A DNA stretch of 64,000 nt from Magnetococcales bacterium (GTDB lineage: Bacteria; Pseudomonadota; Magnetococcia; Magnetococcales; Magnetaquicoccaceae). Below are positions 1-64,000 of the stretch, one piece after another. The translations under genes and the position numbers were made by a program. The DNA is taken from assembly GCA_015231755.1 (NCBI GenBank), contig JADGAZ010000023.1, forward strand, positions 1 through 64,000, read 5' to 3'. The notes beneath the pieces are model-generated. The model worked only from the letters and a program-made list of their open reading frames with translations. It made no database searches and was not told the DNA's origin. Every line of letters starts with the position of its first letter. Position 1 is the first letter of the stretch.

Positions 1-48
1 CGGATGGCCAAGCGGTGAAGCAACCGGATGGCCAAGCGGTGAAGCAAC
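1..48 (+). repeat. 24-bp tandem repeat, two exact copies
   Basis: Bases 1-24 and 25-48 are identical, and a third, diverging copy starts at 49. The unit is a multiple of three and encodes QPDGQAVK-type octapeptides of the gene at 3-1817. The array probably continues upstream. Related longer units recur around 133-155, 177-210 and 256-280. Confidence 0.8.
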
Positions 49-1817
49 CGGATGGACAGGGCCGCAAGCCACACGGGGATCAGACCAACAAACGCCCTGA
101 CGGACAACCGGGCAAGCCAGACGGCCAGCCCAACAAGTCGCCTGACGGGCAGCCCAATCCGTCCCAACCCGGCGGAGTGTCGCTCAACAAGTCGCCTGAC
201 GGGCAGCCCAACAAACATCAGGACAGACGCGACAATCCCTCTCACTCTGGAGGGGTGTCGCTCAACAAGTCGCCTGAGGGGCAAACCAACAACCCGCTGC
301 AACAAGATCCGTTGCGTGGGCAACAACCGGCAAGATCCCAGGATGCGCAGCAAGGCAGGCAGAACAGCGAAGCCTTGTTACCGGGTCAGAATCAGACTCG
401 GGACCGTGTTCAGGGGGAATTCCGTCAGAATCAATCGGGTGGACCGGTTCCGTCCTCCACCGAGTCTGTCCATCCATCGCAAGGACGGTCTTCTTCCGGG
501 GGGACCGGTCAACGGGTGCGCGAGGCGGCCAGACCACCGGTGCAGGTAAGCCCGGCGACTTCCATTGTGCGTCAGCCGGACAAATCCGCCTTGACCATTC
601 AGCATCGTAATCCCACCGACGGCACCGAAACCCGAGTGATTTCCCGGGTCCAGTCGAACGGACGTCAGAAAGTCACGGCCTATCAGAACCTGAAGGATCC
701 GGAAACCAAAACCCGTACCCGGATTTATAACGATGGTCGCCGGATTGTCTTCGGCAAGAATTTTGTCACCCGTTCCACGCCAGGACGTCCCACGATGACC
801 ACCTTCAGCAACGGTCTGCGTGAGGCGATGCTTCCGGATCGTCGGCGTTATTTCAAGGATGAGTTCTCCTCCTTCCATGATCACGGCCACGAACGTAAAG
901 TGATCCATCGGACGGTCTACGTCGATTACAGTGCAGGGCGGGTGGTTGAATTGCCCAAACCGATCGTTCGGGTCTATGAGGAGGTTCCGGTCCAGAATGT
1001 CGTGGTCTACGCCTACAAACCGGCACCCTTCAAGCCCACCTATTACACCATGTTTTCGGAGCCATTCATCATACCGTTGGAAATTGGCCCCTCTTGTCTG
1101 ATCTGTCCGCCACCGATGCTCACCTATATTGAGCCTGTACACTCCTACGCAACGCCGATGGATCTGTTGGTGGATATGCTGCTGGCCGGTGCCGTGAATG
1201 ACAGCTATAACAACATGCCAATGGCACCATCCGCCACGGATTCCCAGGTGAACGCGCTGTCTGCCACGGTGGCCTCTTTGCAACAGGAACTGACCACCGC
1301 CACATCGACGAACGAAACGTTGCGTGAGGAATTGGCTGATCAACAGAACCAATTGACAGCGTTTCAGTCACAAATCGAGGCCAAACCGGTCGATGAGAAA
1401 AGCCCCATGCCGATTCCCGAACCGGTGCGCAAACAGTTTCGCAATCAGGTTGAACAGGATCTGATCGCGCATCAGAACAGTCAGCCCCTCGCTTTGACGG
1501 ATCTTCTGAAAACCGCCGACGCGCAGAATTATATCTTTCAGGTCGCGGAGAACATGGATGCCACGGATGTCGTTTCCGGGGAGGAGTGCATGCTCACGAC
1601 CGGGGATCTGATCAGCATCGATCAACTTCCGGAGCAAAAAGATGCCTCGGCGCGCATGAGGGTGGTGACCAGCAATGCGGAGAGTTGTCGTGTCAACAAT
1701 GTGGTGACCATCAGTCTGTGGAATTTACAAGAAATGCTGAACGCGTATCGGCAAAGACTGGAAGACAACATGCAAAAAGTGCATCAAGAAACGAGTGGTC
1801 AGCGCAAAGACGGCTAG
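3..1817 (+). CDS. Repeat-rich hypothetical protein, 5' end outside window
   Basis: I do not recognise this protein. The frame is open from the first bases of the window and the repeat already runs there, so the true start lies upstream. The first ~100 residues are low-complexity Pro/Asp/Gly/Gln/Asn repeats (units such as KSPDGQPNK). A basic Gln/Ser-rich linker follows, then a 'DG..TRVISRVQSNGRQKVTAYQ'-like segment and a His-rich patch. A stretch around window bases 1020-1200 is Pro/Cys-rich and weakly hydrophobic. After it comes a short coiled coil (around bases 1255-1380, with Gln/Glu/Leu heptads) and a C-terminal globular region. No catalytic motif is evident. The repeats suggest an extended, possibly surface or envelope-associated protein, but that is inference. 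A hairpin at 1842-1881 follows the stop codon. Confidence 0.6.
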   Translation, partial: DGQAVKQPDGQAVKQPDGQGRKPHGDQTNKRPDGQPGKPDGQPNKSPDGQPNPSQPGGVSLNKSPDGQPNKHQDRRDNPSHSGGVSLNKSPEGQTNNPLQQDPLRGQQPARSQDAQQGRQNSEALLPGQNQTRDRVQGEFRQNQSGGPVPSSTESVHPSQGRSSSGGTGQRVREAARPPVQVSPATSIVRQPDKSALTIQHRNPTDGTETRVISRVQSNGRQKVTAYQNLKDPETKTRTRIYNDGRRIVFGKNFVTRSTPGRPTMTTFSNGLREAMLPDRRRYFKDEFSSFHDHGHERKVIHRTVYVDYSAGRVVELPKPIVRVYEEVPVQNVVVYAYKPAPFKPTYYTMFSEPFIIPLEIGPSCLICPPPMLTYIEPVHSYATPMDLLVDMLLAGAVNDSYNNMPMAPSATDSQVNALSATVASLQQELTTATSTNETLREELADQQNQLTAFQSQIEAKPVDEKSPMPIPEPVRKQFRNQVEQDLIAHQNSQPLALTDLLKTADAQNYIFQVAENMDATDVVSGEECMLTTGDLISIDQLPEQKDASARMRVVTSNAESCRVNNVVTISLWNLQEMLNAYRQRLEDNMQKVHQETSGQRKDG

Positions 1818-1841
1818 GCGGACCTTTTGTTGGCAACCGTA

Positions 1842-1881
1842 TTCCGGGCCACCTGGGCGCAGCGTCCCAGATGGCCCGGAA
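1842..1881 (+). terminator. Hairpin downstream of the repeat-rich gene
   Basis: There are 16-base arms, 1842-1857 and 1866-1881, with one mismatch and an 8-base loop. The hairpin starts 24 bases after the stop codon of the preceding gene. No long T-run follows, so it may act as an imperfect terminator or an RNA-stabilising stem. Confidence 0.5.
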
Positions 1882-2081
1882 ACGCGCCATTCATTTAAGG
1901 TTTGGCCAAGGCGATGCGACAGCCGGAACAAGGACCCTTTGGGATCTTGCCAGCCTTATTTTTTTGCCATCCCTCCTTATCGGTCCATGATGCGGCAGAG
2001 GTGTCTGCCCTCAGAAATAATCCCTCCATGTCCCGGACCATGGCTGTTCAGGATTCTCAAGGATGGAACAAGGAGCCGTTC

Positions 2082-2783
2082 ATGGATTTTTCCACACCTC
2101 TTGTATCGGCCACTTTTTTAAGGCGCTACCATCGTTTTTTGGCGGATTTCCAGGCGCAAGACGGTACCATCATGACCGCCCACTGTGCGAACACCGGTTC
2201 CATGATGGGTCTGCTTCATCCCGGCGCATCCGCCATGCTTTCCCGTGCGGACCATTCAAAGCGCAAACTGGCCTATACCTGGGAACTGGTACATGAACAC
2301 AACTCCTGGGTCGGGATTCACACCGGACGCACCAATGCCATTGTCCGTGAGGCGTTGGAACGACAGGGATTGCCGTCCCTGTTGGCTTACCAGACCATCC
2401 AATCCGAAGTCGCGGTCGCGGACAAGAGTCGTTTGGATTTTCGTTTGGATGGGGATCGGCTTCCGCCGTGTTTTTTGGAGGTGAAAAGCGTCACCCTGCG
2501 GCAGGGCAATCTGGCTGTGTTTCCGGATGCGGTGACAGAGCGGGGGCGTCGGCATCTGGAGGTCTTGGCCCAGTTGAAGCGGAATGGCGCCCGGAGCGTG
2601 TTGTTGTTTGTGGTGCAGCGGGAGGATTGCCATGGTTTCCGGCCCGCGGGGGCCATTGATCCGGCCTATGCGGCCACGTTGCGTGACGTGGTTCAAGCCG
2701 GGGTGGAAATTTTAGTGCAAGGATGCAGGGTCGGTCCGGGTGGCATCACCTTGCATCACCCCATCCCGTGGGATTTGGCCTGA
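2082..2783 (+). CDS. sfsA: SfsA family protein (sugar fermentation stimulation protein homolog)
   Basis: The 233-residue product matches SfsA along its length. It has the N-terminal OB-like segment with 'FLRRYHRF', the conserved 'HCANTGSM' followed by 'GLLHPG', the central 'HTGRTNAIV' and the nuclease-like 'FLEVKSVTL' with D and E/K residues in a PD-(D/E)XK-like arrangement. SfsA was named for a maltose phenotype in E. coli; DNA binding or nuclease activity has been proposed and the true role is unclear. The frame is open further upstream to 1902, but AAGGAG at 2070-2075 lies 6 bases before ATG 2082, and that start gives the usual family length. The gene is monocistronic and ends against the convergent hairpin at 2864-2903. 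Confidence 0.93.
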   Translation: MDFSTPLVSATFLRRYHRFLADFQAQDGTIMTAHCANTGSMMGLLHPGASAMLSRADHSKRKLAYTWELVHEHNSWVGIHTGRTNAIVREALERQGLPSLLAYQTIQSEVAVADKSRLDFRLDGDRLPPCFLEVKSVTLRQGNLAVFPDAVTERGRRHLEVLAQLKRNGARSVLLFVVQREDCHGFRPAGAIDPAYAATLRDVVQAGVEILVQGCRVGPGGITLHHPIPWDLA

Positions 2784-2863
2784 TGGTCTCGCATCCGATG
2801 GTCAATCTTTAGCCTTGGTGAGGCATGCGCGCTTCGATTGTGGAAGACCCCTGCCCATATGGT

Positions 2864-2903
2864 CACACGCTTTGCCGGTGCGTGAGTGCCGGCAAAGCGT
2901 GTG
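2864..2903. terminator. Bidirectional terminator between sfsA and the UPF0114 gene
   Basis: A perfect 15-base inverted repeat (CACACGCTTTGCCGG and its complement, 2864-2878 and 2889-2903) with a 10-base loop lies between two convergent genes. It could end transcription from both sides. Confidence 0.75.
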
Positions 2904-2924
2904 TGTGTGAATAACGGGGGTGAA

Positions 2925-3494
2925 TCAGTGATTGTCCGTCGAGTGTCCGGCTGCGCCGTCCGTGATTTTTCCGGTCCAGGCCAAAGCCAGGGTCGAAACC
3001 AGGAAAATCATGTGGATGATGCACTGCCACAGGGCCACTTGTTGCGGGACATGTTCAATGTTGATGAAAGTCTTCAGCAGATGGATGGATGAAATGCCGA
3101 TCAGCGCCATCGCCAGTTTGACTTTCATGATATTGGGATTGGAGTGGCTGAGCCATTCAGGGCAGTCCGGATGCTCGTGTACCCGCAACCGGGAAACGAA
3201 TGTTTCATAACCGGCGACGATGATCATGACCAGCAGATTGGAGATCATGACCACATCGATCAAACCCAGAATGAGAATGACGGCGTCATTTTCGCTCATG
3301 TTGGGCTTGTGAAAGATTTCAACGAGTTCTACGAAGAACCGATAGACGTAGTAGCCCTGGGCGACGATCAGGCCAAGATAGAGTGGTGCTTGCAGCCAAC
3401 GACTGAGGAAGATGAAGTCAGCCAGAGGTTGTGTGGGGTATTTCTTGTTTTGTGCCGCGCACGTTGAATGGTTTTGTTCATGAGTGGTGGTCAT
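2925..3494 (-). CDS. yqhA: UPF0114 (YqhA-like) inner-membrane protein
   Basis: The 189-residue product has the features of the UPF0114/YqhA family. There is an N-terminal 'SRWLQAPLYLGL' helix, a second hydrophobic helix 'LILGLIDVVMISNLLVMIIVAGYE', and two C-terminal helices around 'KLAMALIGISSIHLLKTF' and 'LWQCIIHMIFLVSTLALAW'. This gives about four membrane spans. The function is unknown; related proteins are discussed as small channel-like membrane proteins. ATG 3494 is preceded by a GGAG motif about nine bases upstream. The gene stands alone, convergent with sfsA. Confidence 0.88.
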   Translation of the reverse strand: MTTTHEQNHSTCAAQNKKYPTQPLADFIFLSRWLQAPLYLGLIVAQGYYVYRFFVELVEIFHKPNMSENDAVILILGLIDVVMISNLLVMIIVAGYETFVSRLRVHEHPDCPEWLSHSNPNIMKVKLAMALIGISSIHLLKTFINIEHVPQQVALWQCIIHMIFLVSTLALAWTGKITDGAAGHSTDNH

Positions 3495-3853
3495 GGAAAT
3501 GATTGCTCCAGGATTGGGTTGTGGAAACAGTTTCTGAATGATGTGATGGGCAATCCCGCGGCTTTGGCCGGGAAGTGTTTGTGTGCGTTATACCTTACAA
3601 TATCAATGGCCAGGAATCACGGCGCCGGAGATGGTGACACAAGCCGGCATGGAGATCAACTCCGGATCATGTTTTTCTGTTTTTGTGAGTCCCGGTTTGC
3701 CAATGCTCTCATGAATGAAAAAGAACGGGTGAGATATTGGATCCGCTTCCGAATGCATGCATCAGGCCATGTTGCGTTTTGAAGCGGCTCGCTTCGAAAC
3801 GGAATCGGGAATGGTGGCATGGTTTGGGATGGATGGTTGATCGAGGTGTGTTA
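3495..3853. other. Intergenic region, no gene recognised
   Basis: This is 359 bases between two minus-strand genes. Short open frames here have no recognisable protein features. It should hold the promoter of the UPF0114 gene on the minus strand, but no convincing -35/-10 pair was found. No strong terminator hairpin was seen downstream of the receiver gene. Confidence 0.4.
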
Positions 3854-4249
3854 CTACAAGAGACCATGCGCCTTCATTTTGGCCACCAGTTCGGATTGTT
3901 TGACCGGTTTTTTGATCAGATCGGTATTGCGGTCGAATTCGGTGGTTTTCAGCACATCCTCGGGTGATCCGACGGCGGTGACGATGATGACCACCGCCTG
4001 ATCCCGGGGAGGAACAGAATATTGGCGTTCGATGGCGCGGATTTTGCGCAGGGCGTTCTGGCCGTTCATCCGGGGCATCATGAGATCCAACAGCACCAGA
4101 TCATACGGATTTCCCGTGGTGAATTCCGCCTCGAACTGATCGACGGCATCCACGCCATTGCTGGCGATGTCGCAATGTCCATAGCGCGCCAGGTATTCCA
4201 ACAGCATTTTGCGGTTGATCGGATTGTCATCGACGATCAGAATATTCAT
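3854..4249 (-). CDS. Single-domain CheY-like response regulator
   Basis: The 131-residue product is one receiver domain. It has the acidic pocket 'ILIVDDNPINRKMLL' at the N-terminus, the phospho-acceptor aspartate in 'LVLLDLMMPRMNG', the threonine switch in 'VIIVTA' and the lysine in 'LIKKPV'. There is no output domain, so it probably works by protein-protein contact or as a phosphate shuttle. Its ATG overlaps the stop codon of the upstream hybrid kinase (ATGA at 4246-4249), so the two are translationally coupled and it is the likely receiver for that kinase's phosphorelay. This matters because the kinase's own C-terminal HPt-like domain lacks the usual histidine. Confidence 0.92.
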   Translation of the reverse strand: MNILIVDDNPINRKMLLEYLARYGHCDIASNGVDAVDQFEAEFTTGNPYDLVLLDLMMPRMNGQNALRKIRAIERQYSVPPRDQAVVIIVTAVGSPEDVLKTTEFDRNTDLIKKPVKQSELVAKMKAHGLL

Positions 4250-6915
4250 GTTTGCGCTCCTGTGATCGGAATGGCCAACAGAGTTTGCCGATGGACCCCT
4301 TCCAGAGTGGTCAGGAGTTGGGAAGCGTCTTCCCAGTGTTCACTCAGCAAGGCGGTGCCAAGACGGGTCACCAGCATCTTGAAATAAACCGCTCCCGCTT
4401 CTGAAGCCAGATTCTTGAGTGGTTCGATGGTCTGTCGCGCCTGTTGTGGTTCTGGTCCTGCCAAAGTCTGACGCAATGTGGAAAGAATGCCCGGAGTTTC
4501 CGCCAGAAAGGCCAGTCGTCCCATGGCGGCTTGTTGTGGATCCAGGGAGCCATCCAGCAGCGGAGGGATTCTCCCGGTGGCTGGCCGTTTCACGGGAGGC
4601 TTCAGACGTTTGCCGAATCGTCCCGCCAGGGTCAGCAGTTCGTTGGCCCGGTAGGGTTTCCCCAGAAAATCATCCATGCCGCATTGCAGACATTTTTCTT
4701 TTTCCCCGCTCATCACGCTGGCCGTGACTGCGACGATGGGAATTCGTGTTGTTTCCTGTCTGGCCTGTTCGACGGCGCGAATGCGTCGTGTCGCTTCGTA
4801 GCCATCCATGTCCGGCATGTGCAAATCCATCAGGATCAGGTCGAAAATGTGTTGCTCCCAGGCTGAGAGCGCCTCCTTGCCGTTGCCGACAGCCGTTACG
4901 GCATGGCCCACCCGTTGCAGTATATCGATGGCCACCTGTTGATTGATCGGTTTGTCATCCACCAGCAGAATGTGCAGCGGCTCGCCCCCAACCGGCTGGA
5001 GCGCGATGGCTTCGTCCGTCTGGGGGTCGGAACGGCGTCCCAGCAGCCTTTCCACCGCCTTGAGCAACTCCAGTCGTCGCACTGGTTTGTGGATCACCGC
5101 CATCCCCGGCGGTCGATTGCCCATCGGCAAATCCTCCACCCGCATGGTGGTGGGCAGAAGGGCCAGTATCAATCCTTTCCAGTCTGGACACCCCGTCAGC
5201 AACAGGCGGTGGTCCAGCAGCAGCAGATCCAAGGGGTGCCCCAACGCCGACGACACGGCTTCGGCACTCGTCGCCTCGGTGACGACCGCGCCAAGGCCGA
5301 CCAGCATTTCGCCCACGATCAATCGACTGGTATCATGTCCCGAGCCAAGCAGCACCCGCACTCCCGCCAGGGGGGATTCCGGTTGTGACGACGGGGGGTT
5401 GCCTGAGCGCGCATGGCCGAAATGGCCCGTGAAGTGAAACCGACTCCCTTGACCTTCCCGGCTTTCCACCCAGATGCGTCCCCCGATCCATTCCACCAGA
5501 TGTTTGCTGATGGCCAAACCCAGACCCGTGCCGCCGTATTGCCGGGTGGTGGAGCCATCCGCCTGGGTGAAGCGTCCGAAAATCATTTCCAGCCGGTCCG
5601 GGGGAATGCCGATGCCGGTATCGGTGACGCAACAATGCAAGCTCACGTCATCCGGGTTGTCATCCGGACCGGGCACCGTATCGACACGCAGCACGATTTC
5701 TCCGAATTCGGTGAACTTGATGGCATTGTTGAACAGGTTCAACAGGATCTGATGCAGCCGGTGCGGATCCCCCAGCAGCATCTCCGGCACTCCGGGGGCA
5801 ATATGCGACCACAGTTCGATTCCCTTCTGCTGCGCCTTGATCGCCAGGATTTCCGTGGTGTTCTCGATGCGTTCCCGCAGGTTGAAAGGAATGCGTTCCA
5901 GGGTGATCTGCCCGGCTTCGATTTTGGAAATGTCGAGAATGTTGTTGATGAGCGCCAGCAGATCGTCGGCGGAACTCTGGACGATTTTGATCCGCGTTTG
6001 TTGTTCCGGGGGCAGGGGGGTTGCCAGTACCAGGTCGGTCATGCCGATGATGGCGTTCATGGGGGTACGGATTTCATGGCTCATATTGGCCAGGAAGGTA
6101 CTTTTGAACTGACTGGCATTCTTGGCCTGTTGGGCGGCTTCGGAAATGGTTTCAATCTGTTCGATGATGTCGATGTTTTGGAAAATACGGCAGATCAACT
6201 CTTCGGGCTGGAACGGCTTGTTGATAAAGTCGCTGGCGCCGTGCTTGAGGAATTTGGAAGAAAGCAGCGGATCCCCCTGGGCGGACAGGCCAATGATGGC
6301 CACTTTGTCCCGGGAGTGCATGGAACGGATTTTTTTCGTCAGCTCGAAGCCGTCCATGCCCGGCATGTTGTAATCGGTCAAGACCAGCTGGATGGTGGGT
6401 TCCCGTTGCAAAATGGTCAGGGCCTCGCTGCCGTTGCTCGCCTCCAGGGTGACGAATCGATAACGCTGCAAGTAGGCCAGCAACAACATGCGGGAACTGC
6501 GGGAGTCATCCACCACCAGCGCCTTGACCGAACCGTTGCGATAGAATCGTTCGATGAAATAGATCACCGAGTGAATCGTGCCGATGTTGGTCTTGACGAA
6601 GAAATCCAGAACCCGTTTGCTGTGGAGCTGTTTTTGCAACTGTTCGCTGAAGGTGGAGGTCAGGATGATGACCGGGACATTCCTGGCCATGACCGCATCG
6701 ACGATCTCCCCGTTGGGGGCATCCAGGAGATTTAAATCCAGAATGCCCAGCAGGAATGGTTTCTCTTCTTTTTTGATGGCCTTGATGGCAGAGCGTTGAT
6801 CCGCGGCCAACACCACTTCGAGCATGGGCAGTCGGGCCTCGATCTCTTTTTTCAAGAGAGCGGCAAAGGCTTTGGAATCTTCGACAACCAGAACTTTTTC
6901 CATGGGATTGGCCAA
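4246..6915 (-). CDS. Hybrid histidine kinase with four receiver-type domains
   Basis: The 889-residue product is cytoplasmic, with no membrane segment. Domain order: receiver 1 (residues ~7-125, D60 in 'GILDLNLL'), receiver 2 (~131-250, 'VVDDSRSSRMLL' and 'LVLTDYNMPGMDG'), short coiled coil, HisKA (~270-335, 'ANMSHEIRTPMNAIIGM'), HATPase (~380-500, 'DTGIGIP' and 'GGTGLGLAIS'), receiver 3 (~520-635), receiver 4 (~648-765, 'LLVDDKPINQQVAID' and 'LILMDLHMPDMDGY') and an HPt-like helical tail (~785-885). Receiver 3 keeps the Asp in 'LLLLDHRLL' and the Lys in 'IHKPV' but has lost the acidic pocket. The tail aligns with HPt domains but has 'EPLKNLASEAGA' where the histidine-containing motif is expected. 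The stimulus is unknown. The stop codon overlaps the coupled receiver gene. Confidence 0.9.
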   Translation of the reverse strand: MANPMEKVLVVEDSKAFAALLKKEIEARLPMLEVVLAADQRSAIKAIKKEEKPFLLGILDLNLLDAPNGEIVDAVMARNVPVIILTSTFSEQLQKQLHSKRVLDFFVKTNIGTIHSVIYFIERFYRNGSVKALVVDDSRSSRMLLLAYLQRYRFVTLEASNGSEALTILQREPTIQLVLTDYNMPGMDGFELTKKIRSMHSRDKVAIIGLSAQGDPLLSSKFLKHGASDFINKPFQPEELICRIFQNIDIIEQIETISEAAQQAKNASQFKSTFLANMSHEIRTPMNAIIGMTDLVLATPLPPEQQTRIKIVQSSADDLLALINNILDISKIEAGQITLERIPFNLRERIENTTEILAIKAQQKGIELWSHIAPGVPEMLLGDPHRLHQILLNLFNNAIKFTEFGEIVLRVDTVPGPDDNPDDVSLHCCVTDTGIGIPPDRLEMIFGRFTQADGSTTRQYGGTGLGLAISKHLVEWIGGRIWVESREGQGSRFHFTGHFGHARSGNPPSSQPESPLAGVRVLLGSGHDTSRLIVGEMLVGLGAVVTEATSAEAVSSALGHPLDLLLLDHRLLLTGCPDWKGLILALLPTTMRVEDLPMGNRPPGMAVIHKPVRRLELLKAVERLLGRRSDPQTDEAIALQPVGGEPLHILLVDDKPINQQVAIDILQRVGHAVTAVGNGKEALSAWEQHIFDLILMDLHMPDMDGYEATRRIRAVEQARQETTRIPIVAVTASVMSGEKEKCLQCGMDDFLGKPYRANELLTLAGRFGKRLKPPVKRPATGRIPPLLDGSLDPQQAAMGRLAFLAETPGILSTLRQTLAGPEPQQARQTIEPLKNLASEAGAVYFKMLVTRLGTALLSEHWEDASQLLTTLEGVHRQTLLAIPITGAQT

Positions 6916-6981
6916 TGGGCGCCTTTTTTCCGGATCGAATTGTGGGGCATCGTTGCAGTCGGATGTTCCTGGCGACTGGCG

Positions 6982-7022
6982 GCACCCTGCGTGACATGGG
7001 AGACCATGTTACGCCAGGGTGC
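6982..7022. terminator. Hairpin between the M48 peptidase gene and the hybrid kinase gene
   Basis: Arms GCACCCTG (6982-6989) and CAGGGTGC (7015-7022) enclose a second paired segment, ACATGG with CCATGT. Together they form a long interrupted stem with a GAGA-like tip. It lies downstream of the minus-strand peptidase operon and upstream of the minus-strand kinase, so it may end the first transcript. No T-run follows. Confidence 0.45.
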
Positions 7023-7121
7023 GCTTGACAAGCCAGTCCATAATCCAAAATGGCGCACGGGGGAATCAAGCAGAATAAGAAAATTACGCAGGGTCTTGTC
7101 GAGCCTGGAAAGTGCCGAACG

Positions 7122-8972
7122 TTACGGCTTGTGGATCACCCAGGCCTCGCGTACCCGGCCATCACGGATCAGGAAGGCCCATCGGGGACCATAGTTCCAG
7201 ACCTCGCCATCCGCCAGCGGTCGGATATGGGCCGGGGGGCCCATTTTTTTCTTGAGTGTCTGGGTGGTCCCCAGGATGCCGCCTTTCAGCACCACCATGG
7301 TGACATAACCATCCCGGTCCAGCACCTCCACCTCTTCCCCCCGTCGATAGGCGATCCCCTGTTTTTTCTCCTGAAGCCAACCCAGAGGGCTGACCTGCCA
7401 ACCGGCGAACAGTGTGTTGCGGTTGGTGGTGTCGAGGTCTGTGCCGGGTTGCACGGGTAATGGCCAGGGGAAACGTTTTTCCTGGGAGGCCCGCAGCGTC
7501 GCGCAGGAGATCTTGGCCAATGCGCAAGCCGTTCGGGCGTGGCGTTCCGGGAGCGGTGTCGGACGGGACGCGAGTCGACGCCACTGGGAGCGTGTCGGCT
7601 TGCCCATTTTCTTGGACAGGATGGCATGGTTGAAAAGGAGCGAAGCCGGGGCGTCGGTTTGACTGGCCAGGCGTGTCAGTGGGGGCAGGGCGGCCTCTCC
7701 CAGACCATTGGCCTGACTGTCCAGAAAGAGCACCAGGGCGTGCCAACCCATCACATCCCGATTGTGCGGTGCCATGTCCAGTGCATCCTTCAGGGCGCTG
7801 CGCGCTTTCAGCAGATCCCCCCGATAAAAATGGGCGGTTGCCAGATTCAAGCGGGCGGGCAGATAGGCCGCATCCGCCGCCGCGGCCTGTTCCAGATAAT
7901 CCACGGCCAGTTCCAGTTCATGTCCGGTTTTGTCCGGCAGGCCCAGGGGGATGGTCGGGGTACCCTCTTGGGGAGGGACCGGGTGGCCGGCGATTAAGGG
8001 TTCCGCACGGCTGGAGGGGTCAAAGAGCAGAGGCATCCAATACGCGCCCGGTGGAACCGAGGGTTGCAACGCCTGCTGCGCCCGTTGCAGGTGGCAGGCC
8101 CCCAGATTGTTGTAGACCTCCCGGGCCGGAAAGATTTGCAGAAATTGGCGAAACAGCAGAATGGCCGGCTCGCATTGACCCACAGAAGCCAGGCGCAGGC
8201 CAAACCGGAAAAAGGCGATGGCCTTGGTCAATCGTTTCAGTCGTTCCCGCAAGAACGCTTCCCGTTCCTCCGGAGGCGGATGGAGTCCATGAAGAAGGGC
8301 ACGGTCGCTCCCGGCCTGACTGGACCAAAGAGCGAAAAAGTTGTCCTGTGGTTTGCCAGACTGGCCGAACAGGGTTTGCACCGGATAACCCGCGATGCCG
8401 GCATACAGGAAACCAAAATCATCCGCTTCGGTCTCCTTGCTCCAGCCCGTCGCTTGACGTTGACGCAGGTCCGCGGAAGTCGTGTCGGAGATCGGACGGT
8501 TTCGGGACGCTCCGGATTGACTCTCCTTGGCGATGGCCTGATAGACCTCTTTGTCCCAGAAATCGTTTTTGGCCAAATGGGCCAATTCGTGGCCCAGGAC
8601 AAAGGCGATACGGGTATCCCCTTGCGCCTGGGAGACATTCCGATAGCACAGGTCGACCGCCCCCATGGAGAGGAGAATTTGACCATCCGGCAGGGCGATG
8701 GCCCAGGGCACCTCCGTTTTGTTCAGGATATGCAGTTGCGGCCTCCGATTGCCACGCCGGTCCGCCACATCCTGCACCCGCTCAAAGATGGTCTGGATCC
8801 GGGCCACCTGAGGATCCGCGCCGGGATCGACAAATCCGTATTTTTTTTCCAGGAGTGCTGAAAGATCATTGATTTGTGATAATTCGGCCCGGGCTGGCCA
8901 TGCCATCAGCACCAGGGTCGCGGCCAAGGTCAGCATCGTCCAGAAGGCCGTCCGTATCTTGCCACGGATCAC
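7122..8972 (-). CDS. Exported M48-family metallopeptidase with TPR region
   Basis: The product of about 616 residues has an N-terminal signal peptide ('MLTLAATLVLMAWPARA', just after the chosen GTG). The M48 zinc motif 'VLGHELAHLAK' follows, with the third ligand region 'EADDFGFLYAGIAGY', as in BepA/YfgC-type periplasmic peptidases. After it come TPR-like helices ('VYNNLGACHLQRAQQAL', 'PARLNLATAHFYRGDLLKAR') and a C-terminal segment I do not recognise. The open frame extends to 9314, but GTG 8972 sits in a GTGA overlap with the anti-sigma stop codon. The ATG at 8936 is an alternative. As last gene of a sigma/anti-sigma operon it may act in envelope protein quality control; that role is inferred from family and context. 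Confidence 0.85.
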   Translation of the reverse strand: MIRGKIRTAFWTMLTLAATLVLMAWPARAELSQINDLSALLEKKYGFVDPGADPQVARIQTIFERVQDVADRRGNRRPQLHILNKTEVPWAIALPDGQILLSMGAVDLCYRNVSQAQGDTRIAFVLGHELAHLAKNDFWDKEVYQAIAKESQSGASRNRPISDTTSADLRQRQATGWSKETEADDFGFLYAGIAGYPVQTLFGQSGKPQDNFFALWSSQAGSDRALLHGLHPPPEEREAFLRERLKRLTKAIAFFRFGLRLASVGQCEPAILLFRQFLQIFPAREVYNNLGACHLQRAQQALQPSVPPGAYWMPLLFDPSSRAEPLIAGHPVPPQEGTPTIPLGLPDKTGHELELAVDYLEQAAAADAAYLPARLNLATAHFYRGDLLKARSALKDALDMAPHNRDVMGWHALVLFLDSQANGLGEAALPPLTRLASQTDAPASLLFNHAILSKKMGKPTRSQWRRLASRPTPLPERHARTACALAKISCATLRASQEKRFPWPLPVQPGTDLDTTNRNTLFAGWQVSPLGWLQEKKQGIAYRRGEEVEVLDRDGYVTMVVLKGGILGTTQTLKKKMGPPAHIRPLADGEVWNYGPRWAFLIRDGRVREAWVIHKP

Positions 8973-9850
8973 AGCATCAGGCCTTCGGTGATGGTGGTGC
9001 AAGACTCCTGGATCTGACGGCACAGTCGGGTGGCCGGTTCTGCGGATGGGGGGGTGTTCAGCAGTTGATGAATGATCGCCACCTCGCGGCGGGGAATGCG
9101 CGCTTCGGCCTCGCCGGCGGTCTCCCGTTTGGCCAGCAGCGCGCCGAGGGCCTGGGCGAGTGGCGCCTGTTGACGCATGTGATCGATGGGAGGCGGTGGG
9201 CTTGTCTGGCACAGGGTCTGGAGCAATAGGGTCCAGCGGCCCAGATGGTGATAGACCATCCATTTTGGGTCCAGGGTCGGTGGCTGGACCGTGCGTTGAT
9301 GCATCAGATCCCAACCCGCCTGGGATCCGGCCACAAAGGCTTTGCGGATCGGCGCCGGGTCATCCGCATCCGCAAAACCGAGGGCCATGGTTTTCTCCTG
9401 GCCCGACAGCGGCAGGGTTGCGTTCGGGTTTTGTGGCATCCCCTGGAGCAGAGCGGTTTGATAGGCCCTGGAGAGCAGGTCGGGCAGGTCGGGGGCGAAC
9501 GGATCCCAGGAGATCCAAACCAGCATCAGCCCTGCCGCCAGGGCCAGGGCACCTAACGCGGGCCGCTGGAACCCCCGGCGGAACAGGATCAGCTTGCCGA
9601 TCGATTGGGGCGGTTGCAGGGCCGCGGTCCCCAGCCAGGCCCGATAACAGTCGGAACACTGGTCGAGATGTTCCAGCAACCCGGTTCTCTGACCGGCGGG
9701 CAACCGTCCCTCCACCAAGGCGGCCAGACTGGCGGCGGCAGGACAGTTTTCAGGCTTTTCCTGCGATCTTCCCGCCGCCAGGGTGAGCAGCACTTCCAGG
9801 TGTTGTGCGGGTTCTGGCTTCAGCGGTTTCCGGATTGGCAAAACGTTCAT
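8969..9850 (-). CDS. Putative anti-sigma factor with zinc-finger N-terminus and one membrane helix
   Basis: The 293-residue product has an N-terminal zf-HC2-like segment: a Cys in 'ENCPAAASLAALVEGRLP' and 'LEHLDQCSDCYRAWLG', giving the H-x3-C-x2-C pattern of zinc anti-sigma domains. One membrane helix follows ('ALGALALAAGLMLVWISW', ~residues 95-115), then a ~175-residue presumably periplasmic region with no motif I recognise. The partner is presumably the sigma-like protein encoded just upstream. ATG 9850 overlaps the stop codon of the 35-residue ORF (ATGA) and its own stop overlaps the start of the peptidase gene, so all are translationally coupled. Assignment as anti-sigma rests on domain layout and position. 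Confidence 0.75.
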   Translation of the reverse strand: MNVLPIRKPLKPEPAQHLEVLLTLAAGRSQEKPENCPAAASLAALVEGRLPAGQRTGLLEHLDQCSDCYRAWLGTAALQPPQSIGKLILFRRGFQRPALGALALAAGLMLVWISWDPFAPDLPDLLSRAYQTALLQGMPQNPNATLPLSGQEKTMALGFADADDPAPIRKAFVAGSQAGWDLMHQRTVQPPTLDPKWMVYHHLGRWTLLLQTLCQTSPPPPIDHMRQQAPLAQALGALLAKRETAGEAEARIPRREVAIIHQLLNTPPSAEPATRLCRQIQESCTTITEGLML

Positions 9851-9954
9851 CGTCCCACCATGAGCGCTCCAGGTTGGATACGGAAAGGTTGACCCCGATG
9901 CCGGCTTTTGTGGCGAGGGTCCATCTGTTCATACAGACGGCAACGGCGGACCAT
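9847..9954 (-). CDS. Possible 35-residue Arg-rich coupled small protein
   Basis: An ATG at 9954 is preceded by AAAGGAG about 11 bases upstream and opens a 35-codon frame. Its TGA overlaps the ATG of the anti-sigma gene (ATGA). The peptide is basic (many Arg and His, one Cys) with no transmembrane segment. It lies between the sigma and anti-sigma genes, 17 bases after the sigma stop codon. It could be a real microprotein, or a leader frame whose translation carries ribosomes to the anti-sigma start. No homology could be judged by eye. Confidence 0.4.
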   Translation of the reverse strand: MVRRCRLYEQMDPRHKSRHRGQPFRIQPGALMVGR

Positions 9955-9971
9955 TTGTATCGCCTCTCCTT

Positions 9972-10937
9972 TCAGAAATCGTGTTCCGGGGTGAGCAGGC
10001 CATGCACCATTTCCGCCAATCCGGCCTGTTCCAAAGCCTTGCGGATGCGGGCCAGAAGACGGCGCTGCCTGCCATAGACCTGATTGCCATTCAAGCCGAG
10101 CAGACGGGCTGCGGCGTCCACCTCCAGACAATCCTGGTACAGCAGTTTGAGCAGCAGGCGTTCCTCGCTGTCGAGTTTGAGCATGGCGTTGAGCTTTTCC
10201 AGGACAATCCGTCCTGACTGGCCTTCCGAGGCGGGAATGGCGGCATCGCTGGTGAGAAAACGGTGGACAGCCAGCAGGATCTCTTCGCGTTGTTGCACCA
10301 TCTTGAGTTCTTCCGGGGAGAGACGGTGCAAGGTGGTGCCCGGTCCCGCCAGATCATCCAGTAGTTCGTCTTCGGTGGAGATTTCCGAAACCGAGGATTT
10401 GCCGCAATCGGTGGCCCGTTTCAAGATGGTATTGATGGCGGCCCAGATGGTGGTCTCGCTGCGTCCTCCCGGCGCGGAATGGCTGAGAAATTCCAGCACG
10501 TGGGAGACCGGCATGCGTTCCAGGCACAGCAGACGATAGACCTCTTCCAGGAACGGCCCCTGATCGGCGATCCATTGGGGAATGTGGAGGCGTCCGAACC
10601 GGACTCTGGAAAAGTCTTCCAGCATGCGCCAGGCAATCTGGGTGAAGAAGGTGGCAAAAGAGGCGGTGGCACGACCTTCGTAGGCCCGCAGGGGGCCCCA
10701 ATTGTTTTTCGCCATGGCTTCTTGGGTAAAGAGCATGGCCTCGTCGGCCACATTGGCATCGACAAAGCGGCGTTTTGCAAGGGTTTCCAGGCGTTGCCAC
10801 TGTTGCAGAAAAAGCTCCCGGAAATCTTTCGCGGCATCTGTCACAGCAAGGTCTGCTCTTTGGGAAAAGGCCAACAAAAAAATCAGGTTGTGGATACGCG
10901 TACATTCTAGCCAAGGGTATGCGAAAAAGAAAGCCAT
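9972..10937 (-). CDS. ECF-like sigma-70 family protein
   Basis: The 321-residue product has a region-2-like segment near 'ATASFATFFTQIAWRMLEDF' and a C-terminal region-4 helix-turn-helix ('LLYQDCLEVDAAARLLGL' followed by 'NQVYGRQRRLLARIR'). This is the layout of an extracytoplasmic-function sigma factor with a longer than usual middle section. The anti-sigma-like gene downstream supports the call. The start is uncertain because the frame runs on to 11450, into the divergent gene. ATG 10937 has AAGGAGG 12 bases upstream. GTG 10844, just before the conserved region, has no clear ribosome binding site. The signal and target promoters are unknown. Confidence 0.72.
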   Translation of the reverse strand: MAFFFAYPWLECTRIHNLIFLLAFSQRADLAVTDAAKDFRELFLQQWQRLETLAKRRFVDANVADEAMLFTQEAMAKNNWGPLRAYEGRATASFATFFTQIAWRMLEDFSRVRFGRLHIPQWIADQGPFLEEVYRLLCLERMPVSHVLEFLSHSAPGGRSETTIWAAINTILKRATDCGKSSVSEISTEDELLDDLAGPGTTLHRLSPEELKMVQQREEILLAVHRFLTSDAAIPASEGQSGRIVLEKLNAMLKLDSEERLLLKLLYQDCLEVDAAARLLGLNGNQVYGRQRRLLARIRKALEQAGLAEMVHGLLTPEHDF

Positions 10938-11118
10938 GCCAGGCGTTTCCCTCCTTCCGGAATGGTCAGATCCAAGCCGCCAAAAAAAATTCAAAAGACC
11001 CGACAATATCGGAAACGGGTGCCGTCCATATTGGCAAGACCGAAGCACAAGGCGGTTGAACCAACAATCCAAGTCGATTGAACGACATAAAACCATACAC
11101 GATAAAGGGAAGAAAACG

Positions 11119-11622
11119 ATGAACAAGATTGGTGTGCGCATGGCGGTGATGATGGCTTCTTTTGTTCTGTCCGGTGTGGCCATCGCCGGCCATGAAACGT
11201 CTGCCACTGGTGCTGCCGGGCAAACGGTGGCCGCGGCAGCCGACGCCAAGAAATCGCCCCAGGAGACGGGAAAAGGGGTGACCGGAGCGGAGGCGAAGCA
11301 GAATACGGCCAAGGCGGGCACCGAAGCCCCCGCCACCGGCGTGGCCGGGCAAACGGTGGCCGCGGCGGTGGATGGCAAAGGTACTCCCAACGAAGTCGGC
11401 AAAGCCGCGGCGGTGACGGAGACGAAAACAACGGCCATGACCGATGGCAAAAAGGCTCCTCAGACTGCCGGCAAGGGTGTGACGGTGGCGGATGCCAAGG
11501 ATGCCAAGAAGAACGCCCAGCCGGATGCGAACCAATCCAAACCCGACGCCGCAGCCAAGGGGGAGGCCAAAACCAAGGCCCCCGCGCCAACCGGTGCGAA
11601 GGACGGCAATGCCAGAAAATAG
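11119..11622 (+). CDS. Exported Ala/Lys-rich low-complexity protein
   Basis: The 167-residue product starts with a signal peptide ('MNKIGVRMAVMMASFVLSG', cut near 'AIAG'). The rest is almost entirely Ala, Lys, Gly, Thr, Asp and Pro, in three imperfect units containing 'AGQTVAAA', 'GKGV' and similar blocks. No domain is recognised. It resembles Lys/Ala-rich disordered envelope or histone-H1-like proteins only in composition. ATG 11119 follows an AAGGGAAG ribosome binding site. The gene is divergent from the sigma factor gene. Confidence 0.7.
   Translation: MNKIGVRMAVMMASFVLSGVAIAGHETSATGAAGQTVAAAADAKKSPQETGKGVTGAEAKQNTAKAGTEAPATGVAGQTVAAAVDGKGTPNEVGKAAAVTETKTTAMTDGKKAPQTAGKGVTVADAKDAKKNAQPDANQSKPDAAAKGEAKTKAPAPTGAKDGNARK
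11214..11366 (+). repeat. Direct repeat inside the Ala/Lys-rich gene
   Basis: A run of about 23 bases beginning GCCGGGCAAACGGTGG occurs near 11214 and again near 11343, about 129 bases apart. It encodes the repeated AGQTVAAA block, pointing to internal duplication. Confidence 0.65.
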
Positions 11623-11706
11623 TGTTTGTCGGTTGCCGACCAAGCACTAAAGATCGGGAATGGTCACTGGCATTCATTGGGTGATCGGTTTTTCCGGTCT
11701 GGCTCC

Positions 11707-11727
11707 GGGGGGCGTCAAACGCCCCCC
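11707..11727 (+). terminator. GC-rich hairpin after the Ala/Lys-rich gene
   Basis: GGGGGGCGT (11707-11715) pairs with ACGCCCCCC (11719-11727) around a 3-base loop. It lies between two plus-strand genes. The stem is short and very GC-rich with no T-run. Confidence 0.5.
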
Positions 11728-11786
11728 TCAACTCCTGGACCGATGGCAGACTTCAACCGGATCATTTTTTTGAGGGAGACAGGCAC

Positions 11787-12215
11787 ATGAAAACATGGAT
11801 GGCGGGACTGGTTGTGGCAGGCTTGTTGACAATGCCGGCCTTGGCCCGGGCAGATGGTGGGGGTTTTGGTACCGGGATCGGAGCCTTGGGTGGCGCTTTG
11901 GTGGGCAGTCTGTCCGGCCCCCACAAGAATCAGGCGGAAAACGCCATGATCGGCGCTTTCGCCGGAGGGTTGCTGGGAAGCATGATCGATCATCAGGATC
12001 GGCATTACGTCCCATCCACCACTTACGGGAACACCTATTGGAGCGGAGCGGGCTATGTGGTGACCGAACCGTCGGCCCGGAGTGTGATCGTGCATCAACC
12101 CGCTCCCCGGTACGGGATCGTGCATTCCGAGCGGGCCTATTATCGGGACTGGGCGCCACGGGAGCGTCATCATTGGAGAGAGGACCGGCACCATCACAGA
12201 GACCATCGTTGGTAG
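11787..12215 (+). CDS. Glycine-zipper exported protein with His/Arg-rich tail
   Basis: The 142-residue product has a signal peptide ('MKTWMAGLVVAGLLTMPALA'). A Gly-rich segment of two helices with GxxxG spacing follows ('GTGIGALGGALVGSLSG' and 'AMIGAFAGGLLGSMID'), the pattern of glycine-zipper 2TM proteins of the outer membrane or envelope. The C-terminal third is rich in Tyr, His and Arg and ends in a His/Arg cluster that could bind metal or nucleic acid. ATG 11787 is preceded by GAGGGAG. It probably sits in the envelope; the specific role is unknown. Confidence 0.8.
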   Translation: MKTWMAGLVVAGLLTMPALARADGGGFGTGIGALGGALVGSLSGPHKNQAENAMIGAFAGGLLGSMIDHQDRHYVPSTTYGNTYWSGAGYVVTEPSARSVIVHQPAPRYGIVHSERAYYRDWAPRERHHWREDRHHHRDHRW

Positions 12216-12405
12216 CACCGGGAGTGACGACACGGCATCTTTATCAGAAACGGGAGCGTTTGTGCGATGTGCGACAGGTGGGTCGGGTGGACAGCCAAAG
12301 TGATGGTCCCGGCGGGAAGGACAGGCATCCTGTTTTTCAACGTGAGGAATTCCGCAGCTTTTCTGGCCACCTGTACCCGTTGGGACCGGATTGTGATCCG
12401 TGTAT

Positions 12406-12430
12406 GACCGGATGCGGAGATCATCCGGTC
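12406..12430. terminator. Hairpin at the convergent end of the secretion operon
   Basis: GACCGGAT (12406-12413) and ATCCGGTC (12423-12430) form an 8-base stem around a 9-base loop, overlapping the stop codon of the HlyD-like gene. It lies between convergent transcription units. No T-run is visible. Confidence 0.4.
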
Positions 12431-13820
12431 AGGGTTCGCGCAATCCCTCATCCAGCATGCGAATCAGGGGATACAGAAAATACGAAATCACCGAACGGCG
12501 TCCCACCTTGATCTCCGCGGTCAGAGCCATTCCGGGCAAAAGGTGGGTATCGGCGGCAACCTGGGTCAACGTCATCGGTCCTGTCTCAAGACGGCCCATG
12601 TAGAAACTCTCCCCTTTGACAACCGCCACCTGCTGGGAACGGGAAAAGGCGTCTTGACTGAACGTGCGCAGGGTCGCATCCAGGGTGCCGTGTTTTTGAA
12701 AGGGAAAGGCATCCAGCTTGATTTTGGCCGGGTCGCCTACCCGCAGCAAACCGATGTCCGATGGGTCCACCTCGACTTCCGCTTCCAAAGGAGTATGCAA
12801 AGGTACCAGCGTGAACAACGGTTCGGCTTCCCGCACCACCGACCCGACGGAACGTTTGGCCACCTCCAGAACAACCGCGTCCACCGGAGCGGTCAGGCTG
12901 ATGAGTTCCTGTTTGCGTTGCGCCTTGTCCAGTTGATCTTTGGCTACGGCGCGTTCCCGGCGGGCCACCACCAGCTCTTCCGCGATCTTTTGCAGCCATT
13001 CCCGGCTGAACGCCTCTTGTTCGGCGGCCACCGATGCCAGATTCCGCTCCACTTCTTTGCCGCGATGGGTCGCCTGTTGCAACTGCTGTTGCAGATTCAT
13101 CAAGGTTTCTTTGGATTCCAACACCTTGAGCAGGGATCCATGGGTGTCCTTGTAGGACTCCTCGTAAATCTTCAGCAGTTCCTGAAGATTCCGGATGCGG
13201 TTTTGCAGGGCGCGCATTTCGTCTTCCGCCCCTTGCAGCGTGATGCCGAATCGTTTGGAAGTCTCGGCAAACTGGGCCATGCGCGCGGCATGGTTGGCTT
13301 GACGCTCCCGGTACAATTGCTCTTGCAAGAGTGCGTCGGCGGCCGCGGTGAATCGGGGTGGTTTGGCTTGCAACTCTGCGTCCAGGCGTTCGATTTGGAC
13401 ATTCAGACTGTTCAGGCGCATTTCCAGTTGATTGACATCGGCGGTCGCGAAGGTGGGATCCAACGTGCCCAACACCTCTCCTTGTCTGACCATCCGTCCT
13501 TCCCGCACATCGATACTGCGGATCACCGATGTTTCCAGGGGTTGCAACACCACCGATCCGGTCGTGGTCACCAGCTTGCCCCGGGCCACGACAATCCGAT
13601 CCACCTCCGAAAAGGTGGCCCACAGCACGGCGGTAATCATCAAGGTGGTCAGCAGATACAGCACCACGCCCACCCCCCGGTGCACGGGTTCCATTTCGAT
13701 CTCGGCGGCATCCGACAGAAAAGGGCGCGCCACCGCCGGCACGGCGGAAAGCGATGACGCGTCCGCGTGTGTCGTCTCTGCCGTACCTTTTTTCAGCGTC
13801 GATAGAGCTGTTTTTCCCAT
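12429..13820 (-). CDS. HlyD-family membrane fusion protein of type I secretion
   Basis: The product of about 463 residues has a cytoplasmic N-terminus and one membrane helix ('GVVLYLLTTLMITAVLW', ~residues 55-75). A lipoyl/barrel-sandwich half follows ('VRSIDVREG'-type), then a long coiled-coil hairpin (Gln/Glu/Arg-rich, ~120-300) and a C-terminal beta-barrel. The end 'ISYFLYPLIRMLDEGLREP' is typical of HlyD/LapC-type adaptors. It would link the inner-membrane ABC exporter to a TolC-like channel, which is not encoded here. ATG 13820 lies inside the 3' end of the ABC gene (28-base overlap). An in-frame ATG at 13841 is an alternative. Confidence 0.9.
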   Translation of the reverse strand: MGKTALSTLKKGTAETTHADASSLSAVPAVARPFLSDAAEIEMEPVHRGVGVVLYLLTTLMITAVLWATFSEVDRIVVARGKLVTTTGSVVLQPLETSVIRSIDVREGRMVRQGEVLGTLDPTFATADVNQLEMRLNSLNVQIERLDAELQAKPPRFTAAADALLQEQLYRERQANHAARMAQFAETSKRFGITLQGAEDEMRALQNRIRNLQELLKIYEESYKDTHGSLLKVLESKETLMNLQQQLQQATHRGKEVERNLASVAAEQEAFSREWLQKIAEELVVARRERAVAKDQLDKAQRKQELISLTAPVDAVVLEVAKRSVGSVVREAEPLFTLVPLHTPLEAEVEVDPSDIGLLRVGDPAKIKLDAFPFQKHGTLDATLRTFSQDAFSRSQQVAVVKGESFYMGRLETGPMTLTQVAADTHLLPGMALTAEIKVGRRSVISYFLYPLIRMLDEGLREP

Positions 13821-15934
13821 AATTGCCTGTACAAACCGCATGTTTCCAAAAGATTGGTATGGGTATCCATGGCAATGATGCGTCCGTTGTCCATCACGGC
13901 GATGGCCTGACACAACGTCAACGTGGTCAAACGATGCGATACCAGGATCACCGTGCGACCAGACGCGATGCTGGCCAGGTTTTCCATGACCATGGCTTCG
14001 CTTTCCGGATCCAGGGCGCTGGTGGCCTCGTCCAGGATCAGGATCGGTGGTTTGGGCAACAAGGCGCGGGCCAGAGCAATGCGCTGTTTTTGTCCGCCGG
14101 ACAGATTGGCGGCATTTTCCTCCAGCAGCGTATCAAACCCTTGTGGCAACCGTTCGATGAATTCGATCGCCCCGGCCAGAAAGGCCGCATGGGTGATTTC
14201 TTCCAGGGTGGCATCCGGTTTGGTCACGCCGATGTTTTCTCGCACGGAGCCGCGAAACAGAAAATTATCCTGCAAGACCACACCGATCTGACGGCGCAAA
14301 AAGGCCAGATCCAGTTCCCGGATATCCACGCCATCCAGACGGATCAGCCCTTCTTGAATGGGATACATGCCTTGGATCAATTTGGTCAGGGAGGATTTGC
14401 CCGAACCGGTGCGGCCCACCAACCCCAAAAGAGTGCCCGCCGGCAGGGTCAACTGGATGCGATCCAGCACCGGAGTGGTGCTGGTGGCATAACGGAACGT
14501 CACCTGTTGCAATTCAATGCGGCCCCGCAGGATGGGCGTCAGTCCCGCCCGCCCCAAGGGTCTTTCGGAAGGGTGGTTCATCACCGTGGCGAGCATGCTG
14601 ACGGATAATGCGGTTTCTTGATACTCTTGCACCAAAGAGACGATCTGCACCAGCGGCGTCACCACCCGACCCGCCAACATCTGAAAAGCCACCAAAGCCC
14701 CGACGCTCAACTCCTTGGCAAAAACATCGCTGGCCCCCCAATAGACCACGCTCACGGTGAGCATCTGTTCCAGGAATTGCACCAGGGCCTGGGCGGTGAT
14801 GGCAATTTTTCCGACACGGTAATGCATTCTGACGGCCTGGGCGGATTTTTGTTCCCAATGGCGGCGTTTGACCGGTTCGATCGCGGAGGCCTTGACGGTT
14901 TTCATCCCCTGGATGGTTTCGACCAGAAATCCTTGTCGTTCGGCCTCCGCATGGTACAACGCCCGCAATCCGAGACGGAACGGACCGATCACCACCCAGA
15001 TGGCCATGGCGATCATCACGGCGATCAACAAGGTCACAAACGTCAGCTTGACGCTATAGAAAAACAACAAGGGAATGAAAACGAACAGGCCTACAGAATC
15101 CAGCAGGGTCAACAAGAGACGACCCGTCAAGAATTGTCTGATTTTTTCCACCTGCTGCAAATGACGCACCGTCACCCCGGAAGTGGAGGCGTCGAAATAA
15201 TCAACCGGCAGGCTCAACAGATGGCCGAAGGTCCGGGTGGCCAAGCGTATATCGATCTTGTTGGTGGCCGAAAGCAACAAAAACTGACGCAACCAGGAAA
15301 AAACCGCATTGAACAACAGCGCCAGCACGATGCCCCCCGTCAGAATCTGCAAGGTGGCTTCGCTGTGATGGACCAATACCTTGTCGATCACCAACTGGAA
15401 AAAGATCGGTACCGCCAGGGCCAGGACGATCATCACCACGGCGGCAACCGCGACATCGCGCAACGCCTTGCCTTGACGGAGCAGTTCCGGCACAAACCAA
15501 CGAATGCCAAAAGGCTGCCGGGTATCGTTCCAGGCGTAGTGCCGTTTCAGCAGAATGGCGTCCCCGTGCCAGTTGGACAGGAAAGCGTCCCGTTCCACCA
15601 GAAACAGCGCCGTGGTATTGGACAACGGATCAAAGACCGCAACCGCCTCCCGATCCTGTCGTACACCCGCCACCACCACGCTGTTGCCATTGGCCAAGCG
15701 GACCATCAGGGGATAGACCCCTTGCAACCGGGTCAGTTCATCCCAAGTCAGCGTTACCTTTTTGGCCTTGAGACCGAGTTCCGTGGCCATTCTTACCAGC
15801 GTGACCGCCTCCGGTTCCGTGGCATCCAGGGCGTATTCATGCACCAGTCGTTCCACAGAGGTCGATACACCGTGATGGGTGGCGATACTTACCAGACAGC
15901 GCACCGCACTATGGGAAGAACCTGTCGTCGTCAT
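13793..15934 (-). CDS. Type I secretion ABC transporter with C39-like domain
   Basis: The 713-residue product has an N-terminal peptidase-C39-like domain (~1-135), six membrane spans (~155-430) and an ATPase domain. The ATPase domain has Walker A 'GRTGSGKSS' near residue 506, signature 'LSGGQKQR' near 610 and Walker B 'ILILDEATSAL' near 631. The C39-like domain has Ser where the catalytic Cys of leader-cutting exporters stands; 'SAVRCLVSIATHHG' aligns with the 'CGxACLxMIxxxHG' motif. It therefore resembles the non-proteolytic domain of HlyB-type exporters, which bind substrates carrying an uncleaved C-terminal signal. It sits between its partner HlyD gene and the two cargo-like genes upstream, all on the minus strand. 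Confidence 0.93.
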   Translation of the reverse strand: MTTTGSSHSAVRCLVSIATHHGVSTSVERLVHEYALDATEPEAVTLVRMATELGLKAKKVTLTWDELTRLQGVYPLMVRLANGNSVVVAGVRQDREAVAVFDPLSNTTALFLVERDAFLSNWHGDAILLKRHYAWNDTRQPFGIRWFVPELLRQGKALRDVAVAAVVMIVLALAVPIFFQLVIDKVLVHHSEATLQILTGGIVLALLFNAVFSWLRQFLLLSATNKIDIRLATRTFGHLLSLPVDYFDASTSGVTVRHLQQVEKIRQFLTGRLLLTLLDSVGLFVFIPLLFFYSVKLTFVTLLIAVMIAMAIWVVIGPFRLGLRALYHAEAERQGFLVETIQGMKTVKASAIEPVKRRHWEQKSAQAVRMHYRVGKIAITAQALVQFLEQMLTVSVVYWGASDVFAKELSVGALVAFQMLAGRVVTPLVQIVSLVQEYQETALSVSMLATVMNHPSERPLGRAGLTPILRGRIELQQVTFRYATSTTPVLDRIQLTLPAGTLLGLVGRTGSGKSSLTKLIQGMYPIQEGLIRLDGVDIRELDLAFLRRQIGVVLQDNFLFRGSVRENIGVTKPDATLEEITHAAFLAGAIEFIERLPQGFDTLLEENAANLSGGQKQRIALARALLPKPPILILDEATSALDPESEAMVMENLASIASGRTVILVSHRLTTLTLCQAIAVMDNGRIIAMDTHTNLLETCGLYRQLWEKQLYRR

Positions 15935-15976
15935 AATCAGGCTTTGATCACTTGGAAATGTGACGTTGGCGACGGG

Positions 15977-18061
15977 TCAGGAGGTCGCGATGTACCCCAG
16001 GCCACCACTGTCCAGCGCGGCGGAGGAAGAGAGGATGCGATGCAGACTGGCGGGGAGTGCCGCCATGTCACAGGCTGTCGCCAAGGGTGAGGAGGATGAG
16101 GTGTTGCCCAAGAGATTGTGACCCCAGGTTCCATCCATACCCATGGCCAGAGCGGAGAACCCGGTAGGGTCAACCGGTTGCAGGGCCTGGGACGCGAAAT
16201 TGGGACTTTGGATCGGCAACGGGGTGTTGTCAGTCGTTGCCGGATCCGGGGTTTGGTGGAGCAGGGGGGTGGTCAACTCCAAAGATGGCAACGGCTCCGG
16301 AGGGGTCATGCCCGCAACGGTGGTCGCGGATGTGGCCGACTTGGCGGTAGAAAGGCTCGCGCTTTGGTCGATGGTGGCGATGACCGTGGCATTCGTTTGT
16401 CCATCCGGCAGCACGACTCCGGTGTTGATGGTGGATCCGCCATTCAGGCGTCGCAGGATCAACACGCCGTCCGTGGCATTGCTGGAGCCGCTTTTGTCCA
16501 CATCCAGCACGGTCCCCATCAAGGAATCGATGGTGGCAATGACTTTGGCGTTTGTTTGTCCGGCAGGCAGCACCACACCGGTATCGATGGTGGAACCCCC
16601 ATTCAGGCGTCGCAGGATCAATACGCCATCCGTGGCATCGGTGCGGCCGTTTCGGTCCACATCCAGGGGGGCGAATGGCAGGGCGCTCAATGTCTGGGCC
16701 GAACCATCACCAAACTGCGCAATGGACTGAAGCTGCGTCGCGACTGTGGTGCTGTCTCCTCCCTGATCCCGATTGCCCCAGGTCACCACCGTGCCATCCG
16801 TTCTCAAGGCGGCGAAGGCTTCACTGGTGGCGAAAAGTTTGGTGATGCCGACGGTGCCATCCAGTTTCGCTTGTATGGCGCTGGTGTCGCCACCACTGAG
16901 GGGATTGCCCCACGCCACCACCGAGCCATCCGTGCGCAAGGCCGCGAAAGATTGACTGGTGGCCACAATATCGACCACAGCAGTGGTGCCATTCAGTTGC
17001 GTGGCCACCGCGCTCATGTCGCCGCCATACGGACCATATCCCCAGGTCACCACCGACCCATCGGCACGCAACGCGGCAAAGGAGGTGTTGTTGGTATACA
17101 GCCGTTTGACCGCCACCGTGCCATCCAGCTTGGCGGCAACGCCGCTGCTGTCGCCACCTGCCATGCTGTTGCCCCAGGTCACCACCGAGCCGTCCTGACG
17201 CAAGGCGGCGAAGGCGTTATTCGTGGCCGCGATGCTGACCACCGCCACCGTGCCTTTCAATTGCGTCGCCACCGGTGTGCTGTTGCCACCATTGGTGGCG
17301 TTGCCCCAGACCACCACGGATCCATCCGTGCGCAGCGCGGCAAAGGCGCTGGTGGTGGCAAACAGTTTGCTGACACCCACAGTGCCGTTCAATGCGGTTT
17401 TTTGTCCGCTGCTGTCGCCCCCGTCCAGGGCATTGCCCCAGGTGACCACGGAGCCATCCGCCCGCAGGGCCGCGAAGGCCGATCCGGTGCTGTAAATGGT
17501 CGTGACGGCTGTGGTGCCATTCAATTGGGTCGCCACGGTTGCGCTGGAGCCTCCAAAGGAGTCATATCCCCAGGTCACGACTGACCCATCGTTGCGTATG
17601 GCGGCGAAAGCGGACATGTTCGAGAAAATCTTGGTCACCCGGGTGCTGCCATTGAGCTGATTCGCCACAGCCGAACTGTCGCCACCCGTATCCATGTCCC
17701 CCCAGGTGATGACCGATCCATCCGTGCGCAAGGCCGCAAAGGCGCTGGCGGTCGAATAGAGATCCACCACGGTGGTGGTGCCATCCAGTCCCTTGGTGAC
17801 CGCGCTGCTGTCCCCGCCGGCAGTCGGATTGCCCCAGGTGATCACCGCGCCATCGAACCGCAACGCCGCAAACGCCGAAACATTGCCGACGATCTGTTGT
17901 ACTCCGATCAGTTTGGTGGATACCGCGCCGATATCGCCACCATTGTTTTTGTCACCCCAGACCACGACGGTACCATCCGCCCGTTGCGCCGTGAATGCAT
18001 AAGCATTGCTGAATCGATTCAGCGAATGACCGGGAAACAGGAGTGTCGAACTGTCCGCCAT
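15977..18061 (-). CDS. RCC1-like ten-repeat protein with two EF-hand repeats, probable T1SS cargo
   Basis: The 694-residue product has no N-terminal signal peptide. Residues ~18-470 are ten repeats of about 47 residues with the core 'SAFAALRTDGSVVTWGN' followed by 'GGDSSAV' and 'LNGT', the pattern of RCC1-like beta-propeller repeats. Two dockerin-like calcium-binding repeats follow ('DVDRNGRTDATDGVLILRRL' and 'DVDKSGSSNATDGVLILRRL'). A Ser/Thr/Pro-rich linker and a small hydrophobic C-terminus ('SAALDSGGLGYIATS') complete it. With the exporter genes 42 bases downstream, an uncleaved C-terminal secretion signal is likely. ATG 18061 has GAGGG upstream. A ligand-binding or adhesive extracellular role is inferred. 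Confidence 0.8.
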   Translation of the reverse strand: MADSSTLLFPGHSLNRFSNAYAFTAQRADGTVVVWGDKNNGGDIGAVSTKLIGVQQIVGNVSAFAALRFDGAVITWGNPTAGGDSSAVTKGLDGTTTVVDLYSTASAFAALRTDGSVITWGDMDTGGDSSAVANQLNGSTRVTKIFSNMSAFAAIRNDGSVVTWGYDSFGGSSATVATQLNGTTAVTTIYSTGSAFAALRADGSVVTWGNALDGGDSSGQKTALNGTVGVSKLFATTSAFAALRTDGSVVVWGNATNGGNSTPVATQLKGTVAVVSIAATNNAFAALRQDGSVVTWGNSMAGGDSSGVAAKLDGTVAVKRLYTNNTSFAALRADGSVVTWGYGPYGGDMSAVATQLNGTTAVVDIVATSQSFAALRTDGSVVAWGNPLSGGDTSAIQAKLDGTVGITKLFATSEAFAALRTDGTVVTWGNRDQGGDSTTVATQLQSIAQFGDGSAQTLSALPFAPLDVDRNGRTDATDGVLILRRLNGGSTIDTGVVLPAGQTNAKVIATIDSLMGTVLDVDKSGSSNATDGVLILRRLNGGSTINTGVVLPDGQTNATVIATIDQSASLSTAKSATSATTVAGMTPPEPLPSLELTTPLLHQTPDPATTDNTPLPIQSPNFASQALQPVDPTGFSALAMGMDGTWGHNLLGNTSSSSPLATACDMAALPASLHRILSSSAALDSGGLGYIATS
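16760..18010 (-). repeat. Ten degenerate ~141-bp repeats encoding RCC1-like units
   Basis: The DNA encoding 'AALRTDGSVVTWG' recurs about every 141 bases through this interval. Copies differ mostly at synonymous or conservative positions, which implies old tandem duplication rather than a recent exact array. Confidence 0.75.
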
Positions 18062-18157
18062 GGGAATGCCCTCAAAAGAAAGTCGTGCTGATCGAACAAT
18101 GGGTGGAAACGGGTGAACTCACATTTCTGTTGGTTTGGATGACGCTACTGCCGTTGT

Positions 18158-21100
18158 TCAGGTTGCCGCGATGCAACCCAGGCTGCGTTCCATCCGCGCC
18201 TGCGCATCCATCACGAAAGTCTGGGTGGGGGCGACGGGAGTGGCCATGCGCATCGCATCGACCCCCGAGTAGTCCAACCAACCGGTTTGCAGGTTGCCCA
18301 TCCCTGGTGCGAATCCTGTTCCTGGATCGAAGGGGGTCAGTCCGGTGGACAACAGTGCCTGATCGCCTCCCAGGGTACCGAAATTCGGGGTCGTGATCAC
18401 CGCTGGCACGCTGTCGGAGTCGGATGCCTGCAAGATCGGGTCGGCGACAGGGACGGCATTCCCGAAGGATGGCATGGGGGAGGCGGGGGTTTGGGCCGCC
18501 GTGATGGTCTCAAGACGCGGTTCGGTCCGTGCCGCTGTCGGGTGATCCGCAACCATGGTGGATCCCGTGGGGGCATCCTGGATGTAGGCGTCGGTATAGG
18601 TGGTGTAATTGTCGGTTACCACATCGGCATAACTGGTATAAAGCGTGACCCAGAAGGCCTCTTTGCCCTCTGTGAGGCCATCTCGCAGGGTGTTGACGGT
18701 CAAGGTCTGACTGCTCTGGTTGGCGGCAAACGTCACCGCCTGGCCTGACAGGGCCTGAAAATCAGAGTCTCCCCATGCGGTATTGTCTTGGGTGCTGACG
18801 TATACCGTGGAGGCCGATCCGGTGCCGCTGCGGGCAATGGTGAAGGTGATGAGGCTGCCTTCTTCCGTTGGATGCGTGTCCGTGGCCTGGGCGGTGATGG
18901 TGTAACTGTAATCCGGAAGCGTCACATTCTGGATGTAACCGCTCGCGACGGTATTGGGGTTTTCGGATGACTCGGCATCGGCATGGCTGGTAAACAGTTG
19001 GAACCAGAACGATTCCACACCTTCCGCGACGGCATCCGAATAGGTGGTGACGGTGACGGTCTTGCTGGTCTCCTGGGCGGCGAATGACAGTTCCTGGGCG
19101 TAAAGCGGCGCAAGGTCGCTGTCTGCCATGGCGGTATGGTCGCTTGTGCCGACATAGACCGTGGAAGCCGTTCCGGATCCGCTGCGGGTGATGGTGAAGG
19201 TGATGTCATTGCCTTCCAGCACAGGAGTCGTGGAATCGGCACTGCTGGTGATGGAGTAGGTATAGGCGGGACCGACCACATCCTGGATGATCCCTTGATC
19301 ATAGGTTTCAAAGAGGGCCGACTCCAGGTTGCCAGGACTGGTATACAGATTGAACCAGAAGCTTTCCGCCCCTTCCGTGACGGTATCCTGATAGGTATGG
19401 ACGGTGATGGTCCGACTGGTTTCGTTGGCGGCGAACCGTACCTCCTGGGCTTCAAGCCGTTTGAAATCATCGTCGCCCCAGGCCGAATCGTCCGAGGTGT
19501 CCACGTAGACTGTAGAGGCGGTACCCGAGCCACTGCGGGTGATGGTAAAGGTGATGGCCTCTCCTTCGTTTGTCGCGCCACTGTTGGCAATCGTGTAGCT
19601 GTAGTGGTCGACCTGGACATCCTGAATGCTGCCGCTGGCATAGGCCGCGACATTTTCGGAGTCGATGTTGGCATAACCGGTAAACAGATCGAACCAGAAG
19701 GATTCCTGGTTTTCCGTATCCGCATCCTGGTAGGTGTTGACGGTGACGGTTTTACTGGTTTCGTGATCGGCGAATTTCACCTCCTGGATCGCCAGGGAAC
19801 GAAAATCGCTGCCACCCTCGGCGGAATGGTCCTGCGTTCTGACATAGACTGTGGATGGCGCGCCCGAACCGCTGCGGGTGATGGTGAAATGGATGGGGTC
19901 ACCCTCTTTCACCGGGGTATTGTCACCGGCATTGGAGGTGATGGTGTAGTTGAAATGGGGGCCGGTGGCGGCATCCCGGATGGCACCGCTTGAATAGGCG
20001 GCGTAATTTTCTGACAGGAAATCATCGTAATGGGTATACAGTTCAAACCAGAACGATTCGGTTCCTTCGGACTCTTCATCCTTGAAAGAGTGGACCGTGA
20101 CCGTCTTGATGGTTTCATTGGCGCTGAATTTCACCTCCTGACCGGACAGAGCCCGAAAATCCGAGCCGCCCCATGCGACATCATCCACGGTGCTGACGTA
20201 GACCGTGGAAGCCGTTCCGGATCCGCCGCGGGTAATGGTGAAGGTGATGGCTTCCCCTTCGGTCACCGGGGTTGCGGATGCGGCATTGCTGGTGATGGTG
20301 TAATCGTAGCGGGTGGTCAGGCCATCTTTGATATGGCCACTCGTATAGGTGGCATAGTCGTTGGCGAGCGCATCCTCGGCGCTGGTATACAGATTGAGCC
20401 AGAAGGACTCCGTTCCCTCGCTTTCCGCATCCTGATAGGTATTGACGGTGACGGTCTTGCTGGTTTCATTGGCGGCGAATTTGATCTCCTGGCCTGCGAG
20501 AGACTGAAAGTCGCTTTTTCCTTCCGCCGATTCTTCCTCTGTGCTCAGGTATACCGAGGAGGAGGATCCTGACCCGCTACGGGTGATGGTGAACGTGACG
20601 GCCTCTCCTTCGCTCACCGGAGTGTTGTCAGAGGTGCTGCCGGTGATCGAATAGGTGTAGTGGCTGGTATCGGTGGTGTCTTGGATGTAGCCATTCGTGA
20701 AGGTTGCGAACTTGCCGGAGAGGAGATCCGCCTCGCTGGTGAAAAGATCCAGCAGAAAGGATTCGGTTCCCTCCGAGCCTGGATCCTTGTTGGTGCGGAT
20801 GGTGATGGTTTTGGTGGTTTCGTAGGGAGCGAAGGTCACTGCATTGCCCGCAAGGGGCTGAAAGTCTTTCCCGACGGACGCGGAATCGTTTTTGGTGTTG
20901 AGCAGGACCGTGGAGGCCGATCCGGATCCGCTGCGCGTGATGGTGAAGCTGATGTTGCCCCCTTCCGGGGCCGGAGCCGTGGCGCTCACACTGCTGTTGA
21001 GCGCGTAACTGAAACGGGAGGCGACACCATCCGCGATGACGGCATTGCCGTATTCCGAATAGCTGCTGTCGTTGACATTGCGGTACAGCGTGAGCCACAG

Positions 21101-23602
21101 ATCTTCATTGTCTTCTGTCAGGCTGTCGGTCAGGGTTTCGACCTTGACTGTTTTGGTGGTTTCGTAGGGGGCGAAGGTCACAGGCAGCAGTGACAGAGCT
21201 TTATAGTCACTGGAGTCGGCACTGCCGTCCACGGTGCTGACATAAACCGTTGAGGCGGTATTGCCCTCGTTGCGGGTGATGGTGAACACCACCGCATCCC
21301 CTTCCGTAACCGGATTGACGGAAGTGTTGCTGGTGATGGTGTAATTGTATCCGGAAAACGGCTTGTCCTTGATGAAGGCAATGCCGGAAGAGGCATAGGT
21401 GGTGTCATTTTTGTGCAGATAGAGCTTGAGCGTGAAAAACTCATCCGATTCCAGCCACCAGTCCTGCACGATGGGGACATCCAGCGTCACCACCGTCTGG
21501 TTGGCGGCAAAAGTGACGGCCTTGCCGTTGAAACCCGTGAAATCATCGGCGGCGGCGGTTCCTGCTGCGGTTGAGACGTAAACATCGGAGGCGGAACCGC
21601 TCCCGCTGCGGGTGATGGTGAAAGTCGCCTTGCTGCCTTCGGTTACACCGGTCGTTGCGCTGCCGGCTGCAGAGGAGGTGATGGTATAATTGTAGAAGGG
21701 CAGAGCCTTGTCCTTGATGTAGCCTGTGGCCGTGGTGGCTGGCGTCGTGTCGGAAAGGTTTTTGGAAAGATTGAGAGAAAAAGATTCACTGCCTTCCACC
21801 AGATCATCTTGCAGCGTATCGACCGTGATGGTCTTGGTGGTCTCGTTCGGCGCAAAATCCACCGACAACTTGTCCAGCCCCTGATAATCGCTGTTGCTGG
21901 TCGTGCCGTTGGCGGTGCTGAGATAGACGGTGGAAGCGGTACCGCTATCGTTGCGTTTCACCGTGAACGTGATGGCGTTCCCCTCGCTGACGGCGGTTGT
22001 GGCCGTGCCCGCGCTGGAGGCAACGGTGTAGGTATACTCTTTGGGGGTGATGTTTTTGATGTAGGCGGTTGCGGAGACACTGGCCACGGCATCCGATGGA
22101 CGGAGCAGGTCCAGGGAAAAGGATTCGGTTTCTTCGACCAGCGTGTCGTTATGGGTGGTCACCGTGACGGTTTTGCTGGTTTCAAAGGCGGCAAAATTCA
22201 ATTGGAATTTATCAAGGGGCTTGTAATCCGTATTGTCGGCGGTACCCGCTTTCGAGCTGAGATAAACCGTCGAAGCGGCGGAGGCGGTGCCACTGCGGGT
22301 AATGGTGAAGAGAATGTTTTCGCCTTCCTTGACCGCGTTTGCGCTGCTGCCCGAATTGGACGCAATCGTATAGCTGAAGACAGGAGCCGAGGTGGCCGGC
22401 TCGGAAAGAGCCACGACCCCCTTGACGTCACTGTTCCAGAAGTCGTTGATGGACGCCTTGAATTCGGGATTGTATTTCTTGTTGCCCGTTCCTCCCCAGG
22501 GGTTGCGGATGATGAATGTGTCGTCACTGCTGTCGTAGCCGATGAGCATGAACGCATGACCCGCCACCAGATTTTGCAACGCATTGCCGGCATCCGTGGT
22601 CTTTCCGAAAGAGGCCAGCCAGCCGATCGAGCCATTTTTGAGGGCATCGATGATGGTCTGTTTATAGGTGGCGGCATTTTTGGAATAGTAGAATGCTGTG
22701 GACAGTTTGTCGGACAGGCTTGAATAATAGCTGGAATAATAGGAATAATTCAGATTGGTGATCTCTTTGATCGGATAGGCCCAGCCTCCTTCCACGGCCT
22801 GATAACTGTTCTCGCCAGTCCATGTCGTTTTCATTTGGACGTTGGCTTGTTGATTCAATTGAACGTAGGCTTTTTCAAAAATGGAAACCCAGCTTTCTCC
22901 AGTCAGACTGTGTTGGAGATTGCTGGTGAAGGCCACTGTGTTGTATTGTGTGACCGGGAGGCTTTTGTTGACCGTTGTATAGGCCTCTGCGCCATCCAGG
23001 TAGAATCGGACGCCATAGGTTCCGTTGCCGTTGTCGATGACATTGCCACTGATCAAAGAGGGATTGGCATTGGCGATGGCGCCGATACTGGCCACGAGAT
23101 AACAGGTGCCGGCGGATCCTTGATTTACGTCGGTTGCCGCAATGCCATCCACAAAGAGTGGGCCGGATGCGTCCGCGTAGGTGAAGGCATTGGTGGAGGC
23201 CTTTTCCTTGGCGGTATCCCCACCGCTGATGGGCATGGGCATATCCAATCCCAGATACCATTTGTCCACCAGATGAGACGCCGCCTGCTCGGACATGCCA
23301 CCGGCCATGTCTCCCAACGTTTCGACATCCGCGGCGGACTGTACCCCTGCCCACCATTTGGTATTGGCCGGGTTGCTGTAAACGACGTTGTAAGTGATTG
23401 ATTGTAGATATTTGCTTTCAAAAATCGTGGTACTGTTTGTATAAATGGTTTTCAGGTCGTTGAGTTCTGTTGAGGAAACACCATCGGCAACGACGGTTTG
23501 CAGCATTTCCAGCATCTCTTGATAGCTGAATTTATTGTCATCAATATCTTTGGTGACAAGAGCCAGGATCTGATTGTTGGTAAGATTGGATGTCCAGGTC
23601 AT
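18158..23602 (-). CDS. Giant calpain-like cysteine protease with eleven Calx-beta repeats, probable T1SS cargo
   Basis: The 1814-residue product starts at ATG 23602, with AGGAGA eight bases upstream; a TTG six bases earlier is less likely. Residues ~120-400 look like a calpain (C2) papain-fold domain. C167 is in 'QGSAGTCYLVASIGAI', H349 in 'AGHAFMLIGYD' and N367 in 'FIIRNPWGG', the Cys-His-Asn triad in family order. Eleven Calx-beta repeats of ~100-115 residues follow; each has 'YTITS', then 'VTEGEAITFTITRSGSGTAS' and 'FAANETSKTVTV', and ends 'ESFWLNLYTS'. A linker and a short C-terminus with 'ERSLGCIAAT' end the protein. There is no signal peptide. Calcium-stabilised repeats plus the adjacent exporter indicate a secreted or surface-held protease or adhesin. 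Confidence 0.85.
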   Translation of the reverse strand: MTWTSNLTNNQILALVTKDIDDNKFSYQEMLEMLQTVVADGVSSTELNDLKTIYTNSTTIFESKYLQSITYNVVYSNPANTKWWAGVQSAADVETLGDMAGGMSEQAASHLVDKWYLGLDMPMPISGGDTAKEKASTNAFTYADASGPLFVDGIAATDVNQGSAGTCYLVASIGAIANANPSLISGNVIDNGNGTYGVRFYLDGAEAYTTVNKSLPVTQYNTVAFTSNLQHSLTGESWVSIFEKAYVQLNQQANVQMKTTWTGENSYQAVEGGWAYPIKEITNLNYSYYSSYYSSLSDKLSTAFYYSKNAATYKQTIIDALKNGSIGWLASFGKTTDAGNALQNLVAGHAFMLIGYDSSDDTFIIRNPWGGTGNKKYNPEFKASINDFWNSDVKGVVALSEPATSAPVFSYTIASNSGSSANAVKEGENILFTITRSGTASAASTVYLSSKAGTADNTDYKPLDKFQLNFAAFETSKTVTVTTHNDTLVEETESFSLDLLRPSDAVASVSATAYIKNITPKEYTYTVASSAGTATTAVSEGNAITFTVKRNDSGTASTVYLSTANGTTSNSDYQGLDKLSVDFAPNETTKTITVDTLQDDLVEGSESFSLNLSKNLSDTTPATTATGYIKDKALPFYNYTITSSAAGSATTGVTEGSKATFTITRSGSGSASDVYVSTAAGTAAADDFTGFNGKAVTFAANQTVVTLDVPIVQDWWLESDEFFTLKLYLHKNDTTYASSGIAFIKDKPFSGYNYTITSNTSVNPVTEGDAVVFTITRNEGNTASTVYVSTVDGSADSSDYKALSLLPVTFAPYETTKTVKVETLTDSLTEDNEDLWLTLYRNVNDSSYSEYGNAVIADGVASRFSYALNSSVSATAPAPEGGNISFTITRSGSGSASTVLLNTKNDSASVGKDFQPLAGNAVTFAPYETTKTITIRTNKDPGSEGTESFLLDLFTSEADLLSGKFATFTNGYIQDTTDTSHYTYSITGSTSDNTPVSEGEAVTFTITRSGSGSSSSVYLSTEEESAEGKSDFQSLAGQEIKFAANETSKTVTVNTYQDAESEGTESFWLNLYTSAEDALANDYATYTSGHIKDGLTTRYDYTITSNAASATPVTEGEAITFTITRGGSGTASTVYVSTVDDVAWGGSDFRALSGQEVKFSANETIKTVTVHSFKDEESEGTESFWFELYTHYDDFLSENYAAYSSGAIRDAATGPHFNYTITSNAGDNTPVKEGDPIHFTITRSGSGAPSTVYVRTQDHSAEGGSDFRSLAIQEVKFADHETSKTVTVNTYQDADTENQESFWFDLFTGYANIDSENVAAYASGSIQDVQVDHYSYTIANSGATNEGEAITFTITRSGSGTASTVYVDTSDDSAWGDDDFKRLEAQEVRFAANETSRTITVHTYQDTVTEGAESFWFNLYTSPGNLESALFETYDQGIIQDVVGPAYTYSITSSADSTTPVLEGNDITFTITRSGSGTASTVYVGTSDHTAMADSDLAPLYAQELSFAAQETSKTVTVTTYSDAVAEGVESFWFQLFTSHADAESSENPNTVASGYIQNVTLPDYSYTITAQATDTHPTEEGSLITFTIARSGTGSASTVYVSTQDNTAWGDSDFQALSGQAVTFAANQSSQTLTVNTLRDGLTEGKEAFWVTLYTSYADVVTDNYTTYTDAYIQDAPTGSTMVADHPTAARTEPRLETITAAQTPASPMPSFGNAVPVADPILQASDSDSVPAVITTPNFGTLGGDQALLSTGLTPFDPGTGFAPGMGNLQTGWLDYSGVDAMRMATPVAPTQTFVMDAQARMERSLGCIAAT
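18560..22370 (-). repeat. Eleven Calx-beta repeat units (~300-345 bp each)
   Basis: Successive units encode the same motifs ('FTITRSGSG', 'VYVST', 'TVTVNTYQD', 'ESFWL'). Nucleotide similarity is high in blocks such as GCTGCGGGTGATGGTGAA, read on the plus strand. Units 6-10 look more alike than units 1-5, suggesting later duplication of that part. Confidence 0.8.
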
Positions 23603-23908
23603 GCACAAGGTCTCCTGATTAAGATACTGATTCGTATTCGGTACCGCTGTGGCTGTCCATGCGGATCCTGTTGTTTTTGTAGGGCAAGCCAGAGTGTCCT
23701 TGTCGGGTCGCGGGGCAGTCCTGTTTTTTCAGGGGGGAGAGCCATCCCAGGTACGCAGGATCATGTCAAGATCGTTTTGCTTTAATTATGATAGATTCCA
23801 GGAAAGATGTCAAACCGGGCGGTGTCCATGGAAATGGTTGGCACTGGGTTTCGATCATGAGATACACTCAGTTGTGTGCAACAGGTCTTGAGAGAACATG
23901 GATGGCTC
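23603..23908. other. Intergenic region upstream of the calpain-like gene
   Basis: These 306 bases hold the ribosome binding site and presumably the promoter of the secretion operon on the minus strand, and lie downstream of yjdM. An AT-rich patch near 23780-23795 could contain a -10 element, but no spaced -35/-10 pair is convincing. No gene is seen. A weak inverted repeat (TGAGAG...CTCTCA) follows the yjdM stop codon. Confidence 0.4.
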
Positions 23909-24250
23909 TCAGGCTTTTTTGACGAATTCCGACTTGAGCATCATTGCCCCAATGCCGGTTATTTTGCAGTCAATATTATGGTCGCCCTCAACAAGACGGT
24001 TGATTTTGACCTTGGTGCCAACTTTGACCACGGAAGAAGAACCTTTCACCTTCAGATCTTTGATCAGGCTGACCATGTCGCCGGCCTGCAGGGGGTTTCC
24101 GTGGGCATCCGTCACCACGGGTTCATCGTTTTGGGATGAGGTGGCATTCGGGTTCCACTCGTGCCCGCATTCTGGACAAAGCAGTTGGTTGTGATCGGCA
24201 TAGGTGTAGGTCGATTGGCACTGGGGACAGGGAGGAAGTGTGTCGCTCAT
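23909..24250 (-). CDS. yjdM: YjdM/PhnA family zinc-ribbon protein
   Basis: The 113-residue product has the N-terminal zinc ribbon '[21 protein letters not shown]' pattern (C-x2-C ... C-x2-C). The conserved C-terminal SH3-like part follows ('[18 protein letters not shown]', '[12 protein letters not shown]' and '[20 protein letters not shown]'). This matches YjdM, formerly PhnA, full length. Despite the old name it is not shown to hydrolyse phosphonates in most hosts, and its role is unclear. It is a single gene between the secretion operon and the sensory kinase. Confidence 0.93.
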
Positions 24251-24311
24251 TTTGGTTTTTCCAGGTTGGTATGGGTTGTGTCAGCAGATTTTCGGGAACG
24301 GTCACCGGGTA

Positions 24312-27300
24312 TCACATGTGTTTCTGTTTTACCGTGTTCCCCCTTTTTATCAAGGTGTCGAGAACTTCTGAGAAGTGCCCGATTGAGATCGGTTTGTGCA
24401 AGATGACATCGATGGCGGTGTCTTGATCTTCGGTCTGGAAGGTGTCGCTGCCCAGGCCGGTGCAGAGCAGAATGGGCACATCCGGGCGTATTGCCTTGAC
24501 CTGGTGGGCCATTTCAACTCCCGTCATTTGGGGCATGGAGTAATCGGTGATGAGGGCGGAAAAACGCTCCGGATTGGTGGCAAAGGTACGCAAGGCTTCC
24601 TGTGCCCCGTTTTCAGTAATCACCTCGTATCCCAGGCGTGACAGCAACTCCCGGTAGATCAATAACAGTTGGGGTTCGTCATCGACCACCAAAAGGGTGC
24701 CAGCCCCCTGGTGGAGCGCAGTCGTGTCATCCACCACCCAATCCATCTGCGTGTGCCTGGACAGCAAGGGCAGATAGACCCAGAACAGACTGCCTGTTCC
24801 CGGTGTGCTGGTCACGCGGATGGTTCCCCCATGGTTGGTCACGATGCCATGTACCACCGATAATCCCAACCCGGTCCCTTTTCCAACCTCCTTGGTGGTG
24901 AAAAAGGGGTCGAAGATGTGATCCAGGATCTCCGACGACATGCCGGTTCCGGTATCTTGCACCTGGAGTTGCGCGTACTCCCCCTCTGCCAGATTGATTT
25001 CCGATCCCCCTGTGGCCACCTGGATCCGTTCCAGGGAGATGCGAATCATCCCCTGATCATGGGGAATCGCCTGACGGGCATTGGTACACAGGTTCATCAG
25101 GAGTTGATGAATTTGATCCGCGTTGCCATGGACCATCATGTCATCACTGTCAATCCTGGCTTCGATGGCGATGGTGGAAGGCACCGAGGCCCGGAAGAAT
25201 TTGATCACCTCTCGCACCAGAACGGGCAGCAGCACAGGCTGACGTGGCGATTCGCTCTTGCGACTGAAGGTCAGGAGCTGATCCACCAGCGCCTTGGCCC
25301 TGACACTGGCCGTGAAAATTTCTTGAAGAAAGCCGTGTATCCGATCCTGTTCCGACACACTGTGCAGAGCCAGTTCCGTATAACCCAGGATGACACCCAG
25401 TATGTTGTTGAAGTCGTGGGCGATACCGGCGCTCAAAGTGCCAATGGCCTCCAGTTTCCCGGCATGGCGCAATTGCCGTTCCAGTTTGACCCGTTCCAGG
25501 ACGATCGCCAACAGACTGCCGATGCGCTCCAGGGCCACGGCATCATCCCGGGTGTAGTCCCGCATCCCGTTGATCACGACGATCTGGGCAACCAGTCGAT
25601 TGCCGTTGATGATGGGTACCGCAAGAAACCGGTTGAGCGAATGGTGGGCGTCGGGAGTGTCGATGAGACCAGAACCTCCCAATGGTGTATTGCTCAACAG
25701 GGGCTGTCCATGATCGGCAACCCCTTTCCGTGAACCGGGACCGGATTGAGAAACAGCCGATTGTATGCGTTGTTCGTGGGCGGGGACCATGTTTGGCGTG
25801 ATGGCGCGATTGACCGGTAGACATGTTTGTTGATCGATTTCATAGACATAACCGCTTTGACTGTCGGTCACCGACAGGCTGGCGTCCAGGACATGTTGCA
25901 CGATCTCTTCGATGGCGACCTGTTTGGAGGCCAGGAATTTTCTGGCTAGGCGTGCCAATGTTTCCTGAATGTATTTTTCATGCAGTATGGTGGCTTCTGC
26001 CAATTTGCGTTCACTGATGTCTTCAAAAATGGTTGCAAATTCGCGTTTACGGGGACTGTAGGCGAAGACCTCGAAATGTTTGTTCGTCTCTTGGGAGTAG
26101 TGTTGAAACCGGGTTGGTTGGCGACTCAGGGCCACCTGGCCATAGGTTTCGATCCAGAAGGACTCGGTGCGGGGCATGATCTCTAGAATGGTATGTCCGA
26201 TCACTTGAGCGGGATGCAGGCCGGTCATTTTCGTGAACGCCTGATTGACCTCCAGAAATCGGTAATTTTGCGGTTGACCGGCATCGTCCACAATGATCTC
26301 GTGGAGTGCAAAGCCGTTGAGCATATTGTCAAACAACGCGTGATAGGTCTGCTCGCTGTGCTTGAGCGCATTTTCGATCAATTTGCGATCGGTGATGTCG
26401 GTGGACACGCCGCACAATCCCCAGATGTTGCCATTGCTGTCACGGAGGGGTTGCTTCAATTCCCAGTAGACACACCAGTCTGGGGTTTCTGGCGCGACTT
26501 CGATCTCCATTTGCGTGGGCGTGCCTTGTTCCAGCACCCGGTTGTCCACTTCCCATATGCGCTTTACGGCCGCCGGTGGGAAAAAGCGTGAATCGTCGCT
26601 GCCGATCAGCGATTCGGCGGAACATCCAAACAATTTTAGCGTGTACGTGTTTGCGTACACATATTGATGATCTTTGTTTTTGATGTAAATATAAGAAGGC
26701 GTGTGATCCAAGGCGTCCGTGAGGCGTTTGGCCTGGTCCAGGGCGGCCCGCAGGGCGATTTCTGCTTCGGCTTGTTGCCTGATGGCGCGTTGACTCCACT
26801 GCCAACCGCGCATCAACCAAACAGCCATCGCGGTGGTCACCAGCATGAACAGGCCCGCGACACCGCACGTCCATCTCAACTCATCGTGCCATGCAGCAAA
26901 ATACTCCTCCTCGGAGAGACCGACATTGATATAAAAGGCGTATTTCTGGTTGCGCCGGTAACTGTGATGACGCCGCACGCCGTCAATGCTGGTTGCGCCG
27001 GCCCGATAACTGCCTTGTGTGGCATCTTGCGCCAAGGCGGCCTTGAAATCATCGGAGATGCGGGCCGGATTGGTTTGTACGTCATTCGGCAGTGTGGGAT
27101 AGCGCACGATCAGACGTAGATGACCGTCACGCCAAGCAATCGACCCGTTTTGTCCCAGTTTCAAAGCGGCGAAGTTTTCGTACAACCGTTCCAAAGGCAC
27201 GGTGGCGGTTATGATTCCAGCGAATTTTCCATCTGCCTCATTCAGACGACGCGACAGCACCAACATCCACTTTCGTGTTTCCTTGGCGAGGAATGGTGAT

Positions 27301-27740
27301 GAAATCATCAGACCGGCATCGGGATGGTCCCGATGGGTCATGAAGGCGTCCTGATTGGAGACGTTGGTGTGTGCGGTATCGTTTGCGATTTGTCCCCAGA
27401 TGACCTCTCCACGGGCGTTGGCGGCCCCCAGGTCGGACAGAATGGGTAGGATGGCCTGTTGGCGTTGGCGTTGTTCGTGCCATTGGGTTACTGGCAAGGC
27501 ATCGGGAGCAGGCTGTTTGGCATAATCGTCGGCCATCGACAGGAGAGAAAGGTCCACGCTGGCGATCAAATTGACAATTTCCCGATCCAGCATCAGCGCC
27601 AGATTTTGTGTGGCGATCTTGGAGCTTTCAACGTAGGTGTACCAACTCGACCAAAGTGTGAAGGTGGTCAATCCTGCCATCATCAGGTTGATCAATAATA
27701 ACGAAAGCCATAACCAGCGAACGAAATGCTTTGCTTCCAT
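24312..27740 (-). CDS. Membrane hybrid sensor kinase (periplasmic sensor, PAS-PAS-GAF, HisKA, HATPase, receiver)
   Basis: The product of about 1142 residues has membrane helices near residues 8-30 and 285-308, flanking a ~255-residue periplasmic sensor of Cache-like character. Then come PAS 1 ('YIYIKNKDHQYVYANTYTLK'), PAS 2 ('GFALHEIIVDDAGQPQNYRF'), a GAF-like domain and HisKA with 'GTLSAGIAHDFNNILGVILG'. HATPase ('TGTGMSSEIL', 'GKGTGLGLSVVHGIV') and a C-terminal receiver with 'LLVVDDEPQLLL' and the acceptor Asp in 'ALITDYSMPQMTG' complete it. ATG 27740 is chosen because GGAG ends eight bases upstream; the in-frame GTG 27749 overlaps that motif. The YfiR-like gene just upstream on the same strand probably belongs with it. 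The ligand is unknown. Confidence 0.9.
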   Translation of the reverse strand: MEAKHFVRWLWLSLLLINLMMAGLTTFTLWSSWYTYVESSKIATQNLALMLDREIVNLIASVDLSLLSMADDYAKQPAPDALPVTQWHEQRQRQQAILPILSDLGAANARGEVIWGQIANDTAHTNVSNQDAFMTHRDHPDAGLMISSPFLAKETRKWMLVLSRRLNEADGKFAGIITATVPLERLYENFAALKLGQNGSIAWRDGHLRLIVRYPTLPNDVQTNPARISDDFKAALAQDATQGSYRAGATSIDGVRRHHSYRRNQKYAFYINVGLSEEEYFAAWHDELRWTCGVAGLFMLVTTAMAVWLMRGWQWSQRAIRQQAEAEIALRAALDQAKRLTDALDHTPSYIYIKNKDHQYVYANTYTLKLFGCSAESLIGSDDSRFFPPAAVKRIWEVDNRVLEQGTPTQMEIEVAPETPDWCVYWELKQPLRDSNGNIWGLCGVSTDITDRKLIENALKHSEQTYHALFDNMLNGFALHEIIVDDAGQPQNYRFLEVNQAFTKMTGLHPAQVIGHTILEIMPRTESFWIETYGQVALSRQPTRFQHYSQETNKHFEVFAYSPRKREFATIFEDISERKLAEATILHEKYIQETLARLARKFLASKQVAIEEIVQHVLDASLSVTDSQSGYVYEIDQQTCLPVNRAITPNMVPAHEQRIQSAVSQSGPGSRKGVADHGQPLLSNTPLGGSGLIDTPDAHHSLNRFLAVPIINGNRLVAQIVVINGMRDYTRDDAVALERIGSLLAIVLERVKLERQLRHAGKLEAIGTLSAGIAHDFNNILGVILGYTELALHSVSEQDRIHGFLQEIFTASVRAKALVDQLLTFSRKSESPRQPVLLPVLVREVIKFFRASVPSTIAIEARIDSDDMMVHGNADQIHQLLMNLCTNARQAIPHDQGMIRISLERIQVATGGSEINLAEGEYAQLQVQDTGTGMSSEILDHIFDPFFTTKEVGKGTGLGLSVVHGIVTNHGGTIRVTSTPGTGSLFWVYLPLLSRHTQMDWVVDDTTALHQGAGTLLVVDDEPQLLLIYRELLSRLGYEVITENGAQEALRTFATNPERFSALITDYSMPQMTGVEMAHQVKAIRPDVPILLCTGLGSDTFQTEDQDTAIDVILHKPISIGHFSEVLDTLIKRGNTVKQKHM

Positions 27741-27913
27741 GATTGGCACTCCGTTGGCAAAGGATTGTGGGGATCTTGTTTCCTGTTCTTTTGCGAAATT
27801 TCGTGCAGTATGCGGGAATGACTCCCTGCCTACTACAATTCTGAGCGGATTTCAACCGACTCTGTTGTGTGTCATGATCCCCGCCCGATTTCTGAAGAAA
27901 CACTTCTGGCATA

Positions 27914-28492
27914 TCATTCATAGCGGATGGCCACCTTGAGAAACAAAGGATTCATACGTAAGCCGGTTTCGCGCAGAGTGGTCAGATTCAAAGAGGGTTT
28001 GACCTGGGTGGTGATGTGCAAACCTGCCAGGATCCCGTCTTGGACATCTCCGGTAAATGGAGAAAAGAGAAGCGATTTTTTCTTGATTCCGAATTGTCTA
28101 AGGGTGGTTCGGGCGGACGGATCCAGCGGTTCGGCGAGAAAAATGCCTGCCACCGGCTGGTTGTCGAAGCGGTTCAGGCCGGCCAAGTCGGTCATCGTGA
28201 TCTCGACCGGATATTGATGGATGAGCCGGATCGAGCCTTGCAGTCGTTTGGTGACCTGTTCGGCAGCGGGACGATTCTCCTCCTGATAGACCACCAGCAA
28301 CAAGAGTGTTCCCGCATCGTTTTGTTGGGAAGCGATATCCAGATTACCCCCGACCAGAGCCGGAAACATTTTGATCCCGAGTTGCACGAGATACCTGACT
28401 TCATTTTCAGCCGCTTTGCCCACCGTGACCAGACCGATCAAGAGGATCAGCATCGGCAGGAACAGGGAAAAAGGGGTTGCGTGGCGGTTCAC
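27914..28492 (-). CDS. YfiR-like (DUF4154) exported protein
   Basis: The 192-residue product has a signal peptide ('PFSLFLPMLILLIGLVTVGKA'). The YfiR-type fold is suggested by an N-terminal segment preceding 'YLVQLGIKMFPAL', a centre with 'LLLVVYQEENRPAAEQV', and the end 'GLRMNPLFLKVAIRYE', which matches the 'GLxISSxLLKLA' ending of that family. YfiR proteins are periplasmic regulators of membrane signalling proteins. GTG 28492 is used, with GGGGAAAG upstream, giving a complete signal peptide. The frame runs further upstream, but through the receptor remnant. Position before the sensory kinase suggests it tunes that kinase. Confidence 0.7.
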   Translation of the reverse strand: MNRHATPFSLFLPMLILLIGLVTVGKAAENEVRYLVQLGIKMFPALVGGNLDIASQQNDAGTLLLLVVYQEENRPAAEQVTKRLQGSIRLIHQYPVEITMTDLAGLNRFDNQPVAGIFLAEPLDPSARTTLRQFGIKKKSLLFSPFTGDVQDGILAGLHITTQVKPSLNLTTLRETGLRMNPLFLKVAIRYE

Positions 28493-28512
28493 GACGCAGA
28501 CTTTCCCCGATT

Positions 28513-28690
28513 TCAGTACGCAAACGCCAGTTTCAACCACATTTCCCGGCCTGCTTGTGGATAATCCCCGGGAATGGAGGGATTCGCCGCTTCCCGTATA
28601 TCCGCATCGAACAGATTTTTCACTCCGGCTTGGCAGGTCAACCTGTGAACTCCGCAGTTGAACATGGAACCGGTCACCTGAGAAGGTTGC
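28513..28690 (-). pseudogene. C-terminal stump of a TonB-dependent receptor
   Basis: The minus-strand frame ending at TGA 28513-28515 reads 'CQAGVKNLFDADIREAAN', then 'PSIPGDYPQAGREMWLKL' and 'AFAY' plus stop. This is the last two beta-strands of a TonB-dependent outer-membrane receptor, with the usual GVKNLFD motif and a terminal aromatic residue. Only ~55 residues remain; the plug and the rest of the barrel are absent. Upstream the frame meets the end of the small ORF at 28674-28826. Receptor, YfiR-like protein and sensor kinase commonly form one operon, so this is probably the remains of such an operon's first gene after a deletion. Confidence 0.7.
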
Positions 28691-28826
28691 CGTCGTGGAC
28701 ATATTTTTCCGACCGGTCATGCCGGTTCCACTTGTCGATGAAAGTCCGCAACCCGTGGGTCGCCGGCAGCGCCTCACAGGCAGTGTCTGCATAGACGAAG
28801 CGCCGTTTCACCTGCGAGTCGCTCAT
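28674..28826 (-). CDS. Possible 50-residue small protein coupled to the HD gene
   Basis: ATG 28826 overlaps the stop codon of the HD-domain gene (ATGA), and the frame runs 50 codons to TGA at 28674. The peptide is polar with a His/Arg/Lys-rich C-terminal half ('FIDKWNRHDRSEKYVHDG') and one Cys. I recognise no family. It ends within the receptor remnant region, so its last codons may be a chance extension created by the deletion. Confidence 0.35.
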   Translation of the reverse strand: MSDSQVKRRFVYADTACEALPATHGLRTFIDKWNRHDRSEKYVHDGNLLR

Positions 28827-29371
28827 GGAAGCAAGCGGTCAAAATGGGTGATTTTCTCCCGCAGGCGATTGGCCAGGAATGGACTGGCTGGGGCCAGGCG
28901 ACGCAGAATTTCGTTGGCTTCATCCCGGTATTGAACCCTTTTCAACGGTGTCCACCAGGACGGCAGTGGAGGCGTCAGATTGATGATTCGATCCGCCAGT
29001 TTGACCATCCAGATGGCCTCGGGTTGCTGTTGAATGCGGTCCAGACTGTCGCCCATGCGCAAGGATTTGTCCAAATTCGGATCCTTGGAAAGAGCCAACA
29101 CCCCCTGGGCCACTTCCAGGCCAAATGTTTCGGCCAGCGTGTTGAAAGGGGTCGGCGTGTCTTCCAGAACGTCATGCAGCAAGGCGCACTGCATGGCAAG
29201 ATCCGGTGCGGCGTGTTTCTCCTCGGCCAGGGCGCTCATGACCTCCATGGTGACCAGGACTACATGGACCCCGTAGGGCAGTTGACTGCCCGGCAGGGTT
29301 TGCCCAAGATGCGCCTGGGCGGCGAAACACAAGGCCTCTCGATATTTTTCCTGGGACCAGCAGCCATGCAT
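28823..29371 (-). CDS. HD-domain phosphohydrolase, RelA/SpoT-type HD region
   Basis: The 182-residue product has the HD pattern of SpoT/MESH1-like hydrolases. It has His in 'LPYGVHVVLVTMEVM', the HD pair in 'ALLHDVLEDTPT', and the later 'VKLADRIINLTPPL' with the conserved Asp. There is no synthetase or TGS domain, so it would be a stand-alone hydrolase of the (p)ppGpp hydrolase-like group. The substrate is inferred from motif order only. ATG 29371 has GGAGGAG upstream. The 50-codon ORF downstream is coupled to it. Confidence 0.85.
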   Translation of the reverse strand: MHGCWSQEKYREALCFAAQAHLGQTLPGSQLPYGVHVVLVTMEVMSALAEEKHAAPDLAMQCALLHDVLEDTPTPFNTLAETFGLEVAQGVLALSKDPNLDKSLRMGDSLDRIQQQPEAIWMVKLADRIINLTPPLPSWWTPLKRVQYRDEANEILRRLAPASPFLANRLREKITHFDRLLP

Positions 29372-29423
29372 AATGGACTCCTCCGGATCATGAAGTGGTG
29401 GGGTGTCACCACAAGGGAACCTT

Positions 29424-29696
29424 TCAACCGGGTCGGATCGGTTGTTTGAAGGGACTGTTGGTCATGCGCTCACCATGCCAGAACGAGCCGAACAGGCTGC
29501 GCTGCCAGCGAATGAACTCCGACAGGCTCCCTGCGGAACGGCAGCAGGATATCTGCCACCCCGGCGGATTGAACGGATCGGCCTACCAACACCACAGGAG
29601 ACAAACCTCCCCGGTTGCCAGATTGATGGCGAACAGTTCGTCGAGACTCCGGGACGCATCCACCGAATCCGAGGAAAACGGCACGAATTCTTCCAT
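29424..29696 (-). pseudogene. Interrupted SMI1/KNR4-like fragment
   Basis: From ATG 29696, six bases downstream of the LysR stop codon, the minus strand reads 'MEEFVPFSSDSVDASRSL', then 'LFAINLATGEVCLLW'. After an in-frame TAG at 29583-29585 it continues 'ADPFNPPGWQIS' and 'AGSLSEFIRWQRSLFG'. The pieces on both sides of the stop fit the C-terminal half of SMI1/KNR4 (SUKH) domains, which end in a 'xSFxEFI' helix. The N-terminal half is missing, so it looks like a truncated gene with a nonsense mutation. UAG readthrough or a sequencing error cannot be excluded. Confidence 0.4.
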
Positions 29697-29701
29697 GACG
29701 A

Positions 29702-30628
29702 TCAACGCGCCACCTTGTTGCCTGAAATGTCATCGCATTGACTTTGCACAAATCGGACAAAATCGTCAGTCGCTTTTGATGTCGTCCGATGTTTGTCTAT
29801 GACAAGATTGATCGGTCGTGACAAGACCCCTTCCTGAAAATGGCGAATCTCGACTAATTTCAATAATTTCTCTTTACGCAAGGTCATGCGGGAAACAATG
29901 CTGAATCCGATGCCTGCCTCTACGGCGCTTTTGATCGATTCCGTGGTGCCGACCTCCAGGTTGATGTTCATTTCCCCATAATGGATGCCAAAGCGTTGCA
30001 GAAATTCTGCAATCACGGCGCGGGTTCCGGATCCCTCCTCGCGGGAGATGAAGGGATATTTCGGCAGATGCGTCACGGAAATTTCCGGCAAGGTGGCCAG
30101 GGGGTGATGGGGGGGCATGATCACAACCAGTTCATCGGTCATGCATGGAACAACGTCAACATTGTCCACATTCACCGGACCTTCCACCATGCCAATGTCG
30201 ATGGTCACGTCTTCCAATTTGCGCAAGACCATTCCGGTATTGTGAAGACTCAGCCTGACTTTGACGCCTGGGAACAGATCATGATAGCGACATAAGATTC
30301 CTGGCACCAGATAACCGCCAGGGGTGGTGGTGGCACCCAGACGGAATTCTCCTCGTGCGTGACCGGTCATCACATTGATCTTTTTTTCCGTCTCGCGATA
30401 CAGGTCCAGGATCCGACCCGCATACTGAAAGGCACGGGATCCGGCTTCCGTCAAAGAGACACGATTATGATGCCGTTCAAACAATCTGGTGTTGAAATGT
30501 TCCTCCAATTGACGAATCTGAAAGGTGATCGCCGGTTGTGTCTGTTCCAATTCTTCGGCAGCGCGGGTGAAAGACAAGTGCTTGGCAACGGCGTAAAACA
30601 CACTCAGACGTGTATCACAGAAACTCAT
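29702..30628 (-). CDS. LysR-family regulator, CysL/CbbR-like
   Basis: The 308-residue product has an N-terminal winged helix-turn-helix ('LSFTRAAEELEQTQPAITFQ' and 'LEEHFNTRLFERHHNRVSLT') and a LysR substrate-binding domain from ~residue 90. Features such as 'GATTTPGGYLVPGIL' and 'EGSGTRAVIAEFLQRFGI' resemble the CysL/YwfK-CbbR branch. The effector is unknown. It lies 55 bases downstream of cysB on the same strand, next to sulfur assimilation genes. A role in sulfur metabolism is therefore plausible but inferred. Confidence 0.9.
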   Translation of the reverse strand: MSFCDTRLSVFYAVAKHLSFTRAAEELEQTQPAITFQIRQLEEHFNTRLFERHHNRVSLTEAGSRAFQYAGRILDLYRETEKKINVMTGHARGEFRLGATTTPGGYLVPGILCRYHDLFPGVKVRLSLHNTGMVLRKLEDVTIDIGMVEGPVNVDNVDVVPCMTDELVVIMPPHHPLATLPEISVTHLPKYPFISREEGSGTRAVIAEFLQRFGIHYGEMNINLEVGTTESIKSAVEAGIGFSIVSRMTLRKEKLLKLVEIRHFQEGVLSRPINLVIDKHRTTSKATDDFVRFVQSQCDDISGNKVAR

Positions 30629-30683
30629 GAATGGCTCCCCTTGATAGTGGTTTCAATCAAACCAGTCCAGACCTGATTTCTCA

Positions 30684-31652
30684 TCAGGGGGAATGCTCCC
30701 GTGGCGAGGGGCGGCTTAATGGGGATTCCATATGTCCCTGAAGCACCGCTTCGATTTCTGAACGTTTTTTCCGGGGGGCGACTTGTTCCATGAAATCGAT
30801 GACATAACGGGCAACATGGGTGCCTTTTTTGATCCCGATGCGTGTGGTGTTCATGCCGAACAGACTGCCCACATGGATGGCCTCCAGATTTTTATCCCGT
30901 GCCGGGTCATAAGCCATTTCCGCCACGATGCCCACACCCAATCCCAATTCCACATAGGTCTTGATCACATCGGAGTCGATGGCTTCCAGGACGATGTTGG
31001 TGGTCAGTCCGTGATCCTGGAACGCCTGATCGATCTTGCTGCGTCCGGCGAATCCGATATCGTAAGTGATGAGTGGGTAGCAGGCCAAAGAGTCGATCCG
31101 GATCGGTGATTCTTTGGAAAGGGGATGACCACCCGGCGCCACCACCACATGTTGCCACTCCAGACAGGGAAAACTGATCAGCTCTTTGCATTCGGCAATC
31201 GCTTCCGTGGCAATTCCCAGATTGGCTTGTCCCGATGCCACCATTTCCACCACATGGGGGGGATTGCCCTGATGCAGACGCAGACGGACATTGGGATATT
31301 TCTGCATGAACGCGGGAATCACCCGTGGCAGGACATAACGGGCCTGGGTGTGGGTGGTGGCGATGGTCAGACTGCCCCGGCTTTCGGAGCTGAATTCCCG
31401 TCCCACCATGCGCAGATTTTCCGTGTCGTGGAGAATGCGCTTGGCGATGTCGAGAATCATCTGGCCAGACTCGGTCACTCCCACCAGTCGTCTGCCGTTG
31501 CGCACAAAGACCTCCACGCCAAGTTCCTCCTCAAGCAGCTGAATCTGCCGTGATACACCGGACTGGGAGGTATGCAAACGCTCTGATGCCGCGGTCACGT
31601 TCAATCCGCGTCTTGCCACTTCGCACAGATATTTGAGCTGATGAAATTTCAC
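30684..31652 (-). CDS. cysB: CysB-type LysR regulator of sulfur assimilation
   Basis: The 322-residue product matches CysB: 'MKFHQLKYLCEVARRGLNVT' at the start, then 'TSQSGVSRQIQLLEEELGVE', and a central 'TIATTHTQARYVLP' that holds the Thr contacting sulfate/N-acetylserine in CysB. 'GVGIVAEMAYDP' is in the C-terminal half. CysB activates cys genes upon sulfur limitation with O/N-acetylserine as inducer. The start is GTG 31652, with GGGAG seven bases upstream. It is divergent from the sulfite reductase gene; the shared intergenic region holds an AT-rich inverted repeat. Confidence 0.92.
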   Translation of the reverse strand: MKFHQLKYLCEVARRGLNVTAASERLHTSQSGVSRQIQLLEEELGVEVFVRNGRRLVGVTESGQMILDIAKRILHDTENLRMVGREFSSESRGSLTIATTHTQARYVLPRVIPAFMQKYPNVRLRLHQGNPPHVVEMVASGQANLGIATEAIAECKELISFPCLEWQHVVVAPGGHPLSKESPIRIDSLACYPLITYDIGFAGRSKIDQAFQDHGLTTNIVLEAIDSDVIKTYVELGLGVGIVAEMAYDPARDKNLEAIHVGSLFGMNTTRIGIKKGTHVARYVIDFMEQVAPRKKRSEIEAVLQGHMESPLSRPSPREHSP

Positions 31653-31701
31653 ATTGATCTCCCTGTTGATTGCGGCGCGGGATTGAGCACTAAAAACGAT
31701 T

Positions 31702-31732
31702 ATATAATAATTTTATATTGTTATTATTATAT
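31702..31732. promoter_or_regulatory. AT-rich inverted repeat in the cysB/sulfite reductase promoter region
   Basis: Perfect arms ATATAATAAT (31702-31711) and ATTATTATAT (31723-31732) flank an 11-base spacer. The region lies between divergent cysB and the sulfite reductase gene. A 21-base part (31704-31724) matches 18 of 21 positions of a site upstream of tusE at 38595-38615. It is a candidate CysB operator or overlapping promoter. Confidence 0.5.
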
Positions 31733-31854
31733 TTTGGTTCAGGCTATGCTGCAAGAGAAATAAATGGGGAATCAGACATGATTGTCCAGCTTGGTTTGCA
31801 CCATTTGCAGACAGAGAGTCACAATAAAAAAGTGTTGAAAAGGAGTGTACAGGC

Positions 31855-33975
31855 ATGAATGACCACGCAGGGATTGCCATCGGGGAGGAGTTGGATCGTT
31901 TTGAAGAGGCGCTCGCACTGTTCAATCAGGGCAGGTTGGATGAGGACCGGTTTTTGGCATTGCGGATGTCGTTGGGGGTTTACACCCAGCGTCAGAAAGG
32001 GGAGTACATGGTGCGCCTGAAGCTGCCGGGAGGAGGGGTTTCCACGGTGCAACTGGCGGCATTGGTGAGGATTCTCGACGCGGTGCCCAACGCCGGTTCG
32101 ATTCATCTGACCACCCGTCAGGATATTCAGCTCAAATCGATTCCGGGATCGGCGGTGGTGGATTTGTTGCGTCGGATCCACCAGGCGGGTTTGATCACCC
32201 GTGAGGCCGGGGGACCGACGGTGCGCAATATTGTGGCCTGTCCCTTGGCCGGTGTCTGTCCCCGGGAACAGCGGGATGTTCTGCCCGTTGTCCAGCGTGT
32301 GATGACACGGTATCTGGGCAATCCCTTGACCCGTTTCTTGCCGCGTAAATTCAAGATTGCCATCTCCGGATGTGGGGCGGAATGCGCTCAGGATCCTTTC
32401 AACGATCTGGGGATCACCGCCGAGCGGGATTCCCAGGGGAGGTGTGGTTATCGGGTGAGCATGGGGGGTGGTTTGGGTCACAAACCCAGAAAAGGCAAAC
32501 GGCTTGAATCCTGGGTGAGCGAGACGGAATTGCTGCCTGTGGTCGAAGCGGTGTTGCGGCTGCATCACCGTCATTCGGATCGGGAAAAGAAATCGCGGGC
32601 GCGTCTCAAGTTTCTTTGGGAACGGTTTACCGGGGAGCAACTGCGTCGTTTCTACCAGGAAGAGCGGGAGCAGACCCGACAGACCATGACGATCCCGGAA
32701 ACCATTCCGGGGAACTGGGGTGAGCCGGTTGACAGGCCGGACTTTCCGCAGCGGGTGACCCGTGCGGTGGTGCCGCAGAAGCAGCCCGGATTGTTCAGCG
32801 TGCCGGTTCGGGTGCCCCTGGGGGATTTGACTTTGGATCAGTTGCGGGGATTGACCGCGCTGGCCCAACGGTTGGCCATACCGGAGATCCGCATCACCAC
32901 CGAGATGAATCTGTTGCTGCTGCATGTCACCGCCCACGCCTTGCGGGAGTTGCCGGATGCGTTGCGGACATTGGATTTGCGTCTGCCGCGGGCAGGGGAT
33001 GATGTGTCGGCGTGTGTGGGTTCTGCGGTGTGCAATCTGGGTCTGACCGCGGCGCCGCTTTTGGCGCGGCAACTGGCGGGCGGACCGTTTGATCTGAAGG
33101 TGCGGGTTTCCGGCTGTCAGAATGGCTGTGTCCAGTCGGATCTGTGCGACATTGGCCTGACGGGTGAAATTCGGCGTCCGCACGGGATTGCCATGCCGTT
33201 TTATCGGTTGCTGACCGGTGGCCGGGGCATCGGGGATGGGGTGTTGGGACGGTGTATCGGATCCTTTCCCGCGGCGCGTGCGCCACGGGCTGTGGAGATC
33301 ATCCAGGAGGCCTTTGCCCGCAGCGGTCAGAGTGAACAGGGGTTTTCCGCCTGGGTGGCGCGTCAATCGGATCAGGAGTTGTCGCTGCTTGTGAAGGATC
33401 TGGATCTGGTCACTCCGGAAGAGGCGGTCACGTTGCTCCGAAACGAGCAGGATCAGGCCGGTTTTGCCACCCAGACCGGGCTTAACGAATGTGTCGGCAG
33501 TCGCAAGCTCAATATCGAAGCCGCTTTTGCCCGTGCCGCCCATGAGCGGAGCTGCTGTCAGGATCTGTGGAATCTGGGTCAGGTGGTGGCGAGTCTGTTC
33601 CGTACCAGAGAGATCCTGCACGGGCTGGGCGCGACTTTGCTGGCGGGCAGCAAGCTGCCGATTGCCCTGTCCGAACTGGATCTGGAACAGGTCGCCTTTC
33701 AGGCCTGTCGGCGTCCTTTCCGGGGGAGTCCTCTGGGTCAGAGGCTGTTTGAATTGAGTGAACAGCAGCGTTTCCTGGAGTGCAACCCCGATGCGCACAG
33801 TCGTTTCGAGGATTTTCTGGGTGATCTGGATCGTTGGGTCCGGGAGTTGGCCCGGTTGTGGTCCGGTGAGGATATCACCTTGTTTCTGAATCCCTATCTT
33901 CCCCCTGATGTGGCGGAGGGTGAGGGGGATGACCAGGTTGTGGGGATTGCTTTTTCCAGTCGGGAAGTGGCTTGA
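31855..33975 (+). CDS. sir: Siroheme nitrite/sulfite reductase hemoprotein with extra C-terminal domain
   Basis: The 706-residue product has two ferredoxin-like half-domains and the siroheme/[4Fe-4S] ligands C387, C393, C421 and C425 ('CVGSAVC' and 'CQNGC'). An earlier pseudo-symmetric half has 'TTRQDIQLKSIPG' and 'ISGCGAECAQDPF'. It would reduce sulfite to sulfide with six electrons in assimilation. Residues ~500-706 form an extra region not normally present; it has a few Cys ('HERSCCQDLWNLG') and helical character, and I do not recognise it. ATG 31855 has AAAGGAG nine bases upstream. APS reductase follows 60 bases later, probably in the same operon. Nitrite as substrate is not excluded. Confidence 0.88.
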   Translation: MNDHAGIAIGEELDRFEEALALFNQGRLDEDRFLALRMSLGVYTQRQKGEYMVRLKLPGGGVSTVQLAALVRILDAVPNAGSIHLTTRQDIQLKSIPGSAVVDLLRRIHQAGLITREAGGPTVRNIVACPLAGVCPREQRDVLPVVQRVMTRYLGNPLTRFLPRKFKIAISGCGAECAQDPFNDLGITAERDSQGRCGYRVSMGGGLGHKPRKGKRLESWVSETELLPVVEAVLRLHHRHSDREKKSRARLKFLWERFTGEQLRRFYQEEREQTRQTMTIPETIPGNWGEPVDRPDFPQRVTRAVVPQKQPGLFSVPVRVPLGDLTLDQLRGLTALAQRLAIPEIRITTEMNLLLLHVTAHALRELPDALRTLDLRLPRAGDDVSACVGSAVCNLGLTAAPLLARQLAGGPFDLKVRVSGCQNGCVQSDLCDIGLTGEIRRPHGIAMPFYRLLTGGRGIGDGVLGRCIGSFPAARAPRAVEIIQEAFARSGQSEQGFSAWVARQSDQELSLLVKDLDLVTPEEAVTLLRNEQDQAGFATQTGLNECVGSRKLNIEAAFARAAHERSCCQDLWNLGQVVASLFRTREILHGLGATLLAGSKLPIALSELDLEQVAFQACRRPFRGSPLGQRLFELSEQQRFLECNPDAHSRFEDFLGDLDRWVRELARLWSGEDITLFLNPYLPPDVAEGEGDDQVVGIAFSSREVA

Positions 33976-34035
33976 GAAGTGTCGTGACGTTACATGTTCA
34001 ATGAACTGCCAATCGTGATCAGACAGGAGTGCGGT

Positions 34036-34722
34036 ATGATGAGTCTTGCCATCAAAATTCAAGAGAGTATTCAATTGCTGCGTCAGGCTGGCAATGATTT
34101 TGCCCAGGCGCGTTTTTCCACCAGTTTTGGGGCCGAAGATCAGGTGTTGATGGATCTGATCGCCAAACATGCCCCGGAAGTGCGTGTGTTCACGTTGGAT
34201 ACCGGGCGGTTGCACCAGGAGACCTACGACGTGATGAACCGGACCCTGGTCCGTTACCGGATTCCGGTCCAGGTCTATTTTCCCCGTCATGATCTGCTGG
34301 AAGCGCATCTGAACACCCATGGACCCAACGCCTTTTATGAAAGCATCGAATTGCGCAAGAATTGCTGCCATGTGCGCAAGGTCGAGCCTTTGAAACGGGC
34401 CTTGCATGGGGCGGGCAGTTGGGTGACCGGCTTGCGTCGTGAACAGGCGGTCACCCGGGAAGGGTTGGCGCATCGTGCGCCGGATCCGGCTTTCGGACTG
34501 GAGAAGTTCAATCCTTTGCTGGAGTGGAGTCAGGAGGAGATCTGGAGTTACATCCACGCCAACGCGGTGCCTTACAATCTCCTGCATGACCAAAATTTTC
34601 CCAGCATCGGTTGCGCTCCATGCACCCGCGCCATCTCCGCCAACGAGGATTTGCGCGCCGGTCGCTGGTGGTGGGAATCACCCGTGACGAAAGAGTGTGG
34701 ATTGCACGTCAAATCCGCCTGA
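34036..34722 (+). CDS. cysH: Assimilatory adenylylsulfate (APS) reductase
   Basis: The 228-residue product is a PAPS/APS reductase with the nucleotide-binding 'ARFSTSFGAEDQVLMDLI', the arginine-rich 'WVTGLRREQAVTR' and the C-terminal catalytic 'ECGLHVK'. The pair 'RKNCCHVRK' and 'GCAPCTRA' supplies the four [4Fe-4S] Cys that mark APS-using enzymes. It would therefore reduce APS to sulfite directly, with no need for APS kinase. ATG 34036 has GGAG six bases upstream; the longer frame starting at 33994 lacks a site. A terminator hairpin follows at 34730. Confidence 0.95.
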   Translation: MMSLAIKIQESIQLLRQAGNDFAQARFSTSFGAEDQVLMDLIAKHAPEVRVFTLDTGRLHQETYDVMNRTLVRYRIPVQVYFPRHDLLEAHLNTHGPNAFYESIELRKNCCHVRKVEPLKRALHGAGSWVTGLRREQAVTREGLAHRAPDPAFGLEKFNPLLEWSQEEIWSYIHANAVPYNLLHDQNFPSIGCAPCTRAISANEDLRAGRWWWESPVTKECGLHVKSA

Positions 34723-34729
34723 TCCCCAT

Positions 34730-34758
34730 GACGGCCTCCGACAGGGGCGGAGGCCGTC
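34730..34758 (+). terminator. Rho-independent terminator after cysH
   Basis: Perfect 11-base arms (34730-34740 and 34748-34758) enclose a 7-base loop and begin eight bases after the cysH stop codon. The sequence after it is A-rich then T-containing, so the poly-U tract is weak, but position and stem are convincing. Confidence 0.75.
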
Positions 34759-34854
34759 AAAAATCGATTTGATTATCTCTATTGGTTATTACCGGCCCTG
34801 CCTGTTCTTGTGTTAACCTTGAAGGTCAGGTCAGACTCTGCGCGCATGGGGAGG

Positions 34855-34890
34855 TCAACTCCACTCCGAATCCAGGGATTCGAGAGTTGA
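34855..34890 (+). other. Possible leader hairpin upstream of the binding-protein gene
   Basis: CGAATC (34867-34872) pairs with GATTCG (34877-34882) around a 4-base loop. Outside it TCAACTC (34855-34861) pairs with GAGTTGA (34884-34890) with an asymmetric bulge. It ends 25 bases before the start codon and just ahead of the AAAGGAG site, so it could modulate translation. Confidence 0.35.
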
Positions 34891-34915
34891 GAGGTCGTTT
34901 TCCAAAGGAGAATGC

Positions 34916-36079
34916 ATGATCAAAAGATCGGGTGTGTGGCCATGGGTATGGATGGTGATCGTGCTGGCACCGATCCGAGCGGTCTGGGCTGATGAACTGA
35001 AAATGGGCATGTCTTCGGCCTTCAGTGGGTTGGCGGCGGCCCTGGGCACCGGAATCCGTCAGGGGGTCGAGGCCAGGCTGGAGCAGGTCAATGCCAGCGG
35101 GGGCGTACACGGACATGTGTTGCGCCTGATTGCCCTGGATGATGGTTACGAACCCCGCCGCGCCGCCCCCAATGTGCGACAACTGATCGAAAAAGAGAAT
35201 GTCCTGGCCCTGATCGGCAACGTCGGCACTCCGACGGCGGTCGTGACCGTTCCGATTGCCCAACAAGCCCACACCGTGCTGTTTGGTGCCTACAGTGGCG
35301 GTGCCCTGCTGCGCAAACAACCCCCGGATCGTCATATCATCAATTTTCGCGCAAGCTACCGTGAAGAGACGGCGGCGATGGTCACAGGATTGTTGGAATC
35401 CGGCGTTCGTCCGGAGCAGATCGCCTTTTTCACCCAGAACGACAGCTTTGGCGATGATGGTTATCATGGGGCCCTGGAGACCTTGAACGCCATGGGTTAC
35501 CGGCAGGGCGACAAATTGCCCCATGGACGCTATACCCGCAACACCCTCAACGTGGAAGAGGGATTGGGCGTGATTCTGGCGGCTCCGGTGGAACCGCGGG
35601 CGATCATTCTGGTCGGCTCCTACAAGCCGTGCGCGGCTTTTGTGCGGCTGGCCAAAAAAGAGTTGCCCAAGACCGTGTTTCTCATGGTCTCCTTTGTCGG
35701 CAGTGAACCCCTGGTCCGGGAGTTGGGCGGCGATGCTGAAGGGGTGATCGTCACCCAGGTGGTGCCTTCCCTCGACGACCACAGCCCGGCGGTGCGGGAA
35801 TATCGACAACTCATGGTGGAGTTGGGTATCACGCCGGGTTACCTGTCGTTGGAGGGGTATCTGATGGCGCGGTTGTTCACTCTGGGTCTGGAAAAGGTCG
35901 GTCCGGATCCAACCCGCAAAGGGGTGCTCGATGCCCTGGAAAGTCTGGGAAAGGTGGATATCGGCATGGGGTCCGGGCTGCATCTGAGTCGGGAAGAGCA
36001 TCAAGCCAGCCATCATGTCTGGCCCACGATCTATCGCAATGGACAATTCGTCCCTTTGGACTGGAAGAAGGCGTGGTGA
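34916..36079 (+). CDS. Periplasmic branched-chain-amino-acid-type binding protein
   Basis: The 387-residue product has a signal peptide (~residues 1-26, cut after 'RAVWA') and a type I periplasmic binding fold (Peripla_BP_6/LivJ-like). It has 'LKMGMSSAFSGLAAALGTGI' at the first strand, 'ALIGNVGTPTAVVTVPIA' and 'FFTQNDSFGDDGYHG'. ATG 34916 has AAAGGAG six bases upstream. No permease or ATPase gene accompanies it. Instead its stop codon is directly followed by the start of a diguanylate cyclase with a periplasmic domain, so it more likely senses a ligand for that enzyme than feeds an importer. The ligand is unknown. Confidence 0.88.
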   Translation: MIKRSGVWPWVWMVIVLAPIRAVWADELKMGMSSAFSGLAAALGTGIRQGVEARLEQVNASGGVHGHVLRLIALDDGYEPRRAAPNVRQLIEKENVLALIGNVGTPTAVVTVPIAQQAHTVLFGAYSGGALLRKQPPDRHIINFRASYREETAAMVTGLLESGVRPEQIAFFTQNDSFGDDGYHGALETLNAMGYRQGDKLPHGRYTRNTLNVEEGLGVILAAPVEPRAIILVGSYKPCAAFVRLAKKELPKTVFLMVSFVGSEPLVRELGGDAEGVIVTQVVPSLDDHSPAVREYRQLMVELGITPGYLSLEGYLMARLFTLGLEKVGPDPTRKGVLDALESLGKVDIGMGSGLHLSREEHQASHHVWPTIYRNGQFVPLDWKKAW

Positions 36080-38497
36080 ATGATGACGAATTCGCATGCG
36101 TCGGCATGGCATCGGGAGGGATTCTTCAAGGCGTTCGGTCTGACGTTGAGCATTCGTCGCATGTTGTTGGGATTGGGACTGGTAAGCGGGATTGCGATTC
36201 TGTTGCTGGCCGGCGTGGCCTTGGTCTCGAATCATCGGCTGGCCCAGTACCAGGAAGAGTTGCTCCAGGAGGCTTTTCCGGTCAGCGAGGCGGTGCGCGG
36301 CGTGTTGGAAACCGTGATGCGCTTGACCGACCGGCAACACGAGATGATGACCAGTACCTCGTATGCCGAATTCGCCCGTATTCCTCCCCGGCTTCCTTTG
36401 GAACAGAGTTTCCGGAGGGAACGCCATAATCTGGATAAGCTGTTGGAGAGATTTCCATCCTCCAGAAAGCTGCTCGGTGATCTGGATCACAATTTCGACA
36501 ACCTGCTGTATGCCGATACACGCCTGACCGAGCAGAGGGAACAGTGGCTGCAAGGGATCACCTTGCTGGAGGAACGCTCCCGGCAGGTGGAACAGGAAGC
36601 GGAAACCATGATTCAAAAGGCCGAAGCCCTGGCAGGCAAGGCCCGTCTGGAAGAGCAGCGTACCCAAAGGCGGCTGCGTCCTTTGCTGGACAAGGGGTCG
36701 GCAGACCCGGCGGCCTGGGCTGGGCTGCGGCAACAGTGGCAGGAGATTCGACCCGATCTTCAGGATGCCACGACCAAAATCCGTTATGGCAGTCTGACCC
36801 TGGCGCTGCTCAGTCGGCAATTGATCATGGAACGACAGCAGGATCAGTTGATCAGCATTCGCTCCAATGGCATCGATCAGGCTTTGGGGGTGATCCGGGA
36901 GGCGTTGGCCTACCTGAAGGAAAAGGTGCCGGACCATTCGGAACTGCGGCCTTTGACGGTGGAGTTGGAGGTTCATTTTCACAACATGCCGCGTCTTTTG
37001 GTCGAGGACGAAGACTCGTTGTATGCCCTGTTGCAGACCCTGTTCCGGGACAACGAACAATTGCGGGTCGGCAATCTGCACCTGACGCAGGCGGTCACTC
37101 GGGTGATCCGGGATGTGGAACGGCTCTCTTCTCCCGCCGGGCTGTTGCGTGGAGAGATCGTGGCCGATGCGCGTCGGGTGGTCGAGGCCAACCGATGGAC
37201 CCTGATTGTGGTGAGTCTGTTGGCGTCGATCCTGTTGGTCGGGGCGATTTTTTTCTTCTTGCGCTGGCTCATGGGCAGAACGGCCCAAATCATCCACGCC
37301 TTGCAAGGATGTGCCGAGGGGGACTACTCCAGGCAGGTGCCTTTGGCGGGCAATGGGGATCAATTGGATGAGATCGGCGCCACGGTCAACACCCTGGCCC
37401 AGACCCTGGATCGCCTGGAAAGCGCGGATGTGCGCAGCATCATGTCACGGACCGCCATCAATGCGTTGCTGGAAACTTCATTGTTGCCTCTGAGTCTTCA
37501 CAGTTATCTCATAACTGCATTGCGGATCATTCGCAGCATTCCCTGGCTCCGGGTCTGGAACAACGATATCGCCATTTTTTTGGTGGACAAAAGAGAGTCG
37601 GAAGCGTTGCGACTGGTCGCCCACATCGGTTTTTCCGATACCGAGCAACAGTTGTGCGCGCAGGTGGCGCCCGGTTACTGTCTGTGCGGCACATCTTTGG
37701 CCTCGGGTCAGATTGTCTTTGCCGATGATGGGGATGAACGGCATGTGATTGACCACGCTGAAACCGAACGACATGGCCATTATTGCATCCCGATTCTTTC
37801 ATCAGGGCGTCCTTTGGGGATTCTCACCTTGCATCTGGACAAGAATCATCGTCAGAATCCCGACGAGATCGCCCTGTTGACCACGATTGCCCATACCCTG
37901 GCCGGGGTGATCGAACGCAAGCGCATGGAAGCGCATTTGCAGCATCTGGCCCATCATGATCCTTTGACCGGTTTGCCCAACCGGACGTTGTTCCGGGAAC
38001 ACGCCGAGCAGTTGCATACCCTGGCGATTCGTTCCCGTTCCATTCTGGCGGTCATGCTGCTGGATCTGGATCGTTTCAAACAGGTCAACGATACCCTGGG
38101 ACATGCCGCAGGGGATCAATTGTTGCTCATGGTGACGCATCGGATCAAACAGACCTTGCGTGCCTCGGATTTGCTGGCCCGTTTGGGTGGGGATGAATTC
38201 GGATTGGTGATCGAAGGCCTGCCCAATGCCTTGAATGTCGCCATCGTGGCCGAAAAAATTGTCCACAGTCTGGTACAACCGTTCCTGATTCAGGAAACCT
38301 CCTGCGCCATCGGGGTCAGCATCGGCATCGCCTTGTTTCCGGAACACGGTGACACCGTGGAAATGTTGCTCGAACGGGCCGATCAGGCCATGTATGCGGT
38401 CAAACAGAACGGGCGTAACGGTTTTCGTTACGCCCGATTGGATGACACGGAGATCGGTCTGGAGCAGGGCAGGGACTCCAGCGCCGCATCGGTTTGA
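36080..38497 (+). CDS. Membrane diguanylate cyclase (periplasmic helical domain, HAMP, GAF, GGDEF)
   Basis: The 805-residue product has a membrane helix near 32-52, a long periplasmic helical region (~55-370), a second helix ('TLIVVSLLASILLVGAIFFF') and a HAMP-like linker. A GAF domain (~455-615) and a C-terminal GGDEF domain (~630-790) follow. The active-site motif is intact ('ARLGGDEFGLVI'). An RASD I-site sits exactly five residues before it, so c-di-GMP synthesis with product inhibition is expected. The cysteine-containing 'GYCLCGTSLASG' in the GAF domain is of the GAF_2 type. ATG 36080 directly follows the stop codon of the binding-protein gene, so the pair is one unit. Confidence 0.92.
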   Translation: MMTNSHASAWHREGFFKAFGLTLSIRRMLLGLGLVSGIAILLLAGVALVSNHRLAQYQEELLQEAFPVSEAVRGVLETVMRLTDRQHEMMTSTSYAEFARIPPRLPLEQSFRRERHNLDKLLERFPSSRKLLGDLDHNFDNLLYADTRLTEQREQWLQGITLLEERSRQVEQEAETMIQKAEALAGKARLEEQRTQRRLRPLLDKGSADPAAWAGLRQQWQEIRPDLQDATTKIRYGSLTLALLSRQLIMERQQDQLISIRSNGIDQALGVIREALAYLKEKVPDHSELRPLTVELEVHFHNMPRLLVEDEDSLYALLQTLFRDNEQLRVGNLHLTQAVTRVIRDVERLSSPAGLLRGEIVADARRVVEANRWTLIVVSLLASILLVGAIFFFLRWLMGRTAQIIHALQGCAEGDYSRQVPLAGNGDQLDEIGATVNTLAQTLDRLESADVRSIMSRTAINALLETSLLPLSLHSYLITALRIIRSIPWLRVWNNDIAIFLVDKRESEALRLVAHIGFSDTEQQLCAQVAPGYCLCGTSLASGQIVFADDGDERHVIDHAETERHGHYCIPILSSGRPLGILTLHLDKNHRQNPDEIALLTTIAHTLAGVIERKRMEAHLQHLAHHDPLTGLPNRTLFREHAEQLHTLAIRSRSILAVMLLDLDRFKQVNDTLGHAAGDQLLLMVTHRIKQTLRASDLLARLGGDEFGLVIEGLPNALNVAIVAEKIVHSLVQPFLIQETSCAIGVSIGIALFPEHGDTVEMLLERADQAMYAVKQNGRNGFRYARLDDTEIGLEQGRDSSAASV

Positions 38498-38594
38498 TGG
38501 CTCCTGTTTTCTTTTGATGGATGGGTCGGAACAGGGGTAAATTGAACATTTTATTGGTGTTGAAGAGAACTGATTTAGCATTGATGGAGATTGT

Positions 38595-38615
38595 ATAATA
38601 TTTTTATATCATTAT
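38595..38615 (+). promoter_or_regulatory. AT-rich motif upstream of tusE, shared with the sulfite reductase promoter
   Basis: The 21-base run starting ATAATATTTTTATATC agrees with 31704-31724 at 18 of 21 positions. It lies about 124 bases before the tusE start codon, in an otherwise GC-rich sequence. It could be a common regulator site or a promoter-proximal element. Confidence 0.45.
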
Positions 38616-38738
38616 CACTTTTTCTTGTTCTTTGTTATCATGCACCGCACAAAAAGAGAGCATGGCTTCGCGATTCTACACAAAAGACTGACAGCCTCCT
38701 CTCCCACCCCCCCCCATGATTGACAAGGAGAAGTGACC

Positions 38739-39074
38739 ATGACCAGCGTAACGTTAAACAATCATTCCTACACCTTCAACCACAGCGGCTATCTGGTGAA
38801 TCTTGCGGACTGGAATCCGGATGTGGCCGCCTTGATTGCACATCGTGAAGATGTTGAAATGACCGAGGCCCATTGGGAGGTCATCGAGATTTTGCGCTCC
38901 TATTATGAAGAGTACAAAATCGTGCCCATGATCCGAACCCTGCTCAAGGCGGTCGGCAAGCGCATGGGCCAGGAAAAAGCCAACATTCGTTACTTGTATG
39001 AGTTGTATCCCTGTGGACCGGTCATGCAGGCGCTGAAGATCGCCGGTCTCCCCATGCCTTGTTCCTGCGATTGA
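38739..39074 (+). CDS. tusE: TusE/DsrC family sulfur-relay protein
   Basis: The 111-residue product matches TusE/DsrC: 'FNHSGYLVNLADWNPDVAAL' near the start, 'TEAHWEVIEILRSYYEEY' in the middle and the C-terminal arm 'AGLPMPCSCD'. The penultimate C110 is the conserved sulfur-carrying Cys. The second DsrC cysteine, 11 residues upstream, is replaced by Leu, so it is TusE-like rather than a dissimilatory DsrC. An extra C108 makes a C-x-C pair at the tip, and there is another Cys in 'YPCGP'. TusE passes persulfide sulfur in 2-thiouridine tRNA modification. ATG 38739 has AAGGAG eight bases upstream. Confidence 0.92.
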   Translation: MTSVTLNNHSYTFNHSGYLVNLADWNPDVAALIAHREDVEMTEAHWEVIEILRSYYEEYKIVPMIRTLLKAVGKRMGQEKANIRYLYELYPCGPVMQALKIAGLPMPCSCD

Positions 39075-39094
39075 TTCAGATAGGATCCGTGAAT

Positions 39095-39132
39095 CCCCCC
39101 GCATGAGCGACCTTCGGGTGTCATGCGGGGGG
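39095..39132 (+). terminator. Terminator hairpin after tusE
   Basis: CCCCCCGCATGA (39095-39106) pairs perfectly with TCATGCGGGGGG (39121-39132) around a 14-base loop that itself contains CTTCGG. It lies 20 bases after the tusE stop codon. There is no T-run. Confidence 0.7.
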
Positions 39133-39218
39133 GGTGGGACGGATGTGCGGATCGTCGTTTGAATCGGACTAAACTAATATAATAGGCTGTGAACGTGTCA
39201 TCCAGGGAGGATCCAGTC

Positions 39219-40259
39219 ATGCACTCTTCAATCAGATCGAAATTGAAGAAAATCATTTTTTCCGTCACGACGGTGACGGTTCTTGCCGCAGGAATCTTGG
39301 CCGCCCATGCCGCCGAGGTGAGTCTGTTGAATGTTTCGTATGATCCGACACGGGAGTTGTATCAGGAATTCAACCGTGCCTTTTCCCAATTCTGGCAGGC
39401 CAGAAGCGGAGATCAGGTGACGGTCAAACAGTCCCATGGGGGGTCCGGCAAGCAGGCCAGGGCTGTGATCGACGGTTTGGAGGCGGATGTCGTCACCCTG
39501 GCTTTGGCTTATGACATCGATGCCATCGCCCGGAAGGCCAAGCTGTTGCCGGAAAACTGGCGTCAGAGACTGCCCAATCAGAGTGCGCCTTATTATTCGA
39601 CCATCGTCTTTTTGGTGCGCAAAGGCAATCCCAAAGGGATCCACGACTGGAATGATCTGATCCGGGAGGGGATCCAGGTGATCACGCCCAATCCCAAAAC
39701 CTCGGGTGGCGCGCGTTGGAATTATCTGGCGGCTTGGGGTTATGCCCTGAAACACAACGATCAGGATCCGGCACGGGCCAGGGCCTTCGTGACCCGACTG
39801 TTCAAGAATGCACCGGTGCTCGATTCCGGAGCCAGGGGGGCCACGACCACCTTTGTCGAACGGCGCATCGGGGATGTGTTGTTGACCTGGGAAAACGAAG
39901 CCCATCTGGCCATTCAGGAGCTGGGTCCGGATCAGTTCGAGCGGGTGAATCCGTCGTTGAGCATCCTGGCGGAACCACCGGTCGCGTTGTTGGATCAGGT
40001 GGTGGACAAACGGGGAACCCGCACCGTGGCCCAGGGCTATCTTGAATATTTGTATTCCGCAGCCGGTCAACAGATTGTGGCCAAACATTTTTACCGTCCC
40101 GCCTATCCGGAGAAAGCCGGAAAAGCGGCTGAAATTTTTGAACCGATCCAGTTGTTCACCATCGACGCCGTGTTCGGAGGTTGGGATCAGGCGCAACAGA
40201 TTCATTTCGCCGATGGGGGTGAGTTCGACCGGATGATGGCACCTCCGGCCAAGCCATGA
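39219..40259 (+). CDS. sbp: Periplasmic sulfate-binding protein
   Basis: The 346-residue product has a signal peptide (~residues 1-31, 'VTVLAAGILAAHA') and matches Sbp/CysP. It has 'LLNVSYDPTRELYQEFNRAF' at the start of the mature protein, 'QSHGGSGKQARAVIDGLEAD', 'FLVRKGNPKGIHDWNDLI' and 'ITPNPKTSGGARWNYLAAWG'. It would deliver sulfate or thiosulfate to the CysTWA importer. ATG 39219 has GGGAGG eight bases upstream. It is first gene of an operon with cysT, cysW, cysA and a universal stress gene; its stop codon overlaps the cysT start. Confidence 0.96.
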   Translation: MHSSIRSKLKKIIFSVTTVTVLAAGILAAHAAEVSLLNVSYDPTRELYQEFNRAFSQFWQARSGDQVTVKQSHGGSGKQARAVIDGLEADVVTLALAYDIDAIARKAKLLPENWRQRLPNQSAPYYSTIVFLVRKGNPKGIHDWNDLIREGIQVITPNPKTSGGARWNYLAAWGYALKHNDQDPARARAFVTRLFKNAPVLDSGARGATTTFVERRIGDVLLTWENEAHLAIQELGPDQFERVNPSLSILAEPPVALLDQVVDKRGTRTVAQGYLEYLYSAAGQQIVAKHFYRPAYPEKAGKAAEIFEPIQLFTIDAVFGGWDQAQQIHFADGGEFDRMMAPPAKP

Positions 40260-41077
40260 AACGGATCGGTTGTCATGACCGGGTGTCGTTGACCTTGGGT
40301 GTCACGCTTTTTTATCTCGGTTTGATCGTGTTGCTGCCGTTGTCGCTGACCATCTTGATGAGTCTGCAACCCGGGCCTGAGCTGTTTTGGCGGATGATCG
40401 CTTCGCCTCGGGTATTGGCCGCTTTTCAGGTCAGTTTTTCCACCGCGCTGACGGCTGCCGCGATTAATGGGGTGTTGGGTCTTCTGACCGCCTGGGTATT
40501 GGTGCGTTATCCTTTGCCGGGCAAGAAAATTCTCGATGCCCTGGTGGATCTGCCCTTTGCCCTGCCGACCGCCGTGGCCGGAATTACCCTGGCCGCTCTT
40601 TATGCGCCCACCGGCTGGATCGGCTCCTTGCTGGCGCGGATCGGTATTCCGGTGGCGTATACGCCTTCGGGAATTGTGCTGGCGTTGACGTTCATCGGGC
40701 TGCCTTTTGTCGTGCGCACCGTGCAACCGGTGTTGCAGGCCGTGGATGGCGGGATGGAAGAGGCGGCGGCCACCCTGGGAGCCGGTCGTTGGCAGACCTT
40801 CTGGCGGGTGACTCTGCCCACCTTGATGCCGGCCTTGCTGACCGGCTTCACCATGGCGTTTGCCCGTGGATTGGGAGAGTACGGATCCGTGATTTTCATC
40901 GCCGGCAACCGTCCGTTCGTATCGGAGATCGTGCCATTGCTGATCGTCACCCATCTGGAACAGTACGACGTGGCCGGGGCCACGGCCCTGGCCATGATCA
41001 TGCTGGCCGCTTCTTTCTTGTTGTTGTTGCTCATCAACCTGATGCAGGCGTGGATGAGTCGTCGTTACCCTGTTTGA
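40256..41077 (+). CDS. cysT: Sulfate ABC transporter permease CysT
   Basis: The 273-residue product is a six-helix permease of the CysTW family with the loop that contacts the ATPase ('EEAAATLGAGRWQTFWRVTL') and conserved 'LPTAVAGITLAALYAPTG'. It forms the inner-membrane channel with CysW. Its ATG overlaps the sbp stop codon (ATGA) and its stop codon abuts the cysW frame. Confidence 0.96.
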   Translation: MKRIGCHDRVSLTLGVTLFYLGLIVLLPLSLTILMSLQPGPELFWRMIASPRVLAAFQVSFSTALTAAAINGVLGLLTAWVLVRYPLPGKKILDALVDLPFALPTAVAGITLAALYAPTGWIGSLLARIGIPVAYTPSGIVLALTFIGLPFVVRTVQPVLQAVDGGMEEAAATLGAGRWQTFWRVTLPTLMPALLTGFTMAFARGLGEYGSVIFIAGNRPFVSEIVPLLIVTHLEQYDVAGATALAMIMLAASFLLLLLINLMQAWMSRRYPV

Positions 41078-41098
41078 GTGGGTCTGGAAATTCAAGTC

Positions 41099-41965
41099 AT
41101 GAGTACGGTCCTTGATTGGTCGCGACACAGTGGTCAGGTCACGCGGGATCCGGTGTGGGTCCGTTGGTTCCTGAGCGGGATTGTGGTGCTGTTTCTGACC
41201 TTGTTTCTGGTGCTGCCGTTGATTTTCATTGGCGTGCAGGCCTTCAGCAAGGGGATTGATGTCTATTGGAGTGCCTTGTCCAATCCGGACTCCCTGGCGG
41301 CGATCCGACTGACTTTGTTGACGGCACTGTTGGTGGTTCCCATCAATCTGGTTTTCGGGGTGTGCGCGGCCTGGGCCGTTGCCAGACAGGAGTTTCGCGG
41401 CAAAAACTTTCTGGTGACCTTGATCGACCTCCCGTTTGCCGTATCACCGGTGATCTCCGGCCTGATTTTCGTTTTGCTGTTCGGTGCCCAGGGGTGGATG
41501 GCCGAGTGGCTGAACGAACGGCAGATCAAGATCATTTTTGCGGTACCGGGGATTGTCCTGGCCACGCTGTTCGTGACTTTGCCCTTTGTGGCCAAAGAGT
41601 TGATCCCGATCATGCAGGCCCGTGGTCGGCAGGAGGAAGAGGCGGCGCGGGTGTTGGGAGCCAGCGGGTGGCAGACTTTTTGGCATGTCACCTTGCCCGG
41701 CATCCGTTGGGGATTGCTTTACGGGGTGATTTTGTGCAACGCCCGCGCCATGGGGGAATTTGGCGCGGTTTCCGTGGTCTCCGGCCACATTCGCGGATTG
41801 ACCAATACCATGCCGCTGCATGTGGAGACCCTTTACAACGAATATCAAGGAGCCGCGGCGTTTGCGGTGGCTTCGTTGCTGGTGGCGTTGGCCCTGGTGA
41901 CGCTGGTGTGCAAGGTCTGGATGGAGCGACAGCAGGAACAGGTCAAGAGCATGGAATCAAAGTGA
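41099..41965 (+). CDS. cysW: Sulfate ABC transporter permease CysW
   Basis: The 288-residue product is the second permease, with the EAA-type loop 'EEEAARVLGASGWQTFWHVT', then 'GVILCNARAMGEFGAVSVVS' and six hydrophobic helices. ATG 41099 is chosen; the frame also opens with GTG 41078 directly after the cysT stop codon, and neither has a strong ribosome binding site. Partners are CysT and CysA. Confidence 0.94.
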   Translation: MSTVLDWSRHSGQVTRDPVWVRWFLSGIVVLFLTLFLVLPLIFIGVQAFSKGIDVYWSALSNPDSLAAIRLTLLTALLVVPINLVFGVCAAWAVARQEFRGKNFLVTLIDLPFAVSPVISGLIFVLLFGAQGWMAEWLNERQIKIIFAVPGIVLATLFVTLPFVAKELIPIMQARGRQEEEAARVLGASGWQTFWHVTLPGIRWGLLYGVILCNARAMGEFGAVSVVSGHIRGLTNTMPLHVETLYNEYQGAAAFAVASLLVALALVTLVCKVWMERQQEQVKSMESK

Positions 41966-41979
41966 GGAGTCACGAACCG

Positions 41980-43077
41980 ATGAAAATCGAACTGCAAGGC
42001 GCCATGAAGCATTTTGGGCGTTATCTGGCCCTGGATCATCTGGATCTGCAGATCCCGGCGGGTGAAATGGTGGCGGTGTTGGGGCCATCCGGCTGCGGCA
42101 AGACCACCTTGTTGCGGATTATCGCCGGCTTGGAACCACTGGATCAGGGGCTGCTGCAGTTTGATGGTGTGGACGCCACCCGCACGCCGGTTCAGGAACG
42201 ACGGGTGGGATTTGTGTTTCAGCATTACGCGCTGTTTGGCCATATGACCATTTTTGAGAATGTCGCCTTCGGTCTGCGGCTCAAACCCCGCAGGCAACGT
42301 CTGTCTGAGGCGTCCATCCGGAAACGGGTGATGGATCTGCTGGCCATGGTGCAATTGGAACAGGTGGCCAGTCGTCACCCGGCCCAACTGTCTGGCGGAC
42401 AACGGCAGCGGATCGCCTTTGCCCGTGCGTTGGCGGCGGAACCGCGTTTGTTGTTGCTGGATGAGCCGTTCGGAGCCTTGGATGCCCGTGTTCGTCATGA
42501 TTTGAGGCAGTGGTTGCGTCAGATGCATGCTTTGGTGCCGGTCACCACCTTGTTCGTCACCCATGACCAGACAGAAGCCGTGGAGGTGGCGGAACGTGTG
42601 GTGGTGATGAAACAGGGGCGCATCGAACAAAGCGGTACCATGGAGGAGTTGCTGGCCAATCCCGCCACGCCGTTTGTGGCCGATTTCATGGGTGGAGCCA
42701 ATCTGTTTCACGGTCGCATGGAAAACGGCGCCACCCGGATAGGCGAGATTTTGCTGGAAACACCTCCCGGTTCGGCATTGGCGGCGGACACGATGTCATC
42801 CGCTCAGGTGATTTGCATCCGTTCTCACGATTGGCAGTTGGAGCGCCATCCCAATGGACAGAGTACCTGGCATACCGTGGTGCGCCAGATGCGTCCACTC
42901 GGCGCGGTCGTGCGGTTGGGATTGGAGTCCTTGCAGGGTGCGGGTCGCATTGATGTGGAGTTGACCCGGGAACAGTACGAACAATATCGCTTTCAACCGG
43001 GGGATACGGTGTTTGCCCACCCCAGGCGGGTACGGATTTTCGCCGACGATCCCAAGGCAAACGTTGTCTCGATTTGA
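41980..43077 (+). CDS. cysA: Sulfate ABC transporter ATP-binding protein CysA
   Basis: The 365-residue product has Walker A 'GPSGCGKTTLLRIIAG', signature 'LSGGQRQRIAFARAL', Walker B 'LLLLDEPFGALD' and the switch His in 'TTLFVTHDQTEA'. A C-terminal TOBE-like region follows (~250-365). The sequence is typical of CysA length and motif spacing. The frame is open further upstream, but ATG 41980 follows GAGGAG about ten bases earlier and matches the family start. Confidence 0.96.
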   Translation: MKIELQGAMKHFGRYLALDHLDLQIPAGEMVAVLGPSGCGKTTLLRIIAGLEPLDQGLLQFDGVDATRTPVQERRVGFVFQHYALFGHMTIFENVAFGLRLKPRRQRLSEASIRKRVMDLLAMVQLEQVASRHPAQLSGGQRQRIAFARALAAEPRLLLLDEPFGALDARVRHDLRQWLRQMHALVPVTTLFVTHDQTEAVEVAERVVVMKQGRIEQSGTMEELLANPATPFVADFMGGANLFHGRMENGATRIGEILLETPPGSALAADTMSSAQVICIRSHDWQLERHPNGQSTWHTVVRQMRPLGAVVRLGLESLQGAGRIDVELTREQYEQYRFQPGDTVFAHPRRVRIFADDPKANVVSI

Positions 43078-43097
43078 AAGCCGGAAGGAGACGCAGC

Positions 43098-43946
43098 ATG
43101 GAAGAGCAATTGTCCCCAACCAACCGTTTCGAGCGCATTCTGCTGGCTTCGGAAGGGTCGAACTACAGCCAGGGCGCCGATCGGGTGGCGATGTCGTTGG
43201 CCAGTTTGTGTCATGCCGAAGTTCACGTCATGCGTATGGTGGTGAACAACGATGAATACGCCGCCACGGCTCCTGGTCGGCTCAGGAAGGATGAAGACGA
43301 CGCCTTGTTGCATCTGCATGCCGTCCGGGAACAGTGCGCCTTGCGGGGTGTGACCTGTGCCGTGCAATTGCGTTATGGCGTGGATCCGGCGGATGCCATT
43401 CTGGAAGCCGCGGATGCGTTGTGCGCGGATGTGGTGGTGATGGGCAGACGGGGACGTCGTGGTTTGTGGTCCCGGCTTCTGGTGGGTCAGGCCACCAGTC
43501 GGGTGGTGGGCCGGGGCGCCTGCAAAGTCCTGGTGGTGCCGCAGAACGCGCTTTTTTGGCGCGAGCGCATTCTGTTGGCCATCGATGGATCCCGTCACGG
43601 CGATGCGGCGGCAGCCACCGCGTTGCGGCTGGCACGGGTGGGCCGGTTGCCCTTGACCGTCATGACCGTCAACCGTCCGGAACACGCCCTGGAGCGTCGC
43701 GCTTTGGCCAAGGAAGCGGTGGCGCGGGTGGTGAATTTTGCCAAACGCGAAGGCCTCACCGTGGATGGACTGGTGGAAGATGGAGAGCCATCCACCCGGG
43801 TGATTGCGACCGCCCGTCGGATCCATGCGGATTTGATCCTCGGTGGTGGTTTTGGACACACCACGTTGCGGGAAAGAATCCTGGGGGGTGTGATCGAACG
43901 GATCATCGGCGAGGCCGTCTGCCCGGTTTTGATCGTCAACCGGTGA
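43098..43946 (+). CDS. Tandem universal stress protein (two UspA domains)
   Basis: The 282-residue product has two UspA folds. The first starts 'RFERILLASEGSNYSQGADR' and has an ATP-loop-like 'VVVMGRRGRRGLWSRLLVG'. The second starts 'RERILLAIDGSRHGDAAAAT' and has 'DLILGGGFGHTTLRERILGG', followed by 'PVLIV'. The glycine-rich G-x2-G-x9-G pattern suggests nucleotide binding. ATG 43098 has GGAAGGAG seven bases upstream. It lies 20 bases after cysA, so it is probably co-transcribed with the sulfate importer, though it may have its own role. Confidence 0.92.
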   Translation: MEEQLSPTNRFERILLASEGSNYSQGADRVAMSLASLCHAEVHVMRMVVNNDEYAATAPGRLRKDEDDALLHLHAVREQCALRGVTCAVQLRYGVDPADAILEAADALCADVVVMGRRGRRGLWSRLLVGQATSRVVGRGACKVLVVPQNALFWRERILLAIDGSRHGDAAAATALRLARVGRLPLTVMTVNRPEHALERRALAKEAVARVVNFAKREGLTVDGLVEDGEPSTRVIATARRIHADLILGGGFGHTTLRERILGGVIERIIGEAVCPVLIVNR

Positions 43947-44004
43947 TCGGTTCGATTGAGCCGACTCCTTTCAAAGCGTATGACTGTGTGACGGGGTGCA
44001 TCCC

Positions 44005-44919
44005 ATGACCCAACCTTTGAACAGACGGACCTTCTTGTGTGGTGCCACGGCGACGGTCGCCACCGTGGCCGGAGCCGGGGTGCTTGCGTCCATGGATTCA
44101 TCCCTGACTGAAACGTTGGGAGACACCCTGGAGGGCCTGTTGCAAAAACAGTATCAGCGGATGACTCCCGAGGAGATCCAGGAGGCTTTGGCCCGCATCG
44201 AACGTCGGGCCCGGCGCCGCCAGGGGGTGACGATTCGTTGTGTCAATACCCCGCCCCGGAATCAGGTGACCTTTGGTTTCGCGCTCAATCTCTCCCGTTG
44301 CATCGGTGCCAGGCGGTGCGTTGAAGCCTGTTTTCGGGAGAACAACTGTTCGGAGCACAATCAGCCCTATATTCGCGTCATTTCCCTGCCCAAGGGCAGT
44401 TGGGACTTGACCCGAGGCGATCACGGGTTCAATCCCGCCACCGTGCCGGAACCGGATCGTTGGTATCTGCCGGTGCAGTGCCAGCAGTGCGAGGATCCCG
44501 CCTGTGTGCAGGCCTGTCCGGTGGGCGCCACTTGGCAGGAACCGGATGGGGTGGTGGTCATCGATTACGATTGGTGCATCGGCTGCCGTTATTGTCAGAC
44601 CGCCTGCCCCTATTGGGCGCGTCGTTTCAATTGGCGGGAGCCGTTGGTCCCCGCAGCGCGCATGGTGTCCGAGACCCACTATCTGGGCAATCGTCCCCGC
44701 ATGCGGGGTGTGATGGAAAAGTGTACGTTCTGCCTGCAACGTACCCGACAGGGCCGACAGCCGGCCTGTCAGGAGGCCTGTCCCACCGGAGCGCGGATCT
44801 TCGGCAATCTGTTGGATCCGGAGGGTGAACTGCGCTATGTGCTTGAGCATAAAACGGTCTATCGGCTCAAAGAAGAGCTGCATACGGAACCCAAATTCTG
44901 GTACTTCACCGATGTCTGA
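44005..44919 (+). CDS. Tat-exported ferredoxin-type electron-transfer subunit
   Basis: The 304-residue product begins with a twin-arginine signal ('NRRTFLCGATATVATVAG'). It has four Cys-rich cluster motifs in the HybA/DsrO/TtrB arrangement: C99...C105...C109 ('CIGARRCVEAC'), 'CQQCEDPACVQACPVGA', 'CIGCRYCQTACPY' and 'CTFCLQRTRQGRQPACQEAC'. In the first motif Ala102 stands where the second Cys is expected, so that site may hold a [3Fe-4S] or altered cluster. It acts in the periplasm, passing electrons between the NrfD-like quinone protein and cytochrome c. ATG 44005 is preferred to GTG 43996. Confidence 0.9.
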   Translation: MTQPLNRRTFLCGATATVATVAGAGVLASMDSSLTETLGDTLEGLLQKQYQRMTPEEIQEALARIERRARRRQGVTIRCVNTPPRNQVTFGFALNLSRCIGARRCVEACFRENNCSEHNQPYIRVISLPKGSWDLTRGDHGFNPATVPEPDRWYLPVQCQQCEDPACVQACPVGATWQEPDGVVVIDYDWCIGCRYCQTACPYWARRFNWREPLVPAARMVSETHYLGNRPRMRGVMEKCTFCLQRTRQGRQPACQEACPTGARIFGNLLDPEGELRYVLEHKTVYRLKEELHTEPKFWYFTDV

Positions 44920-46141
44920 TTCCATGATTTTTCGTGATCGATCCGGGGAAACCGGTACCTTGCGCGTTTTGCTCGGAATGGGTTGGAGCGGCGGATGGCG
45001 CTATCGGATCTGGTTGTTGTTTTTGGCCATGCTGGCGATTCCCGGCGTGTCGGGCTGGGTGGAGCAGCAGACGGAAGGATTGTCCGTGACCGGGATGAGC
45101 GATGCCGTCTCCTGGGGATGGTATATTGGCCAGTTTGTTTTCTTTGTCGGGATCGCGGCGTCGGCCATCATTCTGGTGGTCCCGGCCCTTGTGTGGGCAG
45201 GGCAGGAGTGGCGAACCGTGGCCCTGATCGGTGAAGCGATGGCCGTTTGCGCGGTGTGCGCCAGTTTGCTGTTCATTCTGGTCGATGTGGGCCGACCGGA
45301 ACGGTTCTGGCATGGCCTGCCCTTTGTCGGCACCCCCCATTTTCCCTCATCGATCCTCTCCTGGGATCTGCTGGTGCTGCTGGTCTACCTGTTTCTGAAC
45401 GCGGGTTTGGGCTATTGGCATTTGCGTCACAGGCTTCAGACCCGTATCCATCCTGAGTCCCATCGGCTGCTGCCCTGGATCCTGGTTGCCGTATTGGCGG
45501 GGATCGGGATTCATGTCGTGACCGCTTTTTTGTTGGCGGGCAATCCATCCCGTCCATTCTGGAACACTGCCTTGCTGGCGCCACGCTTTATTGTCACCGC
45601 CTTGGCGGCCGGATCCGGCTGGATGATTCTGACCCTGGTAATCCTGCGTCATGTCGCGGGATTGGTCGTGGCCGATCCGGTCTGGACCCTGCTTGCCCGC
45701 GTCATGGCGTCGGTATTGCTGATCAATTTGATTTTTTTGGCATCCGAGTTTTTTGTCGCCTTTCATCGTCCCTCTGGACACAGCCTGTTTATGCAATCCC
45801 TCTGGAGTGGGCAGGGGGATACCCCGTTTCATGGTCTCTGGATGAAAGGAGCCTGGGCATTGCAGGTATGCGCCACTGTCGGCTCTTTGTGGGCTTTATG
45901 GCGTGGGGTGACGCATGGCTGGTTGGTGTGTGCGGCACTGCTGACCGTTGCCGGAATCTGGATGGAAAAAGGGGTGGGATTGATCGTTGGGGGATTTTTG
46001 CCCACGCCTTTGGGCGAATGGGCCTCTTATCATCCGACATGGATCGAGTATCGCGTCACCCTGGCGATCATGGCCATGGTTTTGTTTTTGTTCAGTCTGT
46101 TGGTCAGAATCATCCTTGCCGTGGAGGCGCGCACCCGATGA
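44912..46141 (+). CDS. NrfD/DsrP-like quinone-interacting membrane protein
   Basis: The 409-residue product is highly hydrophobic with about nine or ten membrane spans. It has family features such as 'WGWYIGQFVFFVGIAASA' and 'LLFILVDVGRPERFWHGLPF', and a late conserved segment 'GIWMEKGVGLIVGGFLPTPL'. NrfD proteins exchange electrons with menaquinone or ubiquinone and hand them to a periplasmic Fe-S partner. ATG 44912 overlaps the end of the Fe-S gene by eight bases. Its stop codon overlaps the tetraheme cytochrome start (ATGA). Confidence 0.93.
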   Translation: MSDSMIFRDRSGETGTLRVLLGMGWSGGWRYRIWLLFLAMLAIPGVSGWVEQQTEGLSVTGMSDAVSWGWYIGQFVFFVGIAASAIILVVPALVWAGQEWRTVALIGEAMAVCAVCASLLFILVDVGRPERFWHGLPFVGTPHFPSSILSWDLLVLLVYLFLNAGLGYWHLRHRLQTRIHPESHRLLPWILVAVLAGIGIHVVTAFLLAGNPSRPFWNTALLAPRFIVTALAAGSGWMILTLVILRHVAGLVVADPVWTLLARVMASVLLINLIFLASEFFVAFHRPSGHSLFMQSLWSGQGDTPFHGLWMKGAWALQVCATVGSLWALWRGVTHGWLVCAALLTVAGIWMEKGVGLIVGGFLPTPLGEWASYHPTWIEYRVTLAIMAMVLFLFSLLVRIILAVEARTR

Positions 46142-46650
46142 ATCGGAAACTTTTGCGGGCGGTTTTCAATCTGCCGTGGTTCACGGTTGCTCTGTTGTGG
46201 CTGGTCATGCGTATCGCCAGTGCCGATCCTGCCCAACCTGGAACCGAGGTGCAGAGTGTCGGCCAGACTTCCACCAAGGAGTGCCACTCCTGTCATGAAT
46301 GGCGCCAATCCAATCCCACACGCCGAACCCTGAAATTTCCCCACAAGGCCATCACCTTGCACCATGGTCCGAATCTGTGGTGTCTGGACTGCCACCAATC
46401 GGCCACCCCCGAACGACTGGTATTGCCGGAAGGAAACAGCGCCTCCTTTCAGGAGGTTTATCGTCTGTGCGGTATGTGTCACGGTCGCCAGCTCAAGGAG
46501 TGGCGTGTCGGGGTGCATGGAAAACGGGCGGATTTTTGGGACGGACCACGGATTTTATGGCGTTGTACCACCTGTCACAATCCACACGCTCCGATTTTTC
46601 CTTCGATTGCACCCGCGTCGGCGACCGGGCACGGGCAACCCGACCGGTAA
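46138..46650 (+). CDS. Periplasmic tetraheme cytochrome c
   Basis: The 170-residue product has an N-terminal signal or anchor (~1-29) and four CxxCH heme sites: C49-H53 ('CHSCH'), C82-H86 ('CLDCH'), C111-H115 ('CGMCH') and C143-H147 ('CTTCH'). Additional histidines ('FPHKAITLHHG', 'VGVHGKR') are suited to bis-His ligation. It is the third gene of a unit with the Tat Fe-S protein and the NrfD-like protein, so it probably carries electrons to or from that complex. DsrJ has three hemes, so this is not a simple DsrOPJ set. Confidence 0.9.
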   Translation: MNRKLLRAVFNLPWFTVALLWLVMRIASADPAQPGTEVQSVGQTSTKECHSCHEWRQSNPTRRTLKFPHKAITLHHGPNLWCLDCHQSATPERLVLPEGNSASFQEVYRLCGMCHGRQLKEWRVGVHGKRADFWDGPRILWRCTTCHNPHAPIFPSIAPASATGHGQPDR

Positions 46651-46923
46651 GAACGAGTCGTTTTCTTTCTTTGTTCGTTTGTCACGCGGCGATGCCATTC
46701 AATCCAATCCGTTATGGATCAGAATGATGGGTTGTACCTGAACATTGAGGATTGTTCTGTGCTTCTTTCATGAGTTGATCTTGAAACGAGATTATTTAAT
46801 AGCAAACTGTTATTTGTTGTTGTGTTATTGGCATGCTACCATGCATTACCATGATCGATCGACATGAATGGTGCATGGTTTTTATTGCCAATCATACATC
46901 TTGACAGGGAGGCGCAAGAACAA

Positions 46924-47394
46924 ATGAAAACGACAAAAATGTTGATGCTGACTTTTCTTCTGAGTGTTTATTCTGTTATGCCTGCCACCGCATCCGAATT
47001 TGGAAACGACTTGCAGGAATATCAATCCGCGGTCATGTCCGTTCTGCGTCTGCATCTCAAAGCCATCGAGATGCTTTCGGCCAATCAGAACCATCAATAC
47101 GCTGAGAATCTCCTCAGACATGCCAATGCGCTCAGGTCCAGCGCGCAATTGTTGGATCATGTCTATCCGGATACGCCGCAGGGCAAGTCCGGTTCTGTGG
47201 AATCCAAACCCTGGCAGGACCAGAAAACGTTCACCTCCCTGGTGGAAGGCAGCTTTCTGGCGACCAAGGAACTGGTGTCCGCTTCCGAACAATGGTTGAA
47301 GGGGAATCAGGAAAGATTGCCATCCGCAATCAAGAAGGTCCGTGAATCCTGTGACTCCTGCCACCGTATCTTTCGCACCAAGCAACCGGAATGA
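46924..47394 (+). CDS. Cytochrome c'/c-556-like protein
   Basis: The 156-residue product has a signal peptide ('TKMLMLTFLLSVYSVMPATA'), four amphipathic helices and a single C-terminal heme site, CDSCH near residue 143, in 'VRESCDSCHRIFR'. C-terminal heme and helical bundle are typical of cytochrome c' and c-556. Such proteins bind NO or transfer electrons. ATG 46924 has AGGGAGG about eleven bases upstream. It is preceded by an AT-rich stretch (46790-46850) that probably holds its promoter. Confidence 0.85.
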   Translation: MKTTKMLMLTFLLSVYSVMPATASEFGNDLQEYQSAVMSVLRLHLKAIEMLSANQNHQYAENLLRHANALRSSAQLLDHVYPDTPQGKSGSVESKPWQDQKTFTSLVEGSFLATKELVSASEQWLKGNQERLPSAIKKVRESCDSCHRIFRTKQPE

Positions 47395-47428
47395 CTCTCT
47401 TCATTCACGACAAGGAAAGCCTCTCCAC

Positions 47429-47872
47429 ATGACTGCGCCAATCATCAGACTTCCATCGTCTCCCCACAGTGTGGCACACCCGAAACTGGGTCAACTCACC
47501 CCCGAAGCCGCTTTTGAATGCGTGACGGACCCGCAAACCGTTTTCATCGACATCCGTTCTGAAGGGGAACATTTTTTTGTCGGCAGTCCTCCGCATGTTC
47601 TTAATATTCCGTGGCAGGACGCCCCGGATTTCGAGATCAATCCCCGTTTCGTCCGGGAGGTGCTGCTGGCAGCCCACCACAAGAACCGACGGATCGTTTT
47701 GATCTGCCGGTCGGGGCATCGTTCCATCGACGCGGGCAACCTGCTGATCCAGGAGGGCTTTGAGCAGGTGTTTCACGTGTTGGAAGGGTTCGAGGGGGAC
47801 CGGGATGAACATCATCACCGTTCCAGCGTCAATGGTTGGCGTCTGCGTGGCTTGCCCTGGGTGCAATGCTGA
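47429..47872 (+). CDS. Single-domain rhodanese-like sulfurtransferase
   Basis: The 147-residue product has the rhodanese pattern: 'TVFIDIRSEGEHFFVG', 'HVLNIPWQ', the active-site loop 'VLICRSGHRSIDAGNLLI' with the catalytic Cys, and 'GFEQVFHVLEGFEGD'. It could transfer sulfane sulfur, in keeping with TusE and other sulfur genes nearby. ATG 47429 follows an AAGGAAAG motif, 34 bases after the cytochrome gene. Both may be one unit. Confidence 0.92.
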   Translation: MTAPIIRLPSSPHSVAHPKLGQLTPEAAFECVTDPQTVFIDIRSEGEHFFVGSPPHVLNIPWQDAPDFEINPRFVREVLLAAHHKNRRIVLICRSGHRSIDAGNLLIQEGFEQVFHVLEGFEGDRDEHHHRSSVNGWRLRGLPWVQC

Positions 47873-47903
47873 CTGCTGACCCAAGGCTTTTAGTGTTTCC
47901 GAA

Positions 47904-49430
47904 TCATCCGGCGATCTCATGCCCGGTGCGGAAAAACCGGATTGATTCGGACAGACGCTGGGCCTGACTGGAGAGATCTTCGGCAGCATGCAACAACGCG
48001 TCTGCGGTGCTGGAATTTTCCCGGATCGCCTGATCCAGATTTTGCACCGCATTGTTGATGTTCTGGATTCCTTGGCTTTGTTCCGCACTGGATGCGGCGA
48101 TCTCACGCACCAGATCCGAGGTGCGTTGGATTTCCGGACCCAATTGCTGCATGATCGCTCCGGCCTGCTCGGACACGGAGACACTGGAAGCCGATATCTC
48201 CATGATCTGAGCCGCGGCGGATTGGCTGCGTTCCGCCAATTTGCGCACTTCCGCGGCCACAACGGCAAAGCCTTTGCCTTGTTCTCCGGCGCGTGCGGCC
48301 TCGATGGCCGCATTGAGGGCCAGCAGATTGGTTTGTCTGGCGATTTCCTCGATGACCGAAATCTTGCCCGCAATTTCCTGCATGGCCGCCACAGCCTGTT
48401 CTACCGCAATCCCCCCGCGAAGCGCCTCTTGAGCGGCCCGCCCGGAGATGCGTTCCGTCTCCTGGGCGTGTTCCGATGTCTGTTGCACGGCGCTGGTCAT
48501 CTCGTCCACGGATGCGGTGGTTTCTTCGACCGAGACCGCCTGGGACGAGGCGGCGTGGGCCATGATTTCCACTCTTTGGGTCATCAGGGTGCTGCTTTTG
48601 TTCACGGCTGTCGCAGCCAGATGAACCTCTTGTACCACTTGACGGAATTGGGTCACCATATGATCGAGGGATTGGCCCAACAGGCCGATTTCATCCCGTT
48701 GCACCATGCCCAGGGTGGCACTCAGGTCTCCTCCGGCGATTCGTTGGGAAAATTTGACCACATGGGACAAAGGCCGGGTGATGGAACGGGCCAGAAGGTA
48801 GGCCAGCACGATCAGCATGATCACCCCTGCTGCGAAAATATACAGCATTTTGCGTGCTTCGGCCCAGAAGATGTCGTTTAAGTCATCCATGTAGAGTCCG
48901 GTGCCGACAACCCAGCCCCAGGGGGTGAATCCCCGCACAAAGGAGAGTTTGGGAACCGGTTTGTCCAGGCCAGGCTTGGGCCACATGTAGGCCACAAAGC
49001 CTTGACCGTGGGCTTTCACCTCTTCCACCATGGCCACAAACAGGGTCTTGCCTTCCGGATCCTTGAAACCAGAAAGATCCTGGCCATTCATCTCCGGTTT
49101 GAAGGGGTGCAGGATCATGTTCGGATGCAGATCGTTGATCCAGAAATAATCCTTTTCCTGGTAACGCAGAATGGCAACCGCCTTCAAGGTGTTTTGCTGC
49201 GCTTCCTCCCGTGTCATTTCCCCCTGCTTCTCCAACGCATGAAAGTGATTCAACACGCTGTAAGCCACATCGGTCAATTGTTGGATCTTGGCCTGACGAC
49301 TGGTTTTGATTTCCTTGTCCAGGGTATGCAGAACCATCGCTTCGCGCCCAAGCAGAAACACGATCGCCAACAGGATCAGCAACCAGATGCGTTGCTGGAC
49401 ACTGAGGGAAGCAAGCAGATTTTCTTTCAT
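47904..49430 (-). CDS. Methyl-accepting chemotaxis protein with sCache_2 sensor
   Basis: The 508-residue product has a membrane helix (~14-33), a periplasmic sCache_2 domain (~34-190, with '[20 protein letters not shown]' and '[14 protein letters not shown]') and a second helix (~195-217). HAMP follows, then the chemoreceptor coiled coil with the signalling tip '[20 protein letters not shown]' followed by '[18 protein letters not shown]'. sCache_2 domains commonly bind small carboxylates. ATG 49430 is chosen; the frame starts earlier but without a site. It lies 69 bases after the receiver gene of the hydrogenase operon and may be its last gene. Confidence 0.94.
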
Positions 49431-49499
49431 GACGAAGGTCTCTGGGTGATTCGACTTATTAAACCATTGGAATTCAATCCAGATCGGTGTCAATCAGTC

Positions 49500-49898
49500 T
49501 CAAGACCGTCCAATCAGGCTGTTGATTTTTTCTATCAATATTTTGGGTTCGACAGGTTTTTCAATGAACGCCTCAACGGGCATGAAATCCGTACTGATAT
49601 CGCTTTCCGAAAAACCGAATGACAGTTTGCTGCGCTGATTAACCGCCGACAGGATCAGGACCGGAATCTTGCCGATGGTTTCATCCTGATTGAGCAAACG
49701 GGCCGCCTTGAAGCCGGCCTGGGAATCTTCGGGCATCATGATGTCCAGAATGATGAGATCCGGGTGGATGGCGCGGACATCTTCCAGCAGATGATCCGTA
49801 TCCCCCTTGACGGTGATCTGATGACCGATCCCTTCCAGGATCATGGTCAGGTTGTCGGTGATGTCCTGGTCGTCATCGATGATCAGAATTCTGGCCAT
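49500..49898 (-). CDS. Single-domain response regulator near the hydrogenase operon
   Basis: The 132-residue product is one receiver domain: 'ARILIIDDDQDITDNL', the acceptor Asp in 'LIILDIMMPEDSQAG', 'VLILSAV' and Lys in 'FIEKPVEP'. It has no DNA-binding domain. It is encoded ten bases after the membrane histidine kinase, its likely partner. Confidence 0.93.
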   Translation of the reverse strand: MARILIIDDDQDITDNLTMILEGIGHQITVKGDTDHLLEDVRAIHPDLIILDIMMPEDSQAGFKAARLLNQDETIGKIPVLILSAVNQRSKLSFGFSESDISTDFMPVEAFIEKPVEPKILIEKINSLIGRS

Positions 49899-49908
49899 GT
49901 TTGTCTCC

Positions 49909-51330
49909 TTATTTTGATTGATTCGGTAAACGTGCCAGGGTCACGGTAAAGCAGGACCCCGCACCCAGTTGGCTGACAACCTGGATTTCGCCATGATGCA
50001 GCCGGACGATCTCCCGGACCAGCGCCAGACCCATGCCGCTGCTGTTTGGATTGAAACGCACCGCGTTGTTGGAACGAAAATGCTCCTCGAAAATTTTTTC
50101 GAGGTGTTCTTCGGGAATTCCGATGCCGTGATCCTGGATTTTCAGCACCACCGTATTTTCTTGATGTCCCAGCGTCACTTCCACCATGCCGTCCGGATTG
50201 GAGTAGTTGACCGCGTTGCGCAACAGATTGGAAAGCATGGTGGAGAGATGTTCCCGGGAGGCCAGGATCGGACAGACGGTCAAATCGGATTGGAACAGCA
50301 CGTCCACCCGGCGCGGTTTGCCGATCAGGCGGGCATCCTCGACATCCTTGGCAACAACGGCGACCAGATCGTTTTCGGTCAGACCGGCATTGGCCGGCGT
50401 GGCGGTGCGCAGATTGCTCAAATGAATGATATCGGATATTTTTTCCATCAGCAGATCACAGCGGTCCCCGATCCGCTCCACCACCTGCTGGGCCTTTTCC
50501 GGCAGCACGCCGCAATAGCCGTCCCGCAGGGTATAGACATAGCTTTTGATGGCGGCGAACGGGGCTTTCAATTCATGGGTGGCCCGCAGGGTGATCTGGG
50601 ATTTTTCGTGATCCAACAGTTGCAGACGGTTGAAGGCCTGTTCCAGTTGTCGTTCCCGGGTCAGAAGAATCGCCGTAATATCTCCCACCAGATACCAGCA
50701 GATGAGAAACGCAGCCGTGATCCCCAGAATGTAGCTCGACGTGATCACCAGATTGGAACTGATGCCGCCGCTTTTGTGCATCACGTCAAAAATGGAGATG
50801 ATCGGCACCCAACCCATGTATTCCAACAGAATCGGCAGACTCGCGAACAAAATCCCGATCCAGGTCATCACGAAGCTGTAAGAGCGGGAGAAAAACAGTG
50901 TCAACAAGATGATATGCGGCAAAAACAGAATCATGATCGGCGTTTCAATGCCACCCAACCCATAGGTCAGGATCGACAGGTTGAAATAGTCGGTCAACAC
51001 TTGAAAACTCAGGAATCGACACAGTCTTTTCTTCGAGGGTTGACCCACGATCAGGGATTTCGCCATGTGGGCATACAGCAGATTGCTGGCGGCCAGCAGC
51101 AGGCCGACCACCAGAAAGAACCGATAATCGATGACAAAACGGGGTGTGGCTTCCAGGGGAGGCAATACCGACCAGATGGCCCCGAGAAAACAGAGCGCGG
51201 TCGCATTCCAGCGGGTGCGGATGAACCACCAGCCCCGTTCCGACATTTCGGTGGTGCGCAGACCCTTTTCGCAGATGCTGGTATCCCAGTCGAAAAAAGG
51301 TGGATCGGAGTTGGCGGCAGGAGGCGTCAT
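49909..51330 (-). CDS. Membrane histidine kinase at the end of the hydrogenase maturation genes
   Basis: The 473-residue product has six or so membrane helices in the first ~240 residues, with no large periplasmic domain. A HisKA motif 'ATHELKAPFAAIKSYVYTL' and an HATPase domain ('LLRNAVNYSN', 'DHGIGIPEEHL', 'SGMGLALVREIV') follow. ATG 51330 lies one base after the hypB stop codon, so kinase and hyp genes are transcribed together. It may sense hydrogen, redox or membrane state through its transmembrane part. The output goes to the receiver downstream. Confidence 0.9.
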   Translation of the reverse strand: MTPPAANSDPPFFDWDTSICEKGLRTTEMSERGWWFIRTRWNATALCFLGAIWSVLPPLEATPRFVIDYRFFLVVGLLLAASNLLYAHMAKSLIVGQPSKKRLCRFLSFQVLTDYFNLSILTYGLGGIETPIMILFLPHIILLTLFFSRSYSFVMTWIGILFASLPILLEYMGWVPIISIFDVMHKSGGISSNLVITSSYILGITAAFLICWYLVGDITAILLTRERQLEQAFNRLQLLDHEKSQITLRATHELKAPFAAIKSYVYTLRDGYCGVLPEKAQQVVERIGDRCDLLMEKISDIIHLSNLRTATPANAGLTENDLVAVVAKDVEDARLIGKPRRVDVLFQSDLTVCPILASREHLSTMLSNLLRNAVNYSNPDGMVEVTLGHQENTVVLKIQDHGIGIPEEHLEKIFEEHFRSNNAVRFNPNSSGMGLALVREIVRLHHGEIQVVSQLGAGSCFTVTLARLPNQSK

Positions 51331-51331
51331 C

Positions 51332-52093
51332 TCAGGCCACCAACTGCTCAAGAAATGCGATCCACGACGCCAGACCGGCCCCTGTGGTGGCGCTCAACTC
51401 AAGGATTCGGGCATCGGGTCGCACCTGAAGAATGGCCTCCCGACAACGATCCATCTTCCAGTTCAGATGGGGCACCAGATCGATCTTGGTGATCACCACC
51501 ACCGGGGCTTGATGAAACAAGGATGGATATTTTACCGGCTTGTCCTCCCCCTCGGTGACCGAAAGCAGGGCGATTTTCAGATCTTCCCCCAGATCGAAGG
51601 CCGCCGGACAGACCAGATTGCCGACATTCTCGATGATCAGCAATCGTTCAGGCCCTCCGTCCGGCAGGAGTTCCGGGAGCCGTTGGCCCACCTGTTGGGC
51701 ATCCAGATGGCACGACGTGCGGGTTTCAATCTGGCAGACCCGCGCTCCCTTGCCTTGCAGACGCCTGGCATCGTGATCGGTTTGCACATCGCCCACCAGG
51801 ACGGCACAAGACACCCGATCCCGCAGCAACTCCAGGGTACGCTCCAGCAGCAAGGTCTTGCCCGCGCCAGGGGAGGAGATCAGGTTGATGGCCCGAATGC
51901 TTCGTGCCGCCAGCCATTGACGGTTTTGTTCGGCCAGGGCGGCATTTTTGGCCATCACCTTGGTTTCAAGCAGGATGGTCCTCTCATGGGTGTGATCATG
52001 GTGGTGATCGTGGGTGTGATCGTGGTGACCCCCCCGTGCGGAGTGATGGGTGTGGGAATGGTGTTCCATGCTGCAACCACAATCCTGGCACAT
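51332..52093 (-). CDS. hypB: Hydrogenase nickel-insertion GTPase HypB
   Basis: The 253-residue product has the N-terminal nickel motif 'MCQDCGC', a His-rich stretch (~residues 11-38) for nickel storage and the GTPase motifs 'ISSPGAGKTLLLE', 'VGDVQTDHDA', 'IENVGNLVCPAAFDLGE' and 'ITKIDLVP'. It delivers nickel with HypA into the large subunit. The HypA gene ends two bases upstream. Confidence 0.97.
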   Translation of the reverse strand: MCQDCGCSMEHHSHTHHSARGGHHDHTHDHHHDHTHERTILLETKVMAKNAALAEQNRQWLAARSIRAINLISSPGAGKTLLLERTLELLRDRVSCAVLVGDVQTDHDARRLQGKGARVCQIETRTSCHLDAQQVGQRLPELLPDGGPERLLIIENVGNLVCPAAFDLGEDLKIALLSVTEGEDKPVKYPSLFHQAPVVVITKIDLVPHLNWKMDRCREAILQVRPDARILELSATTGAGLASWIAFLEQLVA

Positions 52094-52095
52094 CT

Positions 52096-52440
52096 TTAGC
52101 GCACCTCCAAGGAATGCAGAATCAGATCATGACCCGCGATGATCTCCACATGGCCGGAACCGCAGGCCACACACTGGATCCAATGGCTCTCTTCGGGTTG
52201 CGATTCGGTATCGCACGTCCGACAACGGAGTCGCACCGGCACCGGTTCGATCTGCAAGCTGGCTCCTTGAATCGGGGTGCCCTCGATGGCCAGGGGAAAA
52301 CAGAAGGCCAGGGCATCGGCTTCCACGCCACTCAAGGCACCGACCGACACGGTGACCGAAATCAGTTCCTGGGCCTTTTCTTCCAGCATGAATTCCCGGA
52401 TTTGTTCCACCAGGGCCATGGCGATATTGAGTTCGTGCAT
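52096..52440 (-). CDS. hypA: Hydrogenase nickel-incorporation protein HypA
   Basis: The 114-residue product starts 'MHELNIAMALVEQI', with the nickel-binding His2, and has a zinc site of two C-x2-C pairs ('CRTCD' and 'CVACG'). ATG 52440 overlaps the HypE stop codon (TGATG). The frame is open further upstream but the family start is clear. Confidence 0.96.
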   Translation of the reverse strand: MHELNIAMALVEQIREFMLEEKAQELISVTVSVGALSGVEADALAFCFPLAIEGTPIQGASLQIEPVPVRLRCRTCDTESQPEESHWIQCVACGSGHVEIIAGHDLILHSLEVR

Positions 52441-53450
52441 CAGCAGATCCTGGGCAGCAGTTCGCCGCTGGGCACATCCACTACCCGCAGGCCACCGATG
52501 GCGCTTTCCAGAATCACCCGACCGGCTTGATTCGGCGTGACCACACCGATTGCTTGGGCTTTTTGTCCTTCCGGCACGGTACGCCACACAGCAAGAATTG
52601 ATTCCGCCACTTCCGCCGCGCAAATCATCACCAGACACCCTTCCGAGGCCACATGCAGCAGATCCAATCCCATCATTTCCGCCAGGGCCGCCGTGCCCGG
52701 CGAAAAGGGCAGCTCACGGGCGCGGATCAGGATACCAAAATCCCTGCCGGTCGTCATTTCATTCAGGACGGTTGCCAATCCGCCCCGGGTCGGATCGCGC
52801 ATGAAGCGGATTCCCGCAGCCAGGGAGCTTACCCCTTCCACCAGTCGATGCACCGGACGGGAATCACTGACGGGCGCATGGAAACCCTGAATGCCTTCCC
52901 GCGCGGCCAGGATCGCCGCACCATGATCCCCGAGTGGACCGCTCACCAGAACGCGATCCCCTGGCCGGATCCGATCCAGTCCCAGATCGAAGCCGGGCAA
53001 AGCCTCGCCAATGCCGGAGCTGGTGATATAAAGTCCGTCGCATTGGCCGCGTCGCACCACCTTGGTATCCCCCGTGGCCACGATCACGCCGCAATCGTGT
53101 GCCGCCCGTTGAATCGAATCCAACACCCGGCGCAACAGGGATAACGACAAGCCTTCTTCCAGAATCAACCCCAGGGAGAGCCAGCGTGGACGGGCACCGC
53201 TCACCGCCAGGTCATTGACCGTACCATGCACAGCCAGATCCCCGATGTTGCCACCCGGGAATTCCAGCGGCTGGACCACGAATCCATCGGTGGTGAAACG
53301 GATCCGGGTGGAGTCCAGTTCCAGTGCGGCGGCGTCGGGCAGCGAAGCCAGTGGGCCGGAACCGAAACGGGGGAGTATTTCATCGGTGATCAACGCGTGA
53401 GAAAGTCGCCCTCCGCCCCCATGGGCGAGCAGGATCTGATCGTGGTTCAT
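52440..53450 (-). CDS. hypE: Hydrogenase maturation protein HypE
   Basis: The 336-residue product is PurM-like, with 'LLAHGGGGRLSHALI', 'FTTDGFVVQPLEFPGGNIG', 'VATGDTKVV' and 'MRDPTRGGLATVLNEM'. It ends 'ELLPRIC', whose terminal Cys takes the carbamoyl group and is dehydrated to thiocyanate for the Fe(CN)2CO cofactor. ATG 53450 overlaps the hypD stop codon (ATGA). Confidence 0.97.
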   Translation of the reverse strand: MNHDQILLAHGGGGRLSHALITDEILPRFGSGPLASLPDAAALELDSTRIRFTTDGFVVQPLEFPGGNIGDLAVHGTVNDLAVSGARPRWLSLGLILEEGLSLSLLRRVLDSIQRAAHDCGVIVATGDTKVVRRGQCDGLYITSSGIGEALPGFDLGLDRIRPGDRVLVSGPLGDHGAAILAAREGIQGFHAPVSDSRPVHRLVEGVSSLAAGIRFMRDPTRGGLATVLNEMTTGRDFGILIRARELPFSPGTAALAEMMGLDLLHVASEGCLVMICAAEVAESILAVWRTVPEGQKAQAIGVVTPNQAGRVILESAIGGLRVVDVPSGELLPRIC

Positions 53451-54559
53451 CGTGTGACTCCGCCGGAAGCAAAACGATATTCCGCCCCACAGCTCCCCTC
53501 GGAGCTGACCATGCAGGGACCGAGGGGGTGTTCCGGATGGCAGGCCACTCCGAACAGGGAACAGTGAACGGGACGGATTTTGCCCTTCAGAACCTCGCCG
53601 CACAGGCAATGGGGATTGAGGCGACCGGGTTGCACGGTGAGTCCATGGCGCGACTCCGCATCGAATCGGGCGAACTCCGGGCGCAACACCAATCCGCTGG
53701 CCGGGATCACGCCGAGCCCCCGCCAGGAGACATCGGCGGGCATCAGATAGTGATCCACGAGCCGTTGCGCGATGCGATTGCCCTCCGGACGGACCACCCG
53801 GCTGTATTGATTGTCCACCGTGGCGTGTCCGGCGATCTTCTGACGCAGCAATCCCTCCACCCCATGGAGGATATCCAGTGGCTCGAATCCGGCCACAACG
53901 CACGCCACCCCATGGGTATCGGCAAAGGGTCGATAGGCATGGGCCCCGATCACGGCGCTGACATGGGCCGGACAGAGAAAACCATCGATTTTCAGTTCCG
54001 GATCGGCGATCAGCGCGGCCAGCACCGGCGGCACCAACTTGAACGCCGTCAGCAGTGTCAGGTTGGGAATGGCGGCGCGTCGGGCCGTATCCAGCATGGC
54101 CAGCACCGGGGCCATCGTGGTTTCAAAGCCGATGGCCAGAAAAACGATCTCCCGATCCGGATGGGCACGGGCCAGTTCCAGGGCGGTCACCGGGGAGTAA
54201 CAGCTTTCGATCCATCCCCCTGCGGCCCGGCTTTTGGCCAGGGTGGAGCGGGAGCCGGGCACCCGCATCATGTCGCCGAAGGTGACGATGATCTTGCCTT
54301 GCATGGCCAGTTCGATGGCGGCATCGATATAGCCCGGATCGGTCACGCACACCGGGCAGCCCGGTCCACTGACCAGGGTTACCGAAGGCGGCAGAAAATC
54401 CCGAATCGCAAAGCGGGCAATGGCCATGGTATGGCTGCCGCACACCTCCATGAAACAGGCGCGGCCCCCTTGATCCGCCCATTCCTGACCCAGTTGCGCC
54501 AGAGTGACCCGATAACGGGCCGCGGCATCCTGGTTGCGGAATCCATCGATATAGTTCAT
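53447..54559 (-). CDS. hypD: Hydrogenase maturation protein HypD
   Basis: The 370-residue product has the conserved 'FMEVCGSHTMAI', 'VSGPGCPVCVT', 'TFGDMMRVPGS', 'FLAIGFETTMAP', 'GFLCPAHVSAVIG' and the C-terminal [4Fe-4S] Cys, with 'CLCGEVLKGK' and 'CMVSSEGSCGAEY'. With HypC it forms the scaffold on which the iron-cyanide-CO unit is made. Its start overlaps the hypC stop codon by four bases. Confidence 0.97.
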   Translation of the reverse strand: MNYIDGFRNQDAAARYRVTLAQLGQEWADQGGRACFMEVCGSHTMAIARFAIRDFLPPSVTLVSGPGCPVCVTDPGYIDAAIELAMQGKIIVTFGDMMRVPGSRSTLAKSRAAGGWIESCYSPVTALELARAHPDREIVFLAIGFETTMAPVLAMLDTARRAAIPNLTLLTAFKLVPPVLAALIADPELKIDGFLCPAHVSAVIGAHAYRPFADTHGVACVVAGFEPLDILHGVEGLLRQKIAGHATVDNQYSRVVRPEGNRIAQRLVDHYLMPADVSWRGLGVIPASGLVLRPEFARFDAESRHGLTVQPGRLNPHCLCGEVLKGKIRPVHCSLFGVACHPEHPLGPCMVSSEGSCGAEYRFASGGVTR

Positions 54560-54840
54560 CTGCGCGTCTCCGGGCGGAGCGGAGCGGCCACCAACAAGAC
54601 TTCCTGCCCGGTCTCCTGGCGATGTATCGCGGCCAACGTGCGAAACAGAGCCAGGCGGGCTTCGGCTTCGGCGCAGTCGAGCCGTTCGATGGCATAGCCG
54701 GCATGGATCAGCAGATATTCGCCAATTTTCGGCTCTTCGATCAGCATCAATCCGATGGTGTGTTGAATGCCATCCAGTTCCACGGTGCCGGTTTCATCCG
54801 CACCCATGGCCACCAGTTGCATGGGAACCGCTAGACACAT
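54556..54840 (-). CDS. hypC: Hydrogenase assembly chaperone HypC
   Basis: The 94-residue product begins 'MCLAVPMQLVAMG', with the essential Cys2, and has 'GEYLLIHAGYAIERLD', the HypC/HupF signature. It binds HypD and the large subunit precursor. Its start overlaps the end of the protease-HypF fusion gene by ten bases. Confidence 0.96.
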   Translation of the reverse strand: MCLAVPMQLVAMGADETGTVELDGIQHTIGLMLIEEPKIGEYLLIHAGYAIERLDCAEAEARLALFRTLAAIHRQETGQEVLLVAAPLRPETRR

Positions 54841-56456
54841 GACCGATCCCTCTCTCCGGCGATCCAGAGTTGTCCGACCGCAAGGCTTTCATCCCCGGTC
54901 GTGAGGCGTTGATGGTGAAAGATCTTCACTGCCGATGCGTGCAACCGGGCCCGCAGCAAATCCTTGAGCAGACGGTTCATGAAGACGCCACCACTCAGGA
55001 CCAGGTGACGCACACCGGTATTCCGGGTGCCCTGTTCGACCAGAGCCGCCAGAGCCTCGGCCACGGCTTGATGAAATCCATAAGCCCAGGCGGGTCGATC
55101 TTCCTCGGGCACCGGTTCCACCGGGAGCGCGGCGAACAAGGGTGACCAATCCACCCAAACCATGCCCGATTCTTCCCGGAGCGCAAAGGGGAGATGCCGA
55201 TCACACGGTTTTTCTGGCCATCGATGCGCCATGGCTTCCAGTCCCATGGCCGGTTCCCCTTCGTGGGCAATGACCCGGGGGGCGGATCCGAGCCAAGCGG
55301 CAAAGGCATCGAACAGCCGTCCGGCGGCGTGGCTCATGGGGGCGTTCACCCCGAGGCGACATTGTTGGCGCCAAAGGTCGATCTCGACCGCCGACAAACC
55401 GAGCCGCGTCTGCCAAGCCGCATCGATGGTCACGCCGGCGGCCAGCAGACGGGCGAGCAGTTGCCGGACCGGCTGGCGCACCGCCGCATCCCCGCCCGGC
55501 AGGGGAACCGGCGCGAAAGTTCCCAGGCGGCTCCAGCCGCCGGGGTGCAGATGGAGCAGTTCCGCCCCCCACAGGGAGCCATCCAGTCCATGCCCCATGC
55601 CGTCGCAGGTCAAGGCCAAGGCTGCGTGCAGGCCATGTTCCGCCATGCAGGCCCCGGCGTGGGCCTGATGATGCTGGACCGTCACCAACTCCAGGGAGCG
55701 TTCCCGGGCCAGCCGACCTCCCAGCACCGTCGGGTAAAGGTCGGGATGCCGATCCACCACCAACGCTTCTGGCGGATGGGACGGATGGTCCAACAGGGCC
55801 AGGACCGCCTGTTCCATGGCGTTGCGCGCCATCGGATCGGTCAGGTCGCCACAGGGTCGGAACAGGGTGATCGACTCTCCATGTCCAAACGCCAGGGCAT
55901 TTTTGCTTTCGATCCCCAAGGCCAACATCGGACGCGCAAAGCGTCCAGGTGCTGGAATCACCGCCTGGATTTCAGGCAGCGCCGCAGGCCACTCCGCAAG
56001 CAGACACCCCACGACCGTTTGCAATCCGGTCAGGAGTTCCGGCACGCGCTGCGTCATTTCGGGGGTCAGGCCCGGTTGCGGCGACAGATCGAACGGTTGG
56101 ACGCCGAACACCCCCACAGGATGATCAAAACCCAATCCGCAAGCGATTTCCAGGGCTTCGGCCACACCGAATCCGTGGGTGGAAAGGGAATCGACGGTTG
56201 TTTTCAACAGGCCATCCCGGGGCCGGAAGTGACGCCAGATCCCCCCTTCCAGACCCATGTTCGCACAATCGACGATCAGCACCGGTTCGGTCAGGGTGAG
56301 CAGATCGTAAGCCAGGGTCAAGGCGTCGGCATCCTCCCACAACACGGGCGTGAGGCCGGGGGATGCCGTGGATTGGGCCAGGGCTTCCACCAGCCGCAGA
56401 CCGATCCCGTCATCCCGCGCCCCACGACTGCCGACGCCGATCACCGTCAACCTCAC
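54831..56456 (-). CDS. Fusion of hydrogenase maturation protease and C-terminal HypF (Kae1-like) domain
   Basis: The product of about 541 residues joins two functions. Residues 1-155 are a HycI/HoxW-type maturation peptidase with the nickel-sensing residues D16 ('ARDDGIG'), D63 ('LIVDCANMG') and H94 ('STHGFGVAEAL'). Residues ~165-541 match the Kae1-like carbamoyltransferase part of HypF: H262/H263/H266 ('QHHQAHAGACMAEHGL'), 'TCDGMGHGLDGSLWGAEL', 'PLPGGDAAVRQP' and 'LSGGVFMNRLL'. The acylphosphatase, zinc-finger and YrdC domains of normal HypF (~750 residues) are absent. GTG 56456 has CAGGAG seven bases upstream and overlaps no other gene. Cyanide-ligand synthesis would need those steps supplied from elsewhere. 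Confidence 0.88.
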   Translation of the reverse strand: MRLTVIGVGSRGARDDGIGLRLVEALAQSTASPGLTPVLWEDADALTLAYDLLTLTEPVLIVDCANMGLEGGIWRHFRPRDGLLKTTVDSLSTHGFGVAEALEIACGLGFDHPVGVFGVQPFDLSPQPGLTPEMTQRVPELLTGLQTVVGCLLAEWPAALPEIQAVIPAPGRFARPMLALGIESKNALAFGHGESITLFRPCGDLTDPMARNAMEQAVLALLDHPSHPPEALVVDRHPDLYPTVLGGRLARERSLELVTVQHHQAHAGACMAEHGLHAALALTCDGMGHGLDGSLWGAELLHLHPGGWSRLGTFAPVPLPGGDAAVRQPVRQLLARLLAAGVTIDAAWQTRLGLSAVEIDLWRQQCRLGVNAPMSHAAGRLFDAFAAWLGSAPRVIAHEGEPAMGLEAMAHRWPEKPCDRHLPFALREESGMVWVDWSPLFAALPVEPVPEEDRPAWAYGFHQAVAEALAALVEQGTRNTGVRHLVLSGGVFMNRLLKDLLRARLHASAVKIFHHQRLTTGDESLAVGQLWIAGERDRSCV

Positions 56457-56475
56457 GTGGCCACTCCTGCCCGGT

Positions 56476-57783
56476 TCAATCGACAAACTCGACGTTGAGC
56501 ATATGCACGGAACAGGAGATGCAGGGATCATAGGCCCGCAACAGCATTTCCATGTGCAAGGTCAACGTCTCCTGGGACATCTCCGGCAGCATGAGCGGCA
56601 CGAAAGCCTTCATGTCCTGCTCGATGTTGTTGACGTTTTGACTGGTGGGAATGATGGCATTGGCATCGCAACAGCGCCCGGCCTCGTCGAAGGCGTATTC
56701 GTGGAACAAAATGCCGCGTGGCACCTCGACCGCCCCGAATCCGCGACCCGCTTTCGGGGTATGACCGATGTCTTCTTCCCGCAAGCCGCCGTTGAGCACG
56801 GTCTCCATCATGGCCAGACTGTTGTAGGCGCAGTGGACGATCTCCACCACCTGGGCGACGTTGTTCATGTAGGGATTGTAACAGGGCGTTTTCAGGCCCA
56901 GAGTCTCGGCGACGCTTTTGGCTTCGGGATGCAACTGGTCGAAGTTGTTGTTGACCCGGGCCAAGGCCCCGACCGCATAGGCATCCCGATGCCAGCGGGA
57001 CCATTTGGTGGTGGAGTGGGCCACGGTGAATTCGTTGGTCACCGAACGATAGTCACGCACCGGCACGCCGCTTTGGGTGTCGGAACTGAATACATCGCCT
57101 TCGTACAGGGCATATTCGTCGGGATGCTTGAGGGAGACGAATTCGGTTTCCCGTTCGTAGCCGGGGATTTTCAGGGTCTTGACGATTCCGACCGTCTCCA
57201 GCAGATCCGGCACCGCAGCCACCAAACGATTGCGGACCTGTTCGAGCCGCTCCAGATCCGGAAGCCTGCGCCATCCTTTCAAGGTGTTGCTCATGGGATG
57301 AATGGTGCGTCCTCCCATCACCTCGGTATAGTCGTTGGCCAGTTTTTTCAGTCGCAAGGCCCGTTTCACCACCTCGGGATGGGTCTTGATCAGCGGAATG
57401 ACACTGGGCGCGCCAACGAAATCCGGCACCGCGAGAAAATAGACATGCAGCACATGGCTTTGCAGAAACTGGGATTCGTTGAGCATTTTTCTCAACAAGA
57501 CCGTCTGGGGGGAAACCGCAATGCCCTGGGCATCCTCCACCGCCTTGGTGGCCGAAAGTTGATGGCCCACGCAGCAAATGCCGCAGATGCGACCCACCAC
57601 CCAGGGGATTTCGTGGGGCGTCATGCCGCGGGTGAAGCTTTCAAAAAATCGGTTGGCCTCGACGATGCACAGTTTCACATCCTCCACCACCCCGTCGCGG
57701 GTATTGATGCGGATGTTGCCATGTCCCTCGACGCGGGTGACGTGATGCACATCGATCGTGTAGGTTTTGGCATTATTTGTCAT
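56476..57783 (-). CDS. hyhL: Group 3b [NiFe] hydrogenase large subunit
   Basis: The 435-residue product has the L1 motif 'GRICGICCVGHQLSA' and the L2 motif 'DPCISCSVH', which ligate the Ni-Fe centre. An eight-residue tail after the His would be cut by the maturation protease. The L1 motif carries an extra Cys directly after the C-x2-C. 'HHVTRVEGHGNI' and overall length fit soluble NAD(P)-linked group 3 enzymes. It overlaps the small-subunit gene upstream by 11 bases and is followed 19 bases later by the protease-HypF fusion. Confidence 0.96.
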   Translation of the reverse strand: MTNNAKTYTIDVHHVTRVEGHGNIRINTRDGVVEDVKLCIVEANRFFESFTRGMTPHEIPWVVGRICGICCVGHQLSATKAVEDAQGIAVSPQTVLLRKMLNESQFLQSHVLHVYFLAVPDFVGAPSVIPLIKTHPEVVKRALRLKKLANDYTEVMGGRTIHPMSNTLKGWRRLPDLERLEQVRNRLVAAVPDLLETVGIVKTLKIPGYERETEFVSLKHPDEYALYEGDVFSSDTQSGVPVRDYRSVTNEFTVAHSTTKWSRWHRDAYAVGALARVNNNFDQLHPEAKSVAETLGLKTPCYNPYMNNVAQVVEIVHCAYNSLAMMETVLNGGLREEDIGHTPKAGRGFGAVEVPRGILFHEYAFDEAGRCCDANAIIPTSQNVNNIEQDMKAFVPLMLPEMSQETLTLHMEMLLRAYDPCISCSVHMLNVEFVD

Positions 57784-58567
57784 GTCCGGTTCTCCCGACC
57801 CGACCGAGGGATTCCGCGCTGCAAAACAGGCGGTAACGATTGGTGATCTGGGGTTCGGAAAGCCCCTTGCTCTTCAGCAGACCATGATGGGCCGTCAGAT
57901 TGGCATGGGGCAGCACGCCCCGGCAGCCATCGCACCGGTAACCGTTGGTGATACAGATGGCCTTGCAGCCCCCACGGGTGATTTGCCCCATGCAGGTTTC
58001 GCCCTGATCGTAGACGCATTCGTTTTCGAGCATCTTGCATTCGACGCAGACCGCCTGGGTCGAAAAACGGGGGATGGCTCCGGTGACCAGCGATTTGACC
58101 AGATGCACGAACTCTTCGGGCACCAAAGGACAGCCCCGCAACTCGAAATCCACCGGCACGATCTCATGTACCGCCCGTACCCGCGTATGGGCCCAGAGGG
58201 GCCAGAACTCCGGATCGGTCTGTACCCGGTTGCGATCCTCGACCCCATAGACCCGCTGGAAATTTTCCGCAGGCGCGATGAAGTTGGAACGGGCCTGGAC
58301 ATTGCCGATACAGGCGCACGCCCCCATGGCCACCAGATAGGTGCTGCGGGCACGGATGTCTCTCAGCCGTTCGGCGTCTTGTTCCCGGTTGATGCTCCCT
58401 TCGATGAAGGCGACATCGAAACGCGGCGCGGTTTCCGACATCGCCTCGCGGAATTCGACGATATCCACCAGCCCCAGAATGTCCAACAGGACATCTTCGC
58501 AGTTGAGAACCGCGAGTTGACACCCTTCGCAGCTGGCGAAGTCAAAGAAGGCCACTTTTGGTTTCAT
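57773..58567 (-). CDS. hyhS: [NiFe] hydrogenase small (delta) subunit
   Basis: The 264-residue product has proximal-cluster Cys in 'FASCEGCQLAVLN', 'MGACACIGNV' and 'LRGCPLVPEE'. Further Cys-rich motifs bind medial and distal clusters ('CVECKMLENECV', 'CMGQITRGGCKAIC', 'YRCDGCRG'). There is no Tat signal, so the enzyme is cytoplasmic. ATG 58567 overlaps the stop codon of the flavin subunit gene (ATGA). Confidence 0.95.
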   Translation of the reverse strand: MKPKVAFFDFASCEGCQLAVLNCEDVLLDILGLVDIVEFREAMSETAPRFDVAFIEGSINREQDAERLRDIRARSTYLVAMGACACIGNVQARSNFIAPAENFQRVYGVEDRNRVQTDPEFWPLWAHTRVRAVHEIVPVDFELRGCPLVPEEFVHLVKSLVTGAIPRFSTQAVCVECKMLENECVYDQGETCMGQITRGGCKAICITNGYRCDGCRGVLPHANLTAHHGLLKSKGLSEPQITNRYRLFCSAESLGRVGRTGHDK

Positions 58568-59430
58568 TGCAACGCCTCCGGAAGATGCGCGATCTGGTCG
58601 AACCGGAACACCGGTCCTTCCTGGCAGCAATAGACATGGTTGATTTGGCAATGGCCACATTTGCCCACGCCACATTTCATGCGTCTTTCCAGGTCCACGA
58701 AAATCCGGGAGTGGGGCAGTCCGCGTGCGGCCAGTTCCAGGAGGACGAATTTGTACATCACGGGCGGTCCGCACAGGGCCACGACCGTATTGTCCGGATC
58801 GATGGGCAGGGAGGGAAGGGGCGCGGTGACCAGTCCGACTTGGCCATCCCAGGGCAGATTCTGGGTGCGGTCCACCAGACGGATCACCCGGACCTTGCCG
58901 GTCTCTTGTCCGAGTCGTTCCCAGGCGCGCATTTCTTCGCGATACAGTTCCTCGGCGGGGGTGCGGCAGCCGCTGATGATGGTGAGAGCGGCAAAGCGGT
59001 CCAGTTGCGCCAGAATCGGCTGGATCAGGGAGCGCATCGGCACCAGTCCCAAACCGCCGACCACACACAGGACTTGTTTGCCGTAAAAATCCTCCAGATC
59101 GAACCCGGAACCGAATGGACCCCGTATCCCTACCTGTTGACCCGGTTTGAGGCCATGCAGCACCTGGGTCAGGCTGCCCGCATTGCGGATCACCATTTCC
59201 AGAATGGTATCCGTGCGCGGGCCGCAGGAGATGGAGATCGGCGCCTCCCCCACCCCCAGCAAAGAGAGCATGACAAATTGGCCGGGGCGGTGTCCCAGGG
59301 GTTCTGGGAGTTCGACCTTGAAATATTTTTCCCGGGAGGTCAGGGGGGTCACTTCCAGAATGCGGGCCATGCGCGGCAGATAGAGCGCCGGATCGATGGT
59401 CGGGTCGGATGCGTAGGGGGTCGCACTCAT
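58564..59430 (-). CDS. hyhG: Hydrogenase FAD/NAD(P)-binding (gamma) subunit
   Basis: The 288-residue product is a ferredoxin-NADP reductase-like subunit: 'GHRPGQFVMLSLLGVGEAPI' for FAD, 'VVGGLGLVPMRSLI' and 'VALCGPPVMYKF' for the nicotinamide side. A C-terminal [2Fe-2S] motif 'CGVGKCGHCQ' then 'YCCQEGPVF' follows. It links hydrogen oxidation to NAD(P) reduction. ATG 59430 overlaps the stop codon of hyhB. Confidence 0.95.
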   Translation of the reverse strand: MSATPYASDPTIDPALYLPRMARILEVTPLTSREKYFKVELPEPLGHRPGQFVMLSLLGVGEAPISISCGPRTDTILEMVIRNAGSLTQVLHGLKPGQQVGIRGPFGSGFDLEDFYGKQVLCVVGGLGLVPMRSLIQPILAQLDRFAALTIISGCRTPAEELYREEMRAWERLGQETGKVRVIRLVDRTQNLPWDGQVGLVTAPLPSLPIDPDNTVVALCGPPVMYKFVLLELAARGLPHSRIFVDLERRMKCGVGKCGHCQINHVYCCQEGPVFRFDQIAHLPEALQ

Positions 59431-60479
59431 GAGTTCGCCTCCGCGTGATCGATCAAATCGTTGACAATATCGAAAATGTCGATACCGGTCGTGCATTGGC
59501 GACCGCATCGACCACAGCCGGTACAGAAACTGCCTTCGGCAAACCGTTCGGTCAGATATTCAAACTTGCGTTTGACCCGGTGACGCTGACGGGCCGCCGG
59601 ATTGGAACGGAAATTGTGTCCACCGGCCACCTCGGCGAACCGGGGCAGCATGCAACCATCCCAGGTGCGGGTGCGCTGGCCGGCGTTGATGTCGGTGAGG
59701 TCGAAGTCGTCATGGACATCGAAGCAGTAGCAGGTGGGACAGACCAGATTGCAACTGCCGCAGGAAAAACAGGCCTCCACATGCTTTTCCCACACCGGAG
59801 CGTGCCATTGATTGGCGATGAGGGTGGGAATGCGGGCCAGATCGGCATGAAACTGCCGTCCGAACGGTTTGGCGCGTTGGGCTTCGGCACGGGCTTTCAC
59901 CGAGGCGACCTCCTGGCACACCGGGAAATCCATCCCTTGGATCAATGTTTCTCCTGCGGGGGTTTGGACTTCGATCAGGATGTGATCGTCGATGGAGGTC
60001 AGAAAGATATCGGCATTTTCCCGCCAACCCAGGGATCCCACCGCGTCGCAAAAGCAGGCTGCGTCACAGGGTTGCAGGCAGTCATGGGCCATGAGGGTGC
60101 TGTGGGTGCGACGGGTCAGATAGTGGGGATCTCCATGACCTTCCCGGTTGACCTGGTCCATCAGGTGGATCCCCTTGAGATCACACGGACGGACACCGGC
60201 CAGAATCCGGGGGGACCGGTCCAGGATGGGCACCAACTCGGGTGCTTCGTCCCCCCGTTTGCGATAGCGGAACAAGGGTTCTTCCGCCGGGGTCAGTTTT
60301 TTTCCGGGTGGGGAGAGCGTCGGGTGGTAGCGATCGAATTGGATTTCCGTGGTCTCCCCCACCGGTTTGAAGCGAAATCCGGATTGACCGGCACGCTGCG
60401 GGAAATAGACGGTATGGCTTCGTGCCAGATGCCGGATCCAATGCGCCACGGCATCTTTATCGATGAAAAACGCACGCAT
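59427..60479 (-). CDS. hyhB: Hydrogenase Fe-S (beta) subunit, sulfhydrogenase type
   Basis: The 350-residue product has two C-terminal ferredoxin motifs, 'CFSCGSCNLVCPTCYC' and 'CTGCGRCGRQCTTGID', and the family N-terminal region with 'ILAGVRPCDLKGIHLMD' and 'CLQPCDAACFCDAVG'. This is the beta subunit of group 3b (Hyh/sulfhydrogenase) enzymes, and the gene order beta-gamma-small-large is that of hyhBGSL. ATG 60479 is seven bases after AGGAGG; ATG 60482 is four. It is first gene of the hydrogenase operon. Confidence 0.93.
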   Translation of the reverse strand: MRAFFIDKDAVAHWIRHLARSHTVYFPQRAGQSGFRFKPVGETTEIQFDRYHPTLSPPGKKLTPAEEPLFRYRKRGDEAPELVPILDRSPRILAGVRPCDLKGIHLMDQVNREGHGDPHYLTRRTHSTLMAHDCLQPCDAACFCDAVGSLGWRENADIFLTSIDDHILIEVQTPAGETLIQGMDFPVCQEVASVKARAEAQRAKPFGRQFHADLARIPTLIANQWHAPVWEKHVEACFSCGSCNLVCPTCYCFDVHDDFDLTDINAGQRTRTWDGCMLPRFAEVAGGHNFRSNPAARQRHRVKRKFEYLTERFAEGSFCTGCGRCGRQCTTGIDIFDIVNDLIDHAEANS

Positions 60480-60482
60480 CAT

Positions 60483-60874
60483 GATACCTCCTGATTCGTT
60501 GCTGACCATGCAGCCTGGAGCGCACCGCATGAATGGTGATGCAACCATGGAAAGAAGTTAAAATTCTAAGAATTCCGTGAAACCCGATCATAATCCATCA
60601 ATACAAACACGAAGTGATTTCTTGAAGTGTCCAGGTTTTAATGGAACCGAAATTATGCCAGTTTAGCATAGGTGGTGTGGTGACGGATAATGCTGAATAA
60701 TCATTTTATAATCTGTTTTTGTGATATGCCCATGCGTGTTTCAGGTTTCAGGTCTTAACCCGTGTCCCTGACCATACGCGCGGCACGTTTGGACCGGGAG
60801 GCGTCACTGGAGGCGGGAAAAGAGCGTTGGTAGCGACTGGTTGCAAACGGCATGACAACGCTCACCACGTCTTT
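60483..60874. other. Promoter region of the hydrogenase operon, no gene seen
   Basis: 392 AT-richer bases lie between hyhB and the hybrid kinase gene, both minus strand. The hyhB ribosome binding site AGGAGG is at its left edge. Short inverted repeats are visible (TATGC at 60654-60658 with GCATA at 60666-60670; AATTC-TAA-GAATT near 60571). No reliable sigma-70, sigma-54 or FNR-type site could be fixed by eye. Confidence 0.45.
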
Positions 60875-63292
60875 TTAGTTCTCAGGCTCGTGATTGCTTT
60901 TTTCCGCATGGGGTTGTGCGTCTTTCAAGGGGTTGTCATCGTGGATTTGATTGGCGATCTGTTGCAGGGCTTCCAACAATTTCGCTTTTTGGATCGGTTT
61001 GGACAGATACAGATTACAACCGGCTTCCCGACTGCGTTTCATCTCCCCCTCCATGGCGTGGGCGGACAGGGCGATGATTGGCAGGGAAGGCCGCCCCATT
61101 TCCTGTTCCCACAGACGGATCTGGCGGGTGGCCGTGTAGCCGTCCATTTTCGGCATTTGCACATCCATGACCACCACGTCGAATGTCTCTTCCTGCACCC
61201 GATGGACTGCTTCCACCCCATCGCCGACGATGACCACCTGATGCGGTGTCTGCATGAGATAGGCCTCGAACAATGCTTGGTTTTCCTCGACATCCTCGGC
61301 CAGCAGGATGCGTAGACCACTCCCATTGTTTACCGCGACCTCCTGCTGCTGCTCAACACCCGAAAAGCCGAAAACGTCCACGACGCGAATGGGCAGCGTG
61401 AAAAAGAAGGTGCTCCCCTGGCCAAAACGGCTTTCCACCCAAATGCGTCCCCCCATCATCTCGACCAGACGCCGCGAGATGGCCAATCCCAATCCCGTGC
61501 CGCCATAGCGTCGGGTAATGCCTTCATCAGCCTGGGTGAAACGATCAAAAATATGTTCCACCTGCGCCTGGGCGATCCCGATCCCGGTATCGCTGACCTC
61601 AAACCGCAAGGTGTCCGCCTGGACGGATTCCAGAGTCAGACGCACCCCCACCTGCCCATGATGGGTGAACTTGATCGCGTTGCCCAACAGATTGATCAGC
61701 ACCTGACGCACCCGTCCATCGTCACCCAGTACGGCTTCCGGTATTTCGGGTGCCACCTCCGATTGCAGGATCAGCCCCTTCTCTTCGGCTGCCATATGCA
61801 TGAGATACGCAGTCTCCCGCACCAATTGGCGGGGATAAAGAGGCATTTCAAGCAATGAAAAGCGTCCAGCCTCGATGCGGGAGAAATCCAGGATGTCATT
61901 GATCACCCCCAACAGCGCCTTGCCGGAGTGGTGCATGGTCAGCACAAAACGCCGTTGCACCGCATTAAGATCGGTTTCCAGCAGCAACTCCGACATGCCC
62001 AGCACCACATTCATGGGAGTGCGGATCTCGTGACTCATGGTGGCCAGGAACTCCCCCTTGGCCTGGGTGGCCGCTTCCGCCTGTTCTTTGGCCAAAAGCA
62101 GGGCATTCTCCATTCGTTTGCGCTCGCTGATGTCGGTGGAGATGCCGCAGATCGCGTAAGGCTGGCCATGTTCATCCCGCAGCGCGAATTTGACCGAAAT
62201 GTAGTTGTGCGGTCCATCGTCATGGGGGATGACTTCATCGGCCTGAATCGGGGTGGTGGAGGACAGTGCCAGACGATCGTTGCCCTGCAACAAGACCGCC
62301 ACGTCGGCGGGGAACAGGTCAAAATCGGTCTTGCCTTGAAATTTATTATTGTCAATATGAAACAATTCTTCATATTGTCGATTGATGAATAGATATCGAC
62401 CCGCCAGATCCTTCATGAAGATCACGGACGACGTATTGTTGAGGATATCCTGCAACCGCTGCTCCGTTTCGCGCAGCGTCTGTTCCATCCGTTTGCGTTC
62501 GGAAATGTCCAGCCCCATGCCGATCACATGGGGGACGCTGTCCAGCGTGATGCACTGCCCCACAAAATAATAAGGGGTCGTCCCGCCGCCCTGACCCACG
62601 ATGTTGGCCTCGGCGGTCGCGAATCCCTGGGTAAAGACCTCCTGGATACGTTCGGCGATGTACGCCCGCTCTTCGCCATAGAAGAAATCAATCGGTGAGG
62701 CGTCGTTGACCTCTGCCGCGGTCCGACCGGTGATCTCCTCAAACCGCCTGTTCCACAACTGAAAGCGTCCCTCCTGGCTGATCAGATAGAAGATGCCGGG
62801 CATGGCGTTGATGATCTCGCGATTGACATCTCTTTCCCTCCGCAGGGCGCGTTCCACATGGATGCGCTCGGCGATTTCGGATTGCAGCGCCTCATTGGCC
62901 TTCACCAATTGTGCGGGACTGGGCAATTTCAAGGCATGGGGAATCAACGGCCAAAGCGCGGTGGCGGTGATCACCGACACAACCGCGGTGGCCGCCTTGA
63001 GCAGGGCATCCAGAGCGTACAGAGGCTGCCACAATACAAATACGCCCATGACATGAGTCAAACCGCACGCCATAATGAATGCGGAAAACATCCACAACAA
63101 CCATCGATAAGGAAAGTCCTTACGCTGCCGTGCGAAATAGATCAGCGCTATAGGCATGGAAAAGTACGAAAGGGCAATCAAAAGATCGCTGATTACATAA
63201 GTCAACAACAAGGAGGACGACCAACGGATGCAAAACCCGTGCGGCAGATAGTCACTGACATCGAAAAACTGACCAACGGTATCTAATATCAT
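60875..63292 (-). CDS. Hybrid histidine kinase with ethylene-receptor-type membrane domain
   Basis: The product of about 805 residues starts with three membrane helices that match the plant/cyanobacterial ethylene-binding domain: 'YVISDLLIALSYFSMPIALI', 'FPYRWLLWMFSAFIMACGLT' and 'LKAATAVVSVITATALWPLI'. C76 and H80 correspond to copper-binding C65/H69 of ETR1, and D36 and Y43 to D25 and Y32. PAS 1 (~165-275), PAS 2 (~285-405), HisKA ('FLATMSHEIRTPMNVVLGM'), HATPase ('DTGIGIA', 'GGTGLGLAIS') and a C-terminal receiver ('VVVMDVQMPKMDGY') follow. ATG 63292 is chosen; the frame extends to a TTG at 63367. Ethylene binding is predicted, not shown. Confidence 0.9.
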   Translation of the reverse strand: MILDTVGQFFDVSDYLPHGFCIRWSSSLLLTYVISDLLIALSYFSMPIALIYFARQRKDFPYRWLLWMFSAFIMACGLTHVMGVFVLWQPLYALDALLKAATAVVSVITATALWPLIPHALKLPSPAQLVKANEALQSEIAERIHVERALRRERDVNREIINAMPGIFYLISQEGRFQLWNRRFEEITGRTAAEVNDASPIDFFYGEERAYIAERIQEVFTQGFATAEANIVGQGGGTTPYYFVGQCITLDSVPHVIGMGLDISERKRMEQTLRETEQRLQDILNNTSSVIFMKDLAGRYLFINRQYEELFHIDNNKFQGKTDFDLFPADVAVLLQGNDRLALSSTTPIQADEVIPHDDGPHNYISVKFALRDEHGQPYAICGISTDISERKRMENALLLAKEQAEAATQAKGEFLATMSHEIRTPMNVVLGMSELLLETDLNAVQRRFVLTMHHSGKALLGVINDILDFSRIEAGRFSLLEMPLYPRQLVRETAYLMHMAAEEKGLILQSEVAPEIPEAVLGDDGRVRQVLINLLGNAIKFTHHGQVGVRLTLESVQADTLRFEVSDTGIGIAQAQVEHIFDRFTQADEGITRRYGGTGLGLAISRRLVEMMGGRIWVESRFGQGSTFFFTLPIRVVDVFGFSGVEQQQEVAVNNGSGLRILLAEDVEENQALFEAYLMQTPHQVVIVGDGVEAVHRVQEETFDVVVMDVQMPKMDGYTATRQIRLWEQEMGRPSLPIIALSAHAMEGEMKRSREAGCNLYLSKPIQKAKLLEALQQIANQIHDDNPLKDAQPHAEKSNHEPEN

Positions 63293-63725
63293 AATCTGGC
63301 ACCCCCACATCCAACCAAAGGAAGGTAAATATGCTCTCAGATCATAGAGATAATCTCCTTGCACCAAATGGACATGATAACATAATCCCAGGTCGTTTGG
63401 CAGTACAATCTGGACACCTGCGTCACGGTTCCTTCAAGGATCTCGCCATGGAGTCGGCGACAAAGTTTTCTGTGTGGGGTGGCTGCAATCCTCAACATGG
63501 CGTTTTGTAATCGGTGGATTGGCCGCGCCGTTCGCGGATGAGTTGCCCGTGGTGTTGCGGAGTTTTCTTTGTCGTGAAGAAGAGGTATTGGAAAAAACAA
63601 TTCAGGTGGGTTAGACTGTGCTATTATAGGGTATTTTTTTGTCCATTTCCGTTAGTACCGCTTGGATCGGCGCAGACTGTTGAGCGGACTTCATCGGAAC
63701 CAGCATCCATGGGAATCATGACCGG
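63293..63725. other. Divergent intergenic region, no gene recognised
   Basis: 433 bases separate the minus-strand kinase and the plus-strand binding-protein gene. Short frames here have no recognisable features. An AT-rich run around 63615-63640 (CTATTATAGG then a T-run) could hold a -10 element for the plus-strand gene, but no -35 at proper spacing is evident. A small hairpin (CCGCG...CGCGG) occurs near 63523-63538. Confidence 0.4.
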
Positions 63726-64000
63726 ATGGAACCACAGCGCGTGTTGCGCACCATCATGACGTTTTTTTGCTTTGTGAGTCTGGGAACCAGTGCGCTGGCC
63801 GAGCCAGCCCGACTGGTACTCAACAGTCCCCACAGTGCCCCCATTACGGCACCGGACGGATCCGGGGTGTTGGATGTTTTTTACCGGGAGCTTTTCGCAC
63901 GATTGGGCATGACGGTCGAATTTCAGCAGTTGCCTGCGGAACGTGCGGTGATCAATGCCAATCGGGGCATCGATGATGGAGATGTCACCAGGATCAGTGG
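63726..64000 (+). CDS. Periplasmic solute-binding protein (SBP_bac_3-like), 3' end outside window
   Basis: The visible 91 residues have a signal peptide ('IMTFFCFVSLGTSALA') and then 'EPARLVLNSPHSAPITAPDG', followed by 'GVLDVFYRELFARLGMTVEF' and 'QQLPAERAVINANRGIDDGD'. This is the start of a family-3 type periplasmic binding fold. Such stand-alone proteins often precede sensor kinases or diguanylate cyclases. ATG 63726 lacks a strong ribosome binding site, and ATG 63756 is an alternative. The gene is cut by the window end. Confidence 0.75.
   Translation, partial: MEPQRVLRTIMTFFCFVSLGTSALAEPARLVLNSPHSAPITAPDGSGVLDVFYRELFARLGMTVEFQQLPAERAVINANRGIDDGDVTRIS

Follow-up and report, generated by a model that had tools for sequence, protein, structure and literature searches.

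A gene on the minus strand of the window analysed here (64,000 nucleotides of a Magnetococcales bacterium, part of a 3.84 Mb draft genome that is 97.8% complete) joins, in one reading frame, a hydrogenase maturation endopeptidase of the M52 family to a HypF reduced to its Kae1-like carbamoyltransferase half. Comparison of sequences makes it probable that two operon neighbours have fused into a bifunctional maturation protein of a group 3b-type operon, with carbamoyl-adenylate made elsewhere. In the known pathway HypF, an enzyme of four domains, starts the synthesis of the cyanide ligands and keeps labile carbamoyl intermediates shielded inside a single protein, and the M52 protease trims the hydrogenase late in assembly. 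The half of HypF responsible for this shielding has been lost here, as it has in other, independently truncated HypF lineages, and neither a second HypF nor a YrdC paralogue in its place was found. Such a truncated enzyme offers a natural minimal form in which the source of the cyanide precursor can be studied.

The sequence-only reading had described a reading frame opening at a GTG with a good ribosome binding site, and this description holds, since the 541 codons form one open frame (Table 1). The intact protease that it recognized in the first part of the protein is likewise supported: the general model of hydrogenase maturation proteases (TIGR00072) matches residues 5-143 with 70.6 bits, above its cut-off of 47.45, and the structure matched is that of E. 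coli HybD (PDB 1cfz), with whose metal-site residues (E16, D62 and H93) the residues D16, D63 and H94 align. These three are kept in all 12 of the compared M52 sequences of this operon type. The protein shares sequence family and metal-site residues with M52 proteases such as HybD and FrxA, the processing enzyme of an NADP-dependent hydrogenase in Pyrococcus furiosus (PMC2865534). It differs from them in its C-terminal carbamoyltransferase half and, relative to HybD, in position 16, which is Asp here and Glu there. The label "HycI-type" survives only in part: it agrees with the name of the Pfam family (HycI, PF01750; 33.7 bits, cut-off 23), but the HycI equivalog model (TIGR00142) scores 18.1 bits against a cut-off of 119.1, so the M52 subfamily is not HycI proper.

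Table 1. Genes and domains at the fused locus, with positions in the window
Feature	Positions	Strand	Remarks
M52 protease / HypF Kae1-like fusion gene	54831..56456	(-)	541 aa; GTG start at 56456, AGGAG ribosome binding site 7 bases upstream; stop at 54831
M52 hydrogenase maturation endopeptidase domain	56016..56456	(-)	residues 1-147; D16, D63, H94
HypF Kae1-like carbamoyltransferase half	54834..55940	(-)	residues 173-541; HHQAH, DGMGHG, GDESLAVGQ motifs
Group 3b-type [NiFe] hydrogenase large (alpha) subunit	56476..57783	(-)	ends DPCISCSVH-MLNVEFVD
Hydrogenase small (delta) subunit	57773..58573	(-)	profile match
Hydrogenase gamma subunit, FAD/NAD(P)-binding	58564..59508	(-)	profile match
Hydrogenase beta subunit (Fe-S)	59427..60548	(-)	profile match
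hypC	54556..54840	(-)	start overlaps final 10 bases of fusion gene
hypD	53447..54559	(-)	
hypE	52440..53450	(-)	ends PRIC
hypA	52096..52440	(-)	
hypB	51332..52093	(-)	

In the second part of the protein, HypF_C (PF17788) covers residues 175-273 and HypF_C_2 (PF22521) residues 282-529, both over cut-off, and the structures matched are those of HypF (PDB 3tsp, 4g9i and 3vth). As in these canonical enzymes, the Kae1-like half bears the HHxAH, DGxGxG and GD...GQ motifs, which are kept in the fused and truncated HypF copies with the exception of G003 (HQQAH). Unlike them, it is preceded by the protease in place of the acylphosphatase, zinc-finger and YrdC-like domains: domain searches found neither an acylphosphatase nor a YrdC-like domain in the fusion protein, and HypF zinc fingers (PF07503) neither in the protein nor in the whole genome. 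The alignment to the HypF model (TIGR00143) spans only positions 390 to 739 of 741, and the whole-protein score of 209.7 bits lies below the equivalog cut-off of 466.1. HypF is thus cut down to its Kae1-like half, as had been read from the letters. The fusion as predicted by AlphaFold, on the basis of an alignment of three rows, has a mean pLDDT (39.8) too low for interpretation.

The gene lies in the order hydB-hydG-hydS-hydL-fusion-hypC-hypD-hypE-hypA-hypB and begins approximately 20 bases past the end of the large subunit gene. The four hydrogenase subunits resemble the models of the NAD(P)-linked sulfhydrogenases of group 3b (Hyd/Shy alpha, beta, gamma and delta), all below the equivalog cut-offs; the locus departs from group 3b operons in that maturation genes follow directly, the fused protein among them. 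As with HybD and FrxA, the protease gene is next to that of a large subunit with a short tail. In this case the tail consists of eight residues (MLNVEFVD) after the conserved His of DPCISCSVH, and all the large subunits of this type in the compared set bear one of 7-8 residues. It is the likely target of M52 cleavage, and the fused protease domain would cut it off once nickel has been inserted. The C-terminal Cys of HypE is the residue carbamoylated by HypF, and since the HypE of this operon ends in PRIC, as do all the HypE proteins compared, the carbamoyl acceptor is present.

Full-length fusions were found in five other genomes (G036, G028, G043, G045 and G042) among 48 of the class, which brings the carriers to six in total, from two families. 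The orthologues are 53-80% identical to the protein described here, the closest (80%) being that of G036, a contig of the Magnetococcales MAG L004, and most of them sit inside the arrangement hydBGSL-M52/HypF_C-hypCDE. Between G000 and G036, dN/dS is approximately 0.18 for the M52 part and 0.26 for the HypF_C part; both domains are under purifying selection, and the linker that connects them is the fastest-changing part, variable in length and sequence. A sequencing frameshift or an assembly artefact is ruled out by the five orthologous fusions and the low dN/dS, and the claim of a real fusion, encoding one protein, stands: the frame is single and open, and no frameshift was found.

The architecture had been called unusual, and the surveys agree. 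The HypF_C_2 matches listed for 397 genomes from across the phylum, and for 377 and 389 from two further classes (approximately 1,160 other sampled genomes altogether), include no M52-HypF fusion apart from those of Magnetococcia. A scan for close relatives in 84,980 species yielded, besides the Magnetococcales MAG, only an ordinary HypF of KSB1. Frames of about 600-690 aa in G073, G612, G480 and G984, considered as candidate fusions, turned out to be HypF cut by a contig end, interrupted or shortened in some other way, with remnants of YrdC. No M52-HypF fusion was found in the open-access literature, and a domain survey of 600 HypF-cluster proteins, about 3-4% of which have no YrdC or zinc fingers, reports no protease domain among the frequent partners (PMC12727194). 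The fusion has therefore not turned out to be common or already described, whereas truncated HypF alone is both, and its precedent is HypF1 of Cupriavidus necator.

The relatives appear to preserve the path that led to the fusion, from adjacent separate genes to a shared frame with a single stop and then to one protein. In G025 and G004 the operon reads hydBGSL-M52-hypCDEAB with no HypF gene in it, and a full HypF is encoded elsewhere in the genome. In G003 and G019 the protease and the HypF half are separate neighbouring genes, and in G001 (L062:7690-7710) they share a frame that one TGA interrupts, a new ATG following within a few codons, an arrangement that would be a single stop loss away from fusion. 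A tree of the Kae1-like half unites the fused and truncated proteins of Magnetococcia in a single clade (100/99), next to which stand the full-length HypF proteins of two genomes of the class, G025 and G034. These comparisons suggest that a HypF of the lineage that is still full-length in the class would have lost its N-terminal half, that the shortened gene would then have taken a place between hydL and hypC, adjacent to that of M52, and that loss of the stop separating them would have joined the two parts, because their genes were neighbours. Two genomes have the HypF half without the protease part: G035 branches within the fused group and has neither the 3b hydrogenase genes nor the protease part at its HypF locus, where the HypF half adjoins hypCDEAB and a different hydrogenase accompanied by an M52 of its own, and in G047 the HypF half, on a short contig, has an unrelated gene as its neighbour. 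A single fusion, after which the protease part was lost twice, accounts for this distribution; independent fusions may also lie behind it, and the resolution of the M52 tree is too poor to date the fusion. The locus shows clearly how neighbouring genes of an operon become one, with relatives that still display the steps in between.

The sequence-only reading went further and proposed that the fusion ties an early and a late step to the same large subunit. Such mechanistic coupling would place cyanide synthesis and tail cleavage on one large-subunit assembly line, with a checkpoint or channel, and it would accord with the membership of both domains in one pathway, with the position of the fused gene directly after its large subunit gene at most fused loci and with its conservation in two families. 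The strongest argument against it comes from G028 (98% complete), in which three [NiFe] large subunits share a single, fused HypF, the only one in the genome; G043 and G042 have more than one large-subunit match each. Moreover, in the established pathway the substrate of HypF is HypE, not the large subunit, the linker is conserved in neither length nor sequence, and G035 has kept the HypF half beside a different hydrogenase after dropping the protease. We consider this coupling unlikely, and the proposal is weakened. Under the preferred reading, that of an operon-neighbour fusion, the single protein is predicted to have both activities and would serve the surrounding group 3b-type hydrogenase, and the gain from joining them is probably that the two are produced together, not that they are linked mechanistically.

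Stand-alone truncated HypF is frequent outside the class, according to genome surveys. Truncated proteins form clades in Magnetococcia, in family f18 and around C. necator HypF1, with that of G092 uncertain in its placement. A single shared origin of all of them is rejected by an AU test (p-AU 1.1e-5), and by these trees HypF was shortened on at least three separate occasions in Pseudomonadota. HypF1 of C. necator (WP_011153939, plasmid pHG1) resembles the fusion in consisting of the Kae1-like carbamoyltransferase only, one of three canonical HypF domains, encoded in a hyp operon, and it likely needs carbamoyl-adenylate from elsewhere (PMC9100943). It differs in having no protease and falls in a separate clade, so its truncation is independent. 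A second protein of C. necator, HypF2, is fuller (PMC5350229), and HypF1 was inactive in E. coli under the anaerobic conditions tested (PMC5350229, PMC9100943); the Kae1-like half may therefore not suffice in every host. A link between truncated HypF and HypX was discarded, HypX being present, among the loci compared, only in C. necator and two relatives.

It had been supposed that the missing chemistry would come from another protein, perhaps a YrdC-like enzyme or a second HypF. No second HypF was found to supply it, nor any extra YrdC paralogue. The source genome contains one HypF_C match, no zf-HYPF and only two YrdC-family proteins, one TsaC-like and one YciO-like as judged from their sequences, with no paralogue beyond this pair. 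The genomes are draft MAGs, in which the absence of a gene can mean a missing contig, but zf-HYPF was found in no class member with truncated HypF, including seven genomes at least 95% complete, nor in 16 truncated-HypF genomes of other families, several of which are single contigs. Exactly two YrdC-family proteins were counted in 18 of the 19 truncated-HypF genomes checked, the exception being G169, and ten sister genomes with full HypF have three. These absences bear on whether the HypF half could be a decaying or repurposed relic, with cyanide supplied by a HypF missed in the draft and only the protease mattering, as the draft state of the assembly, the loss of three domains and the inactivity of C. 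necator HypF1 in E. coli might suggest. Against this, the HypF half is under purifying selection, keeps its metal-site motifs and was retained in G035 after the protease was lost, and no zf-HYPF appeared in the surveyed genomes with truncated forms; such decay seems very improbable.

Since the searches revealed neither a second HypF nor an additional YrdC paralogue, carbamoyl-adenylate would have to come from elsewhere, and with the shielding half gone and no YrdC replacement, the source of the cyanide precursor becomes a direct, testable question. The simplest guess is that a housekeeping YrdC-family enzyme, TsaC or YciO, would supply the HypF half; published work states that YciO does not replace TsaC in vivo and describes its function as unresolved (PMC12506659). 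Canonical HypF has a tunnel in which the labile carbamate is protected up to the formation of carbamoyl-adenylate (PMC12134894); a lone Kae1-like half cannot provide such a tunnel, which counts against the explanation preferred here. A more radical option is that the Kae1-like domain may itself be the source, producing or directly accepting the activated carbamoyl group, with carbamoyl phosphate and ATP as one conceivable starting point, and needing no YrdC partner. The repeated, independent loss of the N-terminal half with no YrdC paralogue taking over would fit this option, as would the HypF-related GdmN, in which nucleotides were observed only in the Kae1-like domain, although the same work assigns adenylation to the YrdC-like domain (PMC9633730). 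No assay of an isolated HypF half turned up in the open-access literature, and we regard self-activation as quite unlikely. In more general terms, and with confidence that falls somewhat short of even, it may be proposed that many bacteria make the cyanide ligands of hydrogenase with the Kae1-like half of HypF only, through repeated independent truncation, drawing carbamoyl-adenylate from a common pool supplied by a housekeeping YrdC-family enzyme or from the Kae1-like domain itself, and that Magnetococcia carry this minimal HypF on their hydrogenase protease.

Other loci show further variants. G169 encodes a truncated HypF (L047:7370-8449) with no other hyp genes detected within approximately 8 kb and has a single YrdC-family protein in its genome; its truncated HypF may have another role. 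Four Magnetococcia (G044, G014, G007 and G029) have a [NiFe] large subunit and no clear HypF in a protein search, which may reflect missing contigs or a further HypF variant; the completeness of G044 and G014 is 96-99%. At about 5.0-6.7 kb of L096 (G984) lies a HypF of the alphaproteobacterial side (the class of G169) that has neither acylphosphatase nor zinc fingers. Its N-terminal stretch is HypB-like (MCTVCGCG...) and runs directly into the YrdC-Kae1 half; this frame may be a different type of truncation or an assembly error. Finally, at 1.7-7.5 kb of L052 (G254), a hypCDEAB cluster near that of Magnetococcia is followed by a full-length HypF broken into several frames.
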